The notes beneath the pieces were generated by a model. That model had not been told where the DNA came from, ran no database searches, and worked only from the letters and a program-made list of their open reading frames with translations. Positions 1-64,000 of a DNA stretch of 64,000 nt are shown here, piece by piece. The translations under genes were made by a program, and so were the position numbers. The first letter of the stretch is position 1. Every line of letters starts with the position of its first letter. The DNA comes from Clostridium sp. DSM 17811 (lineage in GTDB: Bacteria; Bacillota; Clostridia; Clostridiales; Clostridiaceae), in contig NZ_JAHLDU010000007.1 of the NCBI RefSeq assembly GCF_018861905.1, positions 62,001-126,000 on the forward strand, given 5' to 3'.

Positions 1-1
1 C

Positions 2-1369
2 AAATACGGTGGCTGTCTAGAAAACAGAGTACGTTTTGCACAGGAGGTTATTGATAGTGTCCGAAAGGCAGTTGGGGCAGGCTTCCCAATCGAGTTTAGA
101 ATGAGTGGTTCTGAATTATTTGAAGGTGGTTATGATTTAAATGACGGCGTTGAAATCGCTAAATTAATAGAATCAAAAATAGATTTGCTTCATGTATCTG
201 CAGGAACTTATCAAAGAGGATTTGGAATAACGCATCCTTCTATGTTTTTACCACATGGATCTAATGTTTACCTTGCAGCAGAAATTAAAAGGAATGTAAG
301 TGTTCCGGTTGCAACGATTGGTGGTTTAAATGACCCAGAGATGATGGAGGAAATTATAGCCAGTGGTAAGGCTGATGTTGTTGAAATGGCTCGTGCACTT
401 TTAGCTGATCATGAACTTCCGAAAAAGGTTGTGACAAATAAAGATAAGGATATTGTAAAATGTTTAAGATGCTTTACATGTATGGCAGAACGTGCTATGA
501 CATCTACAAGGCGTTGCACTGTTAATCCATTAATTGGACGTGAACTAGGTGGATCAGAAGTTATTCCTTCTCCTCATCCAGGTAAAGTTCTAGTAGCAGG
601 TGGTGGACCAGGTGGACTTGAAGCTGCTATCACTGCTGCAAAACGTGGGCATAAGGTAATTCTTTGTGAGAAATCTGATGAGTTAGGTGGAATACTTAAG
701 GGAGAACAAGCAATCCCATTTAAGTACGAAATGTATGAGTTAGGTGTAACTCTTGGAAAATTAGCAAAGGATGCTGGCGTTGAAATTCGATTGAATACAA
801 CTGTTACAAAAGAATATGTTGATAAAGAAAATGTTGATGCATTAATTATAGCAGTTGGTTCGGAACCGCTTGTACCGCCAATACCAGGTTTACATGGTGA
901 TAATGTAGTTATTGTTAATGACTATTATTTAGAGAAGGACAAGGTTAAGGGTGAAGTAGTAGTCCTTGGAGGAGGTCTTGCTGGATGTGAAGCAGCAATA
1001 CATCTTGCACAAGAAGGTAAGATTGTACATCTAGTAGAAATGAGAGCAGAACTTGCTCCAGATGCAAATATTAGGCATCGTCCTATTTTACTTGCAGAAA
1101 TAGAAAAAAATAATAAGATCCATGTTCATATGGAATATAAGGGATTATGTGTAACGCAAGAAGGTGTTGTCTGTGCTGATGTAGCTTGCGTGGAACATCT
1201 AGTTCCAGGTACTACAGTAATCTGTGCACTTGGACAGAGAGCAAGAAGAGATGTAGTAGAAGACTTAATTGACTGTGCACCTTTTGTTAGAGAAATTGGT
1301 GATTGTGTAAAAGCATCTACCATAACAACTGCAATATATCAAGGATATCATGCAGCTCTCGATATATAG
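2..1369 (+). CDS. NADH:flavin oxidoreductase / 2-enoate (2,4-dienoyl-CoA) reductase family, 5' end cut off
   Basis: The reading frame is open from base 2, so the first ATG at 101 is internal and the gene starts before the window. The visible 456 residues are the end of the Old Yellow Enzyme TIM barrel, a Cys cluster (about residues 154, 157, 160 and 172 of the visible part, C-x2-C-x2-C-x11-C followed by TVNP) that should bind a 4Fe-4S cluster, then two dinucleotide folds: GGGPGGLEAA near 200 and LGGGLAGCEAA near 322. This FMN-[4Fe-4S]-FAD-NAD order is that of FadH, BaiCD and clostridial 2-enoate reductases, soluble enzymes that reduce activated C=C bonds with NAD(P)H. The middle Cys spacing is one residue shorter than the usual x3. 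The substrate cannot be told from sequence, and no bile-acid or enoate operon partner is visible. A strong hairpin terminator follows 50 bases after the stop. Confidence 0.9.
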   Translation, partial: KYGGCLENRVRFAQEVIDSVRKAVGAGFPIEFRMSGSELFEGGYDLNDGVEIAKLIESKIDLLHVSAGTYQRGFGITHPSMFLPHGSNVYLAAEIKRNVSVPVATIGGLNDPEMMEEIIASGKADVVEMARALLADHELPKKVVTNKDKDIVKCLRCFTCMAERAMTSTRRCTVNPLIGRELGGSEVIPSPHPGKVLVAGGGPGGLEAAITAAKRGHKVILCEKSDELGGILKGEQAIPFKYEMYELGVTLGKLAKDAGVEIRLNTTVTKEYVDKENVDALIIAVGSEPLVPPIPGLHGDNVVIVNDYYLEKDKVKGEVVVLGGGLAGCEAAIHLAQEGKIVHLVEMRAELAPDANIRHRPILLAEIEKNNKIHVHMEYKGLCVTQEGVVCADVACVEHLVPGTTVICALGQRARRDVVEDLIDCAPFVREIGDCVKASTITTAIYQGYHAALDI

Positions 1370-1420
1370 GTATGAGATCTAATTATGAATAAGTAACATT
1401 TCAAGTAATGCAAAATTAAA

Positions 1421-1470
1421 CCCTCAGACTGGATTTCTCTTAAGAAAGAAAATCCAATCTGAGGGTTTTT
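1421..1470. terminator. Intrinsic terminator between convergent genes
   Basis: A 16-bp stem (arms starting CCCTCAGA and ending TCTGAGGG, one mismatch) with a short loop is followed on the plus strand by six T. On the minus strand the stem is followed by a shorter T run, so it probably also serves the convergent acetyltransferase gene. Confidence 0.85.
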
Positions 1471-1507
1471 AGTGTCATGAAATGCTAAAAATTATTCATT
1501 GGAAGTT

Positions 1508-1936
1508 TTATATACTTTCCTCGGATGTCTTATCTGGAATTACTGTCCATCCAATGGAGTGCCAAAATTCTTCAAAATCAAAGGTGCTATTTTGGGTAAA
1601 TATAAACCCTGTATTAATTCCAATTTTTTTTAATTCGCATAATGAACGATCTACCATTAGTTTGCTTATTCGTCTGATTTCATATTTATCATAAACAGCT
1701 ATATGGTAAATAAAACCTCGTATGCCATCATATCCACATAATACAAAACCAATTATTTTTCCTTCCACTGTACATGATACTGAACTAATTTTAGGATTTC
1801 TTTTTAAGTAGTTCATTAAAACTTCCTTTTTATAAAAATTTTTCGAAACTACAGAATTAGAATCTATGTTCCTTAATGAAAGGACGTTCTGTAAATCCGA
1901 TTCTTCCATAGCCCTAATTATTATTTCAAGTTCCAT
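1508..1936 (-). CDS. GNAT-family N-acetyltransferase
   Basis: This is a 142-residue soluble protein with the GNAT pattern: an N-terminal IIIRAMEESDLQNV segment, a central strand VEGKIIGFVLCGYDG, then IYHIAVYDKYEIRRISKLMVDRSL (acetyl-CoA binding region) and a C-terminal FEEFWHSIGW segment typical of RimI-like acetyltransferases. The pyrophosphate-binding loop reads DKYEIRRIS rather than the usual Q/RxxGxG/A, so it is a divergent member. The ATG is chosen because GAGGTGA lies 6 bases upstream. It is transcribed divergently from the amidase-like gene, across a perfect 16-bp inverted repeat. The acyl acceptor cannot be predicted. Confidence 0.8.
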   Translation of the reverse strand: MELEIIIRAMEESDLQNVLSLRNIDSNSVVSKNFYKKEVLMNYLKRNPKISSVSCTVEGKIIGFVLCGYDGIRGFIYHIAVYDKYEIRRISKLMVDRSLCELKKIGINTGFIFTQNSTFDFEEFWHSIGWTVIPDKTSEESI

Positions 1937-1991
1937 TTAACTCACCTCAGATTAGTCAAATTATTAGCTGGTACAACAAATAATTATACAC

Positions 1992-2027
1992 TTTTAAATA
2001 TTCTTTTCAATAAAAGAATATTTAAAA
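1992..2027. repeat. Perfect 16-bp inverted repeat upstream of the amidase-like gene
   Basis: Arms TTTTAAATATTCTTTT and AAAAGAATATTTAAAA flank a CAAT loop. It ends 3 bp before the -35 box of the plus-strand promoter and lies in the divergent intergenic region, so it could be an operator for either gene or an RNA hairpin in the minus-strand leader. Confidence 0.6.
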
Positions 2028-2030
2028 ACA

Positions 2031-2059
2031 TTGAGATGAAAATAAATTTATAGTATAAT
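2031..2059 (+). promoter_or_regulatory. Sigma-A type promoter for the amidase-like gene
   Basis: TTGAGA and TATAAT are separated by exactly 17 bp, predicting a start site near 2066 and a leader of about 74 bases. No other -35/-10 pair this good lies in the gap. Confidence 0.7.
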
Positions 2060-2139
2060 TAATTTGGAAATAGAACAATAATTTACATACTTACTTAAAA
2101 TTATACAAATAGTTAAATATTAAACGTGGGAGATGTAAC

Positions 2140-3843
2140 ATGAAAAAGATTTTTAAAGCATTTATAATTATGATTTTAGCTTTCGTTGTGTGTATACCTA
2201 TGCAAACAATGGTACAAGCTAGCACATTTACCAGTATGAGTTCTAAAAAAGATGTGGAAGTTAGTAAGCCTTGGACAGTGAGTTTTAATAAGGCTTTAAG
2301 TCTTCCAACGGTAAATACCACGAATATTAAGGTGGTTGATGAGAATAATAATAACATAGATATTACAGTTGTCCTAACTAATAACAATAAAACTGTAGTA
2401 GCTCAACCTGTTAAAAATTATGAATCTGGAAAGACTTACACGTTGATAGTAACAGACAATGTTAAGTCTAGCGACGGAAAAGTTCTTCCGAGTGAAGTTA
2501 GAATGGATTTTACCACCAAAAGTTTACCTACTAAACCAAGTGAGTTTACGGTATGTATTGACCCAGCTCAATACTATAGTACAATAACTAGTAACAGTGG
2601 TGTCAAAGCTAAGGATATAAATCTAAGTACAGCATTAAAACTAGGTACAATACTAAAAGCAAGAGGATTTAATGTAGTATATACAAGAGATAGCGATGCA
2701 GTATCTTGGACTCAAAGTGGTGAGGATGATGCAAAAGCACTAATTGCTAAAAATGCAAATGCTGATGTGTTTTTAAGCATAAACATGAATTCGTATACGC
2801 CAGATTCTGCTGCGAATGGGATTGAAACATATTACACAACTGACAAAAGTGCGAATAAGTTACTCGCGTCTTCGTTGCAAGCTGAACTAATAACAGCAAC
2901 AAAAGCTAAGGATAGGGGAATACAAGTAGCAGATAGTACAAGTAATTTTGCAATATTAAATAAGACAAGCTGTCCTGCGATAGTTGCAGATTTAGGATTC
3001 ATAACTAATCCATCTGAAGAAATATTATTAGAAAGTCAGCAGTATCAAAATAATGCTGCAAAGGCAATAGCTAATGGGTTAATGAGTTATGCTGGATTTG
3101 CAAATAATGATACTACTTACGATAATACTTCAACAGCAACTTCAGCTGCAGATATACTTGTTAATGTAAACGCAGGTGATAAATATATTCTCCCTGCAAC
3201 TACAAATGTTACTATGAGTAATAATACTAAGAAAACGCTTGGAGTAACATGGCCTAATAATGTATTCAATATAATTGATTCAGGTACTTATAACTATTAT
3301 GGAACTATAAACGGGACTAGTGTAAAAGTAAAAGCTATAATTAATGTAGGAGCGGCAATTACACCAGCTGCACCGATTATAATAACTACACCAACTACAG
3401 AATTGCAATCTACGGTAATCGGAGAAAAGTTATTTATATATTTGACTCCATCAGCCAATGTTGTTAGTACACTAAAGGCAGCAGTAAAATTGCATGATGG
3501 AGTAACAATAAATAACTGTGTTTATTTTTCAAGCGAGGCAATGCGAAGAATAAGTGTACCAGTACCTATAGGGGTATGCAACACACATCAATATTTAAAT
3601 TATTTAAATAGTAATAAATGGTCAAAAACAAAGGATATTAAAGAGCTTGCACCAGGAAGCCTTTGTTTTACAACAAATGATTGTACTGGATATCCTACAC
3701 ATACGTTTGTATTTATGGGATGGGTTAATGACGGTGATTACACTATAGCATATGTTGCAGATAATCAAGGACAGGCTGTACACACACGAAGTATGTTAGC
3801 AACAGGTGATACAGATGCTTTCGCTTTCTTTATGTCCAAATAA
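2140..3843 (+). CDS. Secreted amidase_3-like pseudoenzyme with Ig-like domains and a C-terminal Cys/His domain
   Basis: This is a 567-residue exported protein. Residues 1-27 are a signal peptide (cleavage after VQA). Residues 29-127 resemble an SbsA-type Ig domain. Residues 136-320 follow the fold of N-acetylmuramoyl-L-alanine amidases (amidase_3), but every zinc ligand is changed: the DPGHGG His is Gln144 (CIDPAQ), the first Glu is Ala157, the SIHxN His is Asn215 (SINMN), and the catalytic Glu is Asp284 (VADLGF). Residues 335-405 look like a second Ig-like domain (Big_4 style). Residues 420-567 hold NNC460VYFSSEAMRR, PTH521TFVFMGW and VAD541NQ, the Cys-His-Asp/Asn order of NlpC/P60 or CHAP-like folds, so activity, if any, may have moved to this C-terminal domain. 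From family knowledge it should act on or bind the cell wall. That the amidase domain is inactive is an inference from the missing ligands. It appears monocistronic. Confidence 0.8.
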   Translation: MKKIFKAFIIMILAFVVCIPMQTMVQASTFTSMSSKKDVEVSKPWTVSFNKALSLPTVNTTNIKVVDENNNNIDITVVLTNNNKTVVAQPVKNYESGKTYTLIVTDNVKSSDGKVLPSEVRMDFTTKSLPTKPSEFTVCIDPAQYYSTITSNSGVKAKDINLSTALKLGTILKARGFNVVYTRDSDAVSWTQSGEDDAKALIAKNANADVFLSINMNSYTPDSAANGIETYYTTDKSANKLLASSLQAELITATKAKDRGIQVADSTSNFAILNKTSCPAIVADLGFITNPSEEILLESQQYQNNAAKAIANGLMSYAGFANNDTTYDNTSTATSAADILVNVNAGDKYILPATTNVTMSNNTKKTLGVTWPNNVFNIIDSGTYNYYGTINGTSVKVKAIINVGAAITPAAPIIITTPTTELQSTVIGEKLFIYLTPSANVVSTLKAAVKLHDGVTINNCVYFSSEAMRRISVPVPIGVCNTHQYLNYLNSNKWSKTKDIKELAPGSLCFTTNDCTGYPTHTFVFMGWVNDGDYTIAYVADNQGQAVHTRSMLATGDTDAFAFFMSK

Positions 3844-3929
3844 ATATTTTTTAGAGGATACGTACGAATTTAGGTTTACGGCTTTAAGCATGTTATATAT
3901 GGTATGAAAGATCTGTATTAAATAATGAG

Positions 3930-3959
3930 GAGCTACATCGGTTGATGTGGCTCTTTTTT
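3930..3959 (+). terminator. Intrinsic terminator after the amidase-like gene
   Basis: Stem GAGCTACATC / GATGTGGCTC with a GGTT loop, followed by six T. Confidence 0.85.
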
Positions 3960-4030
3960 GCTCGCTTTTCAGGAGAAGTGGGAGAATATAACCTTATTTT
4001 TAATAAATAGGGGAAAGGGATAGAGAAAAT

Positions 4031-4082
4031 AATGATTATAAATATATTGCTTGATACTATTGTGATAAAATGATTATAAATA
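4031..4082 (+). promoter_or_regulatory. Promoter with 14-bp direct repeats ahead of the helicase/nuclease cassette
   Basis: TTGATA (4051-4056) and TATAAA (4075-4080) are 18 bp apart. The sequence AATGATTATAAATA occurs at 4031-4044 and again at 4069-4082, exactly 38 bp apart, so that it brackets the -35 and overlaps the -10. This could be a binding site for a repressor. A start site near 4087 rules out an upstream ATG at 4070 as the translation start. Confidence 0.5.
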
Positions 4083-4120
4083 AAAATCATAAAAATAATG
4101 GAACACATGGAGTTGATATT

Positions 4121-6202
4121 ATGAACTATACAGAGGCTCAAGATAAATTGAATGAAGATAAATTTAGCCACAAATGTATTTTAATTAAAGGGAATTCGGC
4201 AAGTGGCAAAACAACTCTTGCAACTACTAAATACAAGAATCTTATAGAAAATGAAAACATTAAAAGTTCAAATATATTATGTTTATTTATGAATAAATAT
4301 CAAAATATAACATGGACCAAAGAGATGATTTTTAATACTTCTGGTGAGATTAGAAAAAGCTCTTATTATGGATTTATTAGGAGAGAACTATCCCTTTATT
4401 GGCCTTATGTAGTAGAGGGGTGCACGGAAATAAAAATTAATATATTAAAGCCTGAGTTTGCATCTTTTGATGCTACCAATTATGCTATGAAAGCCTTAGT
4501 AGAACATTTTAGAAAAGCTAAAGGATATTTTCAAGATATAACATCAACCTCTTCAAAAATAGCATCAGATTTAATTTCTAACATTAATAATGCTGCGCTG
4601 TCATTAGTGCCTTTCAATGAAATAGGAACTAGGCTTTATAATTCATTAGAGGTAAATGATTTCTTAATTAAAGAAACATATAATCAATTAGACGAAGTAA
4701 CTATGTATTATATTTCAAAATTACTCTGTAATGGTGTTGTAGATTATGGACTATCATTTTATTTATATAATAATTACTTACTTCATGATCCAAGATATAA
4801 TAGTATAAATAATATAAAATATCTTATAGTAGACGATATAGATGAATCATCCCCTGCAGAGCAAGAATTGATATTTAAGATTATTAGTAATGTAGACAGG
4901 GCATATTTGTTTTATAATCCTAAAGGGGGTTTGTGTAGTTACTATGGAGCCAATACTGATTATTTGAAGAGTAAATTAACTATAAAGCATCACGAGATTA
5001 TTTTAGATGATCATTTTTGCTGTAATGATGATTTTATTAATCTTTCTAGGATAATAGATAACAGGGCTCACAATCTCTTTATGGAGGATAAAATAAATGA
5101 AGATGTGCCAGCCTTTATAGATATGACATCACAACTAAGATCGGAAATGGTCCAAAAGATAATGTTAAAAGTTGAAGAACTCTTAAATCAGGGACTTAAA
5201 CCAAGGGATATAGCAATAATATGTCCATTTAATGATTTTATTGTTTCTTATGAGCTTTTGAAAAAAGCTAAGGAATTAAATATATCAGTTATGGAGACTT
5301 CTAAAAAGGATAGGTTTATAGATAATGAATATTTACACCCTTTAATAGTACTCGCGGTATTGTGTAATGATTATAAAAGTATCTCTTTAACAAAGGAAGA
5401 TTATAAAAACTTTTTCTCATTTATGCTAAAGCTAGATGTTATTCGAGGGTCTTTGCTATATTCTTTTGTAACTGAAAGTGGCCTGCAAGACATTAGTCCC
5501 GATATTGAAGATAGAGTGGGCATCGAGGCAGTAGGTAAATATAATGAGTTAAAAGAGTGGATAGAAAATTATAAAGTTAATTTAATAGATCACAGGGGCT
5601 CCCTTGGCGAATTTTTCAGAAAAGCCTTTTCAGAAGTTCTTATAAGGTTGCCAAAAGTTAAAGAACATATAGAGGACTATATAGGTTTATATGAAAGCTG
5701 CGAAGGCTTCATAAATACTTTAGATAAATTAGAGTTTAAAGGGAAATCTTCAGAGGAGAGGTTTATAGAATTTATTAGGGGACAGGGAAGTGGATTTTAC
5801 AACATGAATGAGATTCAGGAAATGTTATTACAAGATAATAGTATAGTCTTAACATCTCCTTATACTTATTTGACATCTAATTTAAGCAGTAAGGTTCAGA
5901 TATGGACGGATATTAATAGCAATATGTGGTCTCCTAGAAATGTAGGGGAATTATCAAATTCTTATGTATTAAAGAGTAATCGAAATAGTGATGACATGTA
6001 TACTGAAAGAGAAGAAAATAATAATGTTTATGGAATTCTAATGTCTGTGGTTAATTGTTTATTAAGAAAATGTAGAGGTGAATTATACATATATGGTAGT
6101 GAATATTCTCTAAGTGGATTTGAGCAAGAAAGTAAATTTGCAGATATTCTTATAGAAATATTAAGTGAAAGAGGTGAAAGCATTGATAAAGGAGATAAAT
6201 GA
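4121..6202 (+). CDS. Degenerate SF1-helicase-like ATPase (AddB/RecC-like role proposed)
   Basis: A 693-residue soluble protein. The ATG at 4121 is preferred over one 51 bases upstream because GGAG sits 8 bases before it and the predicted promoter lies between the two. A good Walker A, GNSASGKT, is at 24-31. The Walker B/DExx region reads VDDIDESSPAEQ (237-248) in place of the helicase VDEAQD, and the usual GDxxQSIY motif is replaced by YNPKGGLCSYYGAN, keeping only the GA. A C-terminal SPYTYL-type motif near 585 recalls the motif after which UvrD-like proteins recognise their partner. It thus looks like a helicase-fold protein that keeps nucleotide binding but has weakened motor motifs, as AddB and RecC have. 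It overlaps the next gene by 20 bases and is the first of three coupled genes. No nuclease domain is present here. The function assignment is an inference. Confidence 0.75.
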   Translation: MNYTEAQDKLNEDKFSHKCILIKGNSASGKTTLATTKYKNLIENENIKSSNILCLFMNKYQNITWTKEMIFNTSGEIRKSSYYGFIRRELSLYWPYVVEGCTEIKINILKPEFASFDATNYAMKALVEHFRKAKGYFQDITSTSSKIASDLISNINNAALSLVPFNEIGTRLYNSLEVNDFLIKETYNQLDEVTMYYISKLLCNGVVDYGLSFYLYNNYLLHDPRYNSINNIKYLIVDDIDESSPAEQELIFKIISNVDRAYLFYNPKGGLCSYYGANTDYLKSKLTIKHHEIILDDHFCCNDDFINLSRIIDNRAHNLFMEDKINEDVPAFIDMTSQLRSEMVQKIMLKVEELLNQGLKPRDIAIICPFNDFIVSYELLKKAKELNISVMETSKKDRFIDNEYLHPLIVLAVLCNDYKSISLTKEDYKNFFSFMLKLDVIRGSLLYSFVTESGLQDISPDIEDRVGIEAVGKYNELKEWIENYKVNLIDHRGSLGEFFRKAFSEVLIRLPKVKEHIEDYIGLYESCEGFINTLDKLEFKGKSSEERFIEFIRGQGSGFYNMNEIQEMLLQDNSIVLTSPYTYLTSNLSSKVQIWTDINSNMWSPRNVGELSNSYVLKSNRNSDDMYTEREENNNVYGILMSVVNCLLRKCRGELYIYGSEYSLSGFEQESKFADILIEILSERGESIDKGDK

Positions 6203-8396
6203 TGAAGTTAAAAAAATTGTTTATAGGGAGGACCAGTTGCCTATAATGTTGTATCGAGGAGGAACTATGGCAGTGCCAGCAGTTCCAGGTGCAGGAAAGA
6301 CTTTCATAATATGTAATCTAGTATGTGAAATTATAAAGGATAAGGTCCATAAACCTGGTAAAATACTTATAGTAACTTTTATGAATAGTGCAGTTAACAA
6401 CTTTAAACATAGAATCTCTATGGTGTTACAAAATAAGGGAATAAACGCAAGTAATGATTATGAAGTCATGACTATCCATAGTTTAGCACTGAAAATCTTA
6501 AAAGATAGACCAGATGTAATGGGTGTTAATGAAGAATTTAAAATATTGGATGATGTTAATAAAAGTTTATATTTAAATAATTGCATATCAATGTGGCGAA
6601 GGAAGGGCGGAGAATTCACATTTAAGAAGATGATATCGGATAAATCCTTAAATAAATACGGTGGGAAACAAGATAAGTGGTGGAATGATTTTTTTACAAC
6701 AGTTGATACAACTATTGGTGAATTAAAGATAAATGACATTTCTGCTGAAAAATTAAAAGAAGATATAAAATCATTAGATCAAAATAGTATCTTAGTACAT
6801 ATATCTGAAATTTATGATACTTACAGTAAAATTTTAAAAAGTGAGGGGTATATAGATTATAATGATTTGCTAATTCTTGCGTATAAACTTTTAAAAACTG
6901 ATGACACAGTTAGGGAAAAGGTGCAAAAAAAATATACATTTGTCTTTGAGGATGAATGCCAAGACTCTAATTTAATTCAAGGAAAAATACTAAGTTTAAT
7001 TTCAGAGAAAAGTGGTAATTTAGTAAGAGTTGGGGATGTTAATCAAAGTATAACAGGAACATTTACAGCGTCTGACCCTGAATATTTTAGGGAGTTTTGT
7101 GGCAAGGCAAATAATGCATTCAAAATGTTTATGGCGGGGCGTAGTACAAATCATATTATTGATTTAGCAAATGAACTAGTTGAGTTTACAAACAATAAGC
7201 ATGGAGAAGAAAAGTGTAGAAATGCATTAGTAGATCAAAGAATTAAAAGTTTAGATGATAAAATTGAAACCTGCAAGGATAACTATGGTATAAGCACTAT
7301 GATTTGTAATTCAAGAGAAGATGAAACTAAAAAAGCAGTTCGCGTGGCTATGAAATTTAAAGAAAAATTTCCTGGGAAAACCTGTGCAATATTAGTTCCT
7401 TTTAATAATCAAGTTAGAGAAATAGCAGATATTCTTAGAGCTTCTAATATCGAATGTGATGAGTTATCAAATAAATCAGATAAAAAAATTAAAGTTACGA
7501 GTACATTAGGATATATACTGCAATTTATTTCAAGACCACAAGATAGTGTTTTATTTAAAGATTTAATTAAGAATGTTTTCTGCGAGGAACAAAATGAAAA
7601 AAGTGAAAAATTATTCCATTTTATTTGTGGTTATGATGTTGAAAAGCTGATGTACCCAAGTTGCGGCAAAATAAATGAACTGGATATTCCAGGAGAAATA
7701 TTAAACTCTAAGGTGTATAAACAATTTATTAGTTCTATGGATTTAATTAAAACAATATTTGAATATCCTCAGACACATTTTGATAGATTAATTTTATATA
7801 TTAGCGATGTTCTAAATTTTACGCTTGAAAACAAAGCAATGGCAGAGGCAGTTGCGTCTTATGTTAGATTTGCGTCTATTGATAATAGTGGATTTTCATT
7901 AGCGTTTGTAGCAGAGCAATTGCTAGATGGAAAGAATGGAATACTTGATCATATCTCAGGTATAATATACGACTTAGAGGGGTATGAACCATCCCCTGAT
8001 AGAGTAACAATATCAACTTGTCATAAAGCTAAAGGGCTAGAATGGGATTGTGTACTAATATTAAATATTACATCTTATCAGTATCCTTATATGACAAATG
8101 ATAAATTTAAAGACTATTATTATTTGAAAGATGAATTTAAAAGCCCAACAGTTCTTTGCAGGGCCGAAATTGCTAAAATTTTAGGTAATAATATTTGTGA
8201 AGATCCATTAAAGGAAGCTAAAATACAAATAATAAATGAAAAAATAAGACTTTTATATGTAGGGATAACAAGGGCTAAGGAATATTTAATCTTAATGGCA
8301 ACCCGATCTAATGAAGGAAAATGGAATGAAGATAAACCATCAAAGTATTTTTATGTTCTTCAAGATTACATAAATAGTCAAAGGGGTGTTTTATAA
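6183..8396 (+). CDS. UvrD/AddA-type ATP-dependent DNA helicase (SF1A)
   Basis: A 737-residue helicase with most classical SF1A motifs: Q motif YREDQ (14-18), Walker A AVPGAGKT (33-40), motif Ia VTFMNSAVNNF, DECQD near 256 (usual DEAQD), GDVNQSITG near 283, HKAKGLEWD near 615 (motif V region) and LLYVGITRAKEYL near 695 (motif VI). It lacks the C-terminal nuclease domain of AddA. A TTG start at 6183 is chosen because AGAGGTG lies 6 bases upstream; a GTG at 6165 is possible but its SD would be poor. Either start overlaps the upstream gene, implying translational coupling, and the nuclease gene begins at the base after its stop codon. It is likely the motor of a three-protein DNA-end-processing complex (inference). 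Confidence 0.85.
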   Translation: MIKEINDEVKKIVYREDQLPIMLYRGGTMAVPAVPGAGKTFIICNLVCEIIKDKVHKPGKILIVTFMNSAVNNFKHRISMVLQNKGINASNDYEVMTIHSLALKILKDRPDVMGVNEEFKILDDVNKSLYLNNCISMWRRKGGEFTFKKMISDKSLNKYGGKQDKWWNDFFTTVDTTIGELKINDISAEKLKEDIKSLDQNSILVHISEIYDTYSKILKSEGYIDYNDLLILAYKLLKTDDTVREKVQKKYTFVFEDECQDSNLIQGKILSLISEKSGNLVRVGDVNQSITGTFTASDPEYFREFCGKANNAFKMFMAGRSTNHIIDLANELVEFTNNKHGEEKCRNALVDQRIKSLDDKIETCKDNYGISTMICNSREDETKKAVRVAMKFKEKFPGKTCAILVPFNNQVREIADILRASNIECDELSNKSDKKIKVTSTLGYILQFISRPQDSVLFKDLIKNVFCEEQNEKSEKLFHFICGYDVEKLMYPSCGKINELDIPGEILNSKVYKQFISSMDLIKTIFEYPQTHFDRLILYISDVLNFTLENKAMAEAVASYVRFASIDNSGFSLAFVAEQLLDGKNGILDHISGIIYDLEGYEPSPDRVTISTCHKAKGLEWDCVLILNITSYQYPYMTNDKFKDYYYLKDEFKSPTVLCRAEIAKILGNNICEDPLKEAKIQIINEKIRLLYVGITRAKEYLILMATRSNEGKWNEDKPSKYFYVLQDYINSQRGVL

Positions 8397-9137
8397 ATGT
8401 TGGACATTAGAAAATTAAATCATGTCTATTATAGTCAAAATCTTTTAAATACTTTTGATAAATGTCCTCTTAAATTTAAAATAAAATATTTGGATAATAT
8501 TAGATGGAAAAAAGATTCAATAGATGATGAGGATTATTATGAGAATATGAACATGGGACTGGATTTTCATCTCATAGCTCAAAGATATTTTTCAAATATT
8601 ACTTTGGTTATAAATGAGAGTAATACTGAATTACTCCACTTTACAAAGTCGCTTCGAGAAAAATTTACTATTATAGATGAGAATATATATTTGCCAGAGT
8701 ATGAAATTAAAATGAGAAAAGATAATATTAGGATTCAAGCGAAGTATGATTTAATAATTATTAAGCCAAATAATAAAATAGAAATATGGGACTGGAAGAC
8801 AGAAAATAGGAAGCTCGATTATAGTGAAGTAAGTAAAAGAATGCAAGCTATTGTTTATATGTATATAGTAGGAGAAAGGTCCTTAGAAATATTTGATAGA
8901 GAGATACCATTTGAAAATATAAGCATGAGTTTTTGGCAACCTCAGTTTAAAGAGGATATCATCACTATTAATTATTCAAAGAGTAAGCATAAAGTATATG
9001 AAGAAAAAATTATAGATATAATACGCAGGCTTACTAATTATGATTTTAGTTTAGATTTCAATATTGAATTGTATAGAAAAATGTGTAAGTATTGCGAATT
9101 CGCAGGGGATACTCAGGCATGTGATGCTTTTGTTTAG
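8397..9137 (+). CDS. Stand-alone PD-(D/E)XK nuclease with Fe-S cysteines (Cas4/AddB C-terminal type)
   Basis: A 246-residue protein built like the AddB/Cas4 nuclease domain: an N-terminal SQNLLNTFDKCPLKF with Cys23, a GLDFH motif supplying the His of the RecB nuclease motif I, EYEIK, AKYDLI, then IEIWDWKTE giving the D...D-x-K metal site, and three C-terminal cysteines (230, 233, 242). Cys23 plus these three is the arrangement that holds a 4Fe-4S cluster in AddB and Cas4; the last spacing, x8, is wide. ATG directly follows the helicase stop codon with AGGGGTG about 9 bases upstream. There are no cas genes nearby, so a Cas4 role is unlikely. It should supply the nuclease missing from the two preceding proteins. 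Confidence 0.85.
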   Translation: MLDIRKLNHVYYSQNLLNTFDKCPLKFKIKYLDNIRWKKDSIDDEDYYENMNMGLDFHLIAQRYFSNITLVINESNTELLHFTKSLREKFTIIDENIYLPEYEIKMRKDNIRIQAKYDLIIIKPNNKIEIWDWKTENRKLDYSEVSKRMQAIVYMYIVGERSLEIFDREIPFENISMSFWQPQFKEDIITINYSKSKHKVYEEKIIDIIRRLTNYDFSLDFNIELYRKMCKYCEFAGDTQACDAFV

Positions 9138-9310
9138 TGCTTCATAAATGTGGATGTGTAAGTATGAAATATTAAAATAGAGTCAAACATATTGTTAAGT
9201 GGATTAAAGAAATATTGTAATATTTTATAATATAAAGATTTTAGTGTATTATCTTATAATAGACATAATATTATTATTAAATTTAAGAAAAAGAAATGGA
9301 GAGATATGAT

Positions 9311-11272
9311 TTGAAAGGTAAATGTTATTACTGCAACGAGAAATTATCAGAAAGAACCGTTAAAAAACATGTTAAAGGCTGTAAAGTTAGGAAAGAAAAG
9401 ATAGGAGAGTCTATCGCGAGTTCTAAAAAAACTAAGAGTCAATATATTTTGTCTATACTTCCACAGTATGGATCAAAAGAGTATAGTTTGTATATAGCTA
9501 TAGATATAGATTTAACTTTAAAGAATCTGGATAGTTTTTTAAGAAATATTTGGTTAGAATGTTGTGGACACTTAAGTAGTTTTATTATTGATGACATAAA
9601 CTATGACTCTTCAATAGAAGATGAATTTGAACTTTTTCCTCAAACTGAAACAATGGATTTTAAATTAAGACAGGTGATTTCTGTAGGTGATAAATTTAAA
9701 TATGACTATGATTTTGGTTCTACTACTGCATTAAAACTTGAAGTTATAGATGAGTATGTGGTAGGGGAGAAGTATAGTCAAATAGAAATATTAACTAGAA
9801 ATGATGAAATACAAAATTTTTGTGCGAATTGTAATCAAAAGGCAAAGTATTTTGATTATGAAGAAGAAAAGTATTTTTGTAAAGATTGTGTAGATGAAGA
9901 CGCTGATATGGTAGGTGAATTTGAATATAGAAATTCACCTAGGGATGGAGTTTGTGGATATGCAGGAGAAAGAGATACGGAAAAGCAGTACTTGCCAGGA
10001 AATAAATTTAAGTTTAAGAAAACTAAAATAAAAGGGCGAAAGGATATAGTTCCATTTATAGAGGATGATGAATTCAATGTAGATGATTTTAAAGGGGACT
10101 TTGAATCTCTTTTGGATATTGCAATGGATGATATGAATTCAGAAGTTGGATATAAAGCAAAAAAATTATTGAATAGATTAAAAAGAGGGAAGTTTACACA
10201 TAATTTAAGAGAATTATTAGAATGTGATACAAAAGATGAATTATTAAAAACAACATATATGCTAAATATTACGAGGGTATCTAAGTTTAATAAAGGCCAA
10301 CTAATAGAAAAACTTTTAGAGGTATATGAAGAGAAAATAAAAAAGGCACTATATTCAATTGATAGTGAAAGATATGAATTTTTAAAAAGAATAATGGAAA
10401 ACCAGGGATATATATCTTTTGAAGATGATAAGTTCACATCAAATCCAGAATATTTTTTAGAATGTGGATTTGTTTTTGCAACGATGAGAGAAGATGGTAT
10501 ATATTTAATCATGCCAAATGAAACAATAAATGCTATAAAATCCATAGATAATGTGGAGTACAGAAAGATATTAGCTAAAAACACAGAAATAATAAAGTTG
10601 ATGTGGGGAATGACCTATAATTATGGAGTACTATTTATGAGTGATTTTATAAAGATGCTTAATAATTATATTGACTATTCTTTAGATGAAACTGATATTT
10701 ACGCAGTAATTGTAAGTGGTGCAGATTATTATGATGGGTATAGGCTGCAAGGGAATATAGCTAGTAGTATAATGGTTCCTCTAGAAGATACTATAAATAT
10801 TATTAATACAAGAGATAATATTTCAAGCGATAGGGATTTCTGTATTATAGAAAAGGCTGAGCTACTTGAAGCCGCTAATGAGGAATATTTAATTGAAAAT
10901 AAAATAACCATGAGATTAAAAAAGTATTTAGAGAATAATTGGGAAATAGAAGAAACACAAATTGAAATGATTATAATTAATTTATATGATGATATTCAAG
11001 AAAATGAAAAAGAAGAGGTAGTAGATAACATCATAAGTGCATTGGGAGATATAAGTGAAAAGGATCTTCAAAAACTTTTAGTAGAAATAAATAGTTTTAT
11101 AAATAACACTAGACTTTGGAGACTAAAAGGATATACTTTTAATGAATTAAATTCAGAAGATAATAATAATAATAATTCTACTCCTAAGATAGGAAGAAAT
11201 GATCTTTGTATTTGTGGAAGCGGTAAAAAATATAAAAAATGTTGTGGATCTAAGGTTATTCAGTTATTTTAA
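9311..11272 (+). CDS. Multi-zinc-finger protein with pRiA4b ORF-3-like and SEC-C domains
   Basis: The start is set to TTG at 9311, because GGAGAG ends 7 bases before it; the ATG at 9296 has no SD and would overlap this one. The 653 residues comprise an N-terminal C2HC finger (Cys5, Cys8, His20, Cys24); a region around 30-150 ending in YDYDFGSTTALKLEV, the signature of the plasmid pRiA4b ORF-3 family (related to the IS1096 passenger protein TnpR); a second C4 ribbon at about 171-193; a SAP/Rho-N-like stretch near 305-345; a long helical part; a run of Asn; and a C-terminal SEC-C motif RNDLCICGSGKKYKKCC (about 627-645). SEC-C motifs bind zinc and mediate protein contacts. It lies 173 bases after the nuclease gene and may have its own promoter in the AT-rich gap. 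Molecular function unknown; a nucleic-acid-linked adaptor is only a guess. Confidence 0.75.
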   Translation: MKGKCYYCNEKLSERTVKKHVKGCKVRKEKIGESIASSKKTKSQYILSILPQYGSKEYSLYIAIDIDLTLKNLDSFLRNIWLECCGHLSSFIIDDINYDSSIEDEFELFPQTETMDFKLRQVISVGDKFKYDYDFGSTTALKLEVIDEYVVGEKYSQIEILTRNDEIQNFCANCNQKAKYFDYEEEKYFCKDCVDEDADMVGEFEYRNSPRDGVCGYAGERDTEKQYLPGNKFKFKKTKIKGRKDIVPFIEDDEFNVDDFKGDFESLLDIAMDDMNSEVGYKAKKLLNRLKRGKFTHNLRELLECDTKDELLKTTYMLNITRVSKFNKGQLIEKLLEVYEEKIKKALYSIDSERYEFLKRIMENQGYISFEDDKFTSNPEYFLECGFVFATMREDGIYLIMPNETINAIKSIDNVEYRKILAKNTEIIKLMWGMTYNYGVLFMSDFIKMLNNYIDYSLDETDIYAVIVSGADYYDGYRLQGNIASSIMVPLEDTINIINTRDNISSDRDFCIIEKAELLEAANEEYLIENKITMRLKKYLENNWEIEETQIEMIIINLYDDIQENEKEEVVDNIISALGDISEKDLQKLLVEINSFINNTRLWRLKGYTFNELNSEDNNNNNSTPKIGRNDLCICGSGKKYKKCCGSKVIQLF

Positions 11273-11274
11273 TA

Positions 11275-11370
11275 AGCTTTCACTATGGCAAGGATGTATT
11301 TGTTACAAAAGGTCTAGGTAATCTAAGGGCTACTTCAGCAGATGCAGACGTTTTTAGAGTTAGAGGATAA
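11275..11370 (+). pseudogene. Possible orphan C-terminal coding remnant before a terminator
   Basis: A start-less frame runs from 11275 to TAA at 11368-11370 and reads as plausible protein (KDVFVTKGLGNLRATSADAD, then VFRVRG). It is directly followed by, and overlaps, an intrinsic terminator, as a real gene end would. I do not recognise the parent gene. It could equally be chance in 96 bases. Confidence 0.25.
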
Positions 11371-11395
11371 ACATTTATCTTCTAGCTCTATTTTT
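11355..11395 (+). terminator. Intrinsic terminator upstream of the ABC-2 genes
   Basis: A 16-bp stem (TAGAGTTAGAGGATAA with TTATCTTCTAGCTCTA, two G-U pairs) is followed by five T. The rest of the 392-base gap (11396-11664) is AT-rich and holds a TATAAT near 11512 but no convincing -35. Confidence 0.75.
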
Positions 11396-11664
11396 CTAAG
11401 TTAATATATTATGGGTGGACACTTTAATTTGCAGTATAAATAATTCATCTTAATTAGTAATAATTATAAAGAATTTATTAAGTTTAATAAAAAGATAGAA
11501 TATCCGTATATAATATAAATTGGAAGAACAATAATATTGAAATGTCGTCTAAGAATTACGTGGATCAAAAGTAGGTATTAAAATCGATTAAAGGAATTAG
11601 AGTAGGGGAGACGGAATATAGTTAAGTATGAAGTAAAAAGTAAGTGATGAGGAGGGGAAATAAA

Positions 11665-12375
11665 ATGAAATTATTAATTGAAAATTTAGAAAAAAATTAT
11701 GGAGAGAAACAGGTGCTTAAAAAAGCATCCTTTACTTTTGAAAAAGGGAAAATATATGGACTATTAGGACGAAATGGAGTAGGAAAAACAACTCTTTTTA
11801 ATTGCATTAGCGGGGAAACTAAATATGAAAGTGGTAGTGTTAGTATTATGTGCGAGGGACAAGCAGCAAAGGAGATAGATTATAGAAAGGTAGGATATGT
11901 TTTTTCAGATCCCGTTATACCAGAGTTTTTAACTGGATATGAGTTTTTAAAATTTTATATTGATATTAATAAGGACAAAATTGAAAATTTGCTTACAATA
12001 GATGAGTATTTCGATATTATAAAGATTAAGAATGAAGACAGATATCGGTTGATGAAGGGATACTCACATGGAATGAAAAATAAAATGCAGATGGTTTGTC
12101 TTTTAATAACTCAACCACCCGTAATTTTACTAGATGAACCTTTGACTTCTTTTGATGTAGTGGTGGCCCTGGAAATTAAGAATCTGTTAAAAAAAATGAA
12201 AAGTGAGCATATTATTATTTTTTCTACTCATATTCTTCAATTAGCTACAGATTTATGCGATGAAATATTGGTTCTAAATAATTGCATTTTAGAAGAAGTG
12301 GATAGTGAGATTCTAAAAAGTGCTGAATTTGAAGAGAAGATTATGAAGATTTTGAAGGAGGGGGGGAATGATTAG
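11665..12375 (+). CDS. ABC transporter ATP-binding protein
   Basis: A 236-residue ABC ATPase; the ATG at 11665 has AGGAGGGG 8 bases upstream. Motifs: Walker A GRNGVGKT (about 37-44), a divergent signature YSHGMKNKMQM in place of LSGGQ, Walker B VILLDEPLTSFD and the switch STHILQ. This pattern is usual for ABC-2-type exporter ATPases of the CcmA/YhaQ group. The final 8 bases overlap the next gene, whose long membrane protein should be its permease. Substrate unknown. Confidence 0.88.
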   Translation: MKLLIENLEKNYGEKQVLKKASFTFEKGKIYGLLGRNGVGKTTLFNCISGETKYESGSVSIMCEGQAAKEIDYRKVGYVFSDPVIPEFLTGYEFLKFYIDINKDKIENLLTIDEYFDIIKIKNEDRYRLMKGYSHGMKNKMQMVCLLITQPPVILLDEPLTSFDVVVALEIKNLLKKMKSEHIIIFSTHILQLATDLCDEILVLNNCILEEVDSEILKSAEFEEKIMKILKEGGND

Positions 12376-13975
12376 TACATTTATTAATAGTTTTAAGGTA
12401 TCTTTTGCAGAGCAAGCTAATACTTTTATTTATTTTCTTAAAAGGATACCTCTTCTGGGAAAAAAAATTCCTGATAATTTATATGAAAAAACTCACGCTA
12501 AACTAATTATAGGGGTAATACGTGAAATTTTAGGAGTATTCGCAGGATTCATAGGGAAAGCCATATATTTAGGTATAATGATTATTTTGCCTTCCTATTT
12601 AATCACTAAAGATATAACAAAGATGCAACCTATTTTCATACATATACTTTTCTTTTTAAGTTTTGTTTTAGGACCAATTATAAAAAGTATAATTTTTGAT
12701 GAAAACAATAAAGATGCCTTTAACATGATAACCTTAATGAAGGCTGATGCTAGAGAATACTATTTGTCAAAGATAGTATATAGAAATATAACAGATTTTA
12801 TATACTTTGTAATTCCAGTAATCATTATAGGAATAATAATAGGATTTTCGCCACTAAAAGCTATAGTGCTAGTTGCGGAATTAACAGCTTTGAAATTAAT
12901 TGGTGAAGGTTTACAGCTCCATATATATGATAAGAAAGAAGTTTTGATTAAAAAGAAAGCAATATTTATATCTGTAGTAGTGATTGGCGGGCTTTTTCTT
13001 GCTTATGCATTACCATGTTTTGGACATGCAATTAATTTTAATCCAATATTATTTAATGTTTATGTTGTAATTATTCTATTAGGACTAGGCGTAGTATCAT
13101 TTATATACCTATGGAAATATATAAAATATACACTAATTGCAAAAGCTTTATTAACTAAGGATAAATTATATAATGTAGAAGCTATTAGAAAGGGCGCTAC
13201 TTTTTCAACAGTAAAATTGGATGAAAAGAGAATGAGTAAGGAAGAATTAAATACAAAAAAATATGACGAAAAGAAAGGATATGAATATTTAAATTCATTA
13301 TTTTTTCTTCGTTTTAGAAGAATAATGGTTAAGCCTATAAAGCAAAGAGTTGTATTAATATGTGTTATATTTTTAATTGGAATGTATTTGGTATTTTTTA
13401 TGCCAAATAAAAGGACAATGTTAGTGACTGAAATTAAAAAAAGTATTCCAATATTAATATTTATTATGTATACCATGTCAACGGGGGAAAGAATTTGTAA
13501 GGCCATGTTTTATAATTGTGATGTTAGTTTATTAAGATATGGTTATTACCGAGAGGGTAGTGTGATTTTATCTAATTTTACGTCTAGGCTTAAGCGGGTA
13601 GTTATTCTTAATCTGATACCTGCTTTAACTTTATGTGCTGCTATAGTTTGTATTATAGTGGCCAGTGGATACAGTTACGAGCTTATTAGCATGATGCCAT
13701 TATTTTTGTGCATACTCTGTTTAGCTTGCTTTTTTTCCATACATCATTTGTTTATGTATTACGTGTTACAGCCTTATACAGCAGAGTTAACGGTAAAAAG
13801 TCCGTTATTTAAATTCGTAAATATGGTTATGTATCTTGCTTGTTATGCATGTCTTCAAATTCATACTCCTCCATATTATTTTACTGCAGGGATTATTATA
13901 ACAACTCTTGTATATATGGGGGTTGCATTGGTTTTAACCTATAGAGTGGCTCCAAGAACTTTTAAGTTAAAATAG
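12368..13975 (+). CDS. ABC-2-type multi-spanning membrane protein, probable permease partner
   Basis: A 535-residue integral membrane protein with roughly ten hydrophobic segments in two groups (about 55-250 and 325-530), split by a charged cytoplasmic stretch at about 265-310 (KLDEKRMSKEELNTKKYDEK). No solute-binding or FtsX pattern is present. The start overlaps the ATPase gene by 8 bases behind GGAGGGGG, so the two are translationally coupled and form one exporter. I do not recognise a named family beyond the ABC-2 exporter style. A bidirectional terminator follows. Confidence 0.8.
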   Translation: MISTFINSFKVSFAEQANTFIYFLKRIPLLGKKIPDNLYEKTHAKLIIGVIREILGVFAGFIGKAIYLGIMIILPSYLITKDITKMQPIFIHILFFLSFVLGPIIKSIIFDENNKDAFNMITLMKADAREYYLSKIVYRNITDFIYFVIPVIIIGIIIGFSPLKAIVLVAELTALKLIGEGLQLHIYDKKEVLIKKKAIFISVVVIGGLFLAYALPCFGHAINFNPILFNVYVVIILLGLGVVSFIYLWKYIKYTLIAKALLTKDKLYNVEAIRKGATFSTVKLDEKRMSKEELNTKKYDEKKGYEYLNSLFFLRFRRIMVKPIKQRVVLICVIFLIGMYLVFFMPNKRTMLVTEIKKSIPILIFIMYTMSTGERICKAMFYNCDVSLLRYGYYREGSVILSNFTSRLKRVVILNLIPALTLCAAIVCIIVASGYSYELISMMPLFLCILCLACFFSIHHLFMYYVLQPYTAELTVKSPLFKFVNMVMYLACYACLQIHTPPYYFTAGIIITTLVYMGVALVLTYRVAPRTFKLK

Positions 13976-14060
13976 AGATCCCTATTTCTTCTTCACACTA
14001 GTTTAAGATATAGGTTATCGCAAAAAATATTGAAATGGTGTTGCACCATTTAAAACTAGT

Positions 14061-14100
14061 AAGGAGCTATCTCATAATAAAACTTTGAGATAGCTCCTTT
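14061..14100. terminator. Bidirectional terminator between the ABC-2 operon and asnB
   Basis: Stem AAGGAGCTATCTCA / TGAGATAGCTCCTT with T runs on both strands, lying between convergent genes. Confidence 0.8.
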
Positions 14101-14116
14101 ATGAGTATTTTCTTGA

Positions 14117-15706
14117 TTATTTTCCACTGGCACCATAATTTGACAACATTCTGGCACTAGGATCATTTACGTTACAGCCTTCCCATTCTTTGTTTGGCAT
14201 CCAAAAGTCTACTATCATTTCTGATTGTAATGGATAATATTTTTCAAACAATTCTCTGTATAACAATGATTCTTTTGTGAATGGTTTAGAATTGTATTTA
14301 TACTTGTTAGATAGTTTTTCAAATTCTTCATCAGTATAGCAATCCTTGGCATATTCTTTTAAATAGTCTACCATAGAATGCCCTACAGCATCGCTAAATG
14401 CTGCTTTTTCACGATATAAAATATTATCTGGTAGATAATCACCTTCAAACGAATGCCTTAAAAGGTATTTACCCATGTTGTATTTGTTTAATTTCTTTTC
14501 AGGGTCTATGGACATAACATATTTTACAAAATCTAAATCGCCAAATGGTACCCTTGCTTCTATAGAATTTGAGCTGATACAACGGTCTGCACGAAGTACA
14601 TCGTACATATGAAGCTCTCTTATTCTCTTTTGTGATTCCTTTTGAAATTCCTCTGCATTTGGAGCAAAATCAGTATATTTATATCCAAATAACTCATCAG
14701 AAATTTCACCGGTTAAAAGTACTCTGACATCAGAAATCTCGTGTATTTTCTTGCAAATCAAATACATTCCCATACTTGCTCTTATCGTGGTAATATCGTA
14801 GGTTCCAAGAAGTTTAATAACCTGCTCAAGTGATCCAAGCACTTCTTCTTTTGTCATATATATAGTTGTGTGATCACTATGAATGTAATCTGCAACTTCC
14901 TGAGCATATTTAAGGTCAATTGCATCTTCAGTCATACCTATGGCAAAGGTTTTAATTGGTTTTCCAGGATACATTTTTTGAGCAATTGAACATACAAGGG
15001 AGCTGTCCAGGCCTCCACTTAACAAGAAACCTACTGGAGCATCAGCATCCATACGTTTTTCTATAGCAGTTACAAATTTATCATGAATTTTGCTGCAGAT
15101 AACTTCTATGTCATCATTGCAATAAGCACCCTTAGTTTCTGCGATATCGCAGTAGCATGTAAATTTACCATCAGCATAATAATGGCCTGGTGGAAATGAC
15201 ATGATTTTGTACGTAAGACCAATTAAATTTTTCGCTTCACTTGCAAATATGATTTTACCTGATTCGGAATAACCATAAAAGAGAGGACGGATTCCAATTG
15301 GGTCTCTTGCTGCAATGAAAGTGTCCTTTTTTCCATCGTATATTACAGTTGCGAATTCTGCATCTAATTTTGAAAACATATCTAGCCCATATTCATAGTA
15401 CATTGGAAGTAATATTTCACAATCACTATTAGAAATAAACTTATGTCCTTTTTCTATTAGGTCTTTCTTAATTTCACGGAAACCGAAAATTTCACCGTTA
15501 CAGATGGATGCATCTGTATTTCTTGTGTATGGTTGCATTCCGCTGAAACTTAAATCCATAATAGAAAGTCTTTGAAACCCTAAAATACCAGACGGTAAAG
15601 TAAGAATCTCTGTCATATCTGGTCCTCTAGATTCGGTTCTTTGCAGAGCCTCTGCAAATTTATCATGTTTCATATCTGTTCCTGTATAACACATAATTGT
15701 ACACAT
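14117..15706 (-). CDS. asnB: Asparagine synthase (glutamine-hydrolysing)
   Basis: A 529-residue cytoplasmic enzyme converting aspartate, glutamine and ATP to asparagine. The N-terminal Ntn glutaminase domain begins with Met-Cys2 (Cys2 is the nucleophile after Met removal) and contains SRGPDMTE, GFQRLSIMD and CNGEIFGF motifs. The C-terminal synthetase domain has the PP-loop SGGLDSS near residue 230 and later ARVPFGDLDF. The length is near the 500-630 range of AsnB proteins. SD GGAGG lies 8 bases before the ATG. The T-box leader immediately upstream with an Asn specifier supports regulation by uncharged tRNA-Asn, which in turn supports the assignment. Confidence 0.93.
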   Translation of the reverse strand: MCTIMCYTGTDMKHDKFAEALQRTESRGPDMTEILTLPSGILGFQRLSIMDLSFSGMQPYTRNTDASICNGEIFGFREIKKDLIEKGHKFISNSDCEILLPMYYEYGLDMFSKLDAEFATVIYDGKKDTFIAARDPIGIRPLFYGYSESGKIIFASEAKNLIGLTYKIMSFPPGHYYADGKFTCYCDIAETKGAYCNDDIEVICSKIHDKFVTAIEKRMDADAPVGFLLSGGLDSSLVCSIAQKMYPGKPIKTFAIGMTEDAIDLKYAQEVADYIHSDHTTIYMTKEEVLGSLEQVIKLLGTYDITTIRASMGMYLICKKIHEISDVRVLLTGEISDELFGYKYTDFAPNAEEFQKESQKRIRELHMYDVLRADRCISSNSIEARVPFGDLDFVKYVMSIDPEKKLNKYNMGKYLLRHSFEGDYLPDNILYREKAAFSDAVGHSMVDYLKEYAKDCYTDEEFEKLSNKYKYNSKPFTKESLLYRELFEKYYPLQSEMIVDFWMPNKEWEGCNVNDPSARMLSNYGASGK

Positions 15707-15736
15707 ATTAATATCCTCCTTTTAGTCGGAACAGGT

Positions 15737-15797
15737 GGTAATTAAACCCGCTCGATCCGCTCACAAATTACCCGTTAAAGTCCATTTAGGACTTTAA
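15737..15797 (-). other. Two further hairpins between the T-box terminator and the asnB start
   Basis: In the mRNA, TTAAAGTCC/GGACTTTAA (15797-15775) and GGTAATT/AATTACC (15772-15737) form two inverted repeats after the attenuator. The first overlaps an AAGGAGG and a five-codon ATG-TAA minigene. They are not part of the usual T-box architecture; the function is unknown. Confidence 0.45.
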
Positions 15798-15816
15798 CCT
15801 CCTTAATTTTAGATAC

Positions 15817-16090
15817 AAAAAAAAGCCCTCATCCTATAAAAAATAGGACGAAAGACTTATACTTCCGCGGTACCACCTAAATTAGCTTAAAAAGCTCACT
15901 TTAATCAGTACGGAATTAATATAAATTCGATACTGTCCAAGATGTAACGGTTTGGCTCCGTCCAATACTACTCTTAATAAATTTCGTTTGGAAGCTCCGG
16001 GATGTTCTTCACCATTTGATTAGTATCAGTCTCTCACCACCACTGATTCGCTTTGACTATTTCATAATAACTACTCTTCCCATCAAGGCT
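15817..16090 (-). promoter_or_regulatory. T-box riboswitch (tRNA-Asn sensing) controlling asnB
   Basis: In minus-strand orientation the leader contains a Stem I base starting GGGAAGAGTAGT (a loop-E/AGUA-like sequence), the specifier region GAAGAACATCCC with codon AAC (16006-16004), the T-box core AGGTGGTACCGCGG (15878-15865) and a terminator whose stem (about 15857-15825) is followed by eight T. GGTACC of the T-box is the element that can pair with the tRNA NCCA end. AAC encodes asparagine, matching the downstream gene. When tRNA-Asn is uncharged the antiterminator should form and asnB be read through. The limits of Stems II and III were not resolved. Confidence 0.92.
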
Positions 16091-16130
16091 TTTATATTGA
16101 TTATATGAATTTTGTTTTTGAATTCCTTTC

Positions 16131-16159
16131 ATTTTACTTCGTATTTTATAATTCGTCAA
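16131..16159 (-). promoter_or_regulatory. Promoter of the T-box/asnB transcript
   Basis: On the minus strand TTGACG and TAAAAT are separated by 17 bp, placing transcription start near 16124, shortly before the T-box leader. The remaining bases up to 16211 are AT-rich, with a weak hairpin (TGAATT...AATTCA) that may end the upstream sugar-transport operon. Confidence 0.65.
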
Positions 16160-16211
16160 TAGTTTTATGAATTATTTTTTAAAATAAAATTCATTTTTTT
16201 GAAATATTATC

Positions 16212-17054
16212 TTATCCTTTTAAAGATCCACTAAGCATACCTTGTATAAAATTCTTCTGAAAAAAGAGAAATAATACAAGTACTGGAACTAATGCCATAA
16301 CAGCTCCAACCATAATAGCACCATAATCTACTATATTTCCACCAGCCCGCATTAATGCTAAAACTAGCGGGATAGTAAAAGAATCTTTAGTATTTAGAAC
16401 AATCAATGGCCATAAATAATTACCCCATTGTTGAACAAATGATAAAATAGCTAAAGAAGTAAATGCTGGTTTCATAGTTGGTACGACAATCTGAAAAAAC
16501 ATCCTGAAATCATTAGCTCCGTCGATTCTTGCGGATTCCATAAGTTCATCCGGGAACGCCATAAGGTTCTGACGCATTAAGAATACTCCGAAGATACTAG
16601 CAAGTGCCGGCAAAATAACTGCTGATGGACTGCTAATTAAATTCATTGCTGAAAGTTGCATGAAAAGGGGGACTAATGTAACTTGCTGTGGTATGAACAT
16701 GGAGCATACACAAATAAAGAAAAGAACGTCCCTTCCTTTAAATTTATATTTAGAAAATGCAAAGGCAGCCATTGAATCAATTATACAGACTAAAATCGTA
16801 TATACTGTGGCAATAAAAATACTGTTAAACAAATTTCTCCAAATATTAGAGAATGCCATAAGGTTGATGTAATTTTTAATAGAGTTCGTTCCTATAACAA
16901 ATGATTTAGAACTCTGGAAAATTTGCGTGTTTGTATGAGATGATGCAATGATAGTCCATACAAACGGAAAGAAACATACTATAGCAACAATTGTTAATAT
17001 AACATAAACAAGTCCAGACCCTTTTACGCTTTTAGATTTTTTTATTTCAGCCAT
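16212..17054 (-). CDS. Sugar ABC transporter permease, MalG-like
   Basis: A 280-residue membrane protein of the carbohydrate uptake (CUT1) family: N-terminal TM, then about five more TMs, with the EAA loop in the form ESARIDGANDFRMFFQIVVP (about 168-187), the coupling helix that docks on the ATPase. It starts with AAGGAG 7 bases upstream, three bases after the preceding permease stop. As the last gene of the binding protein-permease-permease operon it lacks a neighbouring ATPase, so a shared MsmX/UgpC-type ATPase is expected. Confidence 0.9.
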   Translation of the reverse strand: MAEIKKSKSVKGSGLVYVILTIVAIVCFFPFVWTIIASSHTNTQIFQSSKSFVIGTNSIKNYINLMAFSNIWRNLFNSIFIATVYTILVCIIDSMAAFAFSKYKFKGRDVLFFICVCSMFIPQQVTLVPLFMQLSAMNLISSPSAVILPALASIFGVFLMRQNLMAFPDELMESARIDGANDFRMFFQIVVPTMKPAFTSLAILSFVQQWGNYLWPLIVLNTKDSFTIPLVLALMRAGGNIVDYGAIMVGAVMALVPVLVLFLFFQKNFIQGMLSGSLKG

Positions 17055-17057
17055 AAC

Positions 17058-17924
17058 TTAATCTCCTTTCGTCACTTTCATCTGAATAAAGGTTAAAATA
17101 GCAATCATAACCGCAAGAATATATGCCCCAGCAGATGAAACCCCATAGTTAAATGAAACAAATCCCGTATTGTATAAATATTGAACAATTGTTAAAGTTC
17201 CATCAACAGGCCCGCCTCTAGTAATTAAGTTTGTCTCTGTGAATAACTGAAGTACCCCGTTTACTGATAAAACTACTGAAAACAGTAACACTGGTTTTAC
17301 CCCTGGTAATGTTATCGAAAAAAACTGTTTTATTTTAGTAGCTCCATCGATAGAGGCTGCCTCATATAAATCAGCAGCTATATTTTGTAGACCACTTAAG
17401 ATGATAATGGCGTTATAACCTGTCCATCTCCAGGTTAATGCAGTAATAATTACAATCTTTGATAACCATGCTACATTCATCCATTCAACGGATGATCCAC
17501 CTAACATACTAATTAAACTATTAATTAAACCATCTTTACTATTGCTAAAGAAGAGTAAAAATACAATAGAATAACTTACTGTATCTATAAGTACAGGCAT
17601 AAATACAAACATTCTAAAAAATCCTTTGAATTTCAAGTTCCTGCTATTTAAAAAATTTGCTATTACAAGTGCAAGCATAGTTTGAATCGGAACTTGAATA
17701 ATCAAAATTGTAAATGTATTTTTAATTGCCTTTAGAAAAGTAGGATCCGTTAAAACAAATTTAAAGTTAGATAATCCAACAGGAACGAATTCTCCACCTC
17801 TGTATTTTGTAAAACTAATTGCAAGTGAATAAATGATTGGATATACCATAAAAGTTAAAAATATAATTAGAAATGGCGCTAAGAACATCCATGGTATTAT
17901 CTTTCTTTTGGTGTTTTCTTTCAA
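17058..17924 (-). CDS. Sugar ABC transporter permease, MalF-like
   Basis: A 288-residue membrane protein paired with the MalG-like subunit. It has six TMs, the first at about 12-35, and the EAA loop YEAASIDGATKIKQFFSITLP (about 205-225). A TTG start at 17924 is chosen: AAGGAAGGTGATC, a near-full anti-SD match, lies just upstream and would overlap the alternative GTG three codons earlier. It sits about 110 bases behind the binding-protein gene, with two hairpins in the gap that may lower its expression relative to the binding protein. Substrate is likely an oligosaccharide, unspecified. Confidence 0.88.
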   Translation of the reverse strand: MKENTKRKIIPWMFLAPFLIIFLTFMVYPIIYSLAISFTKYRGGEFVPVGLSNFKFVLTDPTFLKAIKNTFTILIIQVPIQTMLALVIANFLNSRNLKFKGFFRMFVFMPVLIDTVSYSIVFLLFFSNSKDGLINSLISMLGGSSVEWMNVAWLSKIVIITALTWRWTGYNAIIILSGLQNIAADLYEAASIDGATKIKQFFSITLPGVKPVLLFSVVLSVNGVLQLFTETNLITRGGPVDGTLTIVQYLYNTGFVSFNYGVSSAGAYILAVMIAILTFIQMKVTKGD

Positions 17925-17956
17925 AATGATCACCTTCCTTTCTTATTATGGAAGTT

Positions 17957-18017
17957 TTAAAAATAAAAGCTTCGTACCTATGTATGGTACAAAGCTTTCA
18001 TTACATATGAATGAAAG
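17957..18017 (-). other. Intercistronic hairpins between binding protein and permeases
   Basis: Minus-strand RNA forms CTTTCATT/AATGAAAG (18017-17995), then a 12-bp stem AAGCTTTGTACC/GGTACGAAGCTT (17997-17967) followed by TTATTTTTAAAA. The second is terminator-like and probably leaky, a common way to make more binding protein than permease. Confidence 0.6.
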
Positions 18018-18035
18018 TTTTATGGTTTAATAAAG

Positions 18036-19349
18036 TTATTTAGCATCTATTGTATTCTGGGCAGCTTTTGTTGCTGCATCTAAAGCAGTTTTAGGATCCA
18101 TTTTGTTAGCTAATATATTACCAGCAGCAGTTTTTAAACCAGCTGAAACATCTGTAAAGTAAGGACCCCAAGTAGTTGCTTTAGCACCAGTTAATTTCGA
18201 GAAAATAGTACCAACTTCCACGCCGCCATAATATTCATTTTTAGATTTGAAAAATTCTGTTTCATATGCAGGTTTGTATGAAGGGAACTCACCAAATTTC
18301 ATGTTTACATCGTTACCTTCGTTAGTTTTCATTGCATATGATAAAAACTCTTTTGCCAAAGGTAAATTTACAGTTTTAGCAGAAACAGCTAGTATAGAAC
18401 CTCCAGCATTAGCATAAGAGTTTCCTCCTTCTTCAAAAGCAGGCATTTTAATAATACCCCATTTACCAGAAGTAGTTGCACATGAATTTTTCATTGTTCC
18501 CATGAACCAACCTGGATACGCGAATGCTACTAATTTATTATCATTAATTGCTTTAATCCTATCATCCCATGCATTTGGAATATCCATAGCAACTTTTGCA
18601 TCAGCCATTTTATTAATTAAATTTGAGGCTTTAATCATTTGCTCAGATGCTAAGTTTACTTTACCATCCTTATCATAATATTGTCCTCCTAATTGATTTA
18701 GATAAATCATAAATTCATCTTGACAAGTAGAACCGTTAAAATTGTATGCTTCTAAATAATAATTACCTTTTGTTTTTATTTTTTTGCCTGCCTCAATATA
18801 TTTATCCCAAGTTGTTAATGTGGAAACATCAATTCCGGCAGCTTTAAATACATCAGTTCTATAGTACAGGGCAACTGGTCCGATATCCCATGGAATTGAA
18901 TAGTATTTACCGTCCTTTGCTTTACATGTCTCTAATGCAAAATCTACCCAATTTGCAGAATCCGGGTTAACAATATCACTTATATCAGCAAATGACTTTA
19001 ACCCATAATTGTTATAAAATGCAGGTATATCACGATTTTGAGTTTGAAAAATATCAGGTACACCACTACCCGAAGCAAGTGTAGGTTTAAGTTTTGAATA
19101 ATCACTATCTGCATAATCAATAATAACCTTGCCGCTACCTTCATGTGTTAGATTGAAAGCTTTTGCAATCGTTGTTAAATTATCTGCTGCATTGTTCCAT
19201 GATGCAATGTGTATGTCTTTCCCTGTACTTTTGGTGCTTTCCTTCGTTGCAGTAGCAACTGTGGATTTACTATCTTTTTTACCACATGCAGATAGACTAG
19301 TAAGCATAATTCCGGTTATTAGAAGACAAAATATTTTTTTCATTCTCAT
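18036..19349 (-). CDS. Sugar ABC transporter substrate-binding lipoprotein
   Basis: A 437-residue exported lipoprotein: signal peptide with lipobox LSAC (Cys22), a Thr/Ser/Lys linker, then a family 1 extracellular binding protein fold (DIHIASWNNAADNLTTIAKAF start, GVPDIFQTQNRDIP, YYSIPWDIGPVALYYRTDVFKAAGID, KLVAFAYPGWFMG). Many aromatic residues in the cleft fit an oligosaccharide ligand. It is first in the minus-strand operon. The upstream region carries two palindromes of one kind. The ligand cannot be told from sequence. Confidence 0.9.
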   Translation of the reverse strand: MRMKKIFCLLITGIMLTSLSACGKKDSKSTVATATKESTKSTGKDIHIASWNNAADNLTTIAKAFNLTHEGSGKVIIDYADSDYSKLKPTLASGSGVPDIFQTQNRDIPAFYNNYGLKSFADISDIVNPDSANWVDFALETCKAKDGKYYSIPWDIGPVALYYRTDVFKAAGIDVSTLTTWDKYIEAGKKIKTKGNYYLEAYNFNGSTCQDEFMIYLNQLGGQYYDKDGKVNLASEQMIKASNLINKMADAKVAMDIPNAWDDRIKAINDNKLVAFAYPGWFMGTMKNSCATTSGKWGIIKMPAFEEGGNSYANAGGSILAVSAKTVNLPLAKEFLSYAMKTNEGNDVNMKFGEFPSYKPAYETEFFKSKNEYYGGVEVGTIFSKLTGAKATTWGPYFTDVSAGLKTAAGNILANKMDPKTALDAATKAAQNTIDAK

Positions 19350-19375
19350 TGTTTACATCCCTCTTTCTTTTTTAA

Positions 19376-19601
19376 ATTTTAAGTGATTTAAAATAGTAGG
19401 ACTTTGTAACTTTAAGATATTTATTAATACTGATATGCAATGTTGTGAGAACGATTTCATATTGCCGTGTTCCATAATAGAAATAAATTATTAATATTAT
19501 ATACCACACTAATAGTATATTAATAGACTACCTTAATATGTTAAATCGTATAATTATATTTTTCACTCAGGCTTATACATCTTATTTAAAGTGATTTAAA
19601 T
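19376..19601. repeat. Two similar palindromes in the divergent region before the sugar operon
   Basis: ATTTTAA-GTGA-TTTAAAAT-type dyad at 19376-19394 and ATTTAAA-GTGA-TTTAAAT at 19584-19601 share the centre AAGTGATTTAAA, about 208 bp apart. They may be a pair of operators. The rest of the 425-base gap is AT-rich and holds the regulator's promoter. Confidence 0.4.
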
Positions 19602-19650
19602 TATTTTCTCTAACTAAATTAGATGCTCATAAAAAAGTTGTAAAAAAGTG

Positions 19651-19681
19651 TTGACCCTAACACAGTGTCATAGTGTAATAT
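19651..19681 (+). promoter_or_regulatory. MerR-type promoter with 19-bp spacer
   Basis: TTGACC and TAATAT are separated by 19 bp, the over-long spacer that MerR-family activators act on by DNA untwisting. The spacer holds a dyad centred on ACACAGTGT with CTA/TAG flanks. This predicts autoregulation of the MerR/TipA-like gene behind it. Confidence 0.75.
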
Positions 19682-19774
19682 AAAAATAGAGCTTAAGTAT
19701 ATTGACAAAAACTCATGGCCGGCAGAGTGTCTGGCAGTATTGATAGCTTTAAAATCAAAGTTGGAGGTGCAGCA

Positions 19775-20971
19775 ATGAAAACAATAAAACAAGTTTCGGA
19801 TTTGACAGGAATAAGTGTGCGCATGCTACATTACTACGATAAAATAGGATTGCTAAAACCAAGTAATTTCACAGACTCAGGTTACAGACTTTATGACGAT
19901 GAAGCTTTTGAAACCTTGCAACAAATTTTATTCTTTAAGGAACTTGATATACCTTTGAAAGAAGTTAAAGAAATCATGGCTAGTGCCCACTTTGATAAAA
20001 TGCAAGCACTAAAAAGTCATGAAAAGTTGCTTATTTTAAAGCGCAACAGATTAAATGGTTTAATAGATCTTGTAAATAAAACATTAAAAGGAGAAAATAC
20101 AATGAGTTTTAAAGAATTTGATATGAGTGAATATTATAATGCACTAGAAGGGTTTAAAACTGAACACAAAGACATTATAATTAAATCTTATGGCAGTATG
20201 GATAAATATGATGAATTAATTGAAACATGTAAATCTAAAGAAACTGAAATTGCTAAAATGGCTGTAAAGGAATATGGAAGTATAAAAAAATATGTGGAAT
20301 CTATGAAGAAAATTTTTAATAGTGATGCAATGACTAAAGCAGAACAAATTGATGATTTTAAAAAAGAGTGTATTTATGATAGACATCCTAAATTAAAAGA
20401 GCTATATAAAAAACTTACAGCTGACTTAAGTAAAGATCCTTCTTCAGATGAAATTCAAGATATTGCGGGTGAAATAACGGGTATAGCTAAAAGAGATTAT
20501 GAAGTTTTTAAAAATGAGCTTGGAGATTATTATTGGAACATTATGGTGAAACTTTTGTTGGAATTTCCTAAGGGCTTAGAAAAAAACTATGATGGAAGTG
20601 GCATGTCGTGGATAGAATCAATGGATAAAAAATATGGAGAGGGTTCGTCTAAATTTATGGGAAAAGCTTTAAAAATTTATTTGGGAGATTATGAGCCTAA
20701 AATAGAAACACTATATAAAAAACTTGGATCGGACTTAAGTAAAGACACTACTTCAAAAGAGATTCAACAAATTGTTTCTCAAATAGCAAATGAGAACCGA
20801 AAAATAAATGAAACTTTAAAAGTAGATGAGGGAGAAAATCATTGGGGTTATACAGCAGAACTTTATTTGTCAAATCCTATGTATATCAAAGTAATGGACA
20901 AGAAATATGGCAGTGGTTCATCTAAATTTATGGGAGAAGCTTTAAAATTTTATGCTGAAAATAATAAGTAA
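19775..20971 (+). CDS. MerR-family regulator with two tandem TipAS-like ligand domains
   Basis: A 398-residue regulator; ATG at 19775 has GGAGGTG 5 bases before it. Residues 1-70 are the MerR winged helix (IKQVSDLTGISVRMLHYYDK, GYRLYDDEAFETLQQI), then a coiled coil around 80-105. The rest is TipAS-like (antibiotic-recognition) sequence. Two copies of a unit are visible: LYKKLTADLSKDPSSDEIQ with ESMDKKYGEGSSKFMGKAL, and LYKKLGSDLSKDTTSKEIQ with KVMDKKYGSGSSKFMGEAL, about 110 residues apart, so the ligand domain has been partly duplicated (usual TipA-like proteins are about 250 residues). By family it should bind a small, often peptide-like compound and activate its own promoter. An exporter (21.2-24.2 kb) lies downstream on the other strand. 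Confidence 0.85.
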   Translation: MKTIKQVSDLTGISVRMLHYYDKIGLLKPSNFTDSGYRLYDDEAFETLQQILFFKELDIPLKEVKEIMASAHFDKMQALKSHEKLLILKRNRLNGLIDLVNKTLKGENTMSFKEFDMSEYYNALEGFKTEHKDIIIKSYGSMDKYDELIETCKSKETEIAKMAVKEYGSIKKYVESMKKIFNSDAMTKAEQIDDFKKECIYDRHPKLKELYKKLTADLSKDPSSDEIQDIAGEITGIAKRDYEVFKNELGDYYWNIMVKLLLEFPKGLEKNYDGSGMSWIESMDKKYGEGSSKFMGKALKIYLGDYEPKIETLYKKLGSDLSKDTTSKEIQQIVSQIANENRKINETLKVDEGENHWGYTAELYLSNPMYIKVMDKKYGSGSSKFMGEALKFYAENNK

Positions 20972-21066
20972 CGGATAAAAGTATTGTTTATTCTCAATTA
21001 GATACTAATATATGAAGTTAAGTATTTATTATATATATTAAATTTGAATGAGGGTATAGAACATGA

Positions 21067-21099
21067 AAAATGACGTGAATTTTGGTTTCACGTCATTTT
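21067..21099. terminator. Bidirectional terminator
   Basis: 13-bp stem AAAATGACGTGAA / TTCACGTCATTTT, between convergent genes, with A/T tracts on both sides. Confidence 0.8.
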
Positions 21100-21171
21100 A
21101 TTTTTCTCTTAATCATTCTGGGTACTGGAAAGAATAAAATAGTAGAAATCAATCTCTTATGTAAAGCTATT

Positions 21172-23502
21172 CTACTGTAATTGATTTAATTTTTTGCTCA
21201 TTTGTAGCTTAAAACAAGTTACAATTAACTCGTAACAGGTAAGTATTAAAATAAATCCTGCGACAAATATAAATATATTGGTAGAAAATGGTATATAATC
21301 ATTCGTTTGTTTTGATATACTTACATGTATAGATTTCGATATATACATGGCTACTGGATATGTCAGTAAATAAAACATAATGATTAATCCTTTGTAAACA
21401 TCTATAATCATCTTGAAAATTTCTTTACCAGAATAACCTAATTTACGCATTATCAATATGTCCTTTTCACTATCCTGAAAACCAGCTTGTATTGCAAGGT
21501 AGAACAAGACAAGGCCGGAGATAACCGCGATTACCTGATTTATAATGGCACTTGATTGATTTGAAGAAGAACCTACTTTTATAACTGTCTTTTCTTCATC
21601 AAGGGTTATTATCTTAGTATAATTATTACTTGCTTTTATTGTATCTGTAGAATAGAAAACTCCATTATGTACCATTTTTGACACACCCAACATTCCTGCA
21701 AGCTTTTCTTTGCTTGTGTATACCATAAAAGTACCACCATTGCTACATACATCTGTTATTGTTTCATTATTTGACAATCCATTTAGCTTTAAATTAATCT
21801 GATCTCCCTTTTTTAAATTGTATAAAATACTTACGCCTTTTGATATAATAAAACTATCTTTAACTATTGTTATTTCCTTGCTTTCATTACGCAATTTCAT
21901 ATATTTACTGTTTCTTTGAAGTCCAATAATGTCGAAATTATTTTTCTCATCCTTCATTAAAAGTTCTGCTGATACTTGAATAAAGTCTTCGTAATCATCC
22001 CTGTCATTCGTGTATACCTCGCTAATCGCTTTTGCTTTATAGCTAACACCTTCAAACTGATTATCCATTGCATATCCACTTGATCTGTAGAGTGATATAC
22101 TTGTTACAAATAACGTACTTACTATTGCTACAGCTCCAAAGCTCATTATGATATTTGATTTTTTTCTAAATAGTATTCTATAAGAAACTTTATTCTTTTC
22201 AGGAACCAATCTGCATAATACATTACAGAAAGATGTATATAAACCCATCTTGTTTTTTATAACTTTACTTTTCATTAATAATGATGCATCTTCTTTATAA
22301 AAAAGGTATACATATATTAAAATCACAATGATATTGATTACCGGCAATGAAAATATACCCAATGCATAGGTACTTATATTACATCCCTTTGTAAATCCAT
22401 CAAAACAATAAGTTTCTACAAAGCGATTAACTAGGACCGACGATAAAAAGTAGCCGGTAACTGTTCCTAAGATGTTTCCGATAAATATATATGGAAGTGT
22501 ACAGCCAAGCAATACTTTAACAATTTTACCTGTAGTAAATCCTAATGCTTTATACAATCCAAATTTTTTTCTATATAACTGGATAAACTTTTTATATAAC
22601 ATGGAATATACATATACAGTTACAACTAAAAATGATAGCAAAAATGTAAATGCTAATGATCTATTTGAGTTAAGCCCCATAGTTGGAAGTGAATCTCCAT
22701 CAATTTTGGAAGATTCTTCAAAGTATTTAAAACTCTTATTATTATTTATATTACTTTTTATAGCTCGAGCATCCACATTTTTATTATATTTACCACAGAA
22801 ATATTCCGTTAAGTTTCCAGATATCAGATTAAATGTATTGCCACCAGCAATTACAAAGGAAGCATTATCAAATGTTTGTTCCAGTTCACCGTATGGCACA
22901 AATGCTACATAATCTGGTAAATAAATATAACCTGTAATTGTATAGGTGGTGTTATTTATTTTGATAGTGTCTCCAATATTCACTCCATTTTTTTTTGCAT
23001 ATCCAGGAAGAACTGCTATTTCATTATCCTTTTTCGGAAGTCTTCCTTCTAAGAGATTAGTTTTATTAACATCTGTTAGATTGTTAATAAAATAATATGT
23101 TTTGTAACTGGTCACAATCTTTTTTATTGATCTTTTAGCAAACATAAAACTATATTTATTTCCTAACTTTTTTGCTAGCTGGGTTTCGAATTCAGAAACA
23201 TCTATATTTTTATTTTTTATAATGGTTTCAATTCCATATTTTTTTATGTCTTCGTCTGATATATTATATTTCCGGATAATGTCCTGCCGCAATTGTCTAT
23301 CATAAAATACATCCACTTTGAATCGGAAATCTTCTTGATTATATGCTTGAATATAATCATTTACATTTGTTACATTCTTATCGACTGAATATCTAATAAA
23401 TAAAAACATTGATGTCGTAAACAGAGCCATTAAAACTATCACCAGTACATAACTCTTATTTTTCATGAAATCTTTTTTAATCTGTTTACTAATATATTCC
23501 AT
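21172..23502 (-). CDS. FtsX-family ABC transporter permease (MacB/BceB-like)
   Basis: A 776-residue permease with an N-terminal TM (about 18-36), a large extracellular part to about residue 280, three TMs (about 280-405), a second extracellular part, and a C-terminal trio of TMs (about 655-770). The segments KFGLYKALGFTTGKIVKVLLG and ILIMRKLGYSGKEIFKMI are the two FtsX coupling motifs, showing a duplicated FtsX half. It follows the ATPase gene by 30 bases. Exporters of this type commonly handle peptides or peptide antibiotics; nothing here fixes the substrate. Confidence 0.88.
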   Translation of the reverse strand: MEYISKQIKKDFMKNKSYVLVIVLMALFTTSMFLFIRYSVDKNVTNVNDYIQAYNQEDFRFKVDVFYDRQLRQDIIRKYNISDEDIKKYGIETIIKNKNIDVSEFETQLAKKLGNKYSFMFAKRSIKKIVTSYKTYYFINNLTDVNKTNLLEGRLPKKDNEIAVLPGYAKKNGVNIGDTIKINNTTYTITGYIYLPDYVAFVPYGELEQTFDNASFVIAGGNTFNLISGNLTEYFCGKYNKNVDARAIKSNINNNKSFKYFEESSKIDGDSLPTMGLNSNRSLAFTFLLSFLVVTVYVYSMLYKKFIQLYRKKFGLYKALGFTTGKIVKVLLGCTLPYIFIGNILGTVTGYFLSSVLVNRFVETYCFDGFTKGCNISTYALGIFSLPVINIIVILIYVYLFYKEDASLLMKSKVIKNKMGLYTSFCNVLCRLVPEKNKVSYRILFRKKSNIIMSFGAVAIVSTLFVTSISLYRSSGYAMDNQFEGVSYKAKAISEVYTNDRDDYEDFIQVSAELLMKDEKNNFDIIGLQRNSKYMKLRNESKEITIVKDSFIISKGVSILYNLKKGDQINLKLNGLSNNETITDVCSNGGTFMVYTSKEKLAGMLGVSKMVHNGVFYSTDTIKASNNYTKIITLDEEKTVIKVGSSSNQSSAIINQVIAVISGLVLFYLAIQAGFQDSEKDILIMRKLGYSGKEIFKMIIDVYKGLIIMFYLLTYPVAMYISKSIHVSISKQTNDYIPFSTNIFIFVAGFILILTCYELIVTCFKLQMSKKLNQLQ

Positions 23503-23532
23503 ATATATTTACCTCGTATGAGATATTAGTTT

Positions 23533-24228
23533 CTACCATTTCATATCCTGCGCATCTATTCTGTTATTGTTAAAATAATCGCTACTGATTGTACTATTCT
23601 TCATTGTTATGATTCTTTCTGATGTCTTTGCAATTTCTTGATTATGAGTTATAAATATTACTGTAGTTTTATACTTTTTCTGTATTTCACATAGTAAAGA
23701 AACTACTTTTTTACTGTTTTTCTCGTCAAGTGCTCCTGTTGCTTCATCACAAAATATTAATTCAGGCTTTTTAATCATAGCTCTTGCAATGGATACTCTC
23801 TGCTGCTCTCCTCCTGATAGTTGACTCGGAAACTTATCCTGAAATTCAATAATTCCTAAATCTTTCATAAGATCATCTAGATACTTTCTTTGTGATTTAT
23901 CATCCATGCCTAATAATATATTTTCTTTTACAGTTAAATCATCAAGCAAATTATATTCCTGAAATATATGGCTTACATTATGTCTTCTGTAAAAAGCCAG
24001 TTTTTCATTATTATACTTTGTAATATCTATCCCTTTAAAAATAACTTCACCATCTGTAGGCGTTAGTAAGCCTGATATGATATTTAATAATGTTGATTTA
24101 CCAGATCCACTTGGCCCTACTATTGTAGTAAATGTTCCACGTACAAAATTAACTGATACATTTTTTAATACTGTTTCCGTTTTGTCGTACATCTTTAATA
24201 AATTTTTGACTTGTAAAATATATTCCAT
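23533..24228 (-). CDS. ABC transporter ATP-binding protein (MacB/LolD type)
   Basis: A 231-residue ATPase: Walker [10 protein letters not shown] (about 38-46), Q-loop FQEYNLLDDLTVKENI, signature LSGGEQQRVSIARAM, Walker B LIFCDEATGALD (Ala replaces the usual Pro) and switch FITHNQEI. GGAGG is 7 bases before the ATG. It is first of a two-gene operon with the FtsX permease. Its promoter region contains a perfect palindrome and is almost identical over 72 bp to that of the flavoprotein gene 1.8 kb away, so the two are probably co-regulated. Confidence 0.9.
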   Translation of the reverse strand: MEYILQVKNLLKMYDKTETVLKNVSVNFVRGTFTTIVGPSGSGKSTLLNIISGLLTPTDGEVIFKGIDITKYNNEKLAFYRRHNVSHIFQEYNLLDDLTVKENILLGMDDKSQRKYLDDLMKDLGIIEFQDKFPSQLSGGEQQRVSIARAMIKKPELIFCDEATGALDEKNSKKVVSLLCEIQKKYKTTVIFITHNQEIAKTSERIITMKNSTISSDYFNNNRIDAQDMKW

Positions 24229-24250
24229 TGATATCCTCCTACCTATAAAT

Positions 24251-24322
24251 ATCCATTTACCACAGTGGTAACAGTTATCTCCAATTAAAGATTATTATAG
24301 TATAATTAGTATAAAATGTACA
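24251..24322 (-). promoter_or_regulatory. Promoter/operator repeat copy A, with palindrome TTACCACAGTGGTAA
   Basis: 72 bp matching copy B at 67 positions. It contains TATACT/TATAAT -10-like hexamers (minus strand), then a perfect 15-bp palindrome at 24257-24271 near the start of the transcript for the ABC exporter, where a repressor would block. Confidence 0.7.
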
Positions 24323-24397
24323 CAAAAAAACATAGCAATAATAGATGGTTATAGAAATTTGTGAAGAAAGATTAAATTTACTAAAATATAATCACTA

Positions 24398-24425
24398 TTG
24401 ACTTTAATATAATTAAGGTTATACT
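24398..24425 (+). promoter_or_regulatory. Promoter of the DUF2089-type gene
   Basis: TTGACT and TATACT with a 16-bp spacer, about 37 bases before the ATG. Confidence 0.6.
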
Positions 24426-24461
24426 TAATATTATTGAATATATTATGAAAGGAGAGTTTAA

Positions 24462-24761
24462 ATGGATATCGATAAAATACCTGAATGGATACTTGCTTTG
24501 GAGCAAGAGGATGCTACTTTTTTTAAAAATTTTATTTTACTGTCAGGTTCATTAAAAGAAATTGCCAAACTTTATGGAGTTTCTTATCCAACAGTTAGGT
24601 TAAGATTGGATAAGCTTATTCAAAAAATAGAACTCTACCAAAAAAAAGAGGAACAACCATTTCAATCATTTATTAAAGGTTTAGCTGTTGACTCAAAAAT
24701 AGATTTACAAACTGCTAAACTTATTATTGAAAAATACAAAGAATCACAAGGAGGAAAATAG
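24462..24761 (+). CDS. DUF2089-type small helix-turn-helix protein
   Basis: A 99-residue protein. IPEWILALEQEDATFFKNFI followed by GSLKEIAKLYGVSYPTVRLR is the DUF2089 pattern: a short acidic helix then a sigma-like HTH of the SLKE-A-Y-VSYPTVR type. GGAG lies 8 bases before the ATG. It is one base from the next gene, which encodes a small membrane protein, a frequent partnership for this family. DNA binding is inferred from the HTH; its targets are unknown, though the repeated operators on both sides are candidates. Confidence 0.8.
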   Translation: MDIDKIPEWILALEQEDATFFKNFILLSGSLKEIAKLYGVSYPTVRLRLDKLIQKIELYQKKEEQPFQSFIKGLAVDSKIDLQTAKLIIEKYKESQGGK

Positions 24762-24762
24762 T

Positions 24763-25059
24763 ATGTCACAATTTGTTGTCACAATTATTGTTATAGTAGG
24801 TATAGTTTTACTTATGGCTGCTCAATCTGTATTGAGCAAGTTGGAAAGTTGGGCTTGGGGTAGCATCATACCAATAATTATTATCTTATTTGCTGTTTTT
24901 GTTTTCTCTTTTGCAGGACTTAATTTCGGGTTCAGAAGTTTCTTAAGTTTAGCACTTCCTTTTCTTTGGAGTTTAGAAGAATGGGATAAGGGACGCAAAA
25001 AACTGAAAGAGCAAAAAGAAAGAGAAATAGAAATTATGAAAGCGAAGGATTTAGAGTAA
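24763..25059 (+). CDS. Small two-TM membrane protein with charged C-terminus
   Basis: A 98-residue protein with ATG at 24763 behind AAGGAGG. TM segments lie at about 4-23 and 33-70 (the second perhaps two short spans), then a highly charged amphipathic tail from about 72 (EEWDKGRKKLKEQKEREIEI). I do not recognise a named family. Because it is cotranscribed with the DUF2089-type HTH protein it may act as its membrane-bound sensor or anti-regulator (inference). Confidence 0.7.
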   Translation: MSQFVVTIIVIVGIVLLMAAQSVLSKLESWAWGSIIPIIIILFAVFVFSFAGLNFGFRSFLSLALPFLWSLEEWDKGRKKLKEQKEREIEIMKAKDLE

Positions 25060-25110
25060 TTTCTATTAGTATGATATTTAGTATACATTTTTCTTCTATT
25101 TCGTTGCAAG

Positions 25111-25217
25111 CAAGCCCATATTTAATTGGGCTTGTCAAAATAATGTCTATTATGTATGGAACATTCATTGATAAGCCAATTGATAATGCCGAAAAGGAGG
25201 TTGCATGGGTCGGCATT
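25111..25217. other. Two hairpins in the gap before the convergent flavoprotein gene
   Basis: CAAGCCCA/TGGGCTTG (25111-25134) and AATGCCGA/TCGGCATT (25185-25217). Neither has a clear T tract, so they are at best weak terminators for the converging transcripts. No gene was recognised in the gap. Confidence 0.4.
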
Positions 25218-25226
25218 ATAAATAAT

Positions 25227-26018
25227 TTATTTATTGTAAGTTATTTTTGTCTTTTTAGCTACTTTCTTCGAAATGGAATATATGATATTCCCCAAAACAT
25301 GTTTGTATAATGGAAGGGGTATTTCCGTCGCATAGGCAACATCAACTAGTCCAGTCTTTTTCCAATACTCATTGTCATAAAATTCACCCTCAGTTCCAGA
25401 ATGGCTCATCCCACGAAAAATATTATAAACTAACAAACTCACAAATGTTGGAGAATATAATTTTCCACAAGATACATCCATATAGAATTTTTCAGCAACT
25501 ATTTTGACCTTTTTAACTACTTTTGGGGAAGGATTATATCCTCCGTAGCTATTGGATATAACTGGAAGTTCATATCCATGATTAAATCCCCAACACATAA
25601 AAGTTTCTCGTAAGTATTTTGTGCATTTTTTAGCACCACTCCCACCTGCAGTTGAAATTGCTAACATTTTATTTTTGAAAAATTTTGGTCTATGAGTGTT
25701 AAAAGCTAAATGATCTATAAAATTCTTCATCAATGCAGTCACATGATTGGCATAGCAAGGGCTCGCAATAATTGTGGCATCATTTTCTTCGATTTTGTCA
25801 ATAAATTTTTGTACTTCCAAGTGATGAGGACAACTTTTATTTCCTCTAATTAAACATGAACTACATCCGATACAAAAGGGGAGATTTATTTCTGCCAAAT
25901 GTATCTCGTCAAACACTATTTTATTATGTGAAATTTCTTGCATATGTTTTTTTATTATTTCCACAAGCGTCCATGTGTTTCCTTTATGTGCACTACCATT
26001 AACAATTAGTATCTTCAA
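25227..26018 (-). CDS. NAD(P)H-dependent FMN reductase / iron-sulfur flavoprotein-like
   Basis: A 263-residue flavodoxin-fold protein. KILIVNGSAHKGNTWTLV is the FMN-phosphate loop, followed by a cysteine cluster C-x2-C-x2-C-x6-C (CIGCSSC then SCPHH, about residues 50-63) as in iron-sulfur flavoproteins, and the ASPCYANHVTALMKNFIDH and STAGGSGAKK motifs. The extra roughly 80 C-terminal residues with hydrophobic helices may associate with the membrane. TTG is the start codon, with GGAGGT 8 bases upstream. It is preceded by the duplicated promoter/operator, with two operators instead of one. Likely electron transfer or reductive detoxification; the substrate is unknown. Confidence 0.85.
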   Translation of the reverse strand: MKILIVNGSAHKGNTWTLVEIIKKHMQEISHNKIVFDEIHLAEINLPFCIGCSSCLIRGNKSCPHHLEVQKFIDKIEENDATIIASPCYANHVTALMKNFIDHLAFNTHRPKFFKNKMLAISTAGGSGAKKCTKYLRETFMCWGFNHGYELPVISNSYGGYNPSPKVVKKVKIVAEKFYMDVSCGKLYSPTFVSLLVYNIFRGMSHSGTEGEFYDNEYWKKTGLVDVAYATEIPLPLYKHVLGNIIYSISKKVAKKTKITYNK

Positions 26019-26040
26019 TTAGCATTACCTCCAATACATC

Positions 26041-26130
26041 CATTTACCCCAGGGGTACATCCATTCACCCCAGGGGTAACAGTTATATCCAATTAAAGAT
26101 TATTATAGTATAATTAGTATGAAATGTACA
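26041..26130 (-). promoter_or_regulatory. Promoter/operator repeat copy B with two palindromes
   Basis: Bases 26059-26130 match copy A at 67 of 72 positions. Palindrome cores ACCCCAGGGGT occur at 26046-26056 and 26067-26077, with centres 21 bp apart (two helical turns). Substitutions relative to copy A keep the dyad symmetric, evidence that it is a bound or paired element. Confidence 0.7.
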
Positions 26131-26163
26131 TTATATCTGAAGTATTAATTACAAATGCAACTG

Positions 26164-26181
26164 TTACTTGTAGCCAAGTAA
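26164..26181. promoter_or_regulatory. Inverted repeat upstream of the response-regulator gene
   Basis: TTACTTG-TAGC-CAAGTAA, a perfect 7-bp dyad about 50 bases before the ATG and without a T tract, so more likely an operator than a terminator. Confidence 0.35.
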
Positions 26182-26229
26182 GAACTGCAGCAGTCATGAT
26201 ATTTTGTAAAACCACTTAGGGAGGATATT

Positions 26230-26904
26230 ATGTATAAAATATTAGTAATTGAAGATGAAGAGAAAATTAGGGATATAATAAAAAAATCCCTTGGCAAGTG
26301 GGGGTTTGAGGCTTATGCAGTTGATAACTTCAATAATGTATTTGAAGAATTCACTAGGATAAATCCGGGACTTGTTCTTATGGATGTAAATCTGCCTGCT
26401 TTTGATGGCTTTTATTGGTGTAATAAGATTAGAAGCATTTCTAAGGTGCCAGTCATATTTTTATCTTCTAGAAGTACAAATATGGATGTTATTATGGCCG
26501 TGAATATGGGCGCGGATGATTACATTACAAAACCTTTTTCAATGGATATACTTATGGCAAAAATAAATGCAATTTTACGTAGAACCTATTCTTATGGAGA
26601 TACAAGTATGGATACCATTGATTATAAAGGAGTTGTGTTATCACTAAGAGATAACATGTTATATTTCAATGAAAAATCAATTGAACTAACTAAAAATGAA
26701 TTTAAAATACTATACATATTAATGAAAAAACATGAAAACATAGTAAGCAGAGAGGCTATAATGCAAGAGCTTTGGCAGGATGAAAACTTCATCGATGACA
26801 ATACACTAACAGTTAATATAAATAGACTCCGAAAAAAGCTAAAGGAAATTGGGCTTATAGATTTTATTAAGACTATTATAAATCAAGGATATGTTGTTAA
26901 ATGA
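26230..26904 (+). CDS. OmpR-family response regulator (BceR-like)
   Basis: A 224-residue regulator: receiver domain with acidic pocket Glu8-Asp9, phospho-acceptor Asp52 (LVLMDVNLP), switch Ser near 82 and Lys in DDYITKPF, then a winged-helix DNA-binding domain (about 125-224, ELTKNEFKILYILMKKHENIVSRE). The stop overlaps the kinase start (ATGA). The order RR-HK-ATPase-permease is that of BceRS-BceAB modules that sense and export peptide antibiotics. Confidence 0.9.
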   Translation: MYKILVIEDEEKIRDIIKKSLGKWGFEAYAVDNFNNVFEEFTRINPGLVLMDVNLPAFDGFYWCNKIRSISKVPVIFLSSRSTNMDVIMAVNMGADDYITKPFSMDILMAKINAILRRTYSYGDTSMDTIDYKGVVLSLRDNMLYFNEKSIELTKNEFKILYILMKKHENIVSREAIMQELWQDENFIDDNTLTVNINRLRKKLKEIGLIDFIKTIINQGYVVK

Positions 26905-27920
26905 AGTTTACTAAATATTTAAAGGAAAACCTTAGGCTCTTAGTATTTTATTTTATTCTCATGGGCTTTATTTTATTAACTATATGTTTTGACAGACAAA
27001 ACCGAGTACTTACTTCTAATGTTCTTTATATTATATTCGTTTCTTTTTTTATGTTAATAATTTATATAAGTATAGATTATTATGTACAATTTCAAAATAT
27101 TAAAAAGCTTTTATTCGTAAAAGATTCAGAGGATAAAACTCCTATTTTACCTAGCCCGATGGATTATAGAGATGAAATATATGCTCAGATAATTCAGATG
27201 ATTTATGAAGATTTCATGAGAATGGCAAGGGTCACGGAAACAGATTTCAAAGAAAATGCAGAGTTTATGACTGCTTGGGTTCATGAAATTAAAACGCCAA
27301 TTACCACCTCAAAGTTACTACTTGAGAGTGAGGAGAAAGGCTGTGAATCATTAAAGGAAGAAATTGAAAAGATTGATGATTATGTTGAAAAGGTGCTTTG
27401 TTATTCTAGAAGTAATAGTTTTTCTGAGGATTATATTCTTTCAGAAGTAAGTATCAACAAATTAATTAAAGAAAGCATTAAAAAACATTCAATTATATTT
27501 ATAAAAAAACACATTAAATTAATAAATAAAGTCCCTGAAACACTTATTATAGATACTGACAAAAAGTGGTTGCTTTTCATAATTGATCAGCTCCTATCAA
27601 ACTCATTAAAATATACCAGTAATGGTGGAAGTATAATATTTAAACATATTGAAGCCGAAAAAGAAGCTTTATTAATAGTAGAAGATACTGGAATAGGCAT
27701 TAAAAGAGAAGATATAAATAGATTGTTTAAAAAGTCCTTTACAGGTTTTAATGGAAGAAACGAAAACTTGAAAGCTAGTGGAATGGGTTTGTACCTTTCA
27801 CAAAAGATTGCTAAAAAACTTGGTCATTATATTAGTCTAGAATCAGAATATGGTAAAGGAACCAAAGTAATTATTCATTTTTTGAAATGGGATAATTATT
27901 ATGATGTTACAAAAATGTAA
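26901..27920 (+). CDS. Intramembrane-sensing histidine kinase (BceS-like)
   Basis: A 339-residue kinase with two closely spaced TMs (about 11-29 and 38-57), almost no extracellular loop and no HAMP, the hallmark of BceS kinases that read the state of their transporter. The phospho-acceptor His128 is in TAWVHEIKTPIT. The ATPase domain has DQLLSNSLKYT (N box), DTGIGIKREDINRLF and SGMGLYLSQKIA. It is coupled to the response regulator and followed by the BceAB-type transporter genes after a hairpin. Confidence 0.9.
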   Translation: MKFTKYLKENLRLLVFYFILMGFILLTICFDRQNRVLTSNVLYIIFVSFFMLIIYISIDYYVQFQNIKKLLFVKDSEDKTPILPSPMDYRDEIYAQIIQMIYEDFMRMARVTETDFKENAEFMTAWVHEIKTPITTSKLLLESEEKGCESLKEEIEKIDDYVEKVLCYSRSNSFSEDYILSEVSINKLIKESIKKHSIIFIKKHIKLINKVPETLIIDTDKKWLLFIIDQLLSNSLKYTSNGGSIIFKHIEAEKEALLIVEDTGIGIKREDINRLFKKSFTGFNGRNENLKASGMGLYLSQKIAKKLGHYISLESEYGKGTKVIIHFLKWDNYYDVTKM

Positions 27921-27929
27921 GTTGAAAGA

Positions 27930-27972
27930 GCAAAATGTAAGCCGAAGCAATGGCGGTATATTTTGCTTTTTT
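27930..27972 (+). terminator. Terminator/attenuator between kinase and ATPase genes
   Basis: Stem GCAAAATGTAAGCC with GGCGGTATATTTTGC (one bulge) followed by six T. The left arm carries one of two AAAATGTAAG direct repeats (27912-27921 and 27932-27941, exactly 20 bp apart), so the site may combine termination with regulator binding for the transporter genes. Confidence 0.65.
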
Positions 27973-28028
27973 GTATACTAAGAGTGTAAAACATATTCAA
28001 AATAATTAATGTTACGGGGGTCTTTATA

Positions 28029-28802
28029 ATGACAGAAGTATTAAAAATAGAAAATTTAAGAAAAGTTTATGGATCAAAATTTGGAGGTGTAAAATATACA
28101 GCACTTGATAATATAAATTTGAAAGTAGAAAATGGTGAATTTGTAGCAATAATGGGACCATCTGGTTCAGGAAAAACAACTTTTTTAAATGTAATATCAA
28201 CTATTGATAAACCAACTTCAGGAAGTGTTTTAATAAGTGGTGATGACATAACCAAGCTAAAGGAGCCAAATTTGTCTAAGTTTAGAAGGGAAAAACTAGG
28301 GTTTATTTTCCAAGACTTTAATTTACTTGATACTATGACGCTAAAGGAAAATATTGTGCTTCCCTTGGCTTTATCGAAAACTCCTTATAAGACTATAAAG
28401 GCAAAGCTACAAGAAATAAGTATTAAGCTTGGCATTAATGATATATTAAACAAATATCCTTATGAGGTATCAGGCGGACAAAAGCAAAGAGCAGCTGCTG
28501 CAAGGGCAATGATTACGCAGCCTTCTATGGTACTTGCTGATGAACCTACAGGTGCTTTAGATTCCAAAGCTTCCAAAGAATTACTAGGCTGCCTCGAAAA
28601 TTTAAATGATAAAAATAAAGCTACAATTATTATGGTTACTCATGATGCCTTTGCAGCATCTTATTGCACGCGAATTATATTTATTAAAGATGGTAAACTA
28701 TTTAATGAAATTTATAAAGGTGACAAATCAAGAAAGGATTTTTATCAAAATGTATTAAAGATTCTTTCAGTCATAGGAGGTGGTGCAGATGACCTTAATT
28801 AG
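28029..28802 (+). CDS. BceA-like ABC transporter ATP-binding protein
   Basis: A 257-residue ATPase: Walker A GPSGSGKTT (about 43-51), Q-loop FQDFNLLDTMTLKENIVLPLAL typical of BceA/VraD, signature VSGGQKQRAAAARAM, Walker B MVLADEPTGALD and switch MVTHDAFAASYC. SD GGGGGT precedes the ATG. It overlaps the permease gene by 14 bases. With the upstream two-component pair it makes a complete Bce-type resistance module. Confidence 0.93.
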   Translation: MTEVLKIENLRKVYGSKFGGVKYTALDNINLKVENGEFVAIMGPSGSGKTTFLNVISTIDKPTSGSVLISGDDITKLKEPNLSKFRREKLGFIFQDFNLLDTMTLKENIVLPLALSKTPYKTIKAKLQEISIKLGINDILNKYPYEVSGGQKQRAAAARAMITQPSMVLADEPTGALDSKASKELLGCLENLNDKNKATIIMVTHDAFAASYCTRIIFIKDGKLFNEIYKGDKSRKDFYQNVLKILSVIGGGADDLN

Positions 28803-30690
28803 TATGGCTGTAAACAATATAAAGAAAAACTTTAAAAATTATTGGGCATTTTTTATAAGTTCCACCTTTAGTGTTTTTGCATTATATCTATTTATGTCTA
28901 TTATAAATAATAAAGATGTAAAACTCCAACTAGGTGATATGAAAAGCCTTATGGTTTTATTTATCATAGCTGCATATATGATTGCAGCTTTTTCAGCGTT
29001 TTTTATATGGTATTCTAATTCTTTCATTATAAAGTCAAGAAAAAAAGAGTTCGCAACTTATATGTTACTAGGCATGTCTAAAAAACAGACTGTAATACTA
29101 AACTTTATAGAAAATCTTATAACTATAGCTTTTGCCTTTTGCTCTGGAATTGCTTTAGGATTGATTTTTAATAAATTTTTTATAATGCTATTATATGTAA
29201 TGATAAGAGCTACAGGTGATGTGACTTTTCAGATTAGTTTAGAAGCTTTAAAATTTTGCTCTATATTATTTGGAGCTATGTTTATAATAATTACTATTCA
29301 CAGTTCTATTCTTATATACAGGGATAACCTTATAGATCTTTTCAATTCATCCCAAAAAGCTGAGAAAGGATTAAAAGTATCTTTTTTAACTTTTATAATA
29401 GGCATCATTTCTATGGTTTCCTTGGGTTATGGATATTATATGGCTATTAGAAAGCTCTCTATTAATATTCTTATAGCCCCTATAGTAGTATTGTTAGTTG
29501 TTATAGGTACTATATTATTTTTTACAAGCTTTATTTCTTTAATTATTTATATTAATAAAAAGAATGAGAAAGGTCTCTTTAAAGGAACAAAACTCATATA
29601 TATTTCACAGCTTTATTATAGATATAAAGGTAATGTAGGTACACTAAGTGTGATAGCAGTTACAACTACGATAGCTCTTTGTGCCATGATTTTCTGTTTT
29701 GGACTTTTTAATAAAGTAGAAGTGAACTCAAGAAACATGAGACCATTTTCTGTAGAATATACAAATGGTAATAATACAGATACGATTTTTAACGATACTA
29801 TTAAAGAGCATAAAGAGATTTCGATTGTGTATAAGGATACTATGGAGTTTCTTCGCGTAAAAGCTAAAAATCCCTTGTCTGGTACTAATGATACATTTTT
29901 AGTTCTTAATGAAAGTAAATTTAATGAAGTTAATAGTCATGAAAAATCAGATGTAAAAGTAAATTTAAAAAACGATACAGATTGCTATTTTTTTCAAATA
30001 GCCGCATTTACTCCTGATAAAAGCGTGATTGGTAAAGATGTTAAATTAAAGAGCACAAATAAAGACTATAATCTAAAAATAGCAGGTACTGGTATGAAAT
30101 ACTTTATGGCACTTGATGACTCCAAACCAACGCTCATTGTAAGGGATGGTGTTTATTCTCAGATTAAGGGTACAATTTCTAAAGATAATGGCTATAAAGT
30201 AACGGGATATATTCTTAATAATGATTTCATTTCACAAAATTTTATAAAGGATTTAAAAAGTGAAATACCACCAGAAAATAAGCTTTTAACATTTTATGAT
30301 CATTTTACGGATGGTCTAAAATTAACAGGGATGATGAGCTTCATTGGATTATTCATTGGAGTACTATTTATTACAGCTACAGGAAGCATTATATATTTTA
30401 AAATGTCTATGGAAGCTTCTGAGGATAGAAATAAATTCATAATTCTTAGAAAAATAGGGGTTAGCACACCTGAAATAACAAAGGCTGTTTCAAAGGAACT
30501 TATGATTTTATTTGGAGCACCATTGGTTGTGGCATCTATAAATACTTTTGTTGCTTCAATTCCACTTGGCAAAATGATGGGATTTGATATTACTAAAGAA
30601 CTTATTATTATGATTTTGGTTTATGCTCTGCTTTATAGTATATATTATTTAATAACATTAAAATCCTATATTAAAACTGTAAGCAGCTAG
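28789..30690 (+). CDS. BceB-like FtsX-family permease
   Basis: A 633-residue permease; the ATG at 28789 is chosen with GGAGGTGG upstream rather than the in-frame GTG at 28780. It shows the BceB layout: TM1 (about 15-35), TMs 2-4 with KKEFATYMLLGMSKKQTVIL coupling motif, TMs 5-6, an extracellular domain of about 200 residues (about 310-500) that binds the peptide antibiotic in BceB, then four C-terminal TMs starting FTDGLKLTGMMSFIGLFIG. This should form the flux-sensing complex with the BceS-like kinase. Confidence 0.9.
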   Translation: MTLISMAVNNIKKNFKNYWAFFISSTFSVFALYLFMSIINNKDVKLQLGDMKSLMVLFIIAAYMIAAFSAFFIWYSNSFIIKSRKKEFATYMLLGMSKKQTVILNFIENLITIAFAFCSGIALGLIFNKFFIMLLYVMIRATGDVTFQISLEALKFCSILFGAMFIIITIHSSILIYRDNLIDLFNSSQKAEKGLKVSFLTFIIGIISMVSLGYGYYMAIRKLSINILIAPIVVLLVVIGTILFFTSFISLIIYINKKNEKGLFKGTKLIYISQLYYRYKGNVGTLSVIAVTTTIALCAMIFCFGLFNKVEVNSRNMRPFSVEYTNGNNTDTIFNDTIKEHKEISIVYKDTMEFLRVKAKNPLSGTNDTFLVLNESKFNEVNSHEKSDVKVNLKNDTDCYFFQIAAFTPDKSVIGKDVKLKSTNKDYNLKIAGTGMKYFMALDDSKPTLIVRDGVYSQIKGTISKDNGYKVTGYILNNDFISQNFIKDLKSEIPPENKLLTFYDHFTDGLKLTGMMSFIGLFIGVLFITATGSIIYFKMSMEASEDRNKFIILRKIGVSTPEITKAVSKELMILFGAPLVVASINTFVASIPLGKMMGFDITKELIIMILVYALLYSIYYLITLKSYIKTVSS

Positions 30691-30790
30691 AAGGTAACTT
30701 AAATTTTAATATTAGGAATCAAAGTTGGAAATGCACTGAATAATTTAATGTTATAATATTGTTTAACGAGACCTACAAAATGCAAAATTA

Positions 30791-30836
30791 AAAAGCATAT
30801 ATCATTCCTAATGGTGGAGTGATATATGCTTTTTTA
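30791..30836 (+). terminator. Terminator after the Bce module
   Basis: Stem AAAAGCATATATCA / TGATATATGCTTTT followed by T. The rest of the 306-base gap is AT-rich, with a TATAAT near 30905 that may be the -10 of the next gene. Confidence 0.75.
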
Positions 30837-30996
30837 ATTTTAGGAGAAGGAACTATATTAAATTGCATTAAAAAGTAAAAATCAATAAAATAGAATTTCA
30901 GTGTATAATAAGACTATAATTGCAGGATTACAAATATTAAAAACATAGATTAACCTTGTTGTTAAAGAGTGAAGTGAAAAGGAGAAAAATTAAGGA

Positions 30997-31980
30997 ATGA
31001 TGAAAAACTTTCAAATCAAAACTGTACAATCAAAAACATTTAAGATAGCATTATCCGCCACTATAGCAATTACTATATCAAATTATATAGGATTAGAATT
31101 TGGAGTAACTTCAGGTATAATTGCGATTTTAAGCATTCAAGATACCAAGAAAGAGGCACTATTAGTTGCAGGTAAGAGAATAATATCATCCACTGCGGCT
31201 ATACTTCTATCTTTTACGTTATATACATTATTTGGAAATAATCCTATGATATTTGGACTGTTTTTACTTATATTTATACCATTAACCAATATTTCAAAAA
31301 CCACCGAGGGGATGGTTATTGGTGCAGTATTATCAACACATCTTTTAATAAGTACAAATATTAATATTTTGTGGATTATAAATGAAGCAAAGTTAACTAT
31401 AATAGGCATTGGTGTTGCAATGATATTTAATCTATATACTGCTTCTTTAGAGGAAGAGTTTGAAAAAAACAAGGCGAAGATAGAAGAACAATATAGATTA
31501 ATTTTATCAGATATGGCTACCAGCTTAGTAACTCAAGCAGTGCCAATTTATGAGCAAAATGTACTTTTGACAGTTGAAAAACTAATTGTGAACACTAAAT
31601 TAATGGCACAAAGAATAAATAATAATAATTTGTTTAAAAGCAAAGATTATTATGGAAGTTATATAGACATGAGAATGCTACAACTAGATGCTATAAAAAG
31701 AATGAAAAGGCATTTTTCTAGGGTTTATATGACCTATGAACAAACTACAATATTGGCAGAGTTCACAAATGATGTTGCAGTAAATATTCATGAAGATAAT
31801 GATTGTATTGAACTTATTAATAAGCTAGAACTACTTAGAAAAAATTATGGGGACATGGAACTACCAAAGGACAGAAATGAATTCGAAACTAGAGCATTAT
31901 TATTTCAATTTTTAAATGATTTAGGGGATTTTCTAATTATTAAGAAAGAATTTAAAGAGCTTTTTAGAAATATATATTGA
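30997..31980 (+). CDS. Aromatic acid exporter (ArAE/FUSC-like) family membrane protein
   Basis: A 327-residue protein with about six TMs in the first 150 residues (FKIALSATIAITISNYIGLEFGVTSGIIAILSIQDT is the family's conserved opening, followed by KKEALLVAGKRIISSTAAI) and a helical cytoplasmic C-terminal domain from about 155. This is the clostridial/bacillar aromatic acid exporter family (ArAE_1 with ArAE_1_C). The predicted role is efflux of an aromatic or amphipathic acid. It appears monocistronic, with a GGAG upstream. Confidence 0.82.
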   Translation: MMKNFQIKTVQSKTFKIALSATIAITISNYIGLEFGVTSGIIAILSIQDTKKEALLVAGKRIISSTAAILLSFTLYTLFGNNPMIFGLFLLIFIPLTNISKTTEGMVIGAVLSTHLLISTNINILWIINEAKLTIIGIGVAMIFNLYTASLEEEFEKNKAKIEEQYRLILSDMATSLVTQAVPIYEQNVLLTVEKLIVNTKLMAQRINNNNLFKSKDYYGSYIDMRMLQLDAIKRMKRHFSRVYMTYEQTTILAEFTNDVAVNIHEDNDCIELINKLELLRKNYGDMELPKDRNEFETRALLFQFLNDLGDFLIIKKEFKELFRNIY

Positions 31981-32193
31981 GATATAGATGTAAAAATAGA
32001 TTGAATAACGCATATAAATACAAGGTAGAAGAATTTAATATATGAATAAATAATATTAAAAGAGGAAAATATAGCGTTTTGTGGAATATAAATGGTATGC
32101 TATAAATTATTATTAGTAAGTAGGACTACCAGATTAAACAATGTGTAGTTAAGTTGAAAAACAGTATTTTAATCTTACAGTGGAGGGATAAAT

Positions 32194-32841
32194 ATGAATA
32201 AATCAAATATTATAATAACAATCGATCGTCAGAGTGGAAGCGGTGGAAAAGAAATAGGTGAAAGACTAAGTGAAAAGTTGAAATTTTCATATTATGATGA
32301 TGAGATAGTAAGAGAAGCAGCAAAGGACTTGAAGACTTCTGTTGAAGAGATGGAATCATATGATGAGAAGCAAGATGGTATATGGAAAAATATATTGTCA
32401 TATTCTGAACATGGTAACCTTTCATCTTTTTCAAATGTAGAAATAATTACGGATGATAAAGCACATAAAGCAGAGTCAAATGTTATTATAAAGGTTGCTA
32501 ATGAAAAGTCAGCAGTAATAATAGGAAGAGCAGCATCTTATATTCTTCGCAACCATCCTAGACATGTAAGCATTTTTTTACATGCTGACGTGGATTATCG
32601 TAAGAAACGTACTCGGGAATCGTATAATATATCAGGTGATGAAGCACTACACTTAAACGAAAAAATTGATAAGCAAAGATTAAAATATTACAAGGTATTT
32701 ACAGAAACAGATATGTACAATGCATGCATATATGACTTGTCAATAAATACAAGCGAATTGGGACTTGAAAAAAGTGAAACCTTAATAATGGAGTATATTA
32801 AAGAAAGGTTTGGAGATGAATTGTTAAAAGCCATAATGTAG
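32194..32841 (+). CDS. Cytidylate kinase-like protein
   Basis: A 215-residue P-loop kinase. ITIDRQSGSGGKEIGERLSEKL is the cytidylate-kinase-like family nucleotide loop (the family replaces the usual GxxxxGK with a SGSGGK form), YDDEIVREAA and VIIGRAASYILRNHPRHVSIFLHA fit the NMP-binding core, and YRKKRTRESYNISGDEAL the lid. It is not the housekeeping Cmk next to rpsA/ispH. Proteins of this family are often annotated cytidylate kinase 2; the real substrate is untested. SD GGAGGG. Confidence 0.82.
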   Translation: MNKSNIIITIDRQSGSGGKEIGERLSEKLKFSYYDDEIVREAAKDLKTSVEEMESYDEKQDGIWKNILSYSEHGNLSSFSNVEIITDDKAHKAESNVIIKVANEKSAVIIGRAASYILRNHPRHVSIFLHADVDYRKKRTRESYNISGDEALHLNEKIDKQRLKYYKVFTETDMYNACIYDLSINTSELGLEKSETLIMEYIKERFGDELLKAIM

Positions 32842-32893
32842 TTAAAAAAGAAGGCTATTTTAACAATCTGTTCCGTTTAAGCTTTAAAACACG

Positions 32894-32958
32894 CAAAAAC
32901 TTCTAGTTATTACTACGATCTTAGAGGTCGTAATAGAAATTGGAAGTTTTTGTTTTTT
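32894..32958 (+). terminator. Large terminator hairpin
   Basis: CAAAAACTTC and GAAGTTTTTG close a longer imperfect stem (inner TACTACGA/GTCGTAaTA), then six T. The rest of the 377-base gap up to 33218 holds the promoter and palindromes listed separately. Confidence 0.7.
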
Positions 32959-33079
32959 GTTTCATTACAGGCAAAATAGTGAACTGGAATGTTGATATAC
33001 AAAGAGTTTTAGCAATTGTAATGTAGTAGATGGAATGTATAATTGTGACAAAAATGATAGCTTTAATCAAAAGTAAACA

Positions 33080-33109
33080 TTTACAAAATGGGCGAATAGT
33101 ATGTATAAT
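33080..33109 (+). promoter_or_regulatory. Promoter of the rhamnogalacturonan esterase-lyase genes
   Basis: TTTACA and TATAAT with an 18-bp spacer; predicted start site near 33116. Confidence 0.6.
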
Positions 33110-33133
33110 TCAGATAGGATACGAAAAGACAAA

Positions 33134-33157
33134 TTGTATACAACACTTACGTAAGTG
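33134..33157. promoter_or_regulatory. Two abutting palindromes, candidate operators
   Basis: TTGTATACAA (33134-33143, the core seen in GntR-type operators) is directly followed by CACTTACGTAAGTG (33144-33157, a 14-bp perfect palindrome of LacI-operator style). They lie about 18-41 bases after the predicted transcription start, a position fit for repression. Confidence 0.5.
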
Positions 33158-33218
33158 ATTTCATATAATATCAAAGATCTATTTATTATCAAAATCTTAA
33201 TAAAGGGATGTGAAGAAA

Positions 33219-35417
33219 ATGATTCAATTAAGAGGTAGATCTACAAAATTATTTTCAATGATTCTTATTGTAATGTTTATTGCAGCAAGTTTATTTGTTA
33301 GTCCTCAGAAAGTATATGCCTCAAGCAATATTGCTATGGGTAAAACATCGACATCTGATAGTGAACTTTTAGGGCACGATGCATCAAATGGTAATGATGG
33401 TAAGCAATCAACGTATTGGAGTGCTGCGGATACAAGTGACAACCATTACTGGACGGTGGATTTGGGAGGCCTTTATGAGCTTAAAGAAACTGAAGTAAAG
33501 TGGCAAAAAAATACTGTTTACAAGTATAGAGTGGAAACGTCTACAGATAATTTGCATTGGACTTTAAGGATAGATAAAAGCAATAATACCAGTACTATCC
33601 AAAAACAAAAGGACATTTTTAATGGCCTTGCAAGGTATGTGAAAATTATTATTTTAGATGTTCCATCTAATGATTATGCAAGCATTTGTGATTTTAAAGT
33701 ATCGGGAAGTGCATTCAAAAATAATTCACCCACTATGGTTTATATTGCTGGGGATTCAACTGCGCAAACTTATGGTGCAAGCTTTACTCCACAAACAGGA
33801 TGGGGGCAATGTATTGAAAAATATTTTAGTAGAGATGTGATGTTTGATAACAGAGCTATAGGTGGAAGAAGCTCAAAATCATTCATTGTTGAGGGCAGGC
33901 TGGATGATATTTTAAACGTAATTAGGCCAAAAGATTACCTATTTATCCAATTTGGTCATAATGATGCGTCGTATATTCCCGCTCGTCATACAGACCCATA
34001 TACTAATTATAAGGATTACCTTAAACAATATATTACGAAATCCCGTGATATAGGAGCGATTCCTATATTGATTACGCCTGTAGCAAGGCTTAATTACAAA
34101 AATGGAGTATTTTTAAATGATTTTCCGGATTATGTGATTGCAATGAAGCAGGTAGCAATTGAAACAAACACACCAATAATTGATATGATGAACACTTGCA
34201 TCGATTATTATACCTCCGTTGGATATGAGACTGTATTTCCTAATTATTTAGTATCATCCAATGGAACAGATTATACTCATTTTACACAAGCCGGAGCAAA
34301 TATGATTGCCAATATGACGGCGCAAAAAATCAAAGCGCTTAATATACCTATTTCAAAATATGTTATGAATTCAAATGAAAAACAAATAAATTATAAGTTT
34401 GATTTTGGAGGCGTGGCAGAGCCAGGTTATACAAATGTTAGTGCATCACTAGAATACAATCCATCTGTGGGTTATGGTTTTAATACTCCGGTAAACATGA
34501 AAAATGTTACAGCAGCTGGTAGCGGGGCAGGAAGTGATGCAGTTCAGTTCCTAACTTTTGGCACAAAAAGTTCAAATACATTTAATGTAGATCTACCAAA
34601 TGGACTTTATGAGGTTGCGGTGACGTTAGGGGATACCTCAAGAACAAGTGTAGCAGCAGAGGGCGTTTATCAAGTAATGAATATGACCGGTAACGGTGCT
34701 ACTGATAAATTTAAGATTCCTATTACAGATGGACAGTTAAATATACTTGTGACGGAAGGTAAGGAAGGCAAAGCATTTACGTTAAGTGCACTTGAAATTA
34801 CAAAGATATCAGATAAGGCCGAAACAGATAAGACTATATACATTAGTGGAGATTCTACCGTATGTAACTATTATCCAATTGATACTAGTTTGCAGTGTGG
34901 TTGGGGGCAGATGTTGCCACAATTCCTAAGTAATAAGGAATATCAAATTAGAGATATGGCTACAGGTGGACAGTTTGCAAGAGGATTTCGTGATGATGGA
35001 CAATTTGAATCTATAATGAAATATATTAAAAAAGGAGATTGCTTTATATTAGAATTTGGTATTAATGACTCAAAATATGAGACAGAAGCGGAATTTAAAG
35101 AAATTATGCGTGATATGATTAAGCAGGTGAAAAGTAAAGGTGCAAAGGTAGTGCTCGTAACTTCACAAGGAAAAGCAACTGATTTTGATTTAAATAATGT
35201 ACACTCTGCTGTAGACAAATGGTATAGACATTCAACAGTCGCTTTGGCTGATGAGGAAAAAGTTCCATTAATAGATCTTAATGTTTTAAGCTCGAAATAT
35301 TATACATCAATAGGTCAAGAAGCCACAGCTAAGCTTTTTATGAGTGATAGTTTACATCCTAATCGCGCAGGAGCTATAAAACTTGCTAGTATTGTGGCAT
35401 CGGAGCTTAAAAAATAA
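33219..35417 (+). CDS. Secreted rhamnogalacturonan acetylesterase with two SGNH domains and a discoidin-like domain
   Basis: A 732-residue exported protein (signal peptide to Ala34); ATG at 33219 fits AAAGGGA better than the GTG at 33210. Residues 35-170 are an F5/8 type C (CBM32-like) module. Residues 174-380 are a CE12-type SGNH esterase: Gly178-Asp179-Ser180, GHND at 246-249, and Asp351-x2-His354. Residues 390-530 form a beta-rich module (KFDFGG...GNGATDKFKIP) like that often attached to RG acetylesterases. Residues 540-732 are a second SGNH domain: Asp545-Ser546, FGIND at 613-617, and Asp710-x2-His713. Both triads look complete. By family it removes acetyl groups from RG-I before lyase attack. 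It is 18 bases ahead of the PL11 lyase gene. Confidence 0.9.
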   Translation: MIQLRGRSTKLFSMILIVMFIAASLFVSPQKVYASSNIAMGKTSTSDSELLGHDASNGNDGKQSTYWSAADTSDNHYWTVDLGGLYELKETEVKWQKNTVYKYRVETSTDNLHWTLRIDKSNNTSTIQKQKDIFNGLARYVKIIILDVPSNDYASICDFKVSGSAFKNNSPTMVYIAGDSTAQTYGASFTPQTGWGQCIEKYFSRDVMFDNRAIGGRSSKSFIVEGRLDDILNVIRPKDYLFIQFGHNDASYIPARHTDPYTNYKDYLKQYITKSRDIGAIPILITPVARLNYKNGVFLNDFPDYVIAMKQVAIETNTPIIDMMNTCIDYYTSVGYETVFPNYLVSSNGTDYTHFTQAGANMIANMTAQKIKALNIPISKYVMNSNEKQINYKFDFGGVAEPGYTNVSASLEYNPSVGYGFNTPVNMKNVTAAGSGAGSDAVQFLTFGTKSSNTFNVDLPNGLYEVAVTLGDTSRTSVAAEGVYQVMNMTGNGATDKFKIPITDGQLNILVTEGKEGKAFTLSALEITKISDKAETDKTIYISGDSTVCNYYPIDTSLQCGWGQMLPQFLSNKEYQIRDMATGGQFARGFRDDGQFESIMKYIKKGDCFILEFGINDSKYETEAEFKEIMRDMIKQVKSKGAKVVLVTSQGKATDFDLNNVHSAVDKWYRHSTVALADEEKVPLIDLNVLSSKYYTSIGQEATAKLFMSDSLHPNRAGAIKLASIVASELKK

Positions 35418-35435
35418 AACACCAGGGGGCACTAA

Positions 35436-38400
35436 ATGTATAGAAAAAAAATTAGTTCGATTAGCATTTTAATTTTATTTTTCTTCGTTTTTAGTATTTT
35501 TCCAATGGAAAGTGTGCATGCGGCTAGTTCACTTTCAGTTCCAGAGGCGTTAACTGTAGTTCCAGCAGTGCCATCAAAAGTTATAGTAGACAAAGCTGGT
35601 TGGTCTGTAGTCCAATTAACAAGTAGCTCTACTAGTTTGGCAATAGGATGTAATGTATATAGATCTGATGCTAAAGATGGTACTTATGCATTAGTAGGAA
35701 AGGCTACAAAGGCCAATAATGATTACCATTATAAAGATACAAATTTAACTGCACATAAGGACTATTTTTATAAGTTCGCTGCATTTAATTATATTGGAGA
35801 ATCAGAAAAAACAGCAGCAGTTAAAGTAACTACAAAGAAGGTTATTCATAAACCATCTACTCCAATAGGACTCACATTAAATTCTATGGTAGCAAGTGCT
35901 GGAATTTATAAAGTGAGAATTGACTGGACATACACTTATGGTGCTACTAGTTACAATGTGTATAGATCTACTAGTGAAAGTGGTACTTTCACTAAGATAG
36001 GTACTTCAACTAATGGATTATATATAGACAGTAATGTAGGCGCAGCAAATGCAATGTATTACTATAAAGTGTCAGCTGTGAATATTAGTGGTGAATCATC
36101 ATTATCAGAGGTTATAGCTGCAAAGCTTACAGCTACATTTAGAGCGGTTCCAACAGAACTTTTAGTTAATAGTCAGGCTACTAGTCAGGCAGCTATTAAT
36201 TTAAGTTGGGCAACAGTAACTGGTTCAACCGGTTATAATATTTACAGAGCGGCAAAGGTGGATTATGCTTACAGTAAAATAGGAACTTCTACAAATGTAA
36301 CTTATAGGGATACAAAAGCAGCTGTAGGGGTTGAGTATCTTTATAAAGTATCTTCAATAGATGAAAATGGAGAGTCATTAAAATCTACTGAAGTTACAGG
36401 AAAATTAGCAGATAGCAGTGTAACTGTTTTATCTGAAGCAGTAAAAGACTTAGAGTATAAATATGAAAGCAAGGATAAGTTAAAACTTACATGGGATGCT
36501 TTAAAGAATGCAACATCTTATAATATATACAAGTCATTATACAAAGATATGAAATATACCTATGTTGGCAGTACAAATAAAAATAAGTATGTTGATGAAA
36601 AAAGTGTAGACAGCGCAACTTATTATTATAAGGTGGTAGCAGTAAATGCAGGAGGAGAATCTTCCAAGGCTAATCCATTAACTGTAGGGGCTAAGGTTGT
36701 CTTAAAACGTCAAATGGAAAATATTGATCGCGGAATAAATGCGGTAAAAGCAGCTAATGGAGTCCTAGTTAGTTGGCGTTTACTTGGTACAGAAGCACAA
36801 GATTTAGAATTTGATGTATATAGAGATAATGTTAAAATAAATAGTAAACCCATAAAATCAAGCACAAATTATTTAGATGCAAAAGGAACTACAACTTCAA
36901 AATATTATGTTCGTACTATAGGTGGAAAATCGAAAGAATCACAATCGGAAACGGTTACTGCCTGGGAAAATAACTATAAGGAGCTACCAATTAGAAAACC
37001 AGCAGCAGGGATTAATAAAGCTGGTGAAATCTATGATTATACAGCAAATGATGCTAGTGTTGCCGATTTAGACGGCGATGGCAAGTATGAAATAGTTCTA
37101 AATTGGGCACCAACTAATGCTAAGGATAATTCGCAGGCAGGATATACTGGTAACACTTATATTGATGCTTACAAATTAGATGGAACTTTTATGTGGAGGA
37201 TAGACTTAGGGAAAAATATAAGATCAGGGGCTCATTACACTGACATAATGGTCTATGACTTTGATGGGGATGGTAAAGCTGAACTTACTACTCGGACAGC
37301 AGATGGTACAATAGATGGAGAAGGGAATATAATTGGTGATGAAGATAAAGATTATAGTAATGCAAGGGGTTATATATTAGATGGACCAGAATATCACACG
37401 ATGTTTGAGGGCGCAACAGGCAAGGCTTTAGATACCCAGGTATATGAACCCCAAAGAGGAGCTTTTGCTACTGATATTAATGAATGGGGCGATACCTATG
37501 GAAATCGTGGGGATCGTTTTATAGCAAGTGTAGCCTACTTAGATGGAAAAACACCAAGTGTAGTAATGCAACGTGGTTATTATACTAGAATGGCAATAGT
37601 TGCTTATGGTTTTAAGAATGGAAAATTTGTTAAGCAATGGACTTTCGATAGTCAGTTTGATGAAGTAGATCCAAATGGTCTTAAGTACACGGAGTATAGA
37701 GGTCAAGGAAATCACAATGTTAGTGTCGGTGACGTTGACGCAGATGGTATGGATGAGATTATTACTGGAGCTGCTGTTATAAATCAAGATGGTAAGGCTC
37801 TTTATACTACAAAACTTGGACATGGAGATGCTATGCATTTTGGTGATTTAGATCCTACTAATCCAGGACTTGAGATATATCAAGTTCAAGAAGAAAAAGG
37901 TTCACCTTACGGAATGGATATAAGAGATGCTGGGACTGGAAAAATTCTTTTCGGCGTTAAATCAGGAATTGATACAGGAAGAGGACTTTCGGCAGATATT
38001 GATCCAAATTATATAGGTGAAGAAATTTGGGCAATAGATGGCGCATGGAATAGCAGTACAGGTGGACTTTATAGTGTTAAGGGAGAAAAAATATCTGAGG
38101 GGATACCATCATCAAACTTTGCTATATGGTGGGATGGAGATTTGCAAAGAGAATTACTTGATCATAATTGGAATGGTTATGGTGGCCTCGCAAGTCCAGG
38201 AACTATTAGCAAATGGGATTATGTTAATAAAAAATCTGTAAACATATTAACTGCGACGGGTACTAATTCTAATAATGGAACAAAAGGTAATCCTTGTTTG
38301 CAGGCAGATTTGTTTGGTGATTGGAGAGAAGAAGTAATTTGGAGAACGGAGGATAGTAGTGCTTTAAGAATTTATGCTACTAGTGATGTAACGGAAACTA

Positions 38401-38570
38401 AATTACCTACTTTAATGCATGATCCTATTTATAGACTTGGAGTTGCGTTTCAAAATACAGGTTACAATCAACCACCACATACAAGTTATTATTTAGGAAG
38501 TGGAATGACAACTCCACCACAACCGAACATTACAATGGCACGTGGGGGCACGGAAATTAAAATAAAATAA
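35436..38570 (+). CDS. Secreted rhamnogalacturonan lyase, PL11, with four FN3-like domains
   Basis: A 1044-residue exported enzyme: signal peptide to about Ala30, four fibronectin-III-like repeats (about 35-130, 140-230, 235-325, 330-425; each with the NVYRS/NIYRA...YYYKVSAVN pattern), then a PL11 catalytic domain (about 428-1044) of YesW/YesX type with calcium-type repeats VADLDGDGKYEIV and VYDFDGDGKAELT, GNHNVSVGDVDADGMDEI and a C-terminal HTSYYLG. PL11 enzymes cleave RG-I by beta-elimination, producing unsaturated galacturonyl ends, the substrate of the GH105 enzyme downstream. It shares a transcript with the esterase; a terminator follows. Confidence 0.93.
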   Translation: MYRKKISSISILILFFFVFSIFPMESVHAASSLSVPEALTVVPAVPSKVIVDKAGWSVVQLTSSSTSLAIGCNVYRSDAKDGTYALVGKATKANNDYHYKDTNLTAHKDYFYKFAAFNYIGESEKTAAVKVTTKKVIHKPSTPIGLTLNSMVASAGIYKVRIDWTYTYGATSYNVYRSTSESGTFTKIGTSTNGLYIDSNVGAANAMYYYKVSAVNISGESSLSEVIAAKLTATFRAVPTELLVNSQATSQAAINLSWATVTGSTGYNIYRAAKVDYAYSKIGTSTNVTYRDTKAAVGVEYLYKVSSIDENGESLKSTEVTGKLADSSVTVLSEAVKDLEYKYESKDKLKLTWDALKNATSYNIYKSLYKDMKYTYVGSTNKNKYVDEKSVDSATYYYKVVAVNAGGESSKANPLTVGAKVVLKRQMENIDRGINAVKAANGVLVSWRLLGTEAQDLEFDVYRDNVKINSKPIKSSTNYLDAKGTTTSKYYVRTIGGKSKESQSETVTAWENNYKELPIRKPAAGINKAGEIYDYTANDASVADLDGDGKYEIVLNWAPTNAKDNSQAGYTGNTYIDAYKLDGTFMWRIDLGKNIRSGAHYTDIMVYDFDGDGKAELTTRTADGTIDGEGNIIGDEDKDYSNARGYILDGPEYHTMFEGATGKALDTQVYEPQRGAFATDINEWGDTYGNRGDRFIASVAYLDGKTPSVVMQRGYYTRMAIVAYGFKNGKFVKQWTFDSQFDEVDPNGLKYTEYRGQGNHNVSVGDVDADGMDEIITGAAVINQDGKALYTTKLGHGDAMHFGDLDPTNPGLEIYQVQEEKGSPYGMDIRDAGTGKILFGVKSGIDTGRGLSADIDPNYIGEEIWAIDGAWNSSTGGLYSVKGEKISEGIPSSNFAIWWDGDLQRELLDHNWNGYGGLASPGTISKWDYVNKKSVNILTATGTNSNNGTKGNPCLQADLFGDWREEVIWRTEDSSALRIYATSDVTETKLPTLMHDPIYRLGVAFQNTGYNQPPHTSYYLGSGMTTPPQPNITMARGGTEIKIK

Positions 38571-38576
38571 CCTATT

Positions 38577-38620
38577 AAATAGCGTATTGATTAATAAAAA
38601 AATCAGTGCGCTATTTTAAT
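38577..38620 (+). terminator. Terminator after the PL11 gene
   Basis: Stem AAATAGCG / CGCTATTT with an inner GATT/AATC pairing, followed by TAATTT. Confidence 0.6.
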
Positions 38621-38730
38621 TTGGGGAAAGATGATTTGCAAAGGCGTATGCAGGAATTTGGACTAGTAATTATATGGAACTAAGTGGTATAATTGTTATA
38701 TTGTGTGAGTAGAGTTTTAGGGGGATATTC

Positions 38731-41091
38731 ATGAAAAAAATATCAGTAAACAGATTTCCAATGATTGTGAAGTTTTTTTTGGCATTTACTCTTTTTTTAG
38801 TGATTCCGTTAATTATTACAGGAATTATTTTTAATTATACCATGATTAGTTACTCGGAAAATGAAATTGGTAGTACAGCTGAAATTAATTTAAAAACGGT
38901 TAATAACATAAATGTTTTATTTAGTACCAGCATATTAAAAGACGTAGCGAGAATATCACAAAGCGATGTACTTAATAATTTAAGTACTGTAGAAAATTAT
39001 AATAACATTAAATCAGATGCTAATAATGTAGTAAAAGTAACTCAGGTTTATACATTATTAAATGAGGTTTTAGCATCAAATTATAGGATAACTACAATTT
39101 ATGTTTATATTGATGGAGCGGATTATATTATCACTTCTAATCGCGGAACTGTGGAGATGAGCAAATTTAACGATGTCCAATGGATTAAAGCATATAAAGA
39201 AGCTAGGTCTATAAATTTGGAACCACATTGGATAGGAAATAGAATAATTCCAGATAGAAATCCTCAAACTGCTGTATTACAAAATGAAAATTCTAATATG
39301 GCCTCTGTTATATCCTATGTATATCCTTTGGCACCTATAAACTCTAAAGTGGATGGAGCAATAGTTATTAACATGTATGAAGATGAGCTGAGTAAATTAA
39401 TAAATAATAGGGATCTTTCAGGAGATGGTTATATTTATATAACAGATACTAAAGGAAATATAATTTCACATAAAAATAAGTCCTTAGTAAGAACTAATAT
39501 TTCTAGCACAAAGTATGTGAAAAATATATTAAGTTTTGATAAAGTAAGTGGGTATATGATTGATAATGTGGATAATGAAAAAAAAGTTATTACATATTAT
39601 AAGTCACAATTTAATGATTGGATTTATGTAGGGATTTATCCTCTTGCAAACCTTATGGAAAAGGCAAATAAGTTATCAACCAAAATCATTTTAATTATTA
39701 TTTTTATTATAGTTTTAGGTCTAGGATTTTGTTATATAGTTGCGAAAAGACTTTATAACCCTCTTAATAAGTTAGTTCAAGATGTTAAAGTAAGAAATAA
39801 ATGGACTGATTTAAAAGAAGATGAAATGAAACTTCTTTCTAATGCTTTTAGTGCTATGGCAAGAGAAGAGGATACCATGTATGGGATATTAGAAAACAAT
39901 AAGCAAGACTTAAAACAGGGGTATATTTTAGATTTAGTTAGAGGAAACTTACAGAAATATATTAACTCTGAAAATCAAGTTGAATATGATTTTTTCTATG
40001 AAAATTTTATTTGTGCAATAATTGCAATCGACAGATTTGATGAATTTTTGGCGAAATATTCACAGGAGCAGCAATACTATTTAAAGATGTTAATTATTAA
40101 TGTGTGTGAAGGAGTAATCAACAAAACTTATGTAAATGCAAGTGTGCTATTTGATATTAGTAAAATCGCAGTAATTATTAATATGGAGGTTTTCAACAAA
40201 AATGAAACCTATAAAATAGTAGAAGACTTGTTTAAAGAAGTACAAGGTGAAATATTAAAAGTAATGGACAATACAATTTCAGTTGGAATAGGGGAATGTC
40301 ATAGTGAAAAAACAGGAATAAGATTATCATATTTTGAGGCTAACGAAGCTATAAAACGTAAAATTTTATACGGCTATGGAAGTATAATTAAATGGAAATC
40401 ATCATTAGATGATGACTACAAATATTTTTATCCATATAATATTGAAAAACATATTTTTAACTACTTAAATGCTGGATCTATGATGGATATAGATAAGGAA
40501 GTTAAAATTATTATTGAAGAAATAAAAGCTATGGAAGAGATATCCTATGATAATATTACACAAATTTTTAATCAGCTTGTAGGTAGTACAATAAAATATC
40601 TTGTGGATAATAATACTAATATAAGTTATATTTATGGAAGCGGCTATAATATTTATCAGAAATTGTCTGCAAAGGAGACACTAGATGATATAGGGTTATT
40701 ACTACTAGATTTTTATTCTCGTATAATTTTATATAAAAAGAAATCTGCAGATGAGAGTCTAGAATATATGGATACAATAGAAGGATATATTAAGAGTAAT
40801 TATCATAAAGATATAGATTTTGAAGGTATGGCTAGATGTATTGGTATAAGCTATTCTTATATAAGAAAGATATTCAAAGAAAATACAGGAAAAACAATTA
40901 TAGAATATACCAATAGATTAAGGATAAATGAAGCCAAAATACATTTAAGGGATACAGATAAAAGTTTGCCAGAAATAGCTTCATGTATAGGATATAACAA
41001 TGATCAAAGCCTGTCTAGATTTTTCAAAAAATATGAGGGTATAACTCCAGGAGAGTATAGAACATTAAATTTCAAGAACTGTGCTAAATAA
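38731..41091 (+). CDS. Membrane-anchored AraC-family regulator with extracellular sensor domain
   Basis: A 786-residue protein. TM1 at about 12-33 and TM2 at about 311-331 enclose an extracellular Cache-like sensor of about 275 residues. Then come a HAMP-like/linker region (LYNPLNKLVQDV), a central cytoplasmic region (about 390-670) and a C-terminal double-HTH AraC domain (about 685-786: IDFEGMARCIGISYSYIRKIFKENTG, LPEIASCIGYNNDQSLSRFFKKYEGITPGEY). This is the YesS/one-component style seen at many Firmicute pectin and xylan loci, where the sensor detects an extracellular oligosaccharide or binding protein and the AraC part activates the uptake genes. The locus context suggests RG-I fragments as inducer. 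No kinase domain. Confidence 0.88.
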   Translation: MKKISVNRFPMIVKFFLAFTLFLVIPLIITGIIFNYTMISYSENEIGSTAEINLKTVNNINVLFSTSILKDVARISQSDVLNNLSTVENYNNIKSDANNVVKVTQVYTLLNEVLASNYRITTIYVYIDGADYIITSNRGTVEMSKFNDVQWIKAYKEARSINLEPHWIGNRIIPDRNPQTAVLQNENSNMASVISYVYPLAPINSKVDGAIVINMYEDELSKLINNRDLSGDGYIYITDTKGNIISHKNKSLVRTNISSTKYVKNILSFDKVSGYMIDNVDNEKKVITYYKSQFNDWIYVGIYPLANLMEKANKLSTKIILIIIFIIVLGLGFCYIVAKRLYNPLNKLVQDVKVRNKWTDLKEDEMKLLSNAFSAMAREEDTMYGILENNKQDLKQGYILDLVRGNLQKYINSENQVEYDFFYENFICAIIAIDRFDEFLAKYSQEQQYYLKMLIINVCEGVINKTYVNASVLFDISKIAVIINMEVFNKNETYKIVEDLFKEVQGEILKVMDNTISVGIGECHSEKTGIRLSYFEANEAIKRKILYGYGSIIKWKSSLDDDYKYFYPYNIEKHIFNYLNAGSMMDIDKEVKIIIEEIKAMEEISYDNITQIFNQLVGSTIKYLVDNNTNISYIYGSGYNIYQKLSAKETLDDIGLLLLDFYSRIILYKKKSADESLEYMDTIEGYIKSNYHKDIDFEGMARCIGISYSYIRKIFKENTGKTIIEYTNRLRINEAKIHLRDTDKSLPEIASCIGYNNDQSLSRFFKKYEGITPGEYRTLNFKNCAK

Positions 41092-41094
41092 TAG

Positions 41095-41132
41095 AAGCTA
41101 CTATCAGTATTGTTTTTGATGGTAGCTTTTAT
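41095..41132 (+). terminator. Terminator after the AraC-type regulator gene
   Basis: Stem AAGCTACTATCA / TGATGGTAGCTT followed by TTATTATTG. The remaining bases before the permease gene contain no recognised gene. Confidence 0.7.
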
Positions 41133-41320
41133 TATTGTCTTTTATTTATTTTGTTTTATTAGAAATCAGCAAATTTAAATAAAGGAAGCCTTCGGAATAA
41201 AGGGTTTGAGGATGTTATCAAAAACAAAGCCTATTGGCAAAAGTGATTATATACAAGTATTGTGAAAGCGGATAAGATATAAATGTAAACGATTTATATT
41301 TTTAAAAAGGAGTGAACCTT

Positions 41321-42295
41321 ATGGACAACAGTAATACACCTACACCGAGTAACTTTGGTATTTTAGATGTTTCCAAAGTAACTAAGAAAAAGAAAAAAGG
41401 AATTTTATACTATATTAAAAAAGACTTCTTTTTATATTTGCTATTATTCATACCCGTTACATATTTTGTGATTTTCAAATATGTACCAATGTACCAAATA
41501 ATAGTAGCGTTTAAGGATTACGATGTAATCAATGGAATCAATGGTAGTAAGTGGATCGGACTAGATGCATTTAAAGAAGTTTTCAAAATGGCGGATTTTT
41601 ATAAAGTTTTAAGAAATACATTATCGCTTAATGTATTAGATTTAATTCTAGGTTTTCCAGCACCTATAATCCTTGCTATATTATTAAATGAAATAAGGAT
41701 TAAATGGTTTAAAAAGGTATCTCAGACCATACTTTATTTACCACACTTTCTTTCTTGGGTTATTATAGGTGGTATGGCTTATCAGCTACTATCTCCTACA
41801 GGCATGGTTAATATTTTAACTAAATCATTAGGGGCAGAGGCAGTACCTTTTCTTATTGAAAAATGGCATTGGTTAGGAACTTATTGTGTAATTGGTGTTT
41901 GGCAAGGGGTAGGTTGGGGAACGATAATCTACTTGGCATCAATAACGAGTGTTAACTCAGAATTGTATGAAGCAGCTATGATTGATGGAGCTGGTAGATT
42001 AAAAAAAATATGGTATATAACTCTACCTGCGATTAAGCCAACCATAATTATGATGCTTATCTTAGCTGTTGGAAATGTAATGAAAATAGGTTTTGATCGT
42101 CCATTTGTATTAGGTAATCCTTTGGTAATGGATTTTTCAGATGTTATAAGTACCTTTGTTTATAGGGTTGGACTTCAATCAGTTAGATATAATATAGCAG
42201 CGGCCGTAGGTTTATTCCAATCAGTTATAGGATTAGTTCTAATACTATTTGTAGATAGGTTGGCTAAAAAATTCGGTGAACAAGGGATTATGTAA
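41321..42295 (+). CDS. LplB/YtcP-type oligosaccharide ABC permease
   Basis: A 324-residue permease; ATG at 41321 with AAGGAGTGA upstream is preferred to GTG at 41312. After a cytoplasmic N-terminus rich in Lys there are six TMs and the EAA motif YEAAMIDGAGRLKKIWYITLP (about 218-238). The LplB family signature VPMYQIIVAFKDYD...GSKWIGLDAFKEVF is present. With the following LplC-type permease and lipoprotein it makes an importer of the YesOPQ/LplABC class, used for RG and pectin oligosaccharides. No ATPase is present in the locus. Confidence 0.92.
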   Translation: MDNSNTPTPSNFGILDVSKVTKKKKKGILYYIKKDFFLYLLLFIPVTYFVIFKYVPMYQIIVAFKDYDVINGINGSKWIGLDAFKEVFKMADFYKVLRNTLSLNVLDLILGFPAPIILAILLNEIRIKWFKKVSQTILYLPHFLSWVIIGGMAYQLLSPTGMVNILTKSLGAEAVPFLIEKWHWLGTYCVIGVWQGVGWGTIIYLASITSVNSELYEAAMIDGAGRLKKIWYITLPAIKPTIIMMLILAVGNVMKIGFDRPFVLGNPLVMDFSDVISTFVYRVGLQSVRYNIAAAVGLFQSVIGLVLILFVDRLAKKFGEQGIM

Positions 42296-42311
42296 GAAAG
42301 GAGTTGAAAAT

Positions 42312-43190
42312 ATGAATACAAAGTTATTAGATAAAATTTTAGATATAATAGTATTTTTGTTTATAAGTATTGTAGTTTTACTATGCCTAGTGCCATTAAT
42401 TCATGTTGCAGCAGTATCATTTAGTAGCTCTCAGGCTGTTGTAGCGCAAAAGGTTACGCTTTTGCCGGTAGATTTTACTATGGAGTCATACAAGCAAATT
42501 TTTAATGATAAATCAATGATTACATCACTTTTCTTTACCATAAAAATGACGGTGATATATACTGTATTAAGTATGGTACTCACCATATGTGCAGCTTATC
42601 CATTGACAAAAAGCTCTTTGAAGGGCAGAGATTTTTTCTTTTTACTAATTATAATCACAATGTATTTTTCAGGTGGTATAATACCAGATTATATTCTTGT
42701 TAAGGATTTAAGTTTGTTAAATAGCATGTGGGGGCTTATTCTCCCAGGAGCAATAAGTGTATTTAATCTCATAATACTTAAAACTTTTTTTCAAAACTCA
42801 ATACCTAATAGTCTTGAGGAATCAGCAAAGCTAGATGGATGTACAGAGATAGGCATACTTTTTAAGATTGTACTTCCACTTTCAATGCCAATAATTGCAA
42901 CCTTGAGCTTATTTTATGCTGTGGGTAGATGGAATGGATTTCAAGATGCACTTTTCTATATCACAAGGCCAGAATTATATCCACTTCAATTAAAGCTTTA
43001 TCAATTAGTAAGTGCCACTTCTTCAAATGGAGCCCTTGCAGCAGAAGGAGTTGGAGCAGCTGTGCAACTAGCACCAGAAGTTTTAAAAGCTTCTGTAGTA
43101 ATGTTTGCAACAGTTCCTATATTACTAATATATCCGTGGCTTCAAAGGTACTTTGTATCAGGTGTAATGATTGGTGCTGTAAAAGAATGA
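42312..43190 (+). CDS. LplC/YtcQ-type oligosaccharide ABC permease
   Basis: A 292-residue permease with six TMs; ATG at 42312 preceded by AAAGGAG. The conserved LPVDFTMESYKQIF and NSIPNSLEESAKLDGCTEI segment (EAA loop) and C-terminal YFVSGVMIGAVKE are typical of the LplC family. It is 16 bases after the LplB-type gene and ahead of the binding lipoprotein, so one transport operon. Confidence 0.92.
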   Translation: MNTKLLDKILDIIVFLFISIVVLLCLVPLIHVAAVSFSSSQAVVAQKVTLLPVDFTMESYKQIFNDKSMITSLFFTIKMTVIYTVLSMVLTICAAYPLTKSSLKGRDFFFLLIIITMYFSGGIIPDYILVKDLSLLNSMWGLILPGAISVFNLIILKTFFQNSIPNSLEESAKLDGCTEIGILFKIVLPLSMPIIATLSLFYAVGRWNGFQDALFYITRPELYPLQLKLYQLVSATSSNGALAAEGVGAAVQLAPEVLKASVVMFATVPILLIYPWLQRYFVSGVMIGAVKE

Positions 43191-43262
43191 TAGTTTACTG
43201 CTAAAATAATATGCAGTTTCTATATAGTTTGAAATTTTAGATTATAAGGGGGAGAATTAAAA

Positions 43263-44873
43263 ATGAACAAAAAACTTCTGAAAATCGTCAGTGTGGCTAT
43301 GCTAACGACTGTTATTGTAAGTAGCCTTGCAGGGTGTGGCTCATCAAAAGAATCAGCAGATTCAACAAGTGATTCTTCAGTTGCCGTGGATGCACCTTAT
43401 AAAAAGCAAGTGGAAATTAAAATTCCAATATATGACAGAGGCATCCAAGGTCAAGCACCTGTAGATAACAATCATTGGACTAAATACGTTAATGATACCT
43501 TTGGGAAGAAATATAACGTAAAAGTTACTTATGTTACAATCCCAAGGACTACGGATGTAGACAAGTTTAATATGCTTCTTGCATCTGGTGATGCCCCAGA
43601 TATAATTTTTAGTTATGACTATACAACGGCGTCAAGTTTTTACACAAGGGGTGCTTTCCAAGAAGTAACGAAGGCTGAACTTGATAAATATGCACCAAAT
43701 CTCGAAAAAACACTTGGAGCAGATGTTTTGAAATATGGAGTGTTTGATGGTAAGCAAATGTTAATACCAGCTAAAAGACCACTTGTAGGTGGTATATCTA
43801 GTGTTATAAGACAAGATTGGCTAGATAAATTGGGGATGAAAGTTCCTACAAATAGAGATGAGTACTATGCAGTTCTTAAAGCATTTAAAGAAAAAGATCC
43901 CGGTAAAGTAGGAGCTAATAATGTTATACCACAGGGATTGTGGAGTATGTCTGCTGCTGGTTCTGGGAATATAAATTATGCATTTAGACCAGCTAATGTT
44001 TCGGCTGAAGAATTTGCAATGTATTCTGATGTAGTAATTCCATCGTTATCATGGAAGCCAACAGAGGATACATTAAAATGGGACAATAAACTTTTTAATG
44101 AAGGGCTTATAAGTCCTGAGTTTGTACTAGATAAGGATGGTACAAAATTGCAAGCAGATATAAGTAATGGTAAGGTTGGAGTATTTCTTATGCCTTTAAA
44201 AACTCCTCCAGTTTTACAAACACTTGTAAAAAATGTACCTACAGCAAAATTTACGGTACTTCCTGCAGGTGCACTTTTACCAGCTGGTCAAGCACCACAA
44301 GCTTTCGCATACGCACCATATGGTATGCTTAGTGGCATAAATAAAAAGTGTAAGCATCCTGATGCAGTCCTAAAATATATGGATTGGATGAGCAAAAGCG
44401 AAAATTTATTTGTACTTCAAAATGGTGTGGCAGGTAAAAACTATAATTTAAAGGATGGACTTCCAGTGGAAGTAGCTAATTATACTGGAGAGGATAAACT
44501 TAATTTTAGCTCTAACAAGGATATGTGGGGTATTGTTACTGAACAAAAAGAATTTGGGAGTTTAGATAAAAATTTAAAGATGGATGCAATTGCTAAAGGA
44601 GCACCTGGCTTTGAAAAAGTGTATATTGATGGTTACAAAGAAACGTTAATAGGTGCAAAACCAAACTTTATGTTTAATAAACCTGTAACTTCTTTAACAA
44701 AAAACTCGAAAACACTTGGAAGTAAGTGGGAAGAAGCTTCTGCCAAAATAGTTATGGGTAAAGTAAGTGAATTCGATGCTTTATATGCAAAATATAGTAA
44801 AGATTATTTAACAAGTGGATACCAAGAAGTTATTAATGAAAGAAAATCAATATACGAAGGTATGAAAAAGTAA
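43263..44873 (+). CDS. LplA/YtcQ-type extracellular substrate-binding lipoprotein
   Basis: A 536-residue exported lipoprotein with lipobox SLAGC (Cys25), a Ser/Asp-rich linker, then a large (cluster D) binding-protein fold, with VTYVTIPRTTDVDKFNMLLASGDAPDIIFSYD and the C-terminal SGYQEVINERKSIYEGMKK typical of LplA-like proteins. SD GGGGGAG. The location between permeases and GH105 argues for unsaturated RG oligosaccharides as ligand (inference). A stable intercistronic hairpin follows. Confidence 0.9.
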   Translation: MNKKLLKIVSVAMLTTVIVSSLAGCGSSKESADSTSDSSVAVDAPYKKQVEIKIPIYDRGIQGQAPVDNNHWTKYVNDTFGKKYNVKVTYVTIPRTTDVDKFNMLLASGDAPDIIFSYDYTTASSFYTRGAFQEVTKAELDKYAPNLEKTLGADVLKYGVFDGKQMLIPAKRPLVGGISSVIRQDWLDKLGMKVPTNRDEYYAVLKAFKEKDPGKVGANNVIPQGLWSMSAAGSGNINYAFRPANVSAEEFAMYSDVVIPSLSWKPTEDTLKWDNKLFNEGLISPEFVLDKDGTKLQADISNGKVGVFLMPLKTPPVLQTLVKNVPTAKFTVLPAGALLPAGQAPQAFAYAPYGMLSGINKKCKHPDAVLKYMDWMSKSENLFVLQNGVAGKNYNLKDGLPVEVANYTGEDKLNFSSNKDMWGIVTEQKEFGSLDKNLKMDAIAKGAPGFEKVYIDGYKETLIGAKPNFMFNKPVTSLTKNSKTLGSKWEEASAKIVMGKVSEFDALYAKYSKDYLTSGYQEVINERKSIYEGMKK

Positions 44874-44890
44874 AATAATAAAAATATAGA

Positions 44891-44916
44891 CCTGTGACAA
44901 AGTAATTTGTTACAGG
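44891..44916 (+). other. Intercistronic hairpin after the binding-protein gene
   Basis: CCTGTGACAAA / TTTGTTACAGG with GTAA loop and no T tract. Probably stabilises the upstream message or partly terminates. Confidence 0.6.
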
Positions 44917-44984
44917 GCTATATTTATAATAGAGTGTAATTTTAAAAATTCACAAGATATATATGAAGAAAGGAAGTAATTTTA

Positions 44985-46007
44985 GTGAAGAGATTAGAAT
45001 ATGATGAAGAAAAAATAAAAGAACTTATAGACAAGGTTGTAAAGAGAACCATGAGAATAGACTTTACTTGGGATTGGCCTTGTGGAGTTGCCTTTTATGG
45101 TATATGCAAGGCTTGGGAGGTCACTAAAAATCAAGAATATATCGATTATCTTGTCAAATGGGTAGATGAATATATTGAAATAGGACTGCCTGAATTTACT
45201 GTTAATGTAGTTGCTATGGGACACACTCTAATAACTTTGTTTGAGGCTACAGGGGATCAGAAATATATGGATTTGGCTATAGAAAAGGCTGAATATTTAA
45301 GAAAGGATGCAACTAGGTTTGGGGAAGGGGTTTTTCAACATACAGTTTCGCCAGGCAATGATTTTCCAAAGCAAGCCTGGGCAGATACTTTGTTTATGGC
45401 AGCTTATTTTCTTCTTAGAATGGGTAAAAAATTAGATAATAAAGAATATGTGGAAGACGCCTTAAATCAATACTATTGGCATGAAGAATTTTTACAAGAT
45501 AATAAAAATGATCTATTTTTTCATGGATGGGATAATATTAACCAAAACCATATGTCAGGCATTCATTGGGCGCGTGCAAATGCTTGGGCAGCCTATACTA
45601 TGGCAGAAGCAACCACCCTTATAAATTATTTGTATCCAGCTTTTATGGGCATAAGTGGTTCGTTAAGAGATCAACTAAGTGCTTTAGTTAGGTTGCAGTC
45701 AGAAGAAGGTTTATGGCACACCATATTAGATGATGAAAGTTCCTATTTAGAAACTTCAGCTTCTGCTGGAATTGCTGCAAGTCTTGTAATTGTGAGACAT
45801 CCTCTTCAAAGAAAGTATGTTCAAAAGGCGTTAGAGGGAATAATGAATAATATTTCAGAAGATGGATCAGTTATGAGTGTTTCTGCAGGTACTGCAGTAA
45901 TGATAGATACGCAGGGTTATAAGAAAGTTCCTAAAAAGAGGGTTCAAGGCTGGGGACAGGGGTTAACTTTGGCTTTTCTTGCAGCAATCTTGAAGTATGA
46001 ACAATAA
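44985..46007 (+). CDS. GH105 unsaturated rhamnogalacturonyl hydrolase (YteR/YesR-like)
   Basis: A 340-residue cytoplasmic enzyme starting with GTG behind AGGAAG. (alpha/alpha)6-barrel motifs of GH105: WDWPCGVAFYGICKAWE, PGNDFPKQAWADTLFMAAYFLLRMG with Asp134 at the place of the catalytic Asp of YteR, HGWDNINQNHMSGIHWARANAWAA split around a conserved WARAN, and SASAGIAASL. No signal peptide. It hydrolyses the 4,5-unsaturated galacturonyl residue left on RG oligosaccharides by PL11 lyase, releasing a keto-uronate and a rhamnose-ended product. Confidence 0.93.
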   Translation: MKRLEYDEEKIKELIDKVVKRTMRIDFTWDWPCGVAFYGICKAWEVTKNQEYIDYLVKWVDEYIEIGLPEFTVNVVAMGHTLITLFEATGDQKYMDLAIEKAEYLRKDATRFGEGVFQHTVSPGNDFPKQAWADTLFMAAYFLLRMGKKLDNKEYVEDALNQYYWHEEFLQDNKNDLFFHGWDNINQNHMSGIHWARANAWAAYTMAEATTLINYLYPAFMGISGSLRDQLSALVRLQSEEGLWHTILDDESSYLETSASAGIAASLVIVRHPLQRKYVQKALEGIMNNISEDGSVMSVSAGTAVMIDTQGYKKVPKKRVQGWGQGLTLAFLAAILKYEQ

Positions 46008-46025
46008 TTTAAAGGGTGGGATAGT

Positions 46026-48215
46026 ATGAGTGAAAAAATATTAAATAACGGTGGATTTACATTGCCAGGAGAAGCTGGTTTTGAAGATTTAACTTTAAAA
46101 TTGGCAGAAAAATGGGGAGCCGATGTAATTAGAGATAGTGATGGAACTCAATTATCAGATAAAATAATAACTTCGGGTTATGATATTTATTCCACCATTT
46201 GTTTAGTTCGCGGTTCCAATGAGTGGGCTAAATTAAATATGGATAAACTTCAACAATGTTATCTAAGGAGTTATCCACTAATTGCTAAGGGTGATACGGT
46301 TAAGATAGATATTTTAAAAGGTTTTTTTAAAAAACAATTTTTGATAAATATTAAAGATAACCCAAAAGAGTTTTGGCAAGTCTTTGATAGAACTACTGGA
46401 TTGGAAATAGAAATTTCTAATTGGGAGTTAGACATAAACACGGGAACAGTTATGGTGAAAAACACAAAAAAATGGCACAAATACACGGTTAATTTTCTTG
46501 TGTATAGAATTTGGGAAGAAATATCCGCATACAACCATATAACAAATAATTGGGGGAATAGGGAGCATGAATTACCTATAGAGCCTATGTACAAAGAGAC
46601 TCAAGAGCATATTCTTAAATATTTAGATCAATGGCTTATAGATCACCAGCATACAAAAGTAGTACGATTCACATCTATGTTTTATAATTTTTGGTGGCTA
46701 TGGGGCAGTGATCCTAATTTGAAGTTTATCGTAAATGATTGGGGCGCCTATGATTTCACAGTAAATCCTTTATCTATGAAACTCTTTGAAAAAGAAAAAG
46801 GTTATAAAATGACTTCAGAGGATTTTGTAAATAAAGGTTTATACAATAACTCATATTTACCACCTTCTGAAAAATATAGAGATTGGATGGATTTTATAAA
46901 TAAATTTGTAATTGAGTTTGGTAAAAAGTGTATTGATTTAGTTCATAAACATGGAAAAAAAGCCTATGTATTTTATAATGACCATTGGATAGGAATGGAA
47001 CCTACCTTAGATAGTTTTAAAGAGTTTGGCTTTGATGGGATAATTGATGGCGTGTTTAGTGGATTTGAAACAAGAAAAGTTTCAGGAACTAAAGGTGTTG
47101 CAATAAGAGAATTAAGACTTCATCCCTATTTCTTTCCAACAGGAGTAAATGGAGTTGGAACTTTTATAGAAGGAGGAGACCCATCGCTGGAATGTAAAAC
47201 TTATTGGTTAGATATAAGGAGAGCTCTGCTTCGTGATTGCGTAGATAGAATTGGTTTTGGTGGATACCTGCATTTAGTTGAGGATCATCCTGCATTTGTT
47301 GATTATGTTCAAGAATTAGCAGAAGAGTTTAGGACAATTAGGGAATTGCATAAAGAGGGCAAACCTTATTCTTCTAAATTTAAGGTAGCTATTTTATCTG
47401 CTTGGGGAAATATGCGGGCGTGGGGTTGTCGTGGTCACTTTAATCATGGAAATTATTATAATGAAATTATGGAATCTATCTCAGGATTGCCTGTAGAAGT
47501 AGAGTTTATTAGCTTTAAAGATATTATTGATAAAGGTATTTCTGGTGATATTAAAGTAATAATTAATGCTGGACAACTTGATGATGCTTGGAGTGGGGGT
47601 TGGCACTGGAGTAATGAGAAAGTTATTGAAATCCTTACGGAGTGGGTTTCAAAGGGAGGTGGCCTTATTGGAGTTGGAGAACCTTCTGCGGTAAAATATA
47701 GTGGTCAATACTTTCAGATGTGCCATGTATTTGGGGTGGAGAGAGAAGTCGGTTTAACGGTATGTTTTGATAAATATGCATATAAAAAGGCTGAAGAAAC
47801 CCACTTTATCCTTAAGGATATTCAAGGCGAATTGGATTTTGGAAAAGAAATTGATAATATATATGTAATAGACAAAAATATACAGGTTATTGCAGATAAA
47901 AATCAATCAATTCAAATAGCTACAAATACTTTTGGAAAAGGTAGGAGTGTATATTTCTCAGGGCATAAGTATAACCCTGAAAATATAAGAATATTATTAA
48001 GAGCAATATACTGGGCAGCTGATGAAGAGGGAGAATTTGGTTTGTGGACTTGTAGCAACGTAAATACAGAATGTGCTTACTACCCTAAAAGCAATAAATT
48101 GGCAGTTATTAATATTACTAGTCAAGCTGAAGAAACCACAGTATATGATTGTAAGAAAAATGAAATTCCGGTTTCTTTAAAACCGTATGGAATAAAAATA
48201 ATAGATCTAGGATAA
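46026..48215 (+). CDS. GH112 phosphorylase, probably D-galactosyl-beta-1,4-L-rhamnose phosphorylase
   Basis: A 729-residue cytoplasmic enzyme, the usual size for GH112. It has the family's barrel motifs (HTKVVRFTSMFYNFWW, FIVNDWGAYDFTVNP, FYNDHWIGMEPTLDSF, GVNGVGTFIEGGDPS, DRIGFGGYLHLVEDHP), the glutamine-amidotransferase-like middle domain (AGQLDDAWSGGWHW) and a C-terminal beta domain. Characterised GH112 enzymes phosphorolyse galacto-/lacto-N-biose or Gal-beta-1,4-Rha. The RG-I locus favours the latter, since beta-1,4-linked Gal on rhamnose is the RG-I side-chain root. Products would be Gal-1-phosphate and rhamnose. Specificity is inferred from context. Confidence 0.87.
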   Translation: MSEKILNNGGFTLPGEAGFEDLTLKLAEKWGADVIRDSDGTQLSDKIITSGYDIYSTICLVRGSNEWAKLNMDKLQQCYLRSYPLIAKGDTVKIDILKGFFKKQFLINIKDNPKEFWQVFDRTTGLEIEISNWELDINTGTVMVKNTKKWHKYTVNFLVYRIWEEISAYNHITNNWGNREHELPIEPMYKETQEHILKYLDQWLIDHQHTKVVRFTSMFYNFWWLWGSDPNLKFIVNDWGAYDFTVNPLSMKLFEKEKGYKMTSEDFVNKGLYNNSYLPPSEKYRDWMDFINKFVIEFGKKCIDLVHKHGKKAYVFYNDHWIGMEPTLDSFKEFGFDGIIDGVFSGFETRKVSGTKGVAIRELRLHPYFFPTGVNGVGTFIEGGDPSLECKTYWLDIRRALLRDCVDRIGFGGYLHLVEDHPAFVDYVQELAEEFRTIRELHKEGKPYSSKFKVAILSAWGNMRAWGCRGHFNHGNYYNEIMESISGLPVEVEFISFKDIIDKGISGDIKVIINAGQLDDAWSGGWHWSNEKVIEILTEWVSKGGGLIGVGEPSAVKYSGQYFQMCHVFGVEREVGLTVCFDKYAYKKAEETHFILKDIQGELDFGKEIDNIYVIDKNIQVIADKNQSIQIATNTFGKGRSVYFSGHKYNPENIRILLRAIYWAADEEGEFGLWTCSNVNTECAYYPKSNKLAVINITSQAEETTVYDCKKNEIPVSLKPYGIKIIDLG

Positions 48216-48219
48216 CAAC

Positions 48220-48243
48220 TAGGCGTCTTTAAACAGACGCCTA
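48220..48243 (+). other. Hairpin immediately before the second acetylesterase gene
   Basis: TAGGCGTCT / AGACGCCTA with a TTAAAC loop. It ends 1 base before an in-frame ATG at 48245 that lacks an SD, supporting the GTG at 48269 as the true start. No T tract. Confidence 0.6.
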
Positions 48244-48268
48244 AATGTTTAAAAGAGGAGTGAAAACC

Positions 48269-49888
48269 GTGTTTTTTAAAAAGTTTATATTCGGCGCAAC
48301 TGCAGAAGTTGAAGGCTTTATAAATATATTGAAGGATACCTTATATGCTGAGGAAACTGGTTATGGGTTTGTTACTGAAAAGCTAAAAGAAAAAAATGAA
48401 TTGCTTCAAATTCCTGAAATCGGAAGTGCTTTTGACATTGATCCAGAGTTAACTAGGCAAAAGATTACTAATATTATTATGGAGCAAAAGGGAACACTAA
48501 ATAGCTTAGTTAGCGGCTTTTGTTCTAGCGATAAGCCGGATGTACCACTATGCTTTAAAGTGAAAGTTCCTCATAGTGGAAATTATAATATAAAATTAGT
48601 TATGGGAAATAATAATTCAGATATGATTATATCCGTCTTTTCTCAAAGAAGAAGATGTGTTCTTAAAAATGTAATGGTTAAAGCTGGAGAACTTCTAGAA
48701 CATAATTTTACGGCTAATGTTTGTGACATAATACCAAGAGGAAAAACTGAAATATATAGGGATGATAGTATTGATATCACTATAATTGGCCAAAATGCAT
48801 GCATGAATTTAGTAACTCTTGAGGAAGCTCTTGAGATACCAACAATCTATGTTGCAGGAGATTCCACTTTAACGGATCAAGGGACAATTTATCCCTATAA
48901 TCCTTTGACTAGTTATTGTGGGTGGGCCCAAATTTTACCCCTTTTTTTGAGTCAAGGTATTGCTGTATCAAATCATTCTCATTCAGGGCTTACTACAGAA
49001 AGTTTTAGGCGGGAAGGCCACTTAAGTATTGTAGAGAATAATATAAAACCAAAGGATTTATTTATTATGCAATTTGGCCATAATGATCAAAAGGACAAAA
49101 CCTTGGATGCTTTTGGTGGATATGCTAATAATTTAAGGAGATATATAGATGAGGTAAGAGAAAAAGGTGCTTATCCTGTTATTGTAACTCCAGTTAGTAG
49201 AACTATTTGGAATGGTTTAGATGGTGCATTTAATGATATGTTTAAAGATTATGCTAATGCCTGCATTTTAGTTGCAAAGGAAAAAGGAGTGCCATTAATA
49301 GACTTACATGAAAGAAGCGTTGCGTTTATTTTAAAGCATGGCCAAAAAAACTCTTCTAAATACTTTGTTCCTAAGGATTATACACATAACAATGATTTTG
49401 GAGCTTTTGAAATGGCTAGATTAGTAGTTGAAGAGATTAAAAAAGTTAATATAGAATCTTTAGTTAAATATTTAATTGATATACCAGAAGATAAAATACA
49501 AATAGAACAATTGAAAAGTTGGGTAGAGCCTAGTGATGAAGAGATTAAAGCTGATATTAAGCAGTGGACAAAGGCAAATAGTTGGGCAGAGGAAATTGAT
49601 GTTAACAACTATATTGATATATTTAGAGCTAATAAAAATGTTTCTAAGGTTGAATTTTTAGATAGGATACTTAAAGATTTAAAATATCCACCTACCAATG
49701 TTTATAATGATATATTTGAAGATGTATTTGGAGATGAGTGGTACGCAGGAATAGTTCAAGCTGCTTATAATTATGGCCTAATTTCTAATGAAAACAAAAA
49801 CTTAGGTCCTAAAGAACAAATTTCTATTGAAGAAGTTAAGGTTATAGCCAAAAGAGCATATAAACTAAAAATTAGAAGTTGTGTATAA
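48269..49888 (+). CDS. Cytoplasmic CE12-type rhamnogalacturonan acetylesterase with an SLH-like tail
   Basis: A 539-residue protein. GTG at 48269 is chosen with AGAGGAG 8 bases upstream. There is no signal peptide. An N-terminal beta-rich domain (about 60-185) precedes the SGNH esterase: VAGDS at 195-199, FGHND at 269-273, and Asp370-x2-His373. The C-terminal part (about 470-535) ends in VFGDEWYAGIVQAAYNYGLI...ISIEEVKVIAKRAYKL, which follows the S-layer-homology pattern (WY..xV..A...GLI...), odd for an unexported protein. In context it should deacetylate imported RG oligosaccharides. The SLH likeness is a visual match only. Confidence 0.85.
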   Translation: MFFKKFIFGATAEVEGFINILKDTLYAEETGYGFVTEKLKEKNELLQIPEIGSAFDIDPELTRQKITNIIMEQKGTLNSLVSGFCSSDKPDVPLCFKVKVPHSGNYNIKLVMGNNNSDMIISVFSQRRRCVLKNVMVKAGELLEHNFTANVCDIIPRGKTEIYRDDSIDITIIGQNACMNLVTLEEALEIPTIYVAGDSTLTDQGTIYPYNPLTSYCGWAQILPLFLSQGIAVSNHSHSGLTTESFRREGHLSIVENNIKPKDLFIMQFGHNDQKDKTLDAFGGYANNLRRYIDEVREKGAYPVIVTPVSRTIWNGLDGAFNDMFKDYANACILVAKEKGVPLIDLHERSVAFILKHGQKNSSKYFVPKDYTHNNDFGAFEMARLVVEEIKKVNIESLVKYLIDIPEDKIQIEQLKSWVEPSDEEIKADIKQWTKANSWAEEIDVNNYIDIFRANKNVSKVEFLDRILKDLKYPPTNVYNDIFEDVFGDEWYAGIVQAAYNYGLISNENKNLGPKEQISIEEVKVIAKRAYKLKIRSCV

Positions 49889-49943
49889 TAAAATATAGAG
49901 ATAAGCTAACTCTTATTGGTATTTATTAGATAACATAAAATAT

Positions 49944-49992
49944 AAAAAGAAAAGGATATATCTCATTTAATTTGATATATCCTTTTCTTTTT
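49944..49992 (+). terminator. Terminator of the RG-I uptake operon
   Basis: About 19-bp stem AAAAAGAAAAGGATATATC / GATATATCCTTTTCTTTTT, followed by more T. The remainder of the 349-base gap is AT-rich with the promoter listed next. Confidence 0.85.
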
Positions 49993-50159
49993 TGTTTTTT
50001 ATATACTTCAAGCTAAGAAACAAAACTTATTTATATTATTTTACGAAAGCGATAGAAGTTAGATTTAGTAATAATATGAATAATGAAGACCTTATCATAA
50101 TAAATTGCATAAAACACCATGAAACAGCAAGAAAATTTAAATAAATGAATAAATAACTA

Positions 50160-50188
50160 TTGCATCTTGCAATATTTTTTAGTATTAT
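50160..50188 (+). promoter_or_regulatory. Promoter of the amino acid importer operon
   Basis: TTGCAT and TATTAT separated by 17 bp. Directly upstream, ATGAATAAATAACTAT resembles half of an ARG box (ArgR), and ATGAATAATGAAG occurs about 70 bases before it; this is only a suggestion of ArgR control. Confidence 0.5.
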
Positions 50189-50237
50189 AAATGTTGTGGA
50201 TTATATTTATGTAAAGCAAAAATAAAGGGGGAAAAAA

Positions 50238-51023
50238 ATGAAGAAAATGATATTAAAAGTATTGATTATAGCGACAGTTACAATGGGGCTCGCTGGGTGC
50301 GGTAATGCTATTACATCTCAAACTAAGGATTCGAATAAAAAGTTTACTAAAACATATGTTATTTCAACTGATGCAACATATGCTCCTTTCGAGTATGAAA
50401 AGGATGGTAAATACATCGGGATAGATATTGATTTATTAGCTTCCATTGCAAAATTAGAAGGGTTTAAATATGAATTAAAGGCTATGGATTTTAAAGGGAT
50501 AATTCCAGCTCTCCAAGCAAATCAGGTTGATGGTGCAATCGCAGGCATGGGAATTACTGATGTGCGAAAAAAAGTTTTAGATATGTCAGAGGGCTACTTT
50601 GAATCGGGACTTTCAGCAGTTGGGAAAAAGGGTAATGATAAACTAAAATCAGAAGCGGATTTCAAAGGTAAGATTTTTGCTGTTAAAAAAGGAACACTTG
50701 GAGCAACATATGCTGAAGATAATAAAGATAAATTAGGAGCAACAGTTAAGTATTTTAATGATACAGCTTCTATGATGCAGGAAGTTAAGAATGGTAATGC
50801 AGATGTTACTTTTGAAGATTACCCTGTAATCGCATATATGATTTCAGTTGATCCAAATTCAGGTTTAAAAATTATTGGTAATAAGCTAACAACACAAAAT
50901 TATGGCTTCGCAGTTAAAAAAGGAAGCAATACAGAATTAGTAACTGCTTTTAATGATGGATTAAAAAAATTAAAAGCTAGTGGCGAATATGACAAAATAG
51001 TACAAAAATACATTAAAAAATAA
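50238..51023 (+). CDS. Polar amino acid (glutamine-type) ABC transporter binding lipoprotein
   Basis: A 261-residue lipoprotein with lipobox GLAGC (Cys21), then a family 3 binding-protein fold: STDATYAPFEYEKDGKYIGIDIDLL, MDFKGIIPALQANQVDGAIAG (the GlnH-type signature, here with MDFKGIIPALQ), ITDVRKKVLDMSEGYFESGL and TFEDYPVIAYMI. Similarity to GlnH motifs suggests glutamine, but Arg or other polar amino acids are possible. First gene of a three-gene importer. Confidence 0.9.
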   Translation: MKKMILKVLIIATVTMGLAGCGNAITSQTKDSNKKFTKTYVISTDATYAPFEYEKDGKYIGIDIDLLASIAKLEGFKYELKAMDFKGIIPALQANQVDGAIAGMGITDVRKKVLDMSEGYFESGLSAVGKKGNDKLKSEADFKGKIFAVKKGTLGATYAEDNKDKLGATVKYFNDTASMMQEVKNGNADVTFEDYPVIAYMISVDPNSGLKIIGNKLTTQNYGFAVKKGSNTELVTAFNDGLKKLKASGEYDKIVQKYIKK

Positions 51024-51116
51024 AATGAATTTGTAAACTTCAAAGGGACTACAAATCTCTTTTTGAAGTATTATAACAATGTATGCTGTTTCAATACCAT
51101 AAAGGAGGTAAAACAA

Positions 51117-51767
51117 ATGGACATATTAACATTATTTAAACAAAGTCTACCTGCACTTTTATCGGGATTTTATGTGACATTGCAAATAACAATAATATCA
51201 TTAGTAATAGCAACTATTCTTGGCTTAAGTTTTGGAATGCTCGCAATAAGCAGAAACAAAATACTAAAATTCGTGGCTACTGCCTATGTTGATATATTCA
51301 GAGGAACGCCACTTATTGTACAGGCCTTCTTTATTTATTTTGGTCTTCCAGCTGGTCTTGATATAAAGATACCAGCCTTTGTTGCAGGAGTACTTTGTAT
51401 CAGTTTAAATGCTGGTGCCTATATGGTAGAAATTTTTAGAGCGGGAATTATGGCTGTAGATAAAGGGCAAATGGAGGCAGCTAGAAGTTTAGGATTACCT
51501 TATGGGAAAACTATGAAACTAGTTATATTGCCACAGGCTATAAGGAATATGATCCCAGCAATTATTAATCAGTTTATTATTTCTTTAAAGGATACTTCTC
51601 TTTTATCTGTAATTGGAATTAGAGAACTTACCCAGAGCGGTGAAATAATTATCGCAGCTAATTTTCGCTCTCTTGAAACGTGGAGTTTCGTTGCAATATT
51701 TTACTTTGTTGTAATTATGGCACTAACCTATGCAGCTAGGTCTGTGGAAAGGAGACTTAAAATATGA
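51117..51767 (+). CDS. Polar amino acid ABC transporter permease
   Basis: A 216-residue permease of the His/Glu/Gln/Arg group; ATG at 51117 behind AAAGGAGGT rather than an upstream in-frame ATG. About five TMs, [21 protein letters not shown] (typical), [31 protein letters not shown] (EAA loop) and [19 protein letters not shown]. It overlaps the ATPase gene by 4 bases (ATGA). Confidence 0.93.
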
Positions 51768-52486
51768 TTCAAGTTAAAGGATTAAAAAAAGTATTTAAAG
51801 ATTTAGAGGTTTTAAAAGGTATAGATTTTAATATAAGAAAAGGCGAAGTTGTTTGCTTAATAGGACCTTCAGGGTCTGGTAAAAGTACGGTGCTTAGATG
51901 TCTTAATAGACTTGAAGAAATAGATGGAGGAACCGTTTTAGTTGATGGCGAAGATGTTGCTCATAATAAATTGGATGTAAATATTCTTAGACAAAAATTA
52001 GGAATGGTATTTCAATCTTTCAATTTATTTCCTAACCTTACAGTGATTCAAAATATTACTTTAGCACCAATTAATTTAAAAAAATTATCTAAGGGCGAAG
52101 CAATAAAAAGGGCTCTTGAGCTCCTAGAAAAAGTAGGTTTAAGTGAAAAAGCTGATGTTTATCCAGATAAACTATCAGGGGGACAAAAGCAAAGAGTAGC
52201 TATAGCTCGCGCACTAGCTATGGGGCCGGAAATAATGTTATTTGATGAGCCTACATCTGCTCTGGATCCTGAGATGGTTGGAGAAGTGCTTCAGGTTATG
52301 AAGGAACTAGCAATTGAAGGCATGACTATGATTGTAGTAACTCATGAAATGGGATTTGCAAGAGAGGTAGCTAATAGAGTATTGTTCATGTCTGATGGAT
52401 ATTTAGTTGAAGAAGGAAAGCCAGAAGATATTTTCGACAATCCTAAAAATTTAAGAACTAAAGAGTTTTTAAGTAAGGTACTATAA
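51764..52486 (+). CDS. Polar amino acid ABC transporter ATP-binding protein (GlnQ-like)
   Basis: A 240-residue ATPase: Walker [10 protein letters not shown] (about 33-41), [16 protein letters not shown] (GlnQ/HisP Q-loop), [17 protein letters not shown] signature, [19 protein letters not shown] Walker B/D-loop, and [18 protein letters not shown] switch, all typical of the polar amino acid subclass. Last gene of the operon, with a terminator 50 bases after. Confidence 0.94.
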
Positions 52487-52535
52487 TATTAAAAGTTAGC
52501 ATATGAGGTCGTTTGTAGAAGCAGGTTTAGTAAGG

Positions 52536-52577
52536 AGCTACTGAAGTATATTTTTATATATTTCAGTAGCTGTTTTG
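52536..52577 (+). terminator. Terminator of the amino acid importer operon
   Basis: AGCTACTGAA / TTCAGTAGCT stem extended by TATAT pairs, followed by GTTTTGTTGTT. Confidence 0.75.
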
Positions 52578-52654
52578 TTGTTAAGGTTAGGTCTCTTAGA
52601 AAATATTTCCTGCTTCGTTGGTATATTTTTATAGGGTCAGAACATTTTACTAAT

Positions 52655-52684
52655 AAAAAAGTGGGTAACCCAAAGGGCTACCCA
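52655..52684 (-). terminator. Terminator of the minus-strand binding protein-chemoreceptor pair
   Basis: In minus orientation TGGGTAGCCC / GGGTTACCCA followed by C and six T. Confidence 0.8.
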
Positions 52685-52699
52685 TTCATGTCTAGTAGT

Positions 52700-54229
52700 T
52701 TATTTACTATTCTTAATGAAATCATTTGTTTGTTTTTGAACTTCAGCTAATACTTTATATAATCCTGCTTTTTTTAGCTCTTTCTTATAAGTATCAATTC
52801 CTGTAGTTGGATCAACCTTCCCAAGATCTAAGGGAACTCCGAACTGAGTAATTACTTTACCTACTGCAGCCACTTCATTCTTAACCTTAGAATCATCAAA
52901 GTTAAATGTTTCAAGAGGATTGTGAACTATATCACTGCTTGACCATTTATCACTAAATGATTTTACCGCTTTAGGCTGATAAATATCCATCCTGTTAATA
53001 TTTGTATGCCATCCCCAAGGACATACATTGCCTGCTGGGAAATTAGAAGTAGCATCCAAAACTGTATACATGCTGTCGCCTACTGGTTCCCAGTGTGTTC
53101 CTTTAATTCCATAGGAAGTTAAATCATATATTTCTCGGTCATATCTTAATAAATCTATTGCCATCATGGCTCTTTCAGGATTCTTTGACTTAGCATTTAT
53201 AGCCATACCATTGTTAGTGTAAGTATTAATTAATTTCTTTGAGCCTTGAAATACGTCCACAACTTCAGCTTTCCAAGCAGGATGAATTCTATTTACTTCT
53301 TGAACACTCTTAGCAACTGTATTAAGATTCCATACCATTGAGGCTGCTGTTCCTGCTTTAAATGCTTCGTCTCTTGTTCCGTTATTTGATCCATTTGTTT
53401 TTGACCAATAACTATTATTAGCATATTCCCTCATCTTTACAACATAGTCTTTGTACTCTGGGGTATCAACAAAAGCAAATACCTTTCCTGATTTATCTTT
53501 TATATTATAACCTATTGTGGGAAGCGGAGTTCCAGATACATATGAAATTTCCTTTCCATCCATCAAATATGGACTTTGAAGATCTTGTCCTCCTGCCGCA
53601 TTAGCTAAAGGAACAATGGCTTTTTCATTTTTTGCTATTGCATCATAGTATTTTTTTAGCCCATCAATTGATTTGATTTCAGGTATTTTGTATTTTTCTC
53701 TTAAATCTCCTCTTATAGCAAATAGTGAATAATTATATTCATTTTGATCATTTGGTACCATATATACTTTTCCATTAACCTTGGCCTGGTCCCAAGCTGT
53801 CTTAGGTTCATTTTTCCATGTCTGTGGGGCATATTTTTGTATAAAGTCATTGCTTAGTTCGTAAAAACCTTTGTTTGTTGCTATCTGATTATAAAAACAC
53901 CAGCCTGTGGCGGTAAATGCTAAATCAAAGTTATCGCCGGATGAAAATAAAAGTGGATACTTAGTATCCTTATCAGCCCATGATATAAACTGTACGTTTA
54001 GTGTTGCATTAATCTTTTTACTCATAATCTTGTTAACCTCTGCATAAACTTTATCAAAATCCTTAGGTTTATCACCTAGAATGTACATTTTTAATTCTAC
54101 CTTGTCTAGCTTACTTACATCATTTGTATTTGCCACTTGTGTATTACTCTTACTGCAACCAGTAAATATTAATGTAAAAGACATTAATAGAGCTAATACT
54201 AAAATAGGTTTCTTTGAAGATTTTCTCAT
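52700..54229 (-). CDS. Sugar-type extracellular solute-binding lipoprotein (DUF3502 type), unlinked to permeases
   Basis: A 509-residue lipoprotein (lipobox IFTGC, Cys25) with a family 1-like binding fold (VELKMYILGDKPKDFDKVYAEVNKIM, LNVQFISWADKDTKYPLLFSSGDNFDLAFT) and a C-terminal region matching the DUF3502 style. It resembles LplA-class binding proteins for oligosaccharides. No permease or ATPase adjoins it. Instead it lies 14 bases after a chemoreceptor gene in the same operon, so it may present a sugar to that receptor (inference). SD AAGGTGGG. Confidence 0.85.
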   Translation of the reverse strand: MRKSSKKPILVLALLMSFTLIFTGCSKSNTQVANTNDVSKLDKVELKMYILGDKPKDFDKVYAEVNKIMSKKINATLNVQFISWADKDTKYPLLFSSGDNFDLAFTATGWCFYNQIATNKGFYELSNDFIQKYAPQTWKNEPKTAWDQAKVNGKVYMVPNDQNEYNYSLFAIRGDLREKYKIPEIKSIDGLKKYYDAIAKNEKAIVPLANAAGGQDLQSPYLMDGKEISYVSGTPLPTIGYNIKDKSGKVFAFVDTPEYKDYVVKMREYANNSYWSKTNGSNNGTRDEAFKAGTAASMVWNLNTVAKSVQEVNRIHPAWKAEVVDVFQGSKKLINTYTNNGMAINAKSKNPERAMMAIDLLRYDREIYDLTSYGIKGTHWEPVGDSMYTVLDATSNFPAGNVCPWGWHTNINRMDIYQPKAVKSFSDKWSSSDIVHNPLETFNFDDSKVKNEVAAVGKVITQFGVPLDLGKVDPTTGIDTYKKELKKAGLYKVLAEVQKQTNDFIKNSK

Positions 54230-54243
54230 ATGTTACCCACCTT

Positions 54244-55989
54244 TTATAGTTTGAATTTTGAAACTATTTCATTAAGCTCTTGGGTCATTTCTGACTGTGT
54301 AATAGATGCTTTAGCTATATGTTCCATAGCCGCTGTTGATTGCTGCATACTATTTTGCATGTCATTATATCTATCTGAAGAAGACTTAGTCATTTGAGAC
54401 ATGTTTTTTATTTCGTTATTAACTTCGTTCATTGTTAATGAAATTTCCCCTGTCATTGATGACAATTCTTCAGCAAAAGTATTAATAAAATCAGCATCCT
54501 TAGAATAATCTTTAGCCATAGTTGTAAATTTATTGAATTGAGAATTTACGTCGTTATCTATAAAGCTTAATAACTTTCTACTCTGATGTGAGAGATTTTT
54601 GAATGCTAGTTGAACTTTTTCAATTGTCTCTTTAACATTTTTAACTTCATTATTAGATAATACGGCAAGTTTTCGTACTTCATCTGCAACTACTGCAAAT
54701 CCTAGCCCATGTTCACCGGCTCTTGCAGCTTCTATAGCTGCATTTAGTGCAAGAAGGTTAGTCTGCTCTGCTATACCTGCGATGGTGTCAGCCATGGTCT
54801 TTATGCTATCTACAACATTACCTTCTTCAATTGCCTTAACAATACTCTCTTCTGTTTTTAGATGTACTCTTTTAACCTCTTGTATAGCATTAGAACTACT
54901 TTCTTGTATTATAGTTGCTCTGTTCTTAATTTCACTAGCATTATTGCTTGCGTTTAAAGCTTTGCTTGATAAAATACTTATCCTTGAGTCTGCTTTTTGG
55001 ATTGAAGTAGATATTTCCTCGCAAGTGACACTGGTATTATTAATACCTTCATTTATGTATGTGGTTTCATTACTGATACTATCAATCTGGGAGGTTATCT
55101 CCTCTACAGTAGCTGCGAGTTCTTCGCTGGAAGAACTAATCTCTTCTATGTTTGTGATTAGCAATTTAATTAAGTTTCTAGTATTATTTTGAGAAACATT
55201 AAGAGCTGTAATTGTTTGTCCAAATTCATCTTGTCTTTTCACATCTATTGATGATGAAAAATCATAATTAGCAATTTTTTTAGAATAATTGTTTATAATA
55301 GTCAGCATACCAACTGAATCCCTTTTAATTAAATAACCGATAATTAAGGATACAATAAAGCATATTATCGCAATTAAACTAAATTGAATAATAATACTAT
55401 TAAGCTGTTTTTGATTTGAAATCTTAGTGTTATTAGCATACATATCCATTATATCTGCAACTTTTTTTAAATTTTCTCTACAGGACGAGAAATTTGTATC
55501 AAAGCTCTTGGGATCGTATACTGTTTTATCTACATAATCAATAGAGTATAGCCATGCTTCAAATTCCTTATCAAAGTTATCTAATAATTGAAATGCAGTT
55601 TTGTTTTCAGCTTTATCCTTCAATCCATTAAAAACACTTTTATCTAAATTCATGATATCTCTAGCTTGTTTTTCATTAACTTTTATTTGTTGAACATTTT
55701 TAACAAAATCACTCATGTTCGTTTTCAAGGCTTCTGCATCATCCTTGTTTATGGTATTTAGTCTCATTTTATTTATGGACACTAAGGATTGGAACATACC
55801 TCTATCGGCACTTAAAATCATAGAATTAGTTTTATAAACTTTATTATAATAGCTGTCTGTTAAATTTTTAGATGTATTTTGGATATATGTAATACCTAGG
55901 ATTGAAATAATTATGAGTGATACTAGGGGCATTAACAACATTCCGTTAAGTTTTATACCTATTTTTAGGTTCTTTAATTTGTTTTTCAT
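54244..55989 (-). CDS. Methyl-accepting chemotaxis protein
   Basis: A 581-residue transducer; ATG at 55989 has GAGGTG 8 bases upstream. TM1 is about 12-33, TM2 about 197-219. The extracellular domain of about 165 residues is helical (four-helix-bundle type), followed by a HAMP-like linker and the signalling region with hairpin tip [20 protein letters not shown] (about 407-426) and [13 protein letters not shown]. The small 4HB ligand domain usually senses small molecules or a loaded binding protein. The next gene, in the same transcript, encodes a sugar-type binding lipoprotein, which fits indirect sensing. Confidence 0.92.
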
Positions 55990-56398
55990 CAGCAATTCAC
56001 CTCATATGTTAAGATAGTTTTTGTAAATGATTATTTGAAATTCTCAGATGATTTGAAATATTTGGTTATAAACTCCAAATCAACCAATGTAAATAGCCGT
56101 GTTAAATCTTTAACTATCCTCCCCTCAATTCTAAATTTTTAATTAATTGTTCAATGTTTAATGAATTATTGAATATTATTGAACTTTTCAAGAAAATAAC
56201 TTTAAAAACCGTTACATTTTATAACAATACTCCTTTTTTTTATAATGTTCAACACATTTCAACTATTTTTAATATATTTTCCATATCGAGTGGATTATAT
56301 ATTGCTTTATAGAGTGCTGGATTAGAAAAGGGATTCCTAAATATAGGGATCCCTTAAAACAGATCTAGATTAAAAGTTGTGTATTATAAAATATATAT
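55990..56398. other. AT-rich intergenic region with no intact gene
   Basis: Contains the leader of the chemoreceptor operon, a cluster of TTCAATAAT/ATTATTGAA repeats (about 56147-56192), a 10-bp hairpin AAGGGATTCC/GGGATCCCTT at 56328-56355 without a plus-strand T tract, and a 27-bp stretch (56369-56395) that repeats the 3' end of the second acetylesterase gene (49871-49897) with two differences. It leads into the decayed GH67 gene. Confidence 0.4.
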
Positions 56399-57343
56399 AT
56401 GGTAAGGATGATAAATCATTGGGATAATATGAGTGGAGATATAGAAAGAGGTTATGCAGGGAAGTCTATATTTTTAAGGACAACCATATTATGAAAAATA
56501 AATCTAGAATTAGGGAGTATGCAAGACTTATGGCTTCTGTTACAATAAATGGTATTATTATATATAATGTTAATGTGCATAAGCAGGAGACAAAACTTAT
56601 TACGGATGAATTATTACCAGAAGTTAAAAAAATAGCAGATATATTTAGAGCGTATGGAATAAAGCTTTATCTAAGTGTGAATTTTGCTTCGACTATTGAA
56701 ATTGGAGGACTTTTAACTGCAGATCCTCTTAATATATGTTGGCAGAAGCATTAAGACCTTTTGGAGGAATAGTTATATGGAGATGTTTTGTTTACAACTG
56801 TCAACTTGATTGGAGAGACAGAAGCAAGGACAGAGCTAAAGCGGCATTTGATAATTTTAAACCACTAGATGGGGAATTTGATGAAAATGTAGTGCTTCAA
56901 GTTAAAAATGGACTTATGGATTTTCAAATAAAGGAACCTATTTCACACTTGCCCACTAGGTGTAGGCTGGATGATTAATCCAAATCACCACTATGGTCCA
57001 AGTGTTGAAGGTTATGAATATTCACCTTGGGGGAGATAGAACTCTTGCTACTGGAACAGGGTATATAGGTGAATACGAACCCCTAGTAGCGGCTAAATTT
57101 GAAAATATAGCAACATGCCCGGAGGAACTTCTTTTATTTTTCCATAATGTTTTATATTCATATAAGCTTAAAACAGAAAAAACTGTTATTCAGCATATAT
57201 ATGATACTCATTTTGAAAGGGTAGAGAAAGTTGATGAAAGTATAAATAAGTGGGAAACACTCCAAAACAAAATAGATAGTAAAATATTTGATTTAGTAAT
57301 GGAAAAGTTTCAAATCCAAAAAGAGAGAGGATGGTTTATATGA
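56399..57343 (+). pseudogene. aguA: Decayed GH67 alpha-glucuronidase
   Basis: At least four separated pieces of one GH67 protein lie in order but in changing frames. Piece one (from 56405) reads [20 protein letters not shown] then SIFL and breaks at a run of five T (56473 region; six T would restore SIFFKDN). Piece two (56491-56730) is [20 protein letters not shown] to [14 protein letters not shown]. Piece three (56736-56950) has [20 protein letters not shown] and [17 protein letters not shown]. Piece four (56963-57035) has [20 protein letters not shown] then PWG, and piece five (57025-57343) is [17 protein letters not shown] to the C-terminus. Stretches between the pieces that should be present are missing and the N-terminal third is absent. 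An intact enzyme would remove methylglucuronic acid from xylo-oligosaccharides. The last stop overlaps the GH3 start. Confidence 0.9.
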
Positions 57344-59514
57344 AAGTTATATCCAAATATAAAAATGAAAATCTAAGTTTCGAAGACCGTGCTAAGGACC
57401 TTGTATCAAAAATGACGCTGTTTGAAAAGGTAAGCCAAATGACTTATAATTCAGCTGCAATAGATAGACTTTCTGTACCTTCATATAATTGGTGGAATGA
57501 AGCACTACATGGCGTTGCTAGAGCGGGGGTTGCTACAATGTTTCCACAGGCTATTGGCATGGCAGCTACTTTTGATGAAGAGTTAATATATCAGGTTGCC
57601 GGCGTTATATCAACTGAAGGAAGGGCTAAATACAACGAATCGCAAAGAAAAAAGGATCATGATATTTACAAAGGGTTAACTTTCTGGGCTCCAAATATTA
57701 ACATTTTTAGAGATCCTAGATGGGGACGTGGGCATGAGACATATGGTGAAGATCCTTACTTAACAGGTAGATTAGGTGTAGCATTTATAAAAGGTTTGCA
57801 AGGAAATGATAAAAGATATATGAAGTCAGCTGCTTGTGCAAAACATTTCGCAGTGCATAGTGGTCCGGAGGCGAAAAGGCATAGTTTTAATGCAGTAGTG
57901 TCTAAAAAAGATCTTAGGGAAACATATCTCCCCTCTTTTAAGGAAGCTGTAAAAGAGGCCAATGTTGAGGCTGTTATGGGTGCATATAATAGGACTAATG
58001 GAGAAGCATGCTGTGGAAGCAAAACACTTTTAAATGATATTCTTAGGGATGAATGGGGATTTAAGGGACATATAACATCTGATTGTTGGGCAATAAAAGA
58101 TTTCCATGAAGGTCATGGGATTACAAGTAATGCTGTAGAGTCAGTGGCTCTTGCAGTAAATAACGGTTGTGATTTAAATTGTGGAAATATGTATTTAAAC
58201 CTTTACCTTGCTTATAAAGAAGGAATGGTAACGGAGGAAACTATTGATAAGTCAGTCATAAGACTAATGAACACAAGAATGAAACTTGGTATGTTCGATG
58301 ATCCAACAAATGTTCCGTTTGCAAAGATTCCTTATGAGGAGAATGATAGTAAGGAGCATCTAGAACTAGCTCTAGATGTATCTCGTAAAACTATGGTTTT
58401 ATTAAAAAACGAGGATAATATACTACCATTAGATAAAAATAAAATAAAATCTATAGCTGTAATTGGTCCAAATGCAAACAGTAGAGATGCGTTAATAGGC
58501 AACTATTATGGTACATCATCAAAATATGTCACAGTGCTTGAGGGTTTGCAACAAGTTGTAAATCAAGATACTAGAGTTTATTACGCGCAGGGCTGCCATC
58601 TCTTCAAAGATAAGGTTGAAAATCTTGCAATGCCTGAGGATAGAATAGCAGAAGCAGTTTCTGTGGCGCAGAGATCAGATGTAGTAGTTATGTGTTTAGG
58701 GCTTGATGCCAATATAGAAGGTGAAGAAGGCGATGATTCAAATGCTCAGGCAGGTGGAGACAAAATGGATTTGAACCTTCCAGGATTACAGCAAAAATTA
58801 TTAGAAGAGGTATATAAAACAGGTAAACCTATTATTCTTGTACTTCTATCAGGGAGTGCTCTTGCAATTAATTGGGCGGACGAACACATACCTGCAATTG
58901 TTCAGGCTTGGTATCCAAGTGCACAGGGTGGTAAAGCTATAGCTTCATTAATTTTTGGAGAATATAGTCCATCAGGAAAATTACCTGTAACTTTTTACAA
59001 ATCTACGCAGGAGCTTCCGGATTTTGAGGATTATGCTATGAAGAATAGAACTTACAGATACATGGAAAATGAAGCACTTTATCCCTTTGGATATGGTCTT
59101 AGTTATAGCAAGTTTGAATATAGTAATCTTAGGATTAGTAAGTCAGAAATTGAGGTTAATGAAACCGTTAATCTTAGTGTAACAGTGAAAAATATTGGGC
59201 AATATGAAGGGGATGAAACGGTACAGCTGTATCTTAAGGATGTAGATGCTACTGTAGTTGTACCAAAATATCAACTTAAGGGAATAAAGAATGTAAGTTT
59301 AAAGCCAAGTGAAGAAAAAGAAGTTAGTTTTGAGTTAACACCAAGGCAAATGGCACTTATAGACGATGAAGGTAAATGTATACTTGAACCTGGTTTATTT
59401 GAGGTATTCGTAGGTGGGAGCCAGCCAGATAAACGAAGTAAGGAACTCACTGGTGTTTGTATTCAAAAGAGTACCTTTAACGTTAAAGGGGAGAGTATAG
59501 TATTAGAGTATTAA
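57340..59514 (+). CDS. GH3 glycoside hydrolase, probable beta-xylosidase
   Basis: A 724-residue cytoplasmic protein; ATG at 57340 is 9 bases after AGAGG, while an ATG at 57331 sits too close to it. N-terminal GH3 domain (YNWWNEALHGVARAG, FWAPNINIFRDPRWGRGHET, AKHFAVHSGPE, MGAYNRTNGEACCGS, ITSDCWAIKDF with nucleophile Asp248), C-terminal GH3 domain (VMCLGLDANIEGEEGDDSNA, VQAWYPSAQGG, GKLPVTFY) and a final FnIII-like domain. The NWWNEALHGVARAG form and EGEEGDD loop are those of GH3 xylosidases/arabinofuranosidases. It overlaps by 4 bases the end of a GH67 pseudogene, a partner in glucuronoxylan breakdown. Confidence 0.9.
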   Translation: MKVISKYKNENLSFEDRAKDLVSKMTLFEKVSQMTYNSAAIDRLSVPSYNWWNEALHGVARAGVATMFPQAIGMAATFDEELIYQVAGVISTEGRAKYNESQRKKDHDIYKGLTFWAPNINIFRDPRWGRGHETYGEDPYLTGRLGVAFIKGLQGNDKRYMKSAACAKHFAVHSGPEAKRHSFNAVVSKKDLRETYLPSFKEAVKEANVEAVMGAYNRTNGEACCGSKTLLNDILRDEWGFKGHITSDCWAIKDFHEGHGITSNAVESVALAVNNGCDLNCGNMYLNLYLAYKEGMVTEETIDKSVIRLMNTRMKLGMFDDPTNVPFAKIPYEENDSKEHLELALDVSRKTMVLLKNEDNILPLDKNKIKSIAVIGPNANSRDALIGNYYGTSSKYVTVLEGLQQVVNQDTRVYYAQGCHLFKDKVENLAMPEDRIAEAVSVAQRSDVVVMCLGLDANIEGEEGDDSNAQAGGDKMDLNLPGLQQKLLEEVYKTGKPIILVLLSGSALAINWADEHIPAIVQAWYPSAQGGKAIASLIFGEYSPSGKLPVTFYKSTQELPDFEDYAMKNRTYRYMENEALYPFGYGLSYSKFEYSNLRISKSEIEVNETVNLSVTVKNIGQYEGDETVQLYLKDVDATVVVPKYQLKGIKNVSLKPSEEKEVSFELTPRQMALIDDEGKCILEPGLFEVFVGGSQPDKRSKELTGVCIQKSTFNVKGESIVLEY

Positions 59515-59629
59515 ATGGAGGTTGTGAACACCATGATTTAGGAGCCTTGGGATCTGCGTTTAATAAAGTTGCCATAAAAAGAAGGTTTGTGGATGCAATT
59601 TTGATTTTGGTTGGTTCCGTTTTGAGCGG

Positions 59630-59661
59630 TAAGAGGGATACTCAAAGTTCTCTCTTATTTT
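59630..59661 (+). terminator. Terminator after the GH3 gene
   Basis: TAAGAGGGA / TCTCTCTTA stem (one G-U) followed by TTTTAT. The preceding 110 bases hold only start-less fragments with stops. Confidence 0.65.
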
Positions 59662-59721
59662 ATGACAACTAAAACATATAATTAGGAAATTGTCTAAAGT
59701 AGTAAGTTTTGCTATGGATAA

Positions 59722-60753
59722 TCAAACTTTGGGTAGCTTTACAGTGAATGTTGTACATTGATTGATTTTACTTTCTACTGCAATTTCTCCACAAGTAAGC
59801 TCTACAATTCGTTTAACGATTGAAAGGCCAAGCCCATTACCTGGTGATGTGTGAGATCTATCTCCTTGATAAAATTTATCGAAAATATGCTTCAAGGTAT
59901 TATCATCCATGCCATTACCATCATTGCTTATTTTAAACGCAATATCATCAAGGGTTTCATGGCACTCGATTGTTATATTGCCGTTATCCTTGGAGTTTTT
60001 TATTGCGTTTTCAATGAGATTTATCCAAAGATGTGAGAGCATCTCGGTATTTCCATAAATCTTAATAACCTCTAAATTAAGGTTGATTTCTATATTCTTC
60101 CTGCTCCATTGATTTTCAAGAAGTATGATACAATTTCGAATTTGTTCATCCAGTTCATATTCTGTTTGATCCGTAATAATTCGTTGATTTTCAAATTTGG
60201 TAAGGATTAGAATATTTGCAGACATATTAGTTAGCCTTTCAGATTCATTTATAATAATATCAGTGTATTCCTTTCGCTTTACTGTTGAAAGATTATCATT
60301 TTGAAGTTGCTTTGCAAATCCACGAATTGAAACAATTGGTGTCTTAAATTCATGAGAAAAATTATTAATAAAGTCATTACGAAACATTTCTATACTGCCT
60401 AGCTCTTCTGTCATATGATTAAAATTTCTAAGTAAATCCGCTATTTCTGATCTAGAGCTGAGTTCTTGTACGCGAACGCTAAAATCTCCCGTAGATACTA
60501 CTTTAGTTGCCTTAATCAGTTGATTAAGGGGTTTTAATATGTTTTCACTTGCTACAGCTGAAATTGAAGTTCCTATAACTATACTAACAAACAATGCAAT
60601 TAATTGAGAAATAATTGGTGCAAGTACAGGAATTGCAAAAATACCAGCTGAATACAAAAAAAGAAAACATAACCATGTTAACAATCCGGCAGATATCATA
60701 ATACAAAATACAAGAAACACCATTGTGATTTTTAGAGATTTTATTCTATTCAT
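59722..60753 (-). CDS. Sensor histidine kinase (HAMP, HisKA, HATPase)
   Basis: A 343-residue kinase: two TMs (about 9-32 and 42-66) with a very short loop, HAMP (about 68-120), dimerisation/phospho-acceptor region INNFSHEFKTPIVSIRGFAK with His about 133, N-box NLIENAIKNS, and G-boxes DGNGMDDNTLKHIF and GNGLGLSIVKRI. The start overlaps the response regulator stop by 4 bases. It is divergent from a fused ABC transporter gene, the usual arrangement for transporter-linked kinases. Confidence 0.92.
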   Translation of the reverse strand: MNRIKSLKITMVFLVFCIMISAGLLTWLCFLFLYSAGIFAIPVLAPIISQLIALFVSIVIGTSISAVASENILKPLNQLIKATKVVSTGDFSVRVQELSSRSEIADLLRNFNHMTEELGSIEMFRNDFINNFSHEFKTPIVSIRGFAKQLQNDNLSTVKRKEYTDIIINESERLTNMSANILILTKFENQRIITDQTEYELDEQIRNCIILLENQWSRKNIEINLNLEVIKIYGNTEMLSHLWINLIENAIKNSKDNGNITIECHETLDDIAFKISNDGNGMDDNTLKHIFDKFYQGDRSHTSPGNGLGLSIVKRIVELTCGEIAVESKINQCTTFTVKLPKV

Positions 60754-61424
60754 GTTTTTGTCACCGCCTTGTAACCAAGTCCGCGAACTGTAATAATTTC
60801 AAAATCAGAATTACCTTTAAATCGGTCACGCAAACGATTTATGTGAACATCTACCGTGCGTTCATCCGTACCGGAGTTCATATCCCATATTTCATCCATC
60901 AAACTTCGCCTGGTAAAAATTTTATTTTGATAGGCCAACAATTTGTATAATAGCATGAATTCTTTATTGGGTAATTCTGTAGTATTACCATTTTGAAAAA
61001 CGGTAAGTGCATCATAATTCAAAATAGTTTTCCCAACCGTAAGTTTATGTTCATTTACGATTTTAGAGCGACGAAGTAGTGCTATAATTCGAAGAATCAT
61101 TTCCTCCTCGTCAATGGGTTTAACCATATAATCATCTGTTCCTACTATAAAACCTTCCTTTTTATCAGCATGTGTTTCTTTTGCTGTTACCATTAATATT
61201 GGTAGAGTGTTGTTACAGCTGCGTAGAGTTTCCGTTAATTCATAACCATTCATACGTGGCATCATAATGTCGAGAACAATCAAATCAACATGATGATTAT
61301 CCATTTTATCAAGGGCATCTACGCCGTCACTAGCAAGAATAACTTCATAACCACTTTGAAGCAATACCTCTTCCATTAATTTTCTTGTGTTTTTATCATC
61401 TTCTACAACTAAGATTTGAAACAT
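60750..61424 (-). CDS. OmpR-family response regulator
   Basis: A 224-residue regulator with Asp9/Asp10 pocket, phospho-acceptor Asp52 (LIVLDIMMPRMNG), VTAKETHADK and Lys in DYMVKPI, then a winged-helix output domain (ELPNKEFMLLYKLLAYQNKIFTR, DERTVDVHINRLRDRF, ITVRGLGYKAV). First gene of the minus-strand pair. A direct repeat in the shared promoter region fits binding by this family. Confidence 0.93.
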   Translation of the reverse strand: MFQILVVEDDKNTRKLMEEVLLQSGYEVILASDGVDALDKMDNHHVDLIVLDIMMPRMNGYELTETLRSCNNTLPILMVTAKETHADKKEGFIVGTDDYMVKPIDEEEMILRIIALLRRSKIVNEHKLTVGKTILNYDALTVFQNGNTTELPNKEFMLLYKLLAYQNKIFTRRSLMDEIWDMNSGTDERTVDVHINRLRDRFKGNSDFEIITVRGLGYKAVTKT

Positions 61425-61500
61425 TTGAAAGCCACCCTTCTTATCCTTATATTATGATAGTTTATCAATTTATTGTAAATAGTTTTTTTGATTTTAGTCT

Positions 61501-61516
61501 CAGTTTACATTCAGTT
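61501..61516. promoter_or_regulatory. CAGTT direct repeat, candidate response-regulator site
   Basis: CAGTTTACATTCAGTT: two CAGTT half-sites with an 11-bp period, as OmpR-family regulators recognise, in the divergent region between the two-component genes and the ABC gene. Confidence 0.45.
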
Positions 61517-61570
61517 AATATTAGTAATATATAATTAAAGATATAATTATAGAAGAAAGGAGTCTATTGA

Positions 61571-62806
61571 ATGCTGATTCTTAAAAACATTGTAAAAGAA
61601 TACACAGCAGGAAATACAAGAATAAAAACCTTAAAAGGTATAAATATTGACTTCAGAGAGAATGAATTGGTATCTATATTGGGACCACCAAATTGTGGGA
61701 AAACAACTATGTTGAACATTCTTTGCGGGCTTGATATATATACAAGTGGTAATTTATCTGTAAATGGAAAATCCACAAAGGGATTTTCAAATAGAGATTG
61801 GGACGCCTTTCGCAATAATTCTATTGGTTTGATGCTTCAAAGATATAACTTGATTTCGCATGAGACTGCACTTGCAAATGTCGAGCTTACTATGAAACTT
61901 TCGGGTGAAGCGAAGTTTGAGCGCCGCGCAAGGGCAATTGCAGTTCTAAAAAAAGTTGGTATTTGTGATAAGTTTAATAAAAAGCCAAATCAAATGTCCT
62001 ATGGTGAGATAAAGCGTGTTACAATTGCAAGAGCACTGGTAAACGATCCAGATGTTTTGATTGCAGATGAGCCAACGGAAACACTTGACTTAGAAACAAG
62101 TATAAAAATCATGGAGATTTTAAAAGAAATTTCAAAGGATAAACTGGTTATCATGGTTAACAATGACTTGGAGATTGCACAGAAGTATTCGACAAGAATT
62201 ATAAAACTTTTTGACGGCAAGGTGATTTATGATTCTAATCCTTATCATGTGGTTGTAGAAAAGCCGACAAGGAATGAAAAAGGTAAAAAAACTTCTATGA
62301 GTTTATTAACCGCTTTGTCCCTAAGTCTTAACAGCTTGATGACCAAAAAAGGAAAGACTTTCATAACTTCATTTATTGCAAGCAGTGGTATTATAGGAAT
62401 TGCACTTATTTTGTTGCTTTCGAGCGGTGCTACGACTTCTAGTATGAAAATTAGGTGTAAATTTATTGTATTTGCATTAATTTCACTTGTGGTATCTTTA
62501 ATTAGTATTAGTACTAGCATATATATTTCTGTTTTGGAGAGGACTAAGGAGATCGGTGTATTACGTAGTATTGGTGTTTCGAGAAAAGATATTTTCCTTG
62601 TTTTTAATGCCGAAACACTTATTATTGGTTTGGTTTCCGATGTAATAGGTTTTTGCATTATATATGTTTTAGGGATTTTCAAATTGCCTGCGACTTCCTG
62701 GATGGTGATTGTTATAATCAGCATGGTAGTTCACCTTATGGCAGGTTTTATTCCTTCAATAATTGCAGCAAAGAAAGATTACTTTCTTGAGTTAAAAAAT
62801 AGCTAA
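61571..62806 (+). CDS. Fused ABC ATPase-FtsX permease with a large internal deletion
   Basis: A 411-residue protein. Residues 1-215 are an ATPase: Walker A GPPNCGKT (38-45), LQRYNLISHETALANVELTM, a degenerate signature MSYGE (about 142-146, normally LSGGE/Q), VLIADEPTETLDLETS (usual TGALD) and MVNNDLEIAQ replacing the switch TH. Residues 240-285 are the first TM region of the fused permease (LTALSLSLNSLMTKKGKTFI), then the sequence jumps at about 285-297 to the C-terminal FtsX part (ISVLERTKEIGVLRSIGVSRKDIFLVFNAETL). Intact relatives have several hundred extra residues between. The frame is preserved. Function is doubtful: it may be a decayed transporter of the divergent two-component system. 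Confidence 0.8.
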   Translation: MLILKNIVKEYTAGNTRIKTLKGINIDFRENELVSILGPPNCGKTTMLNILCGLDIYTSGNLSVNGKSTKGFSNRDWDAFRNNSIGLMLQRYNLISHETALANVELTMKLSGEAKFERRARAIAVLKKVGICDKFNKKPNQMSYGEIKRVTIARALVNDPDVLIADEPTETLDLETSIKIMEILKEISKDKLVIMVNNDLEIAQKYSTRIIKLFDGKVIYDSNPYHVVVEKPTRNEKGKKTSMSLLTALSLSLNSLMTKKGKTFITSFIASSGIIGIALILLLSSGATTSSMKIRCKFIVFALISLVVSLISISTSIYISVLERTKEIGVLRSIGVSRKDIFLVFNAETLIIGLVSDVIGFCIIYVLGIFKLPATSWMVIVIISMVVHLMAGFIPSIIAAKKDYFLELKNS

Positions 62807-62876
62807 TTAATATAAAAATTATCGGACTATACGTTATTTGAAAGAAAATATTTTATAATATAAAGGAGAGAACATT

Positions 62877-64000
62877 ATGTCTAAAGTAATAGGTATTGAT
62901 TTAGGTACAACAAATTCTTGTGTGGCTGTAATGGAAGGCGGGGAGGCTGTCATAATTCCTAATGCAGAGGGTGGCCGCACAACTCCATCCATAATTGCAT
63001 TTTCTAAAACAGGCGAACGTTTAATAGGTGAGCCTGCAAAACATCAGATAGTTACTAATCATGAGCGTACAATAAGCTCAATAAAGCGTGAAATGGGTAG
63101 TGATTACAGGGCTAATATTGATGGTAAGAAGTATTCACCACAAGAACTTTCTGCAATGATACTTCAAAAACTTAAAACTGATGCAGAAAGCTATCTGGGT
63201 GAAACTGTAAGTGATGCTGTAATTACAGTACCTGCATATTTCACAGATGCACAAAGGCAAGCAACTAAAGATGCAGGTAAAATCGCTGGCTTAAATGTAC
63301 AACGAATCATTAACGAGCCAACAGCAGCCGCAGTTGCTTATGGTGTAGATAAAGAAACACCTCAAAAAGTGATTGTGTACGATTTTGGAGGAGGCACATT
63401 TGATGTGTCTATTCTTGATATCAATAATGGAGTTATTGAAGTACTTGCTACTGCAGGAAATAATCGTTTAGGTGGTGATGATTTTGATAGCTGCGTGGTT
63501 GATTATCTTGCAGATGAATTTAAAAAGGAAAACCATTTTAATATTAAAAAAGACCCTACTGCTATGCAACGTGTAAAGGAAGCGGCAGAAATAGCAAAAG
63601 TTGAACTGAGCGGTATGACATCAACTGAGGTAAATCTTCCCTTTATTACTTCAAATAAGTCAGGTCCAGTACATATGAATATTACATTAACAAGGGCAAA
63701 ATTTGATGAACTTACAATGAAACTTGTGGAGGCCACAATGGATCCGATGCACCAGGCAATGCGTGATTCTGGGCTCAGTATATCAGAAATCAGCAAGGTT
63801 TTACTCGTGGGAGGGTCTAGTCGTATTCCAGCAGTGCAAGCGAGCGTTAAAAAGTTTATAGGCAAAGAACCGTTTAAAGGTATTAATCCTGATGAATGTG
63901 TTGCTATGGGTGCTGCATTTCAAGGTGGGGTCCTTGTAGGTGTTGTAAAAGGCTTATTACTTTTGGATGTAACACCACTTTCTCTAGGTATCGAAACTAT
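62877..64000 (+). CDS. dnaK: Hsp70 chaperone DnaK paralogue, 3' end cut off by window
   Basis: The first 374 residues are visible, with AAAGGAGAG 5 bases before the ATG. All ATPase signatures are present: [19 protein letters not shown] (phosphate 1), [48 protein letters not shown] (phosphate 2), and [14 protein letters not shown]. The last visible residues ([15 protein letters not shown]) open the substrate-binding domain. No grpE, hrcA or dnaJ gene and no CIRCE element was seen upstream, unlike the housekeeping dnaK operon; downstream cannot be seen. It is probably a second DnaK. The gene symbol is given for the family only. Confidence 0.92.

Follow-up and report, generated by a model that had tools for sequence, protein, structure and literature searches.

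The bacterial machines described as resecting DNA ends are of the RecBCD, AddAB and AdnAB types, and in the last of these both AdnA and AdnB carry a nuclease domain. In AddAB, the 3′ strand is the substrate of the AddA nuclease and the 5′ strand that of the AddB nuclease, and inactivated helicase domains are found in both AddB and RecC (PMC4824097, in its passages on these enzymes). An unfused pair of a UvrD protein and a Cas4-like protein, encoded in a predicted operon mostly of Clostridiales and with a suggested role in repair, is described in a section of Hudaiberdiev et al. 2017 (PMC5704561). The cassette analysed here seems to belong, as a so far unrecognised relative, with the machines that process broken DNA ends, and its UvrD and Cas4-like members are very probably the pair of that section.

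Layout and conservation of the cassette

The window is the whole stretch of 64,000 nucleotides from Clostridium sp. DSM 17811 that was analysed. It contains three open reading frames, g1, g2 and g3, which lie on one strand and overlap or abut.

3930..3959, + strand: probable intrinsic terminator (10-bp stem, GGTT loop, T run) at the end of the upstream amidase gene
4121..6202, + strand: g1, 693-aa UvrD-fold pseudo-helicase, which keeps Walker A and has lost motifs II, III and VI
6183..8396, + strand: g2, 737-aa intact SF1A helicase (UvrD/PcrA/AddA-like) without a nuclease domain
8397..9137, + strand: g3, 246-aa stand-alone PD-(D/E)XK nuclease (Pfam PDDEXK_1), whose four invariant cysteines are of the AddB/Cas4 type

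The terminator was read by eye and is absent from the pattern-scan list, though the scan covered the region. Because it probably closes the amidase gene, the operon is likely to be transcribed from a promoter of its own. The original prediction began the cassette at 4031, which cannot be the start of g1, since this frame opens only at 4055; ATG 4121 is preferred over the alternative ATG 4070 because GGAG lies upstream of it and conservation starts at about this point. For g2, TTG 6183 is preceded by AGAGGTG, and the sister loci of the genus mostly have TTG at this position (ATG in L025), while the longest reading starts at GTG 6165. The tight coupling described earlier is confirmed by the frames: g1 and g2 overlap by 20 bases, provided that g2 starts at TTG 6183, and the g2 stop (8394-8396) abuts the g3 ATG at 8397. 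The neighbouring genes in the window encode an oxidoreductase, an acetyltransferase, the amidase, a SEC-C protein, an ABC transporter and an asparagine synthase. The SEC-C gene, which follows g3 (9296-11272), was rejected as part of the system, since among 72 clustered loci it recurs only in L016 and L017 besides the window.

The order g1-g2-g3 is kept in 63 of the 65 testable loci found through g1, so the three genes are not usually unlinked. The two exceptions, Ilyobacter (L121) and Herbivorax (L128), have g1 without g2 and g3 nearby. L116 and L119 are counted as kept, since the order is visible in both and the distance rule failed through long overlapping frames. Excluded are 8 loci truncated at the end of a contig (L120 is a fragment) and 12 that repeat genomes, including L138, which is G010 and thus leaves this genome uncounted; in G010, the contig ends 174 bases past g1 and a stop closes the g2 frame just before this end. 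The cassette extends beyond Clostridium as far as a plasmid of Salinibacter, where identity is 21%. The trees of g1, g2 and g3 correlate with r of 0.89-0.95 (59 loci), some of which vertical inheritance would produce by itself. One genome is represented twice (L129 duplicates L087) in the tree-correlation set, in the RecJ tree and in the residue sets of 63 g3 and 67 g1 rows.

Motor, pseudo-helicase and nuclease

The g2 protein was rightly predicted to be a full UvrD-type motor without nuclease. By pattern, DExQD and GDxxQ (motifs II and III) are each present in 66/66 homologues, Walker A in 64/66 and motif VI in 60/66; the nuclease models do not match g2, which ends about 40 aa past motif VI. 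By profile, it is closer to AddA than to AddB.

The loss of the DEAQD and GDxxQ motifs from g1, with Walker A kept, is borne out in the window. Among homologues, DExQD and motif VI were found by pattern in 0/67 and GDxxQ in 1/67, and Walker A is present in 57 of 68 full-length proteins. The 11 that lack it are all the full-length members of the lineage linked to addBA (10 with addB seen, plus L145), a loss expected of a structural subunit. Among the 50 Foldseek matches listed, the AlphaFold2 model of g1 fits AddB with an rmsd of 7.5-8.4 Å and a TM-score of 0.59-0.61, against 10.6-14.8 Å and 0.52-0.59 for UvrD/Rep/PcrA; it also fits AdnB and RecC, and the active subunits AdnA and AddA equal AddB in TM-score (0.60) among the same matches. 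The profiles of AddA and g2 outscore that of AddB on g1, and special sequence kinship to AddB was not seen. The earlier description of g1 as AddB/RecC-like holds for its fold and its inactivated state but not for its sequence, which is that of a degenerate SF1A protein of generic kind and lies closer to the AddA and g2 profiles.

The residues C23, H58, E101, D118, D132, K134, Q150, Y154, C230, C233 and C242 of g3 are each conserved in 63/63 proteins, and the four cysteines suggest an Fe-S cluster. In profile comparisons, g3 matches diverged AddB (E 4.5e-9) better than a set of mainly diverged AddA (2.2e-5), and canonical AddB (1.9e-4) better than canonical AddA (0.026); the match to diverged AddB spans the nuclease and the cysteine tail. 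These results agree with the view of g3 as only a RecB-type nuclease with AddB/Cas4-like cysteines. Among solved structures, its best match by sequence and by fold is ACE1 (PDB 9iac, 9iab). In a viral structure library, lower E-values against the g3 fold are reached by RecB-like nucleases of phages.

Linked genes and a proposed role in end resection

Among 58 loci with enough sequence, the gene after the cassette is recJ in 34 and addB-addA in 11, and neither follows in 13, including the window; Clostridium is without a linked RecJ. The linked RecJ proteins form a separate clade with support 1.0, which contains all 35 linked sequences (one row repeats a genome) and 0/30 unlinked ones. A second RecJ is encoded elsewhere in 25 of 31 genomes with linked recJ (two in pieces), and two full-length RecJ proteins occur in 0/26 genomes without the cassette.

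These recurrent partners point to DNA-end resection, and our main reading, to which we give a probability of about 0.55, is that the products of the operon form a heteromeric helicase-nuclease for the resection of DNA ends. It would best be read as built like AddAB, with the 3′-strand nuclease missing and the 5′-strand nuclease detached. In such a complex, g2 would be the 3′-5′ motor, in the role of AddA or RecB; g1 would serve as a scaffold and single-stranded DNA channel, as an inactivated helicase in the role of AddB or RecC; and g3 would be the Fe-S nuclease, a separate subunit that cuts the 5′-ended strand as AddB does. Because the counterpart of the AddA nuclease, which acts on the 3′-ended strand, is missing, such a complex should leave a 3′ overhang without needing a Chi switch, presumably for recombination or repair. 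In the four-gene form, the dedicated RecJ paralogue (5′-3′) would extend the removal of the 5′ strand. Weighing against this reading are the generic sequence of g1, the long AddA-like protein found in most cassette genomes, the missing RecJ linkage in Clostridium, the two loci with g1 alone and the closed g2 frame of G010. The division of labour among the proteins stands as originally predicted, g2 being nearer to AddA, g3 nearer to AddB by profile and with its Fe-S cysteines, and g1 a UvrD-fold pseudo-helicase.

The RecJ linkage would also suit the processing of stalled forks or lagging-strand gaps, which g2, RecJ and g3 would trim in a RecQ/RecJ-like manner instead of double-strand ends. UvrD-like motors can act at forks, and g2 scores somewhat higher with the PcrA (149.6 bits) and Rep (148) families than with AddA (124.5). 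We consider this improbable, as it leaves unexplained both the AddB-type nuclease and the 11 loci in which addBA follows directly. The variable follower (recJ, addBA or neither) and the two loci with g1 alone might instead indicate independent enzymes of a co-transcribed repair regulon that form no stable complex; this is very improbable given the near-invariable order of overlapping or abutting genes, and g1, which lacks the helicase motifs, would be left without an obvious activity of its own.

The original prediction had also allowed for an anti-phage or anti-plasmid complex, which would degrade incoming DNA like a Gabija- or Cas4-like system. With PADLOC models, g2 matches GajB (best E 2.5e-48), though general UvrD models match too, g1 matches GajB weakly (2.9e-6), and g3 matches Aga_Cas4-like_Nuc (9.6e-7) and Cas4 (5.6e-6). 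The cassette is patchy, being present in 28 of 398 genomes of a phylum sample and in 14 of 391 genomes, and one recJ-bearing copy, that of the Salinibacter plasmid, has a gene for an RmrA/CapP-like regulator in its vicinity. A transposon screen in Synechococcus elongatus gave six genes whose loss helped RSF1010 conjugation or maintenance and natural transformation, among them those for a Cas4-like nuclease, a UvrD and the RecJ paralogue RecJcy (PMC10653904). These three share one phenotype and correspond to g3, g2 and the linked RecJ by protein kind, not by established orthology, and the S. elongatus Cas4 may instead be Argonaute-associated and ACE1-like. Single neighbours match defence models (e.g. 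GajB-like, JetC-like, Cas12f-like, Mrr), but each PADLOC family occurs in ≤4 of 139 neighbouring proteins, as does each of the 210 mixed Pfam families; on these counts, which cover cassette loci alone, a recurrent CRISPR or defence-island context was rejected. A phage origin was also rejected, since g1 was found neither in phage records nor, by pattern search, in viral contigs. Defence is thus little supported, with recJ and addBA as the recurrent partners instead, and we regard it as unlikely.

Resection by the cassette would act in genomes that often encode an AddA-like protein as well. The window genome has a full addAB, separate from the cassette. With a threshold of E ≤ 1e-30, AddB was detected in 4/28 cassette genomes of the phylum sample vs 236/370 others (Fisher p 2.9e-7, uncorrected for kinship), but the model misses diverged AddB and detected only two of six diverged loci. 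All six, once fetched, have a long AddA-like frame beside a second one, 820-1098 aa in length and cysteine-rich in its tail, which we read as AddB-like. A long AddA-like protein is present in 31/43 cassette genomes (including G805, whose gene spans two adjacent frames), so the cassette is not simply a substitute for AddAB. No such protein was found in the other 12, four of them under 90% complete, nor in 5/14 addB-negative control genomes without the cassette. In the near-complete genomes G359, G409 and G517, AddA-, AddB- and RecC-like proteins were not found at the thresholds used.

If the main reading is true, the cassette could account for break processing in some Clostridia without detectable AddAB and would give a function to proteins annotated merely as hypothetical, helicase or PD-(D/E)XK nuclease. 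With motor, pseudo-helicase, 5′-strand nuclease and its own RecJ kept apart, it would show how such machines were assembled, and it would be a natural experiment on the roles of the 3′-strand nuclease and Chi.

Comparison with known systems

Models of known three-gene systems do not fit the cassette, their matches being generic or weak. GajA, the OLD nuclease of Gabija, is absent among the model matches of g1, g3 and the next gene. Cas1 and Cas2, beside which CRISPR Cas4 is encoded, are absent from the window neighbours and, for the 139 neighbouring proteins at other loci, from the first 25 entries in a list of 71 families. ACE1 differs in being an Argonaute-associated Cas4 whose partner is Argonaute, and we know of no helicase operon for it.

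In ZomB, a UvrD-Cas4-Cas4 fusion on a mobile element, a UvrD motor and Cas4-like domains yield an ATP-dependent nuclease (PMC9453066, passages on ZomB). ZomB and the UvrD-Cas4 fusions of the PMC5704561 section combine the cassette's motor and Cas4-like parts in a single fused protein without a pseudo-helicase. The cassette agrees with the text description of the 2017 pair (unfused, one operon, Clostridiales); that section names the pair alone, leaving g1, the RecJ clade and the addBA linkage unmentioned, and no prior description of these three was found in the open-licence papers searched. Such a pair has been known since 2017, and new here are g1, the continuation into recJ or addBA and the RecJ clade.

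Like RecBCD, the cassette combines one active nuclease with a motor and a pseudo-helicase in the RecC role, but its nuclease is not fused to the motor and the operon lacks a second motor; the RecC model matched 0/45 cassette genomes, and RecD does not adjoin the window cassette. The UvrD-like fold is shared with AdnAB, an AdnB chain giving the top TM-score to g1 (0.66; AdnB 0.55-0.66) among the 50 matches listed, whereas AdnA and AdnB differ in that each has a nuclease domain of its own.

AddAB (RexAB) is similar in its AddA-like motor, inactivated helicase partner and AddB-type Fe-S nuclease, and the cassette directly adjoins addBA in 11 of 58 loci. The differences are three polypeptides (693, 737 and 246 aa) and one nuclease, detached, vs two: g2 lacks the C-terminal nuclease of AddA and stays below the AddA family cut-off (124.5 vs 707.65 bits), and the parts fused in AddB are separate genes with g2 between them, g1 and g3 giving no match to the AddB model. 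We tentatively suggest, as a possibility short of even odds, that the cassette is a further class of DNA-break helicase-nuclease, distinct from the RecBCD, AddAB and AdnAB types. Its pseudo-helicase, motor and single, detached Fe-S nuclease would be split over three proteins and served by a dedicated RecJ; it would always be in the post-Chi state of AddAB, and it would be the sole such machine in some near-complete genomes, such as the three named above.

Conserved anatomy and linkage of the cassette

The cassette is built by three genes: g1, encoding a pseudo-helicase with a UvrD fold; g2, encoding an SF1A helicase without nuclease; and g3, encoding a stand-alone Fe-S-type RecB/AddB nuclease. 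In the window they lie downstream of a terminator-like hairpin, which was spotted by eye.

3930-3959, + strand: terminator-like hairpin upstream of the cassette
4121-6202, + strand: g1, UvrD-helicase match under the cut-off (19.2 of 23 bits)
6183-8396, + strand: g2, UvrD-helicase match (1.3e-44)
8397-9137, + strand: g3, PDDEXK_1 match (9.7e-23)

The three tightly coupled genes of the original prediction are real reading frames, closely packed, and the TTG start of g2 and its 20-base overlap with g1 agree with the sister loci of the genus. After removal of 12 duplicates, 73 distinct g1 loci remain, 65 of which have at least 3.3 kb downstream. In these 65 testable loci a script found g2 in 61 and g3 in 62, in order on one strand; the matches of L116 and L119 also stand in order and miss only its distance rule. 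The proposed co-occurrence is thus conserved, the g1-g2-g3 order being present in 63 of 65 loci (exceptions L121 and L128), a proportion that measures linkage given g1, since the loci were collected via g1. The g1, g2 and g3 trees show correlations of 0.93, 0.89 and 0.95 (no shuffle exceeded 0.17), part of which vertical descent alone would account for, and have 1-2 conflicts in 30-40 supported splits (both over 59 loci, one genome twice).

The spread of g1 is patchy yet broad. It is found in 15 of 118 relatives searched, 12 of them members of the genus (12 of 17 genus genomes), in 14 of 391 genomes of the class and in 28 of 398 of the phylum, each count including the window's own 5.19-Mb assembly, whose g1 is 84-92% identical to those of Clostridium algoriphilum, frigoris, bowmanii and lacusfryxellense. 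Outside the phylum, g1 is found on two plasmids, alone in Ilyobacter polytropus and as g1-g2-g3-recJ on Salinibacter ruber pSR56 (g1 identity 21%), the only plasmid record with a g3 match at 1e-3. Phage records gave no g1 match, and pattern searches of viral contigs none that was confirmed. The g1 genes without g2 or g3 nearby are L121:8010-9983 (Ilyobacter plasmid pILYOP01) and L128:7980-10064 (Herbivorax). L023:1180-2000 holds a second, decayed copy of the g2 end and g3; it has an internal gap and lies some 5 kb away from the intact cassette. In some Clostridium species (L018, L021, L009) a 21-bp tandem repeat at the g1/g2 junction, whose array was measured in L021 only (L021:11901-11967), gives a longer g2 N-terminus with STATKSM-like repeats.

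Motifs and predicted folds of the subunits

By pattern, DExQD and GDxxQ are present in all 66 g2 proteins, Walker A in 64 of them and motif VI in 60 of them, in agreement with the full UvrD-type motor that had been proposed. The nuclease assignment of g3 is likewise confirmed, with the four cysteines and all catalytic residues checked kept in 63 of 63. The claim that g1 keeps Walker A and has lost the helicase motifs stands for the loss (DExQD 0/67, motif VI 0/67, GDxxQ 1/67) and in part for Walker A, present in 57 of 68. The 11 proteins without it are the 10 full-length proteins of the addBA-linked loci, and L145, a near relative whose contig stops too early.

The AlphaFold2 models of g1 (pLDDT 84.9, pTM 0.83) and g3 (85.6, 0.83) were obtained. 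In Foldseek, the g1 model has UvrD top by E-value (UvrD/Rep/PcrA TM 0.52-0.59, rmsd 10.6-14.8), lower rmsd with AddB (7.5-8.4, TM 0.59-0.61), and TM of 0.55-0.66 with AdnB, up to 0.60 with AdnA and AddA, and 0.52-0.54 with RecC. The modelled fold is therefore compatible with the role of an inactivated partner, as proposed by the AddB/RecC-like assignment, and singles out no one partner. By sequence profile g1 is closest to the AddA set (1e-13), g2 (1e-10) and then diverged AddB (2.5e-7), and among solved structures to PcrA (2.8e-10), so the special kinship to AddB is not demonstrated. The g3 profile matches diverged AddB first (4.5e-9) and the AddA set next (2.2e-5); its best solved structures are cyanobacterial ACE1 nucleases, followed by AdnA, RecE and others including AddB. 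Its fold also matches many phage RecB-like nucleases (153 matches at E <= 0.001 in a viral library).

Neighbouring genes, RecJ and AddAB

In neighbour clustering of 72 loci, recJ is the sole widely recurring gene and addB-addA recurs in one lineage; an ABC-transporter ATPase family, large and generic, is near the cassette in 14. In the 58 loci where g1-g2-g3 is followed by 5 kb of sequence, the next gene is recJ in 34 and addB in 11, and in 13 it is neither one; most of the recJ and addB genes overlap g3 or start no more than tens of bases after it, and two loci have a small ORF in between. The addB-followed loci belong to Romboutsia, Asaccharospora, Terrisporobacter, Metaclostridioides, Intestinibacter (including two I. 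bartlettii strains) and two further genomes. Linked RecJ proteins, Salinibacter's included, form a single clade (support 1.0; 35 inside, from 34 genomes, and 0 of 30 unlinked RecJ compared), their distances track those of g2 (r 0.94, 32 loci), and another RecJ is elsewhere in 25 of 31 genomes with linked recJ, two of these in pieces; linked RecJ therefore belongs to the cassette system. Two full-length RecJ occur in 0 of 26 genomes without the cassette. Three Clostridium genomes that have the cassette (G005, G014, G016) also carry a further RecJ-like frame, 508-549 aa long, that is not linked to it. In the window's own genome the RecJ search gave a single full-length protein (frame 592 aa) and a partial match of 295 aa, hence no linked-type RecJ.

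In the window the neighbours are an oxidoreductase, an acetyltransferase, an amidase, a SEC-C protein, an ABC transporter and asparagine synthase. The SEC-C protein (658 aa, 9296-11272, + strand), which contains a pRiA4 ORF3-like stretch, directly follows g3 here; among 72 loci it is found in the window, L016 and L017 only. A T-box leader (Rfam RF00230, 132.6 bits) lies at 15841-16095 on the minus strand.

Full addA and addB are present outside the cassette in the own genome (1232 and 1286 bits), so the cassette is additional to addAB there. AddB at 1e-30 is found in 4 of 28 cassette genomes vs 236 of 370 others, a contrast that is overstated because this search overlooks diverged AddAB pairs. 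A broader AddA model found no long AddA-like protein in 12 of 43 cassette genomes, of which 8 are at least 94% complete, nor in 5 of 14 addB-negative controls; the RecC model had a match in none of 45 cassette genomes and in 1 of 18 others. From these counts, the cassette coexists with AddAB in most genomes and may stand alone in some. Plain replacement of AddAB was rejected, as diverged pairs escape the 1e-30 search and most cassette genomes hold a long AddA-like protein. Such pairs, at L225-L230, have a long AddA-like frame beside a frame with a cysteine-rich tail, and TIGR02773 and TIGR02785 score them under cut-off or miss them.

Possible roles and known systems

Among 139 neighbour proteins of 40 chosen loci, in raw counts without matched control, no PADLOC family (25 listed) and no Pfam family (210 mixed families, 25 listed) recurs more than 4 times. 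Isolated defence-like neighbours are a GajB-like protein in L021 and Mrr in L109. Near the Salinibacter plasmid cassette, L122:6918-8177 encodes an XRE-type regulator matching RmrA/CapP defence regulator models. AddAB-type enzymes also restrict incoming DNA, so a role in repair would be compatible with one as a barrier. In Synechococcus elongatus, Cas4-like, UvrD and RecJcy are reported among six genes whose loss aided RSF1010 and natural transformation (PMC10653904). These are the same protein kinds as g3, g2 and linked RecJ, and by this likeness of kind the screen is the one experimental hint of a defence role; the S. elongatus Cas4 may be Argonaute-linked.

A 2017 Cas4 survey describes uvrD and a Cas4-like gene, not fused to each other, as a predicted operon of several bacteria, Clostridiales for the most part, and suggests repair as its role (PMC5704561). 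In the open-licence literature searched, neither g1 nor the RecJ clade nor the addBA linkage was found described. ZomB, a UvrD-Cas4-Cas4 fusion, is reported to have ATP-dependent nuclease activity (PMC9453066), which shows that domain sets of this sort work together.

The anatomy and linkage of the cassette are observed; we infer that g1, g2 and g3 form a complex, with a strand polarity and pathway as follows. The four-gene form also has RecJ, described as a 5'-3' exonuclease (PMC5101192), and the predicted cutting by g3 and RecJ would be confined to the 5' strand. The set is most simply read as a resection enzyme whose product keeps a 3' tail, with Chi not needed. In AddAB, as described, the 3'-ended strand is degraded before Chi by the AddA nuclease and the 5'-ended strand by that of AddB, and Chi is bound by helicase domains that are inactivated in AddB and RecC (PMC4824097). 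Compared with AddAB, the cassette has an AddA-like motor minus the AddA nuclease, and an inactivated helicase, while the AddB-type nuclease is a free subunit.
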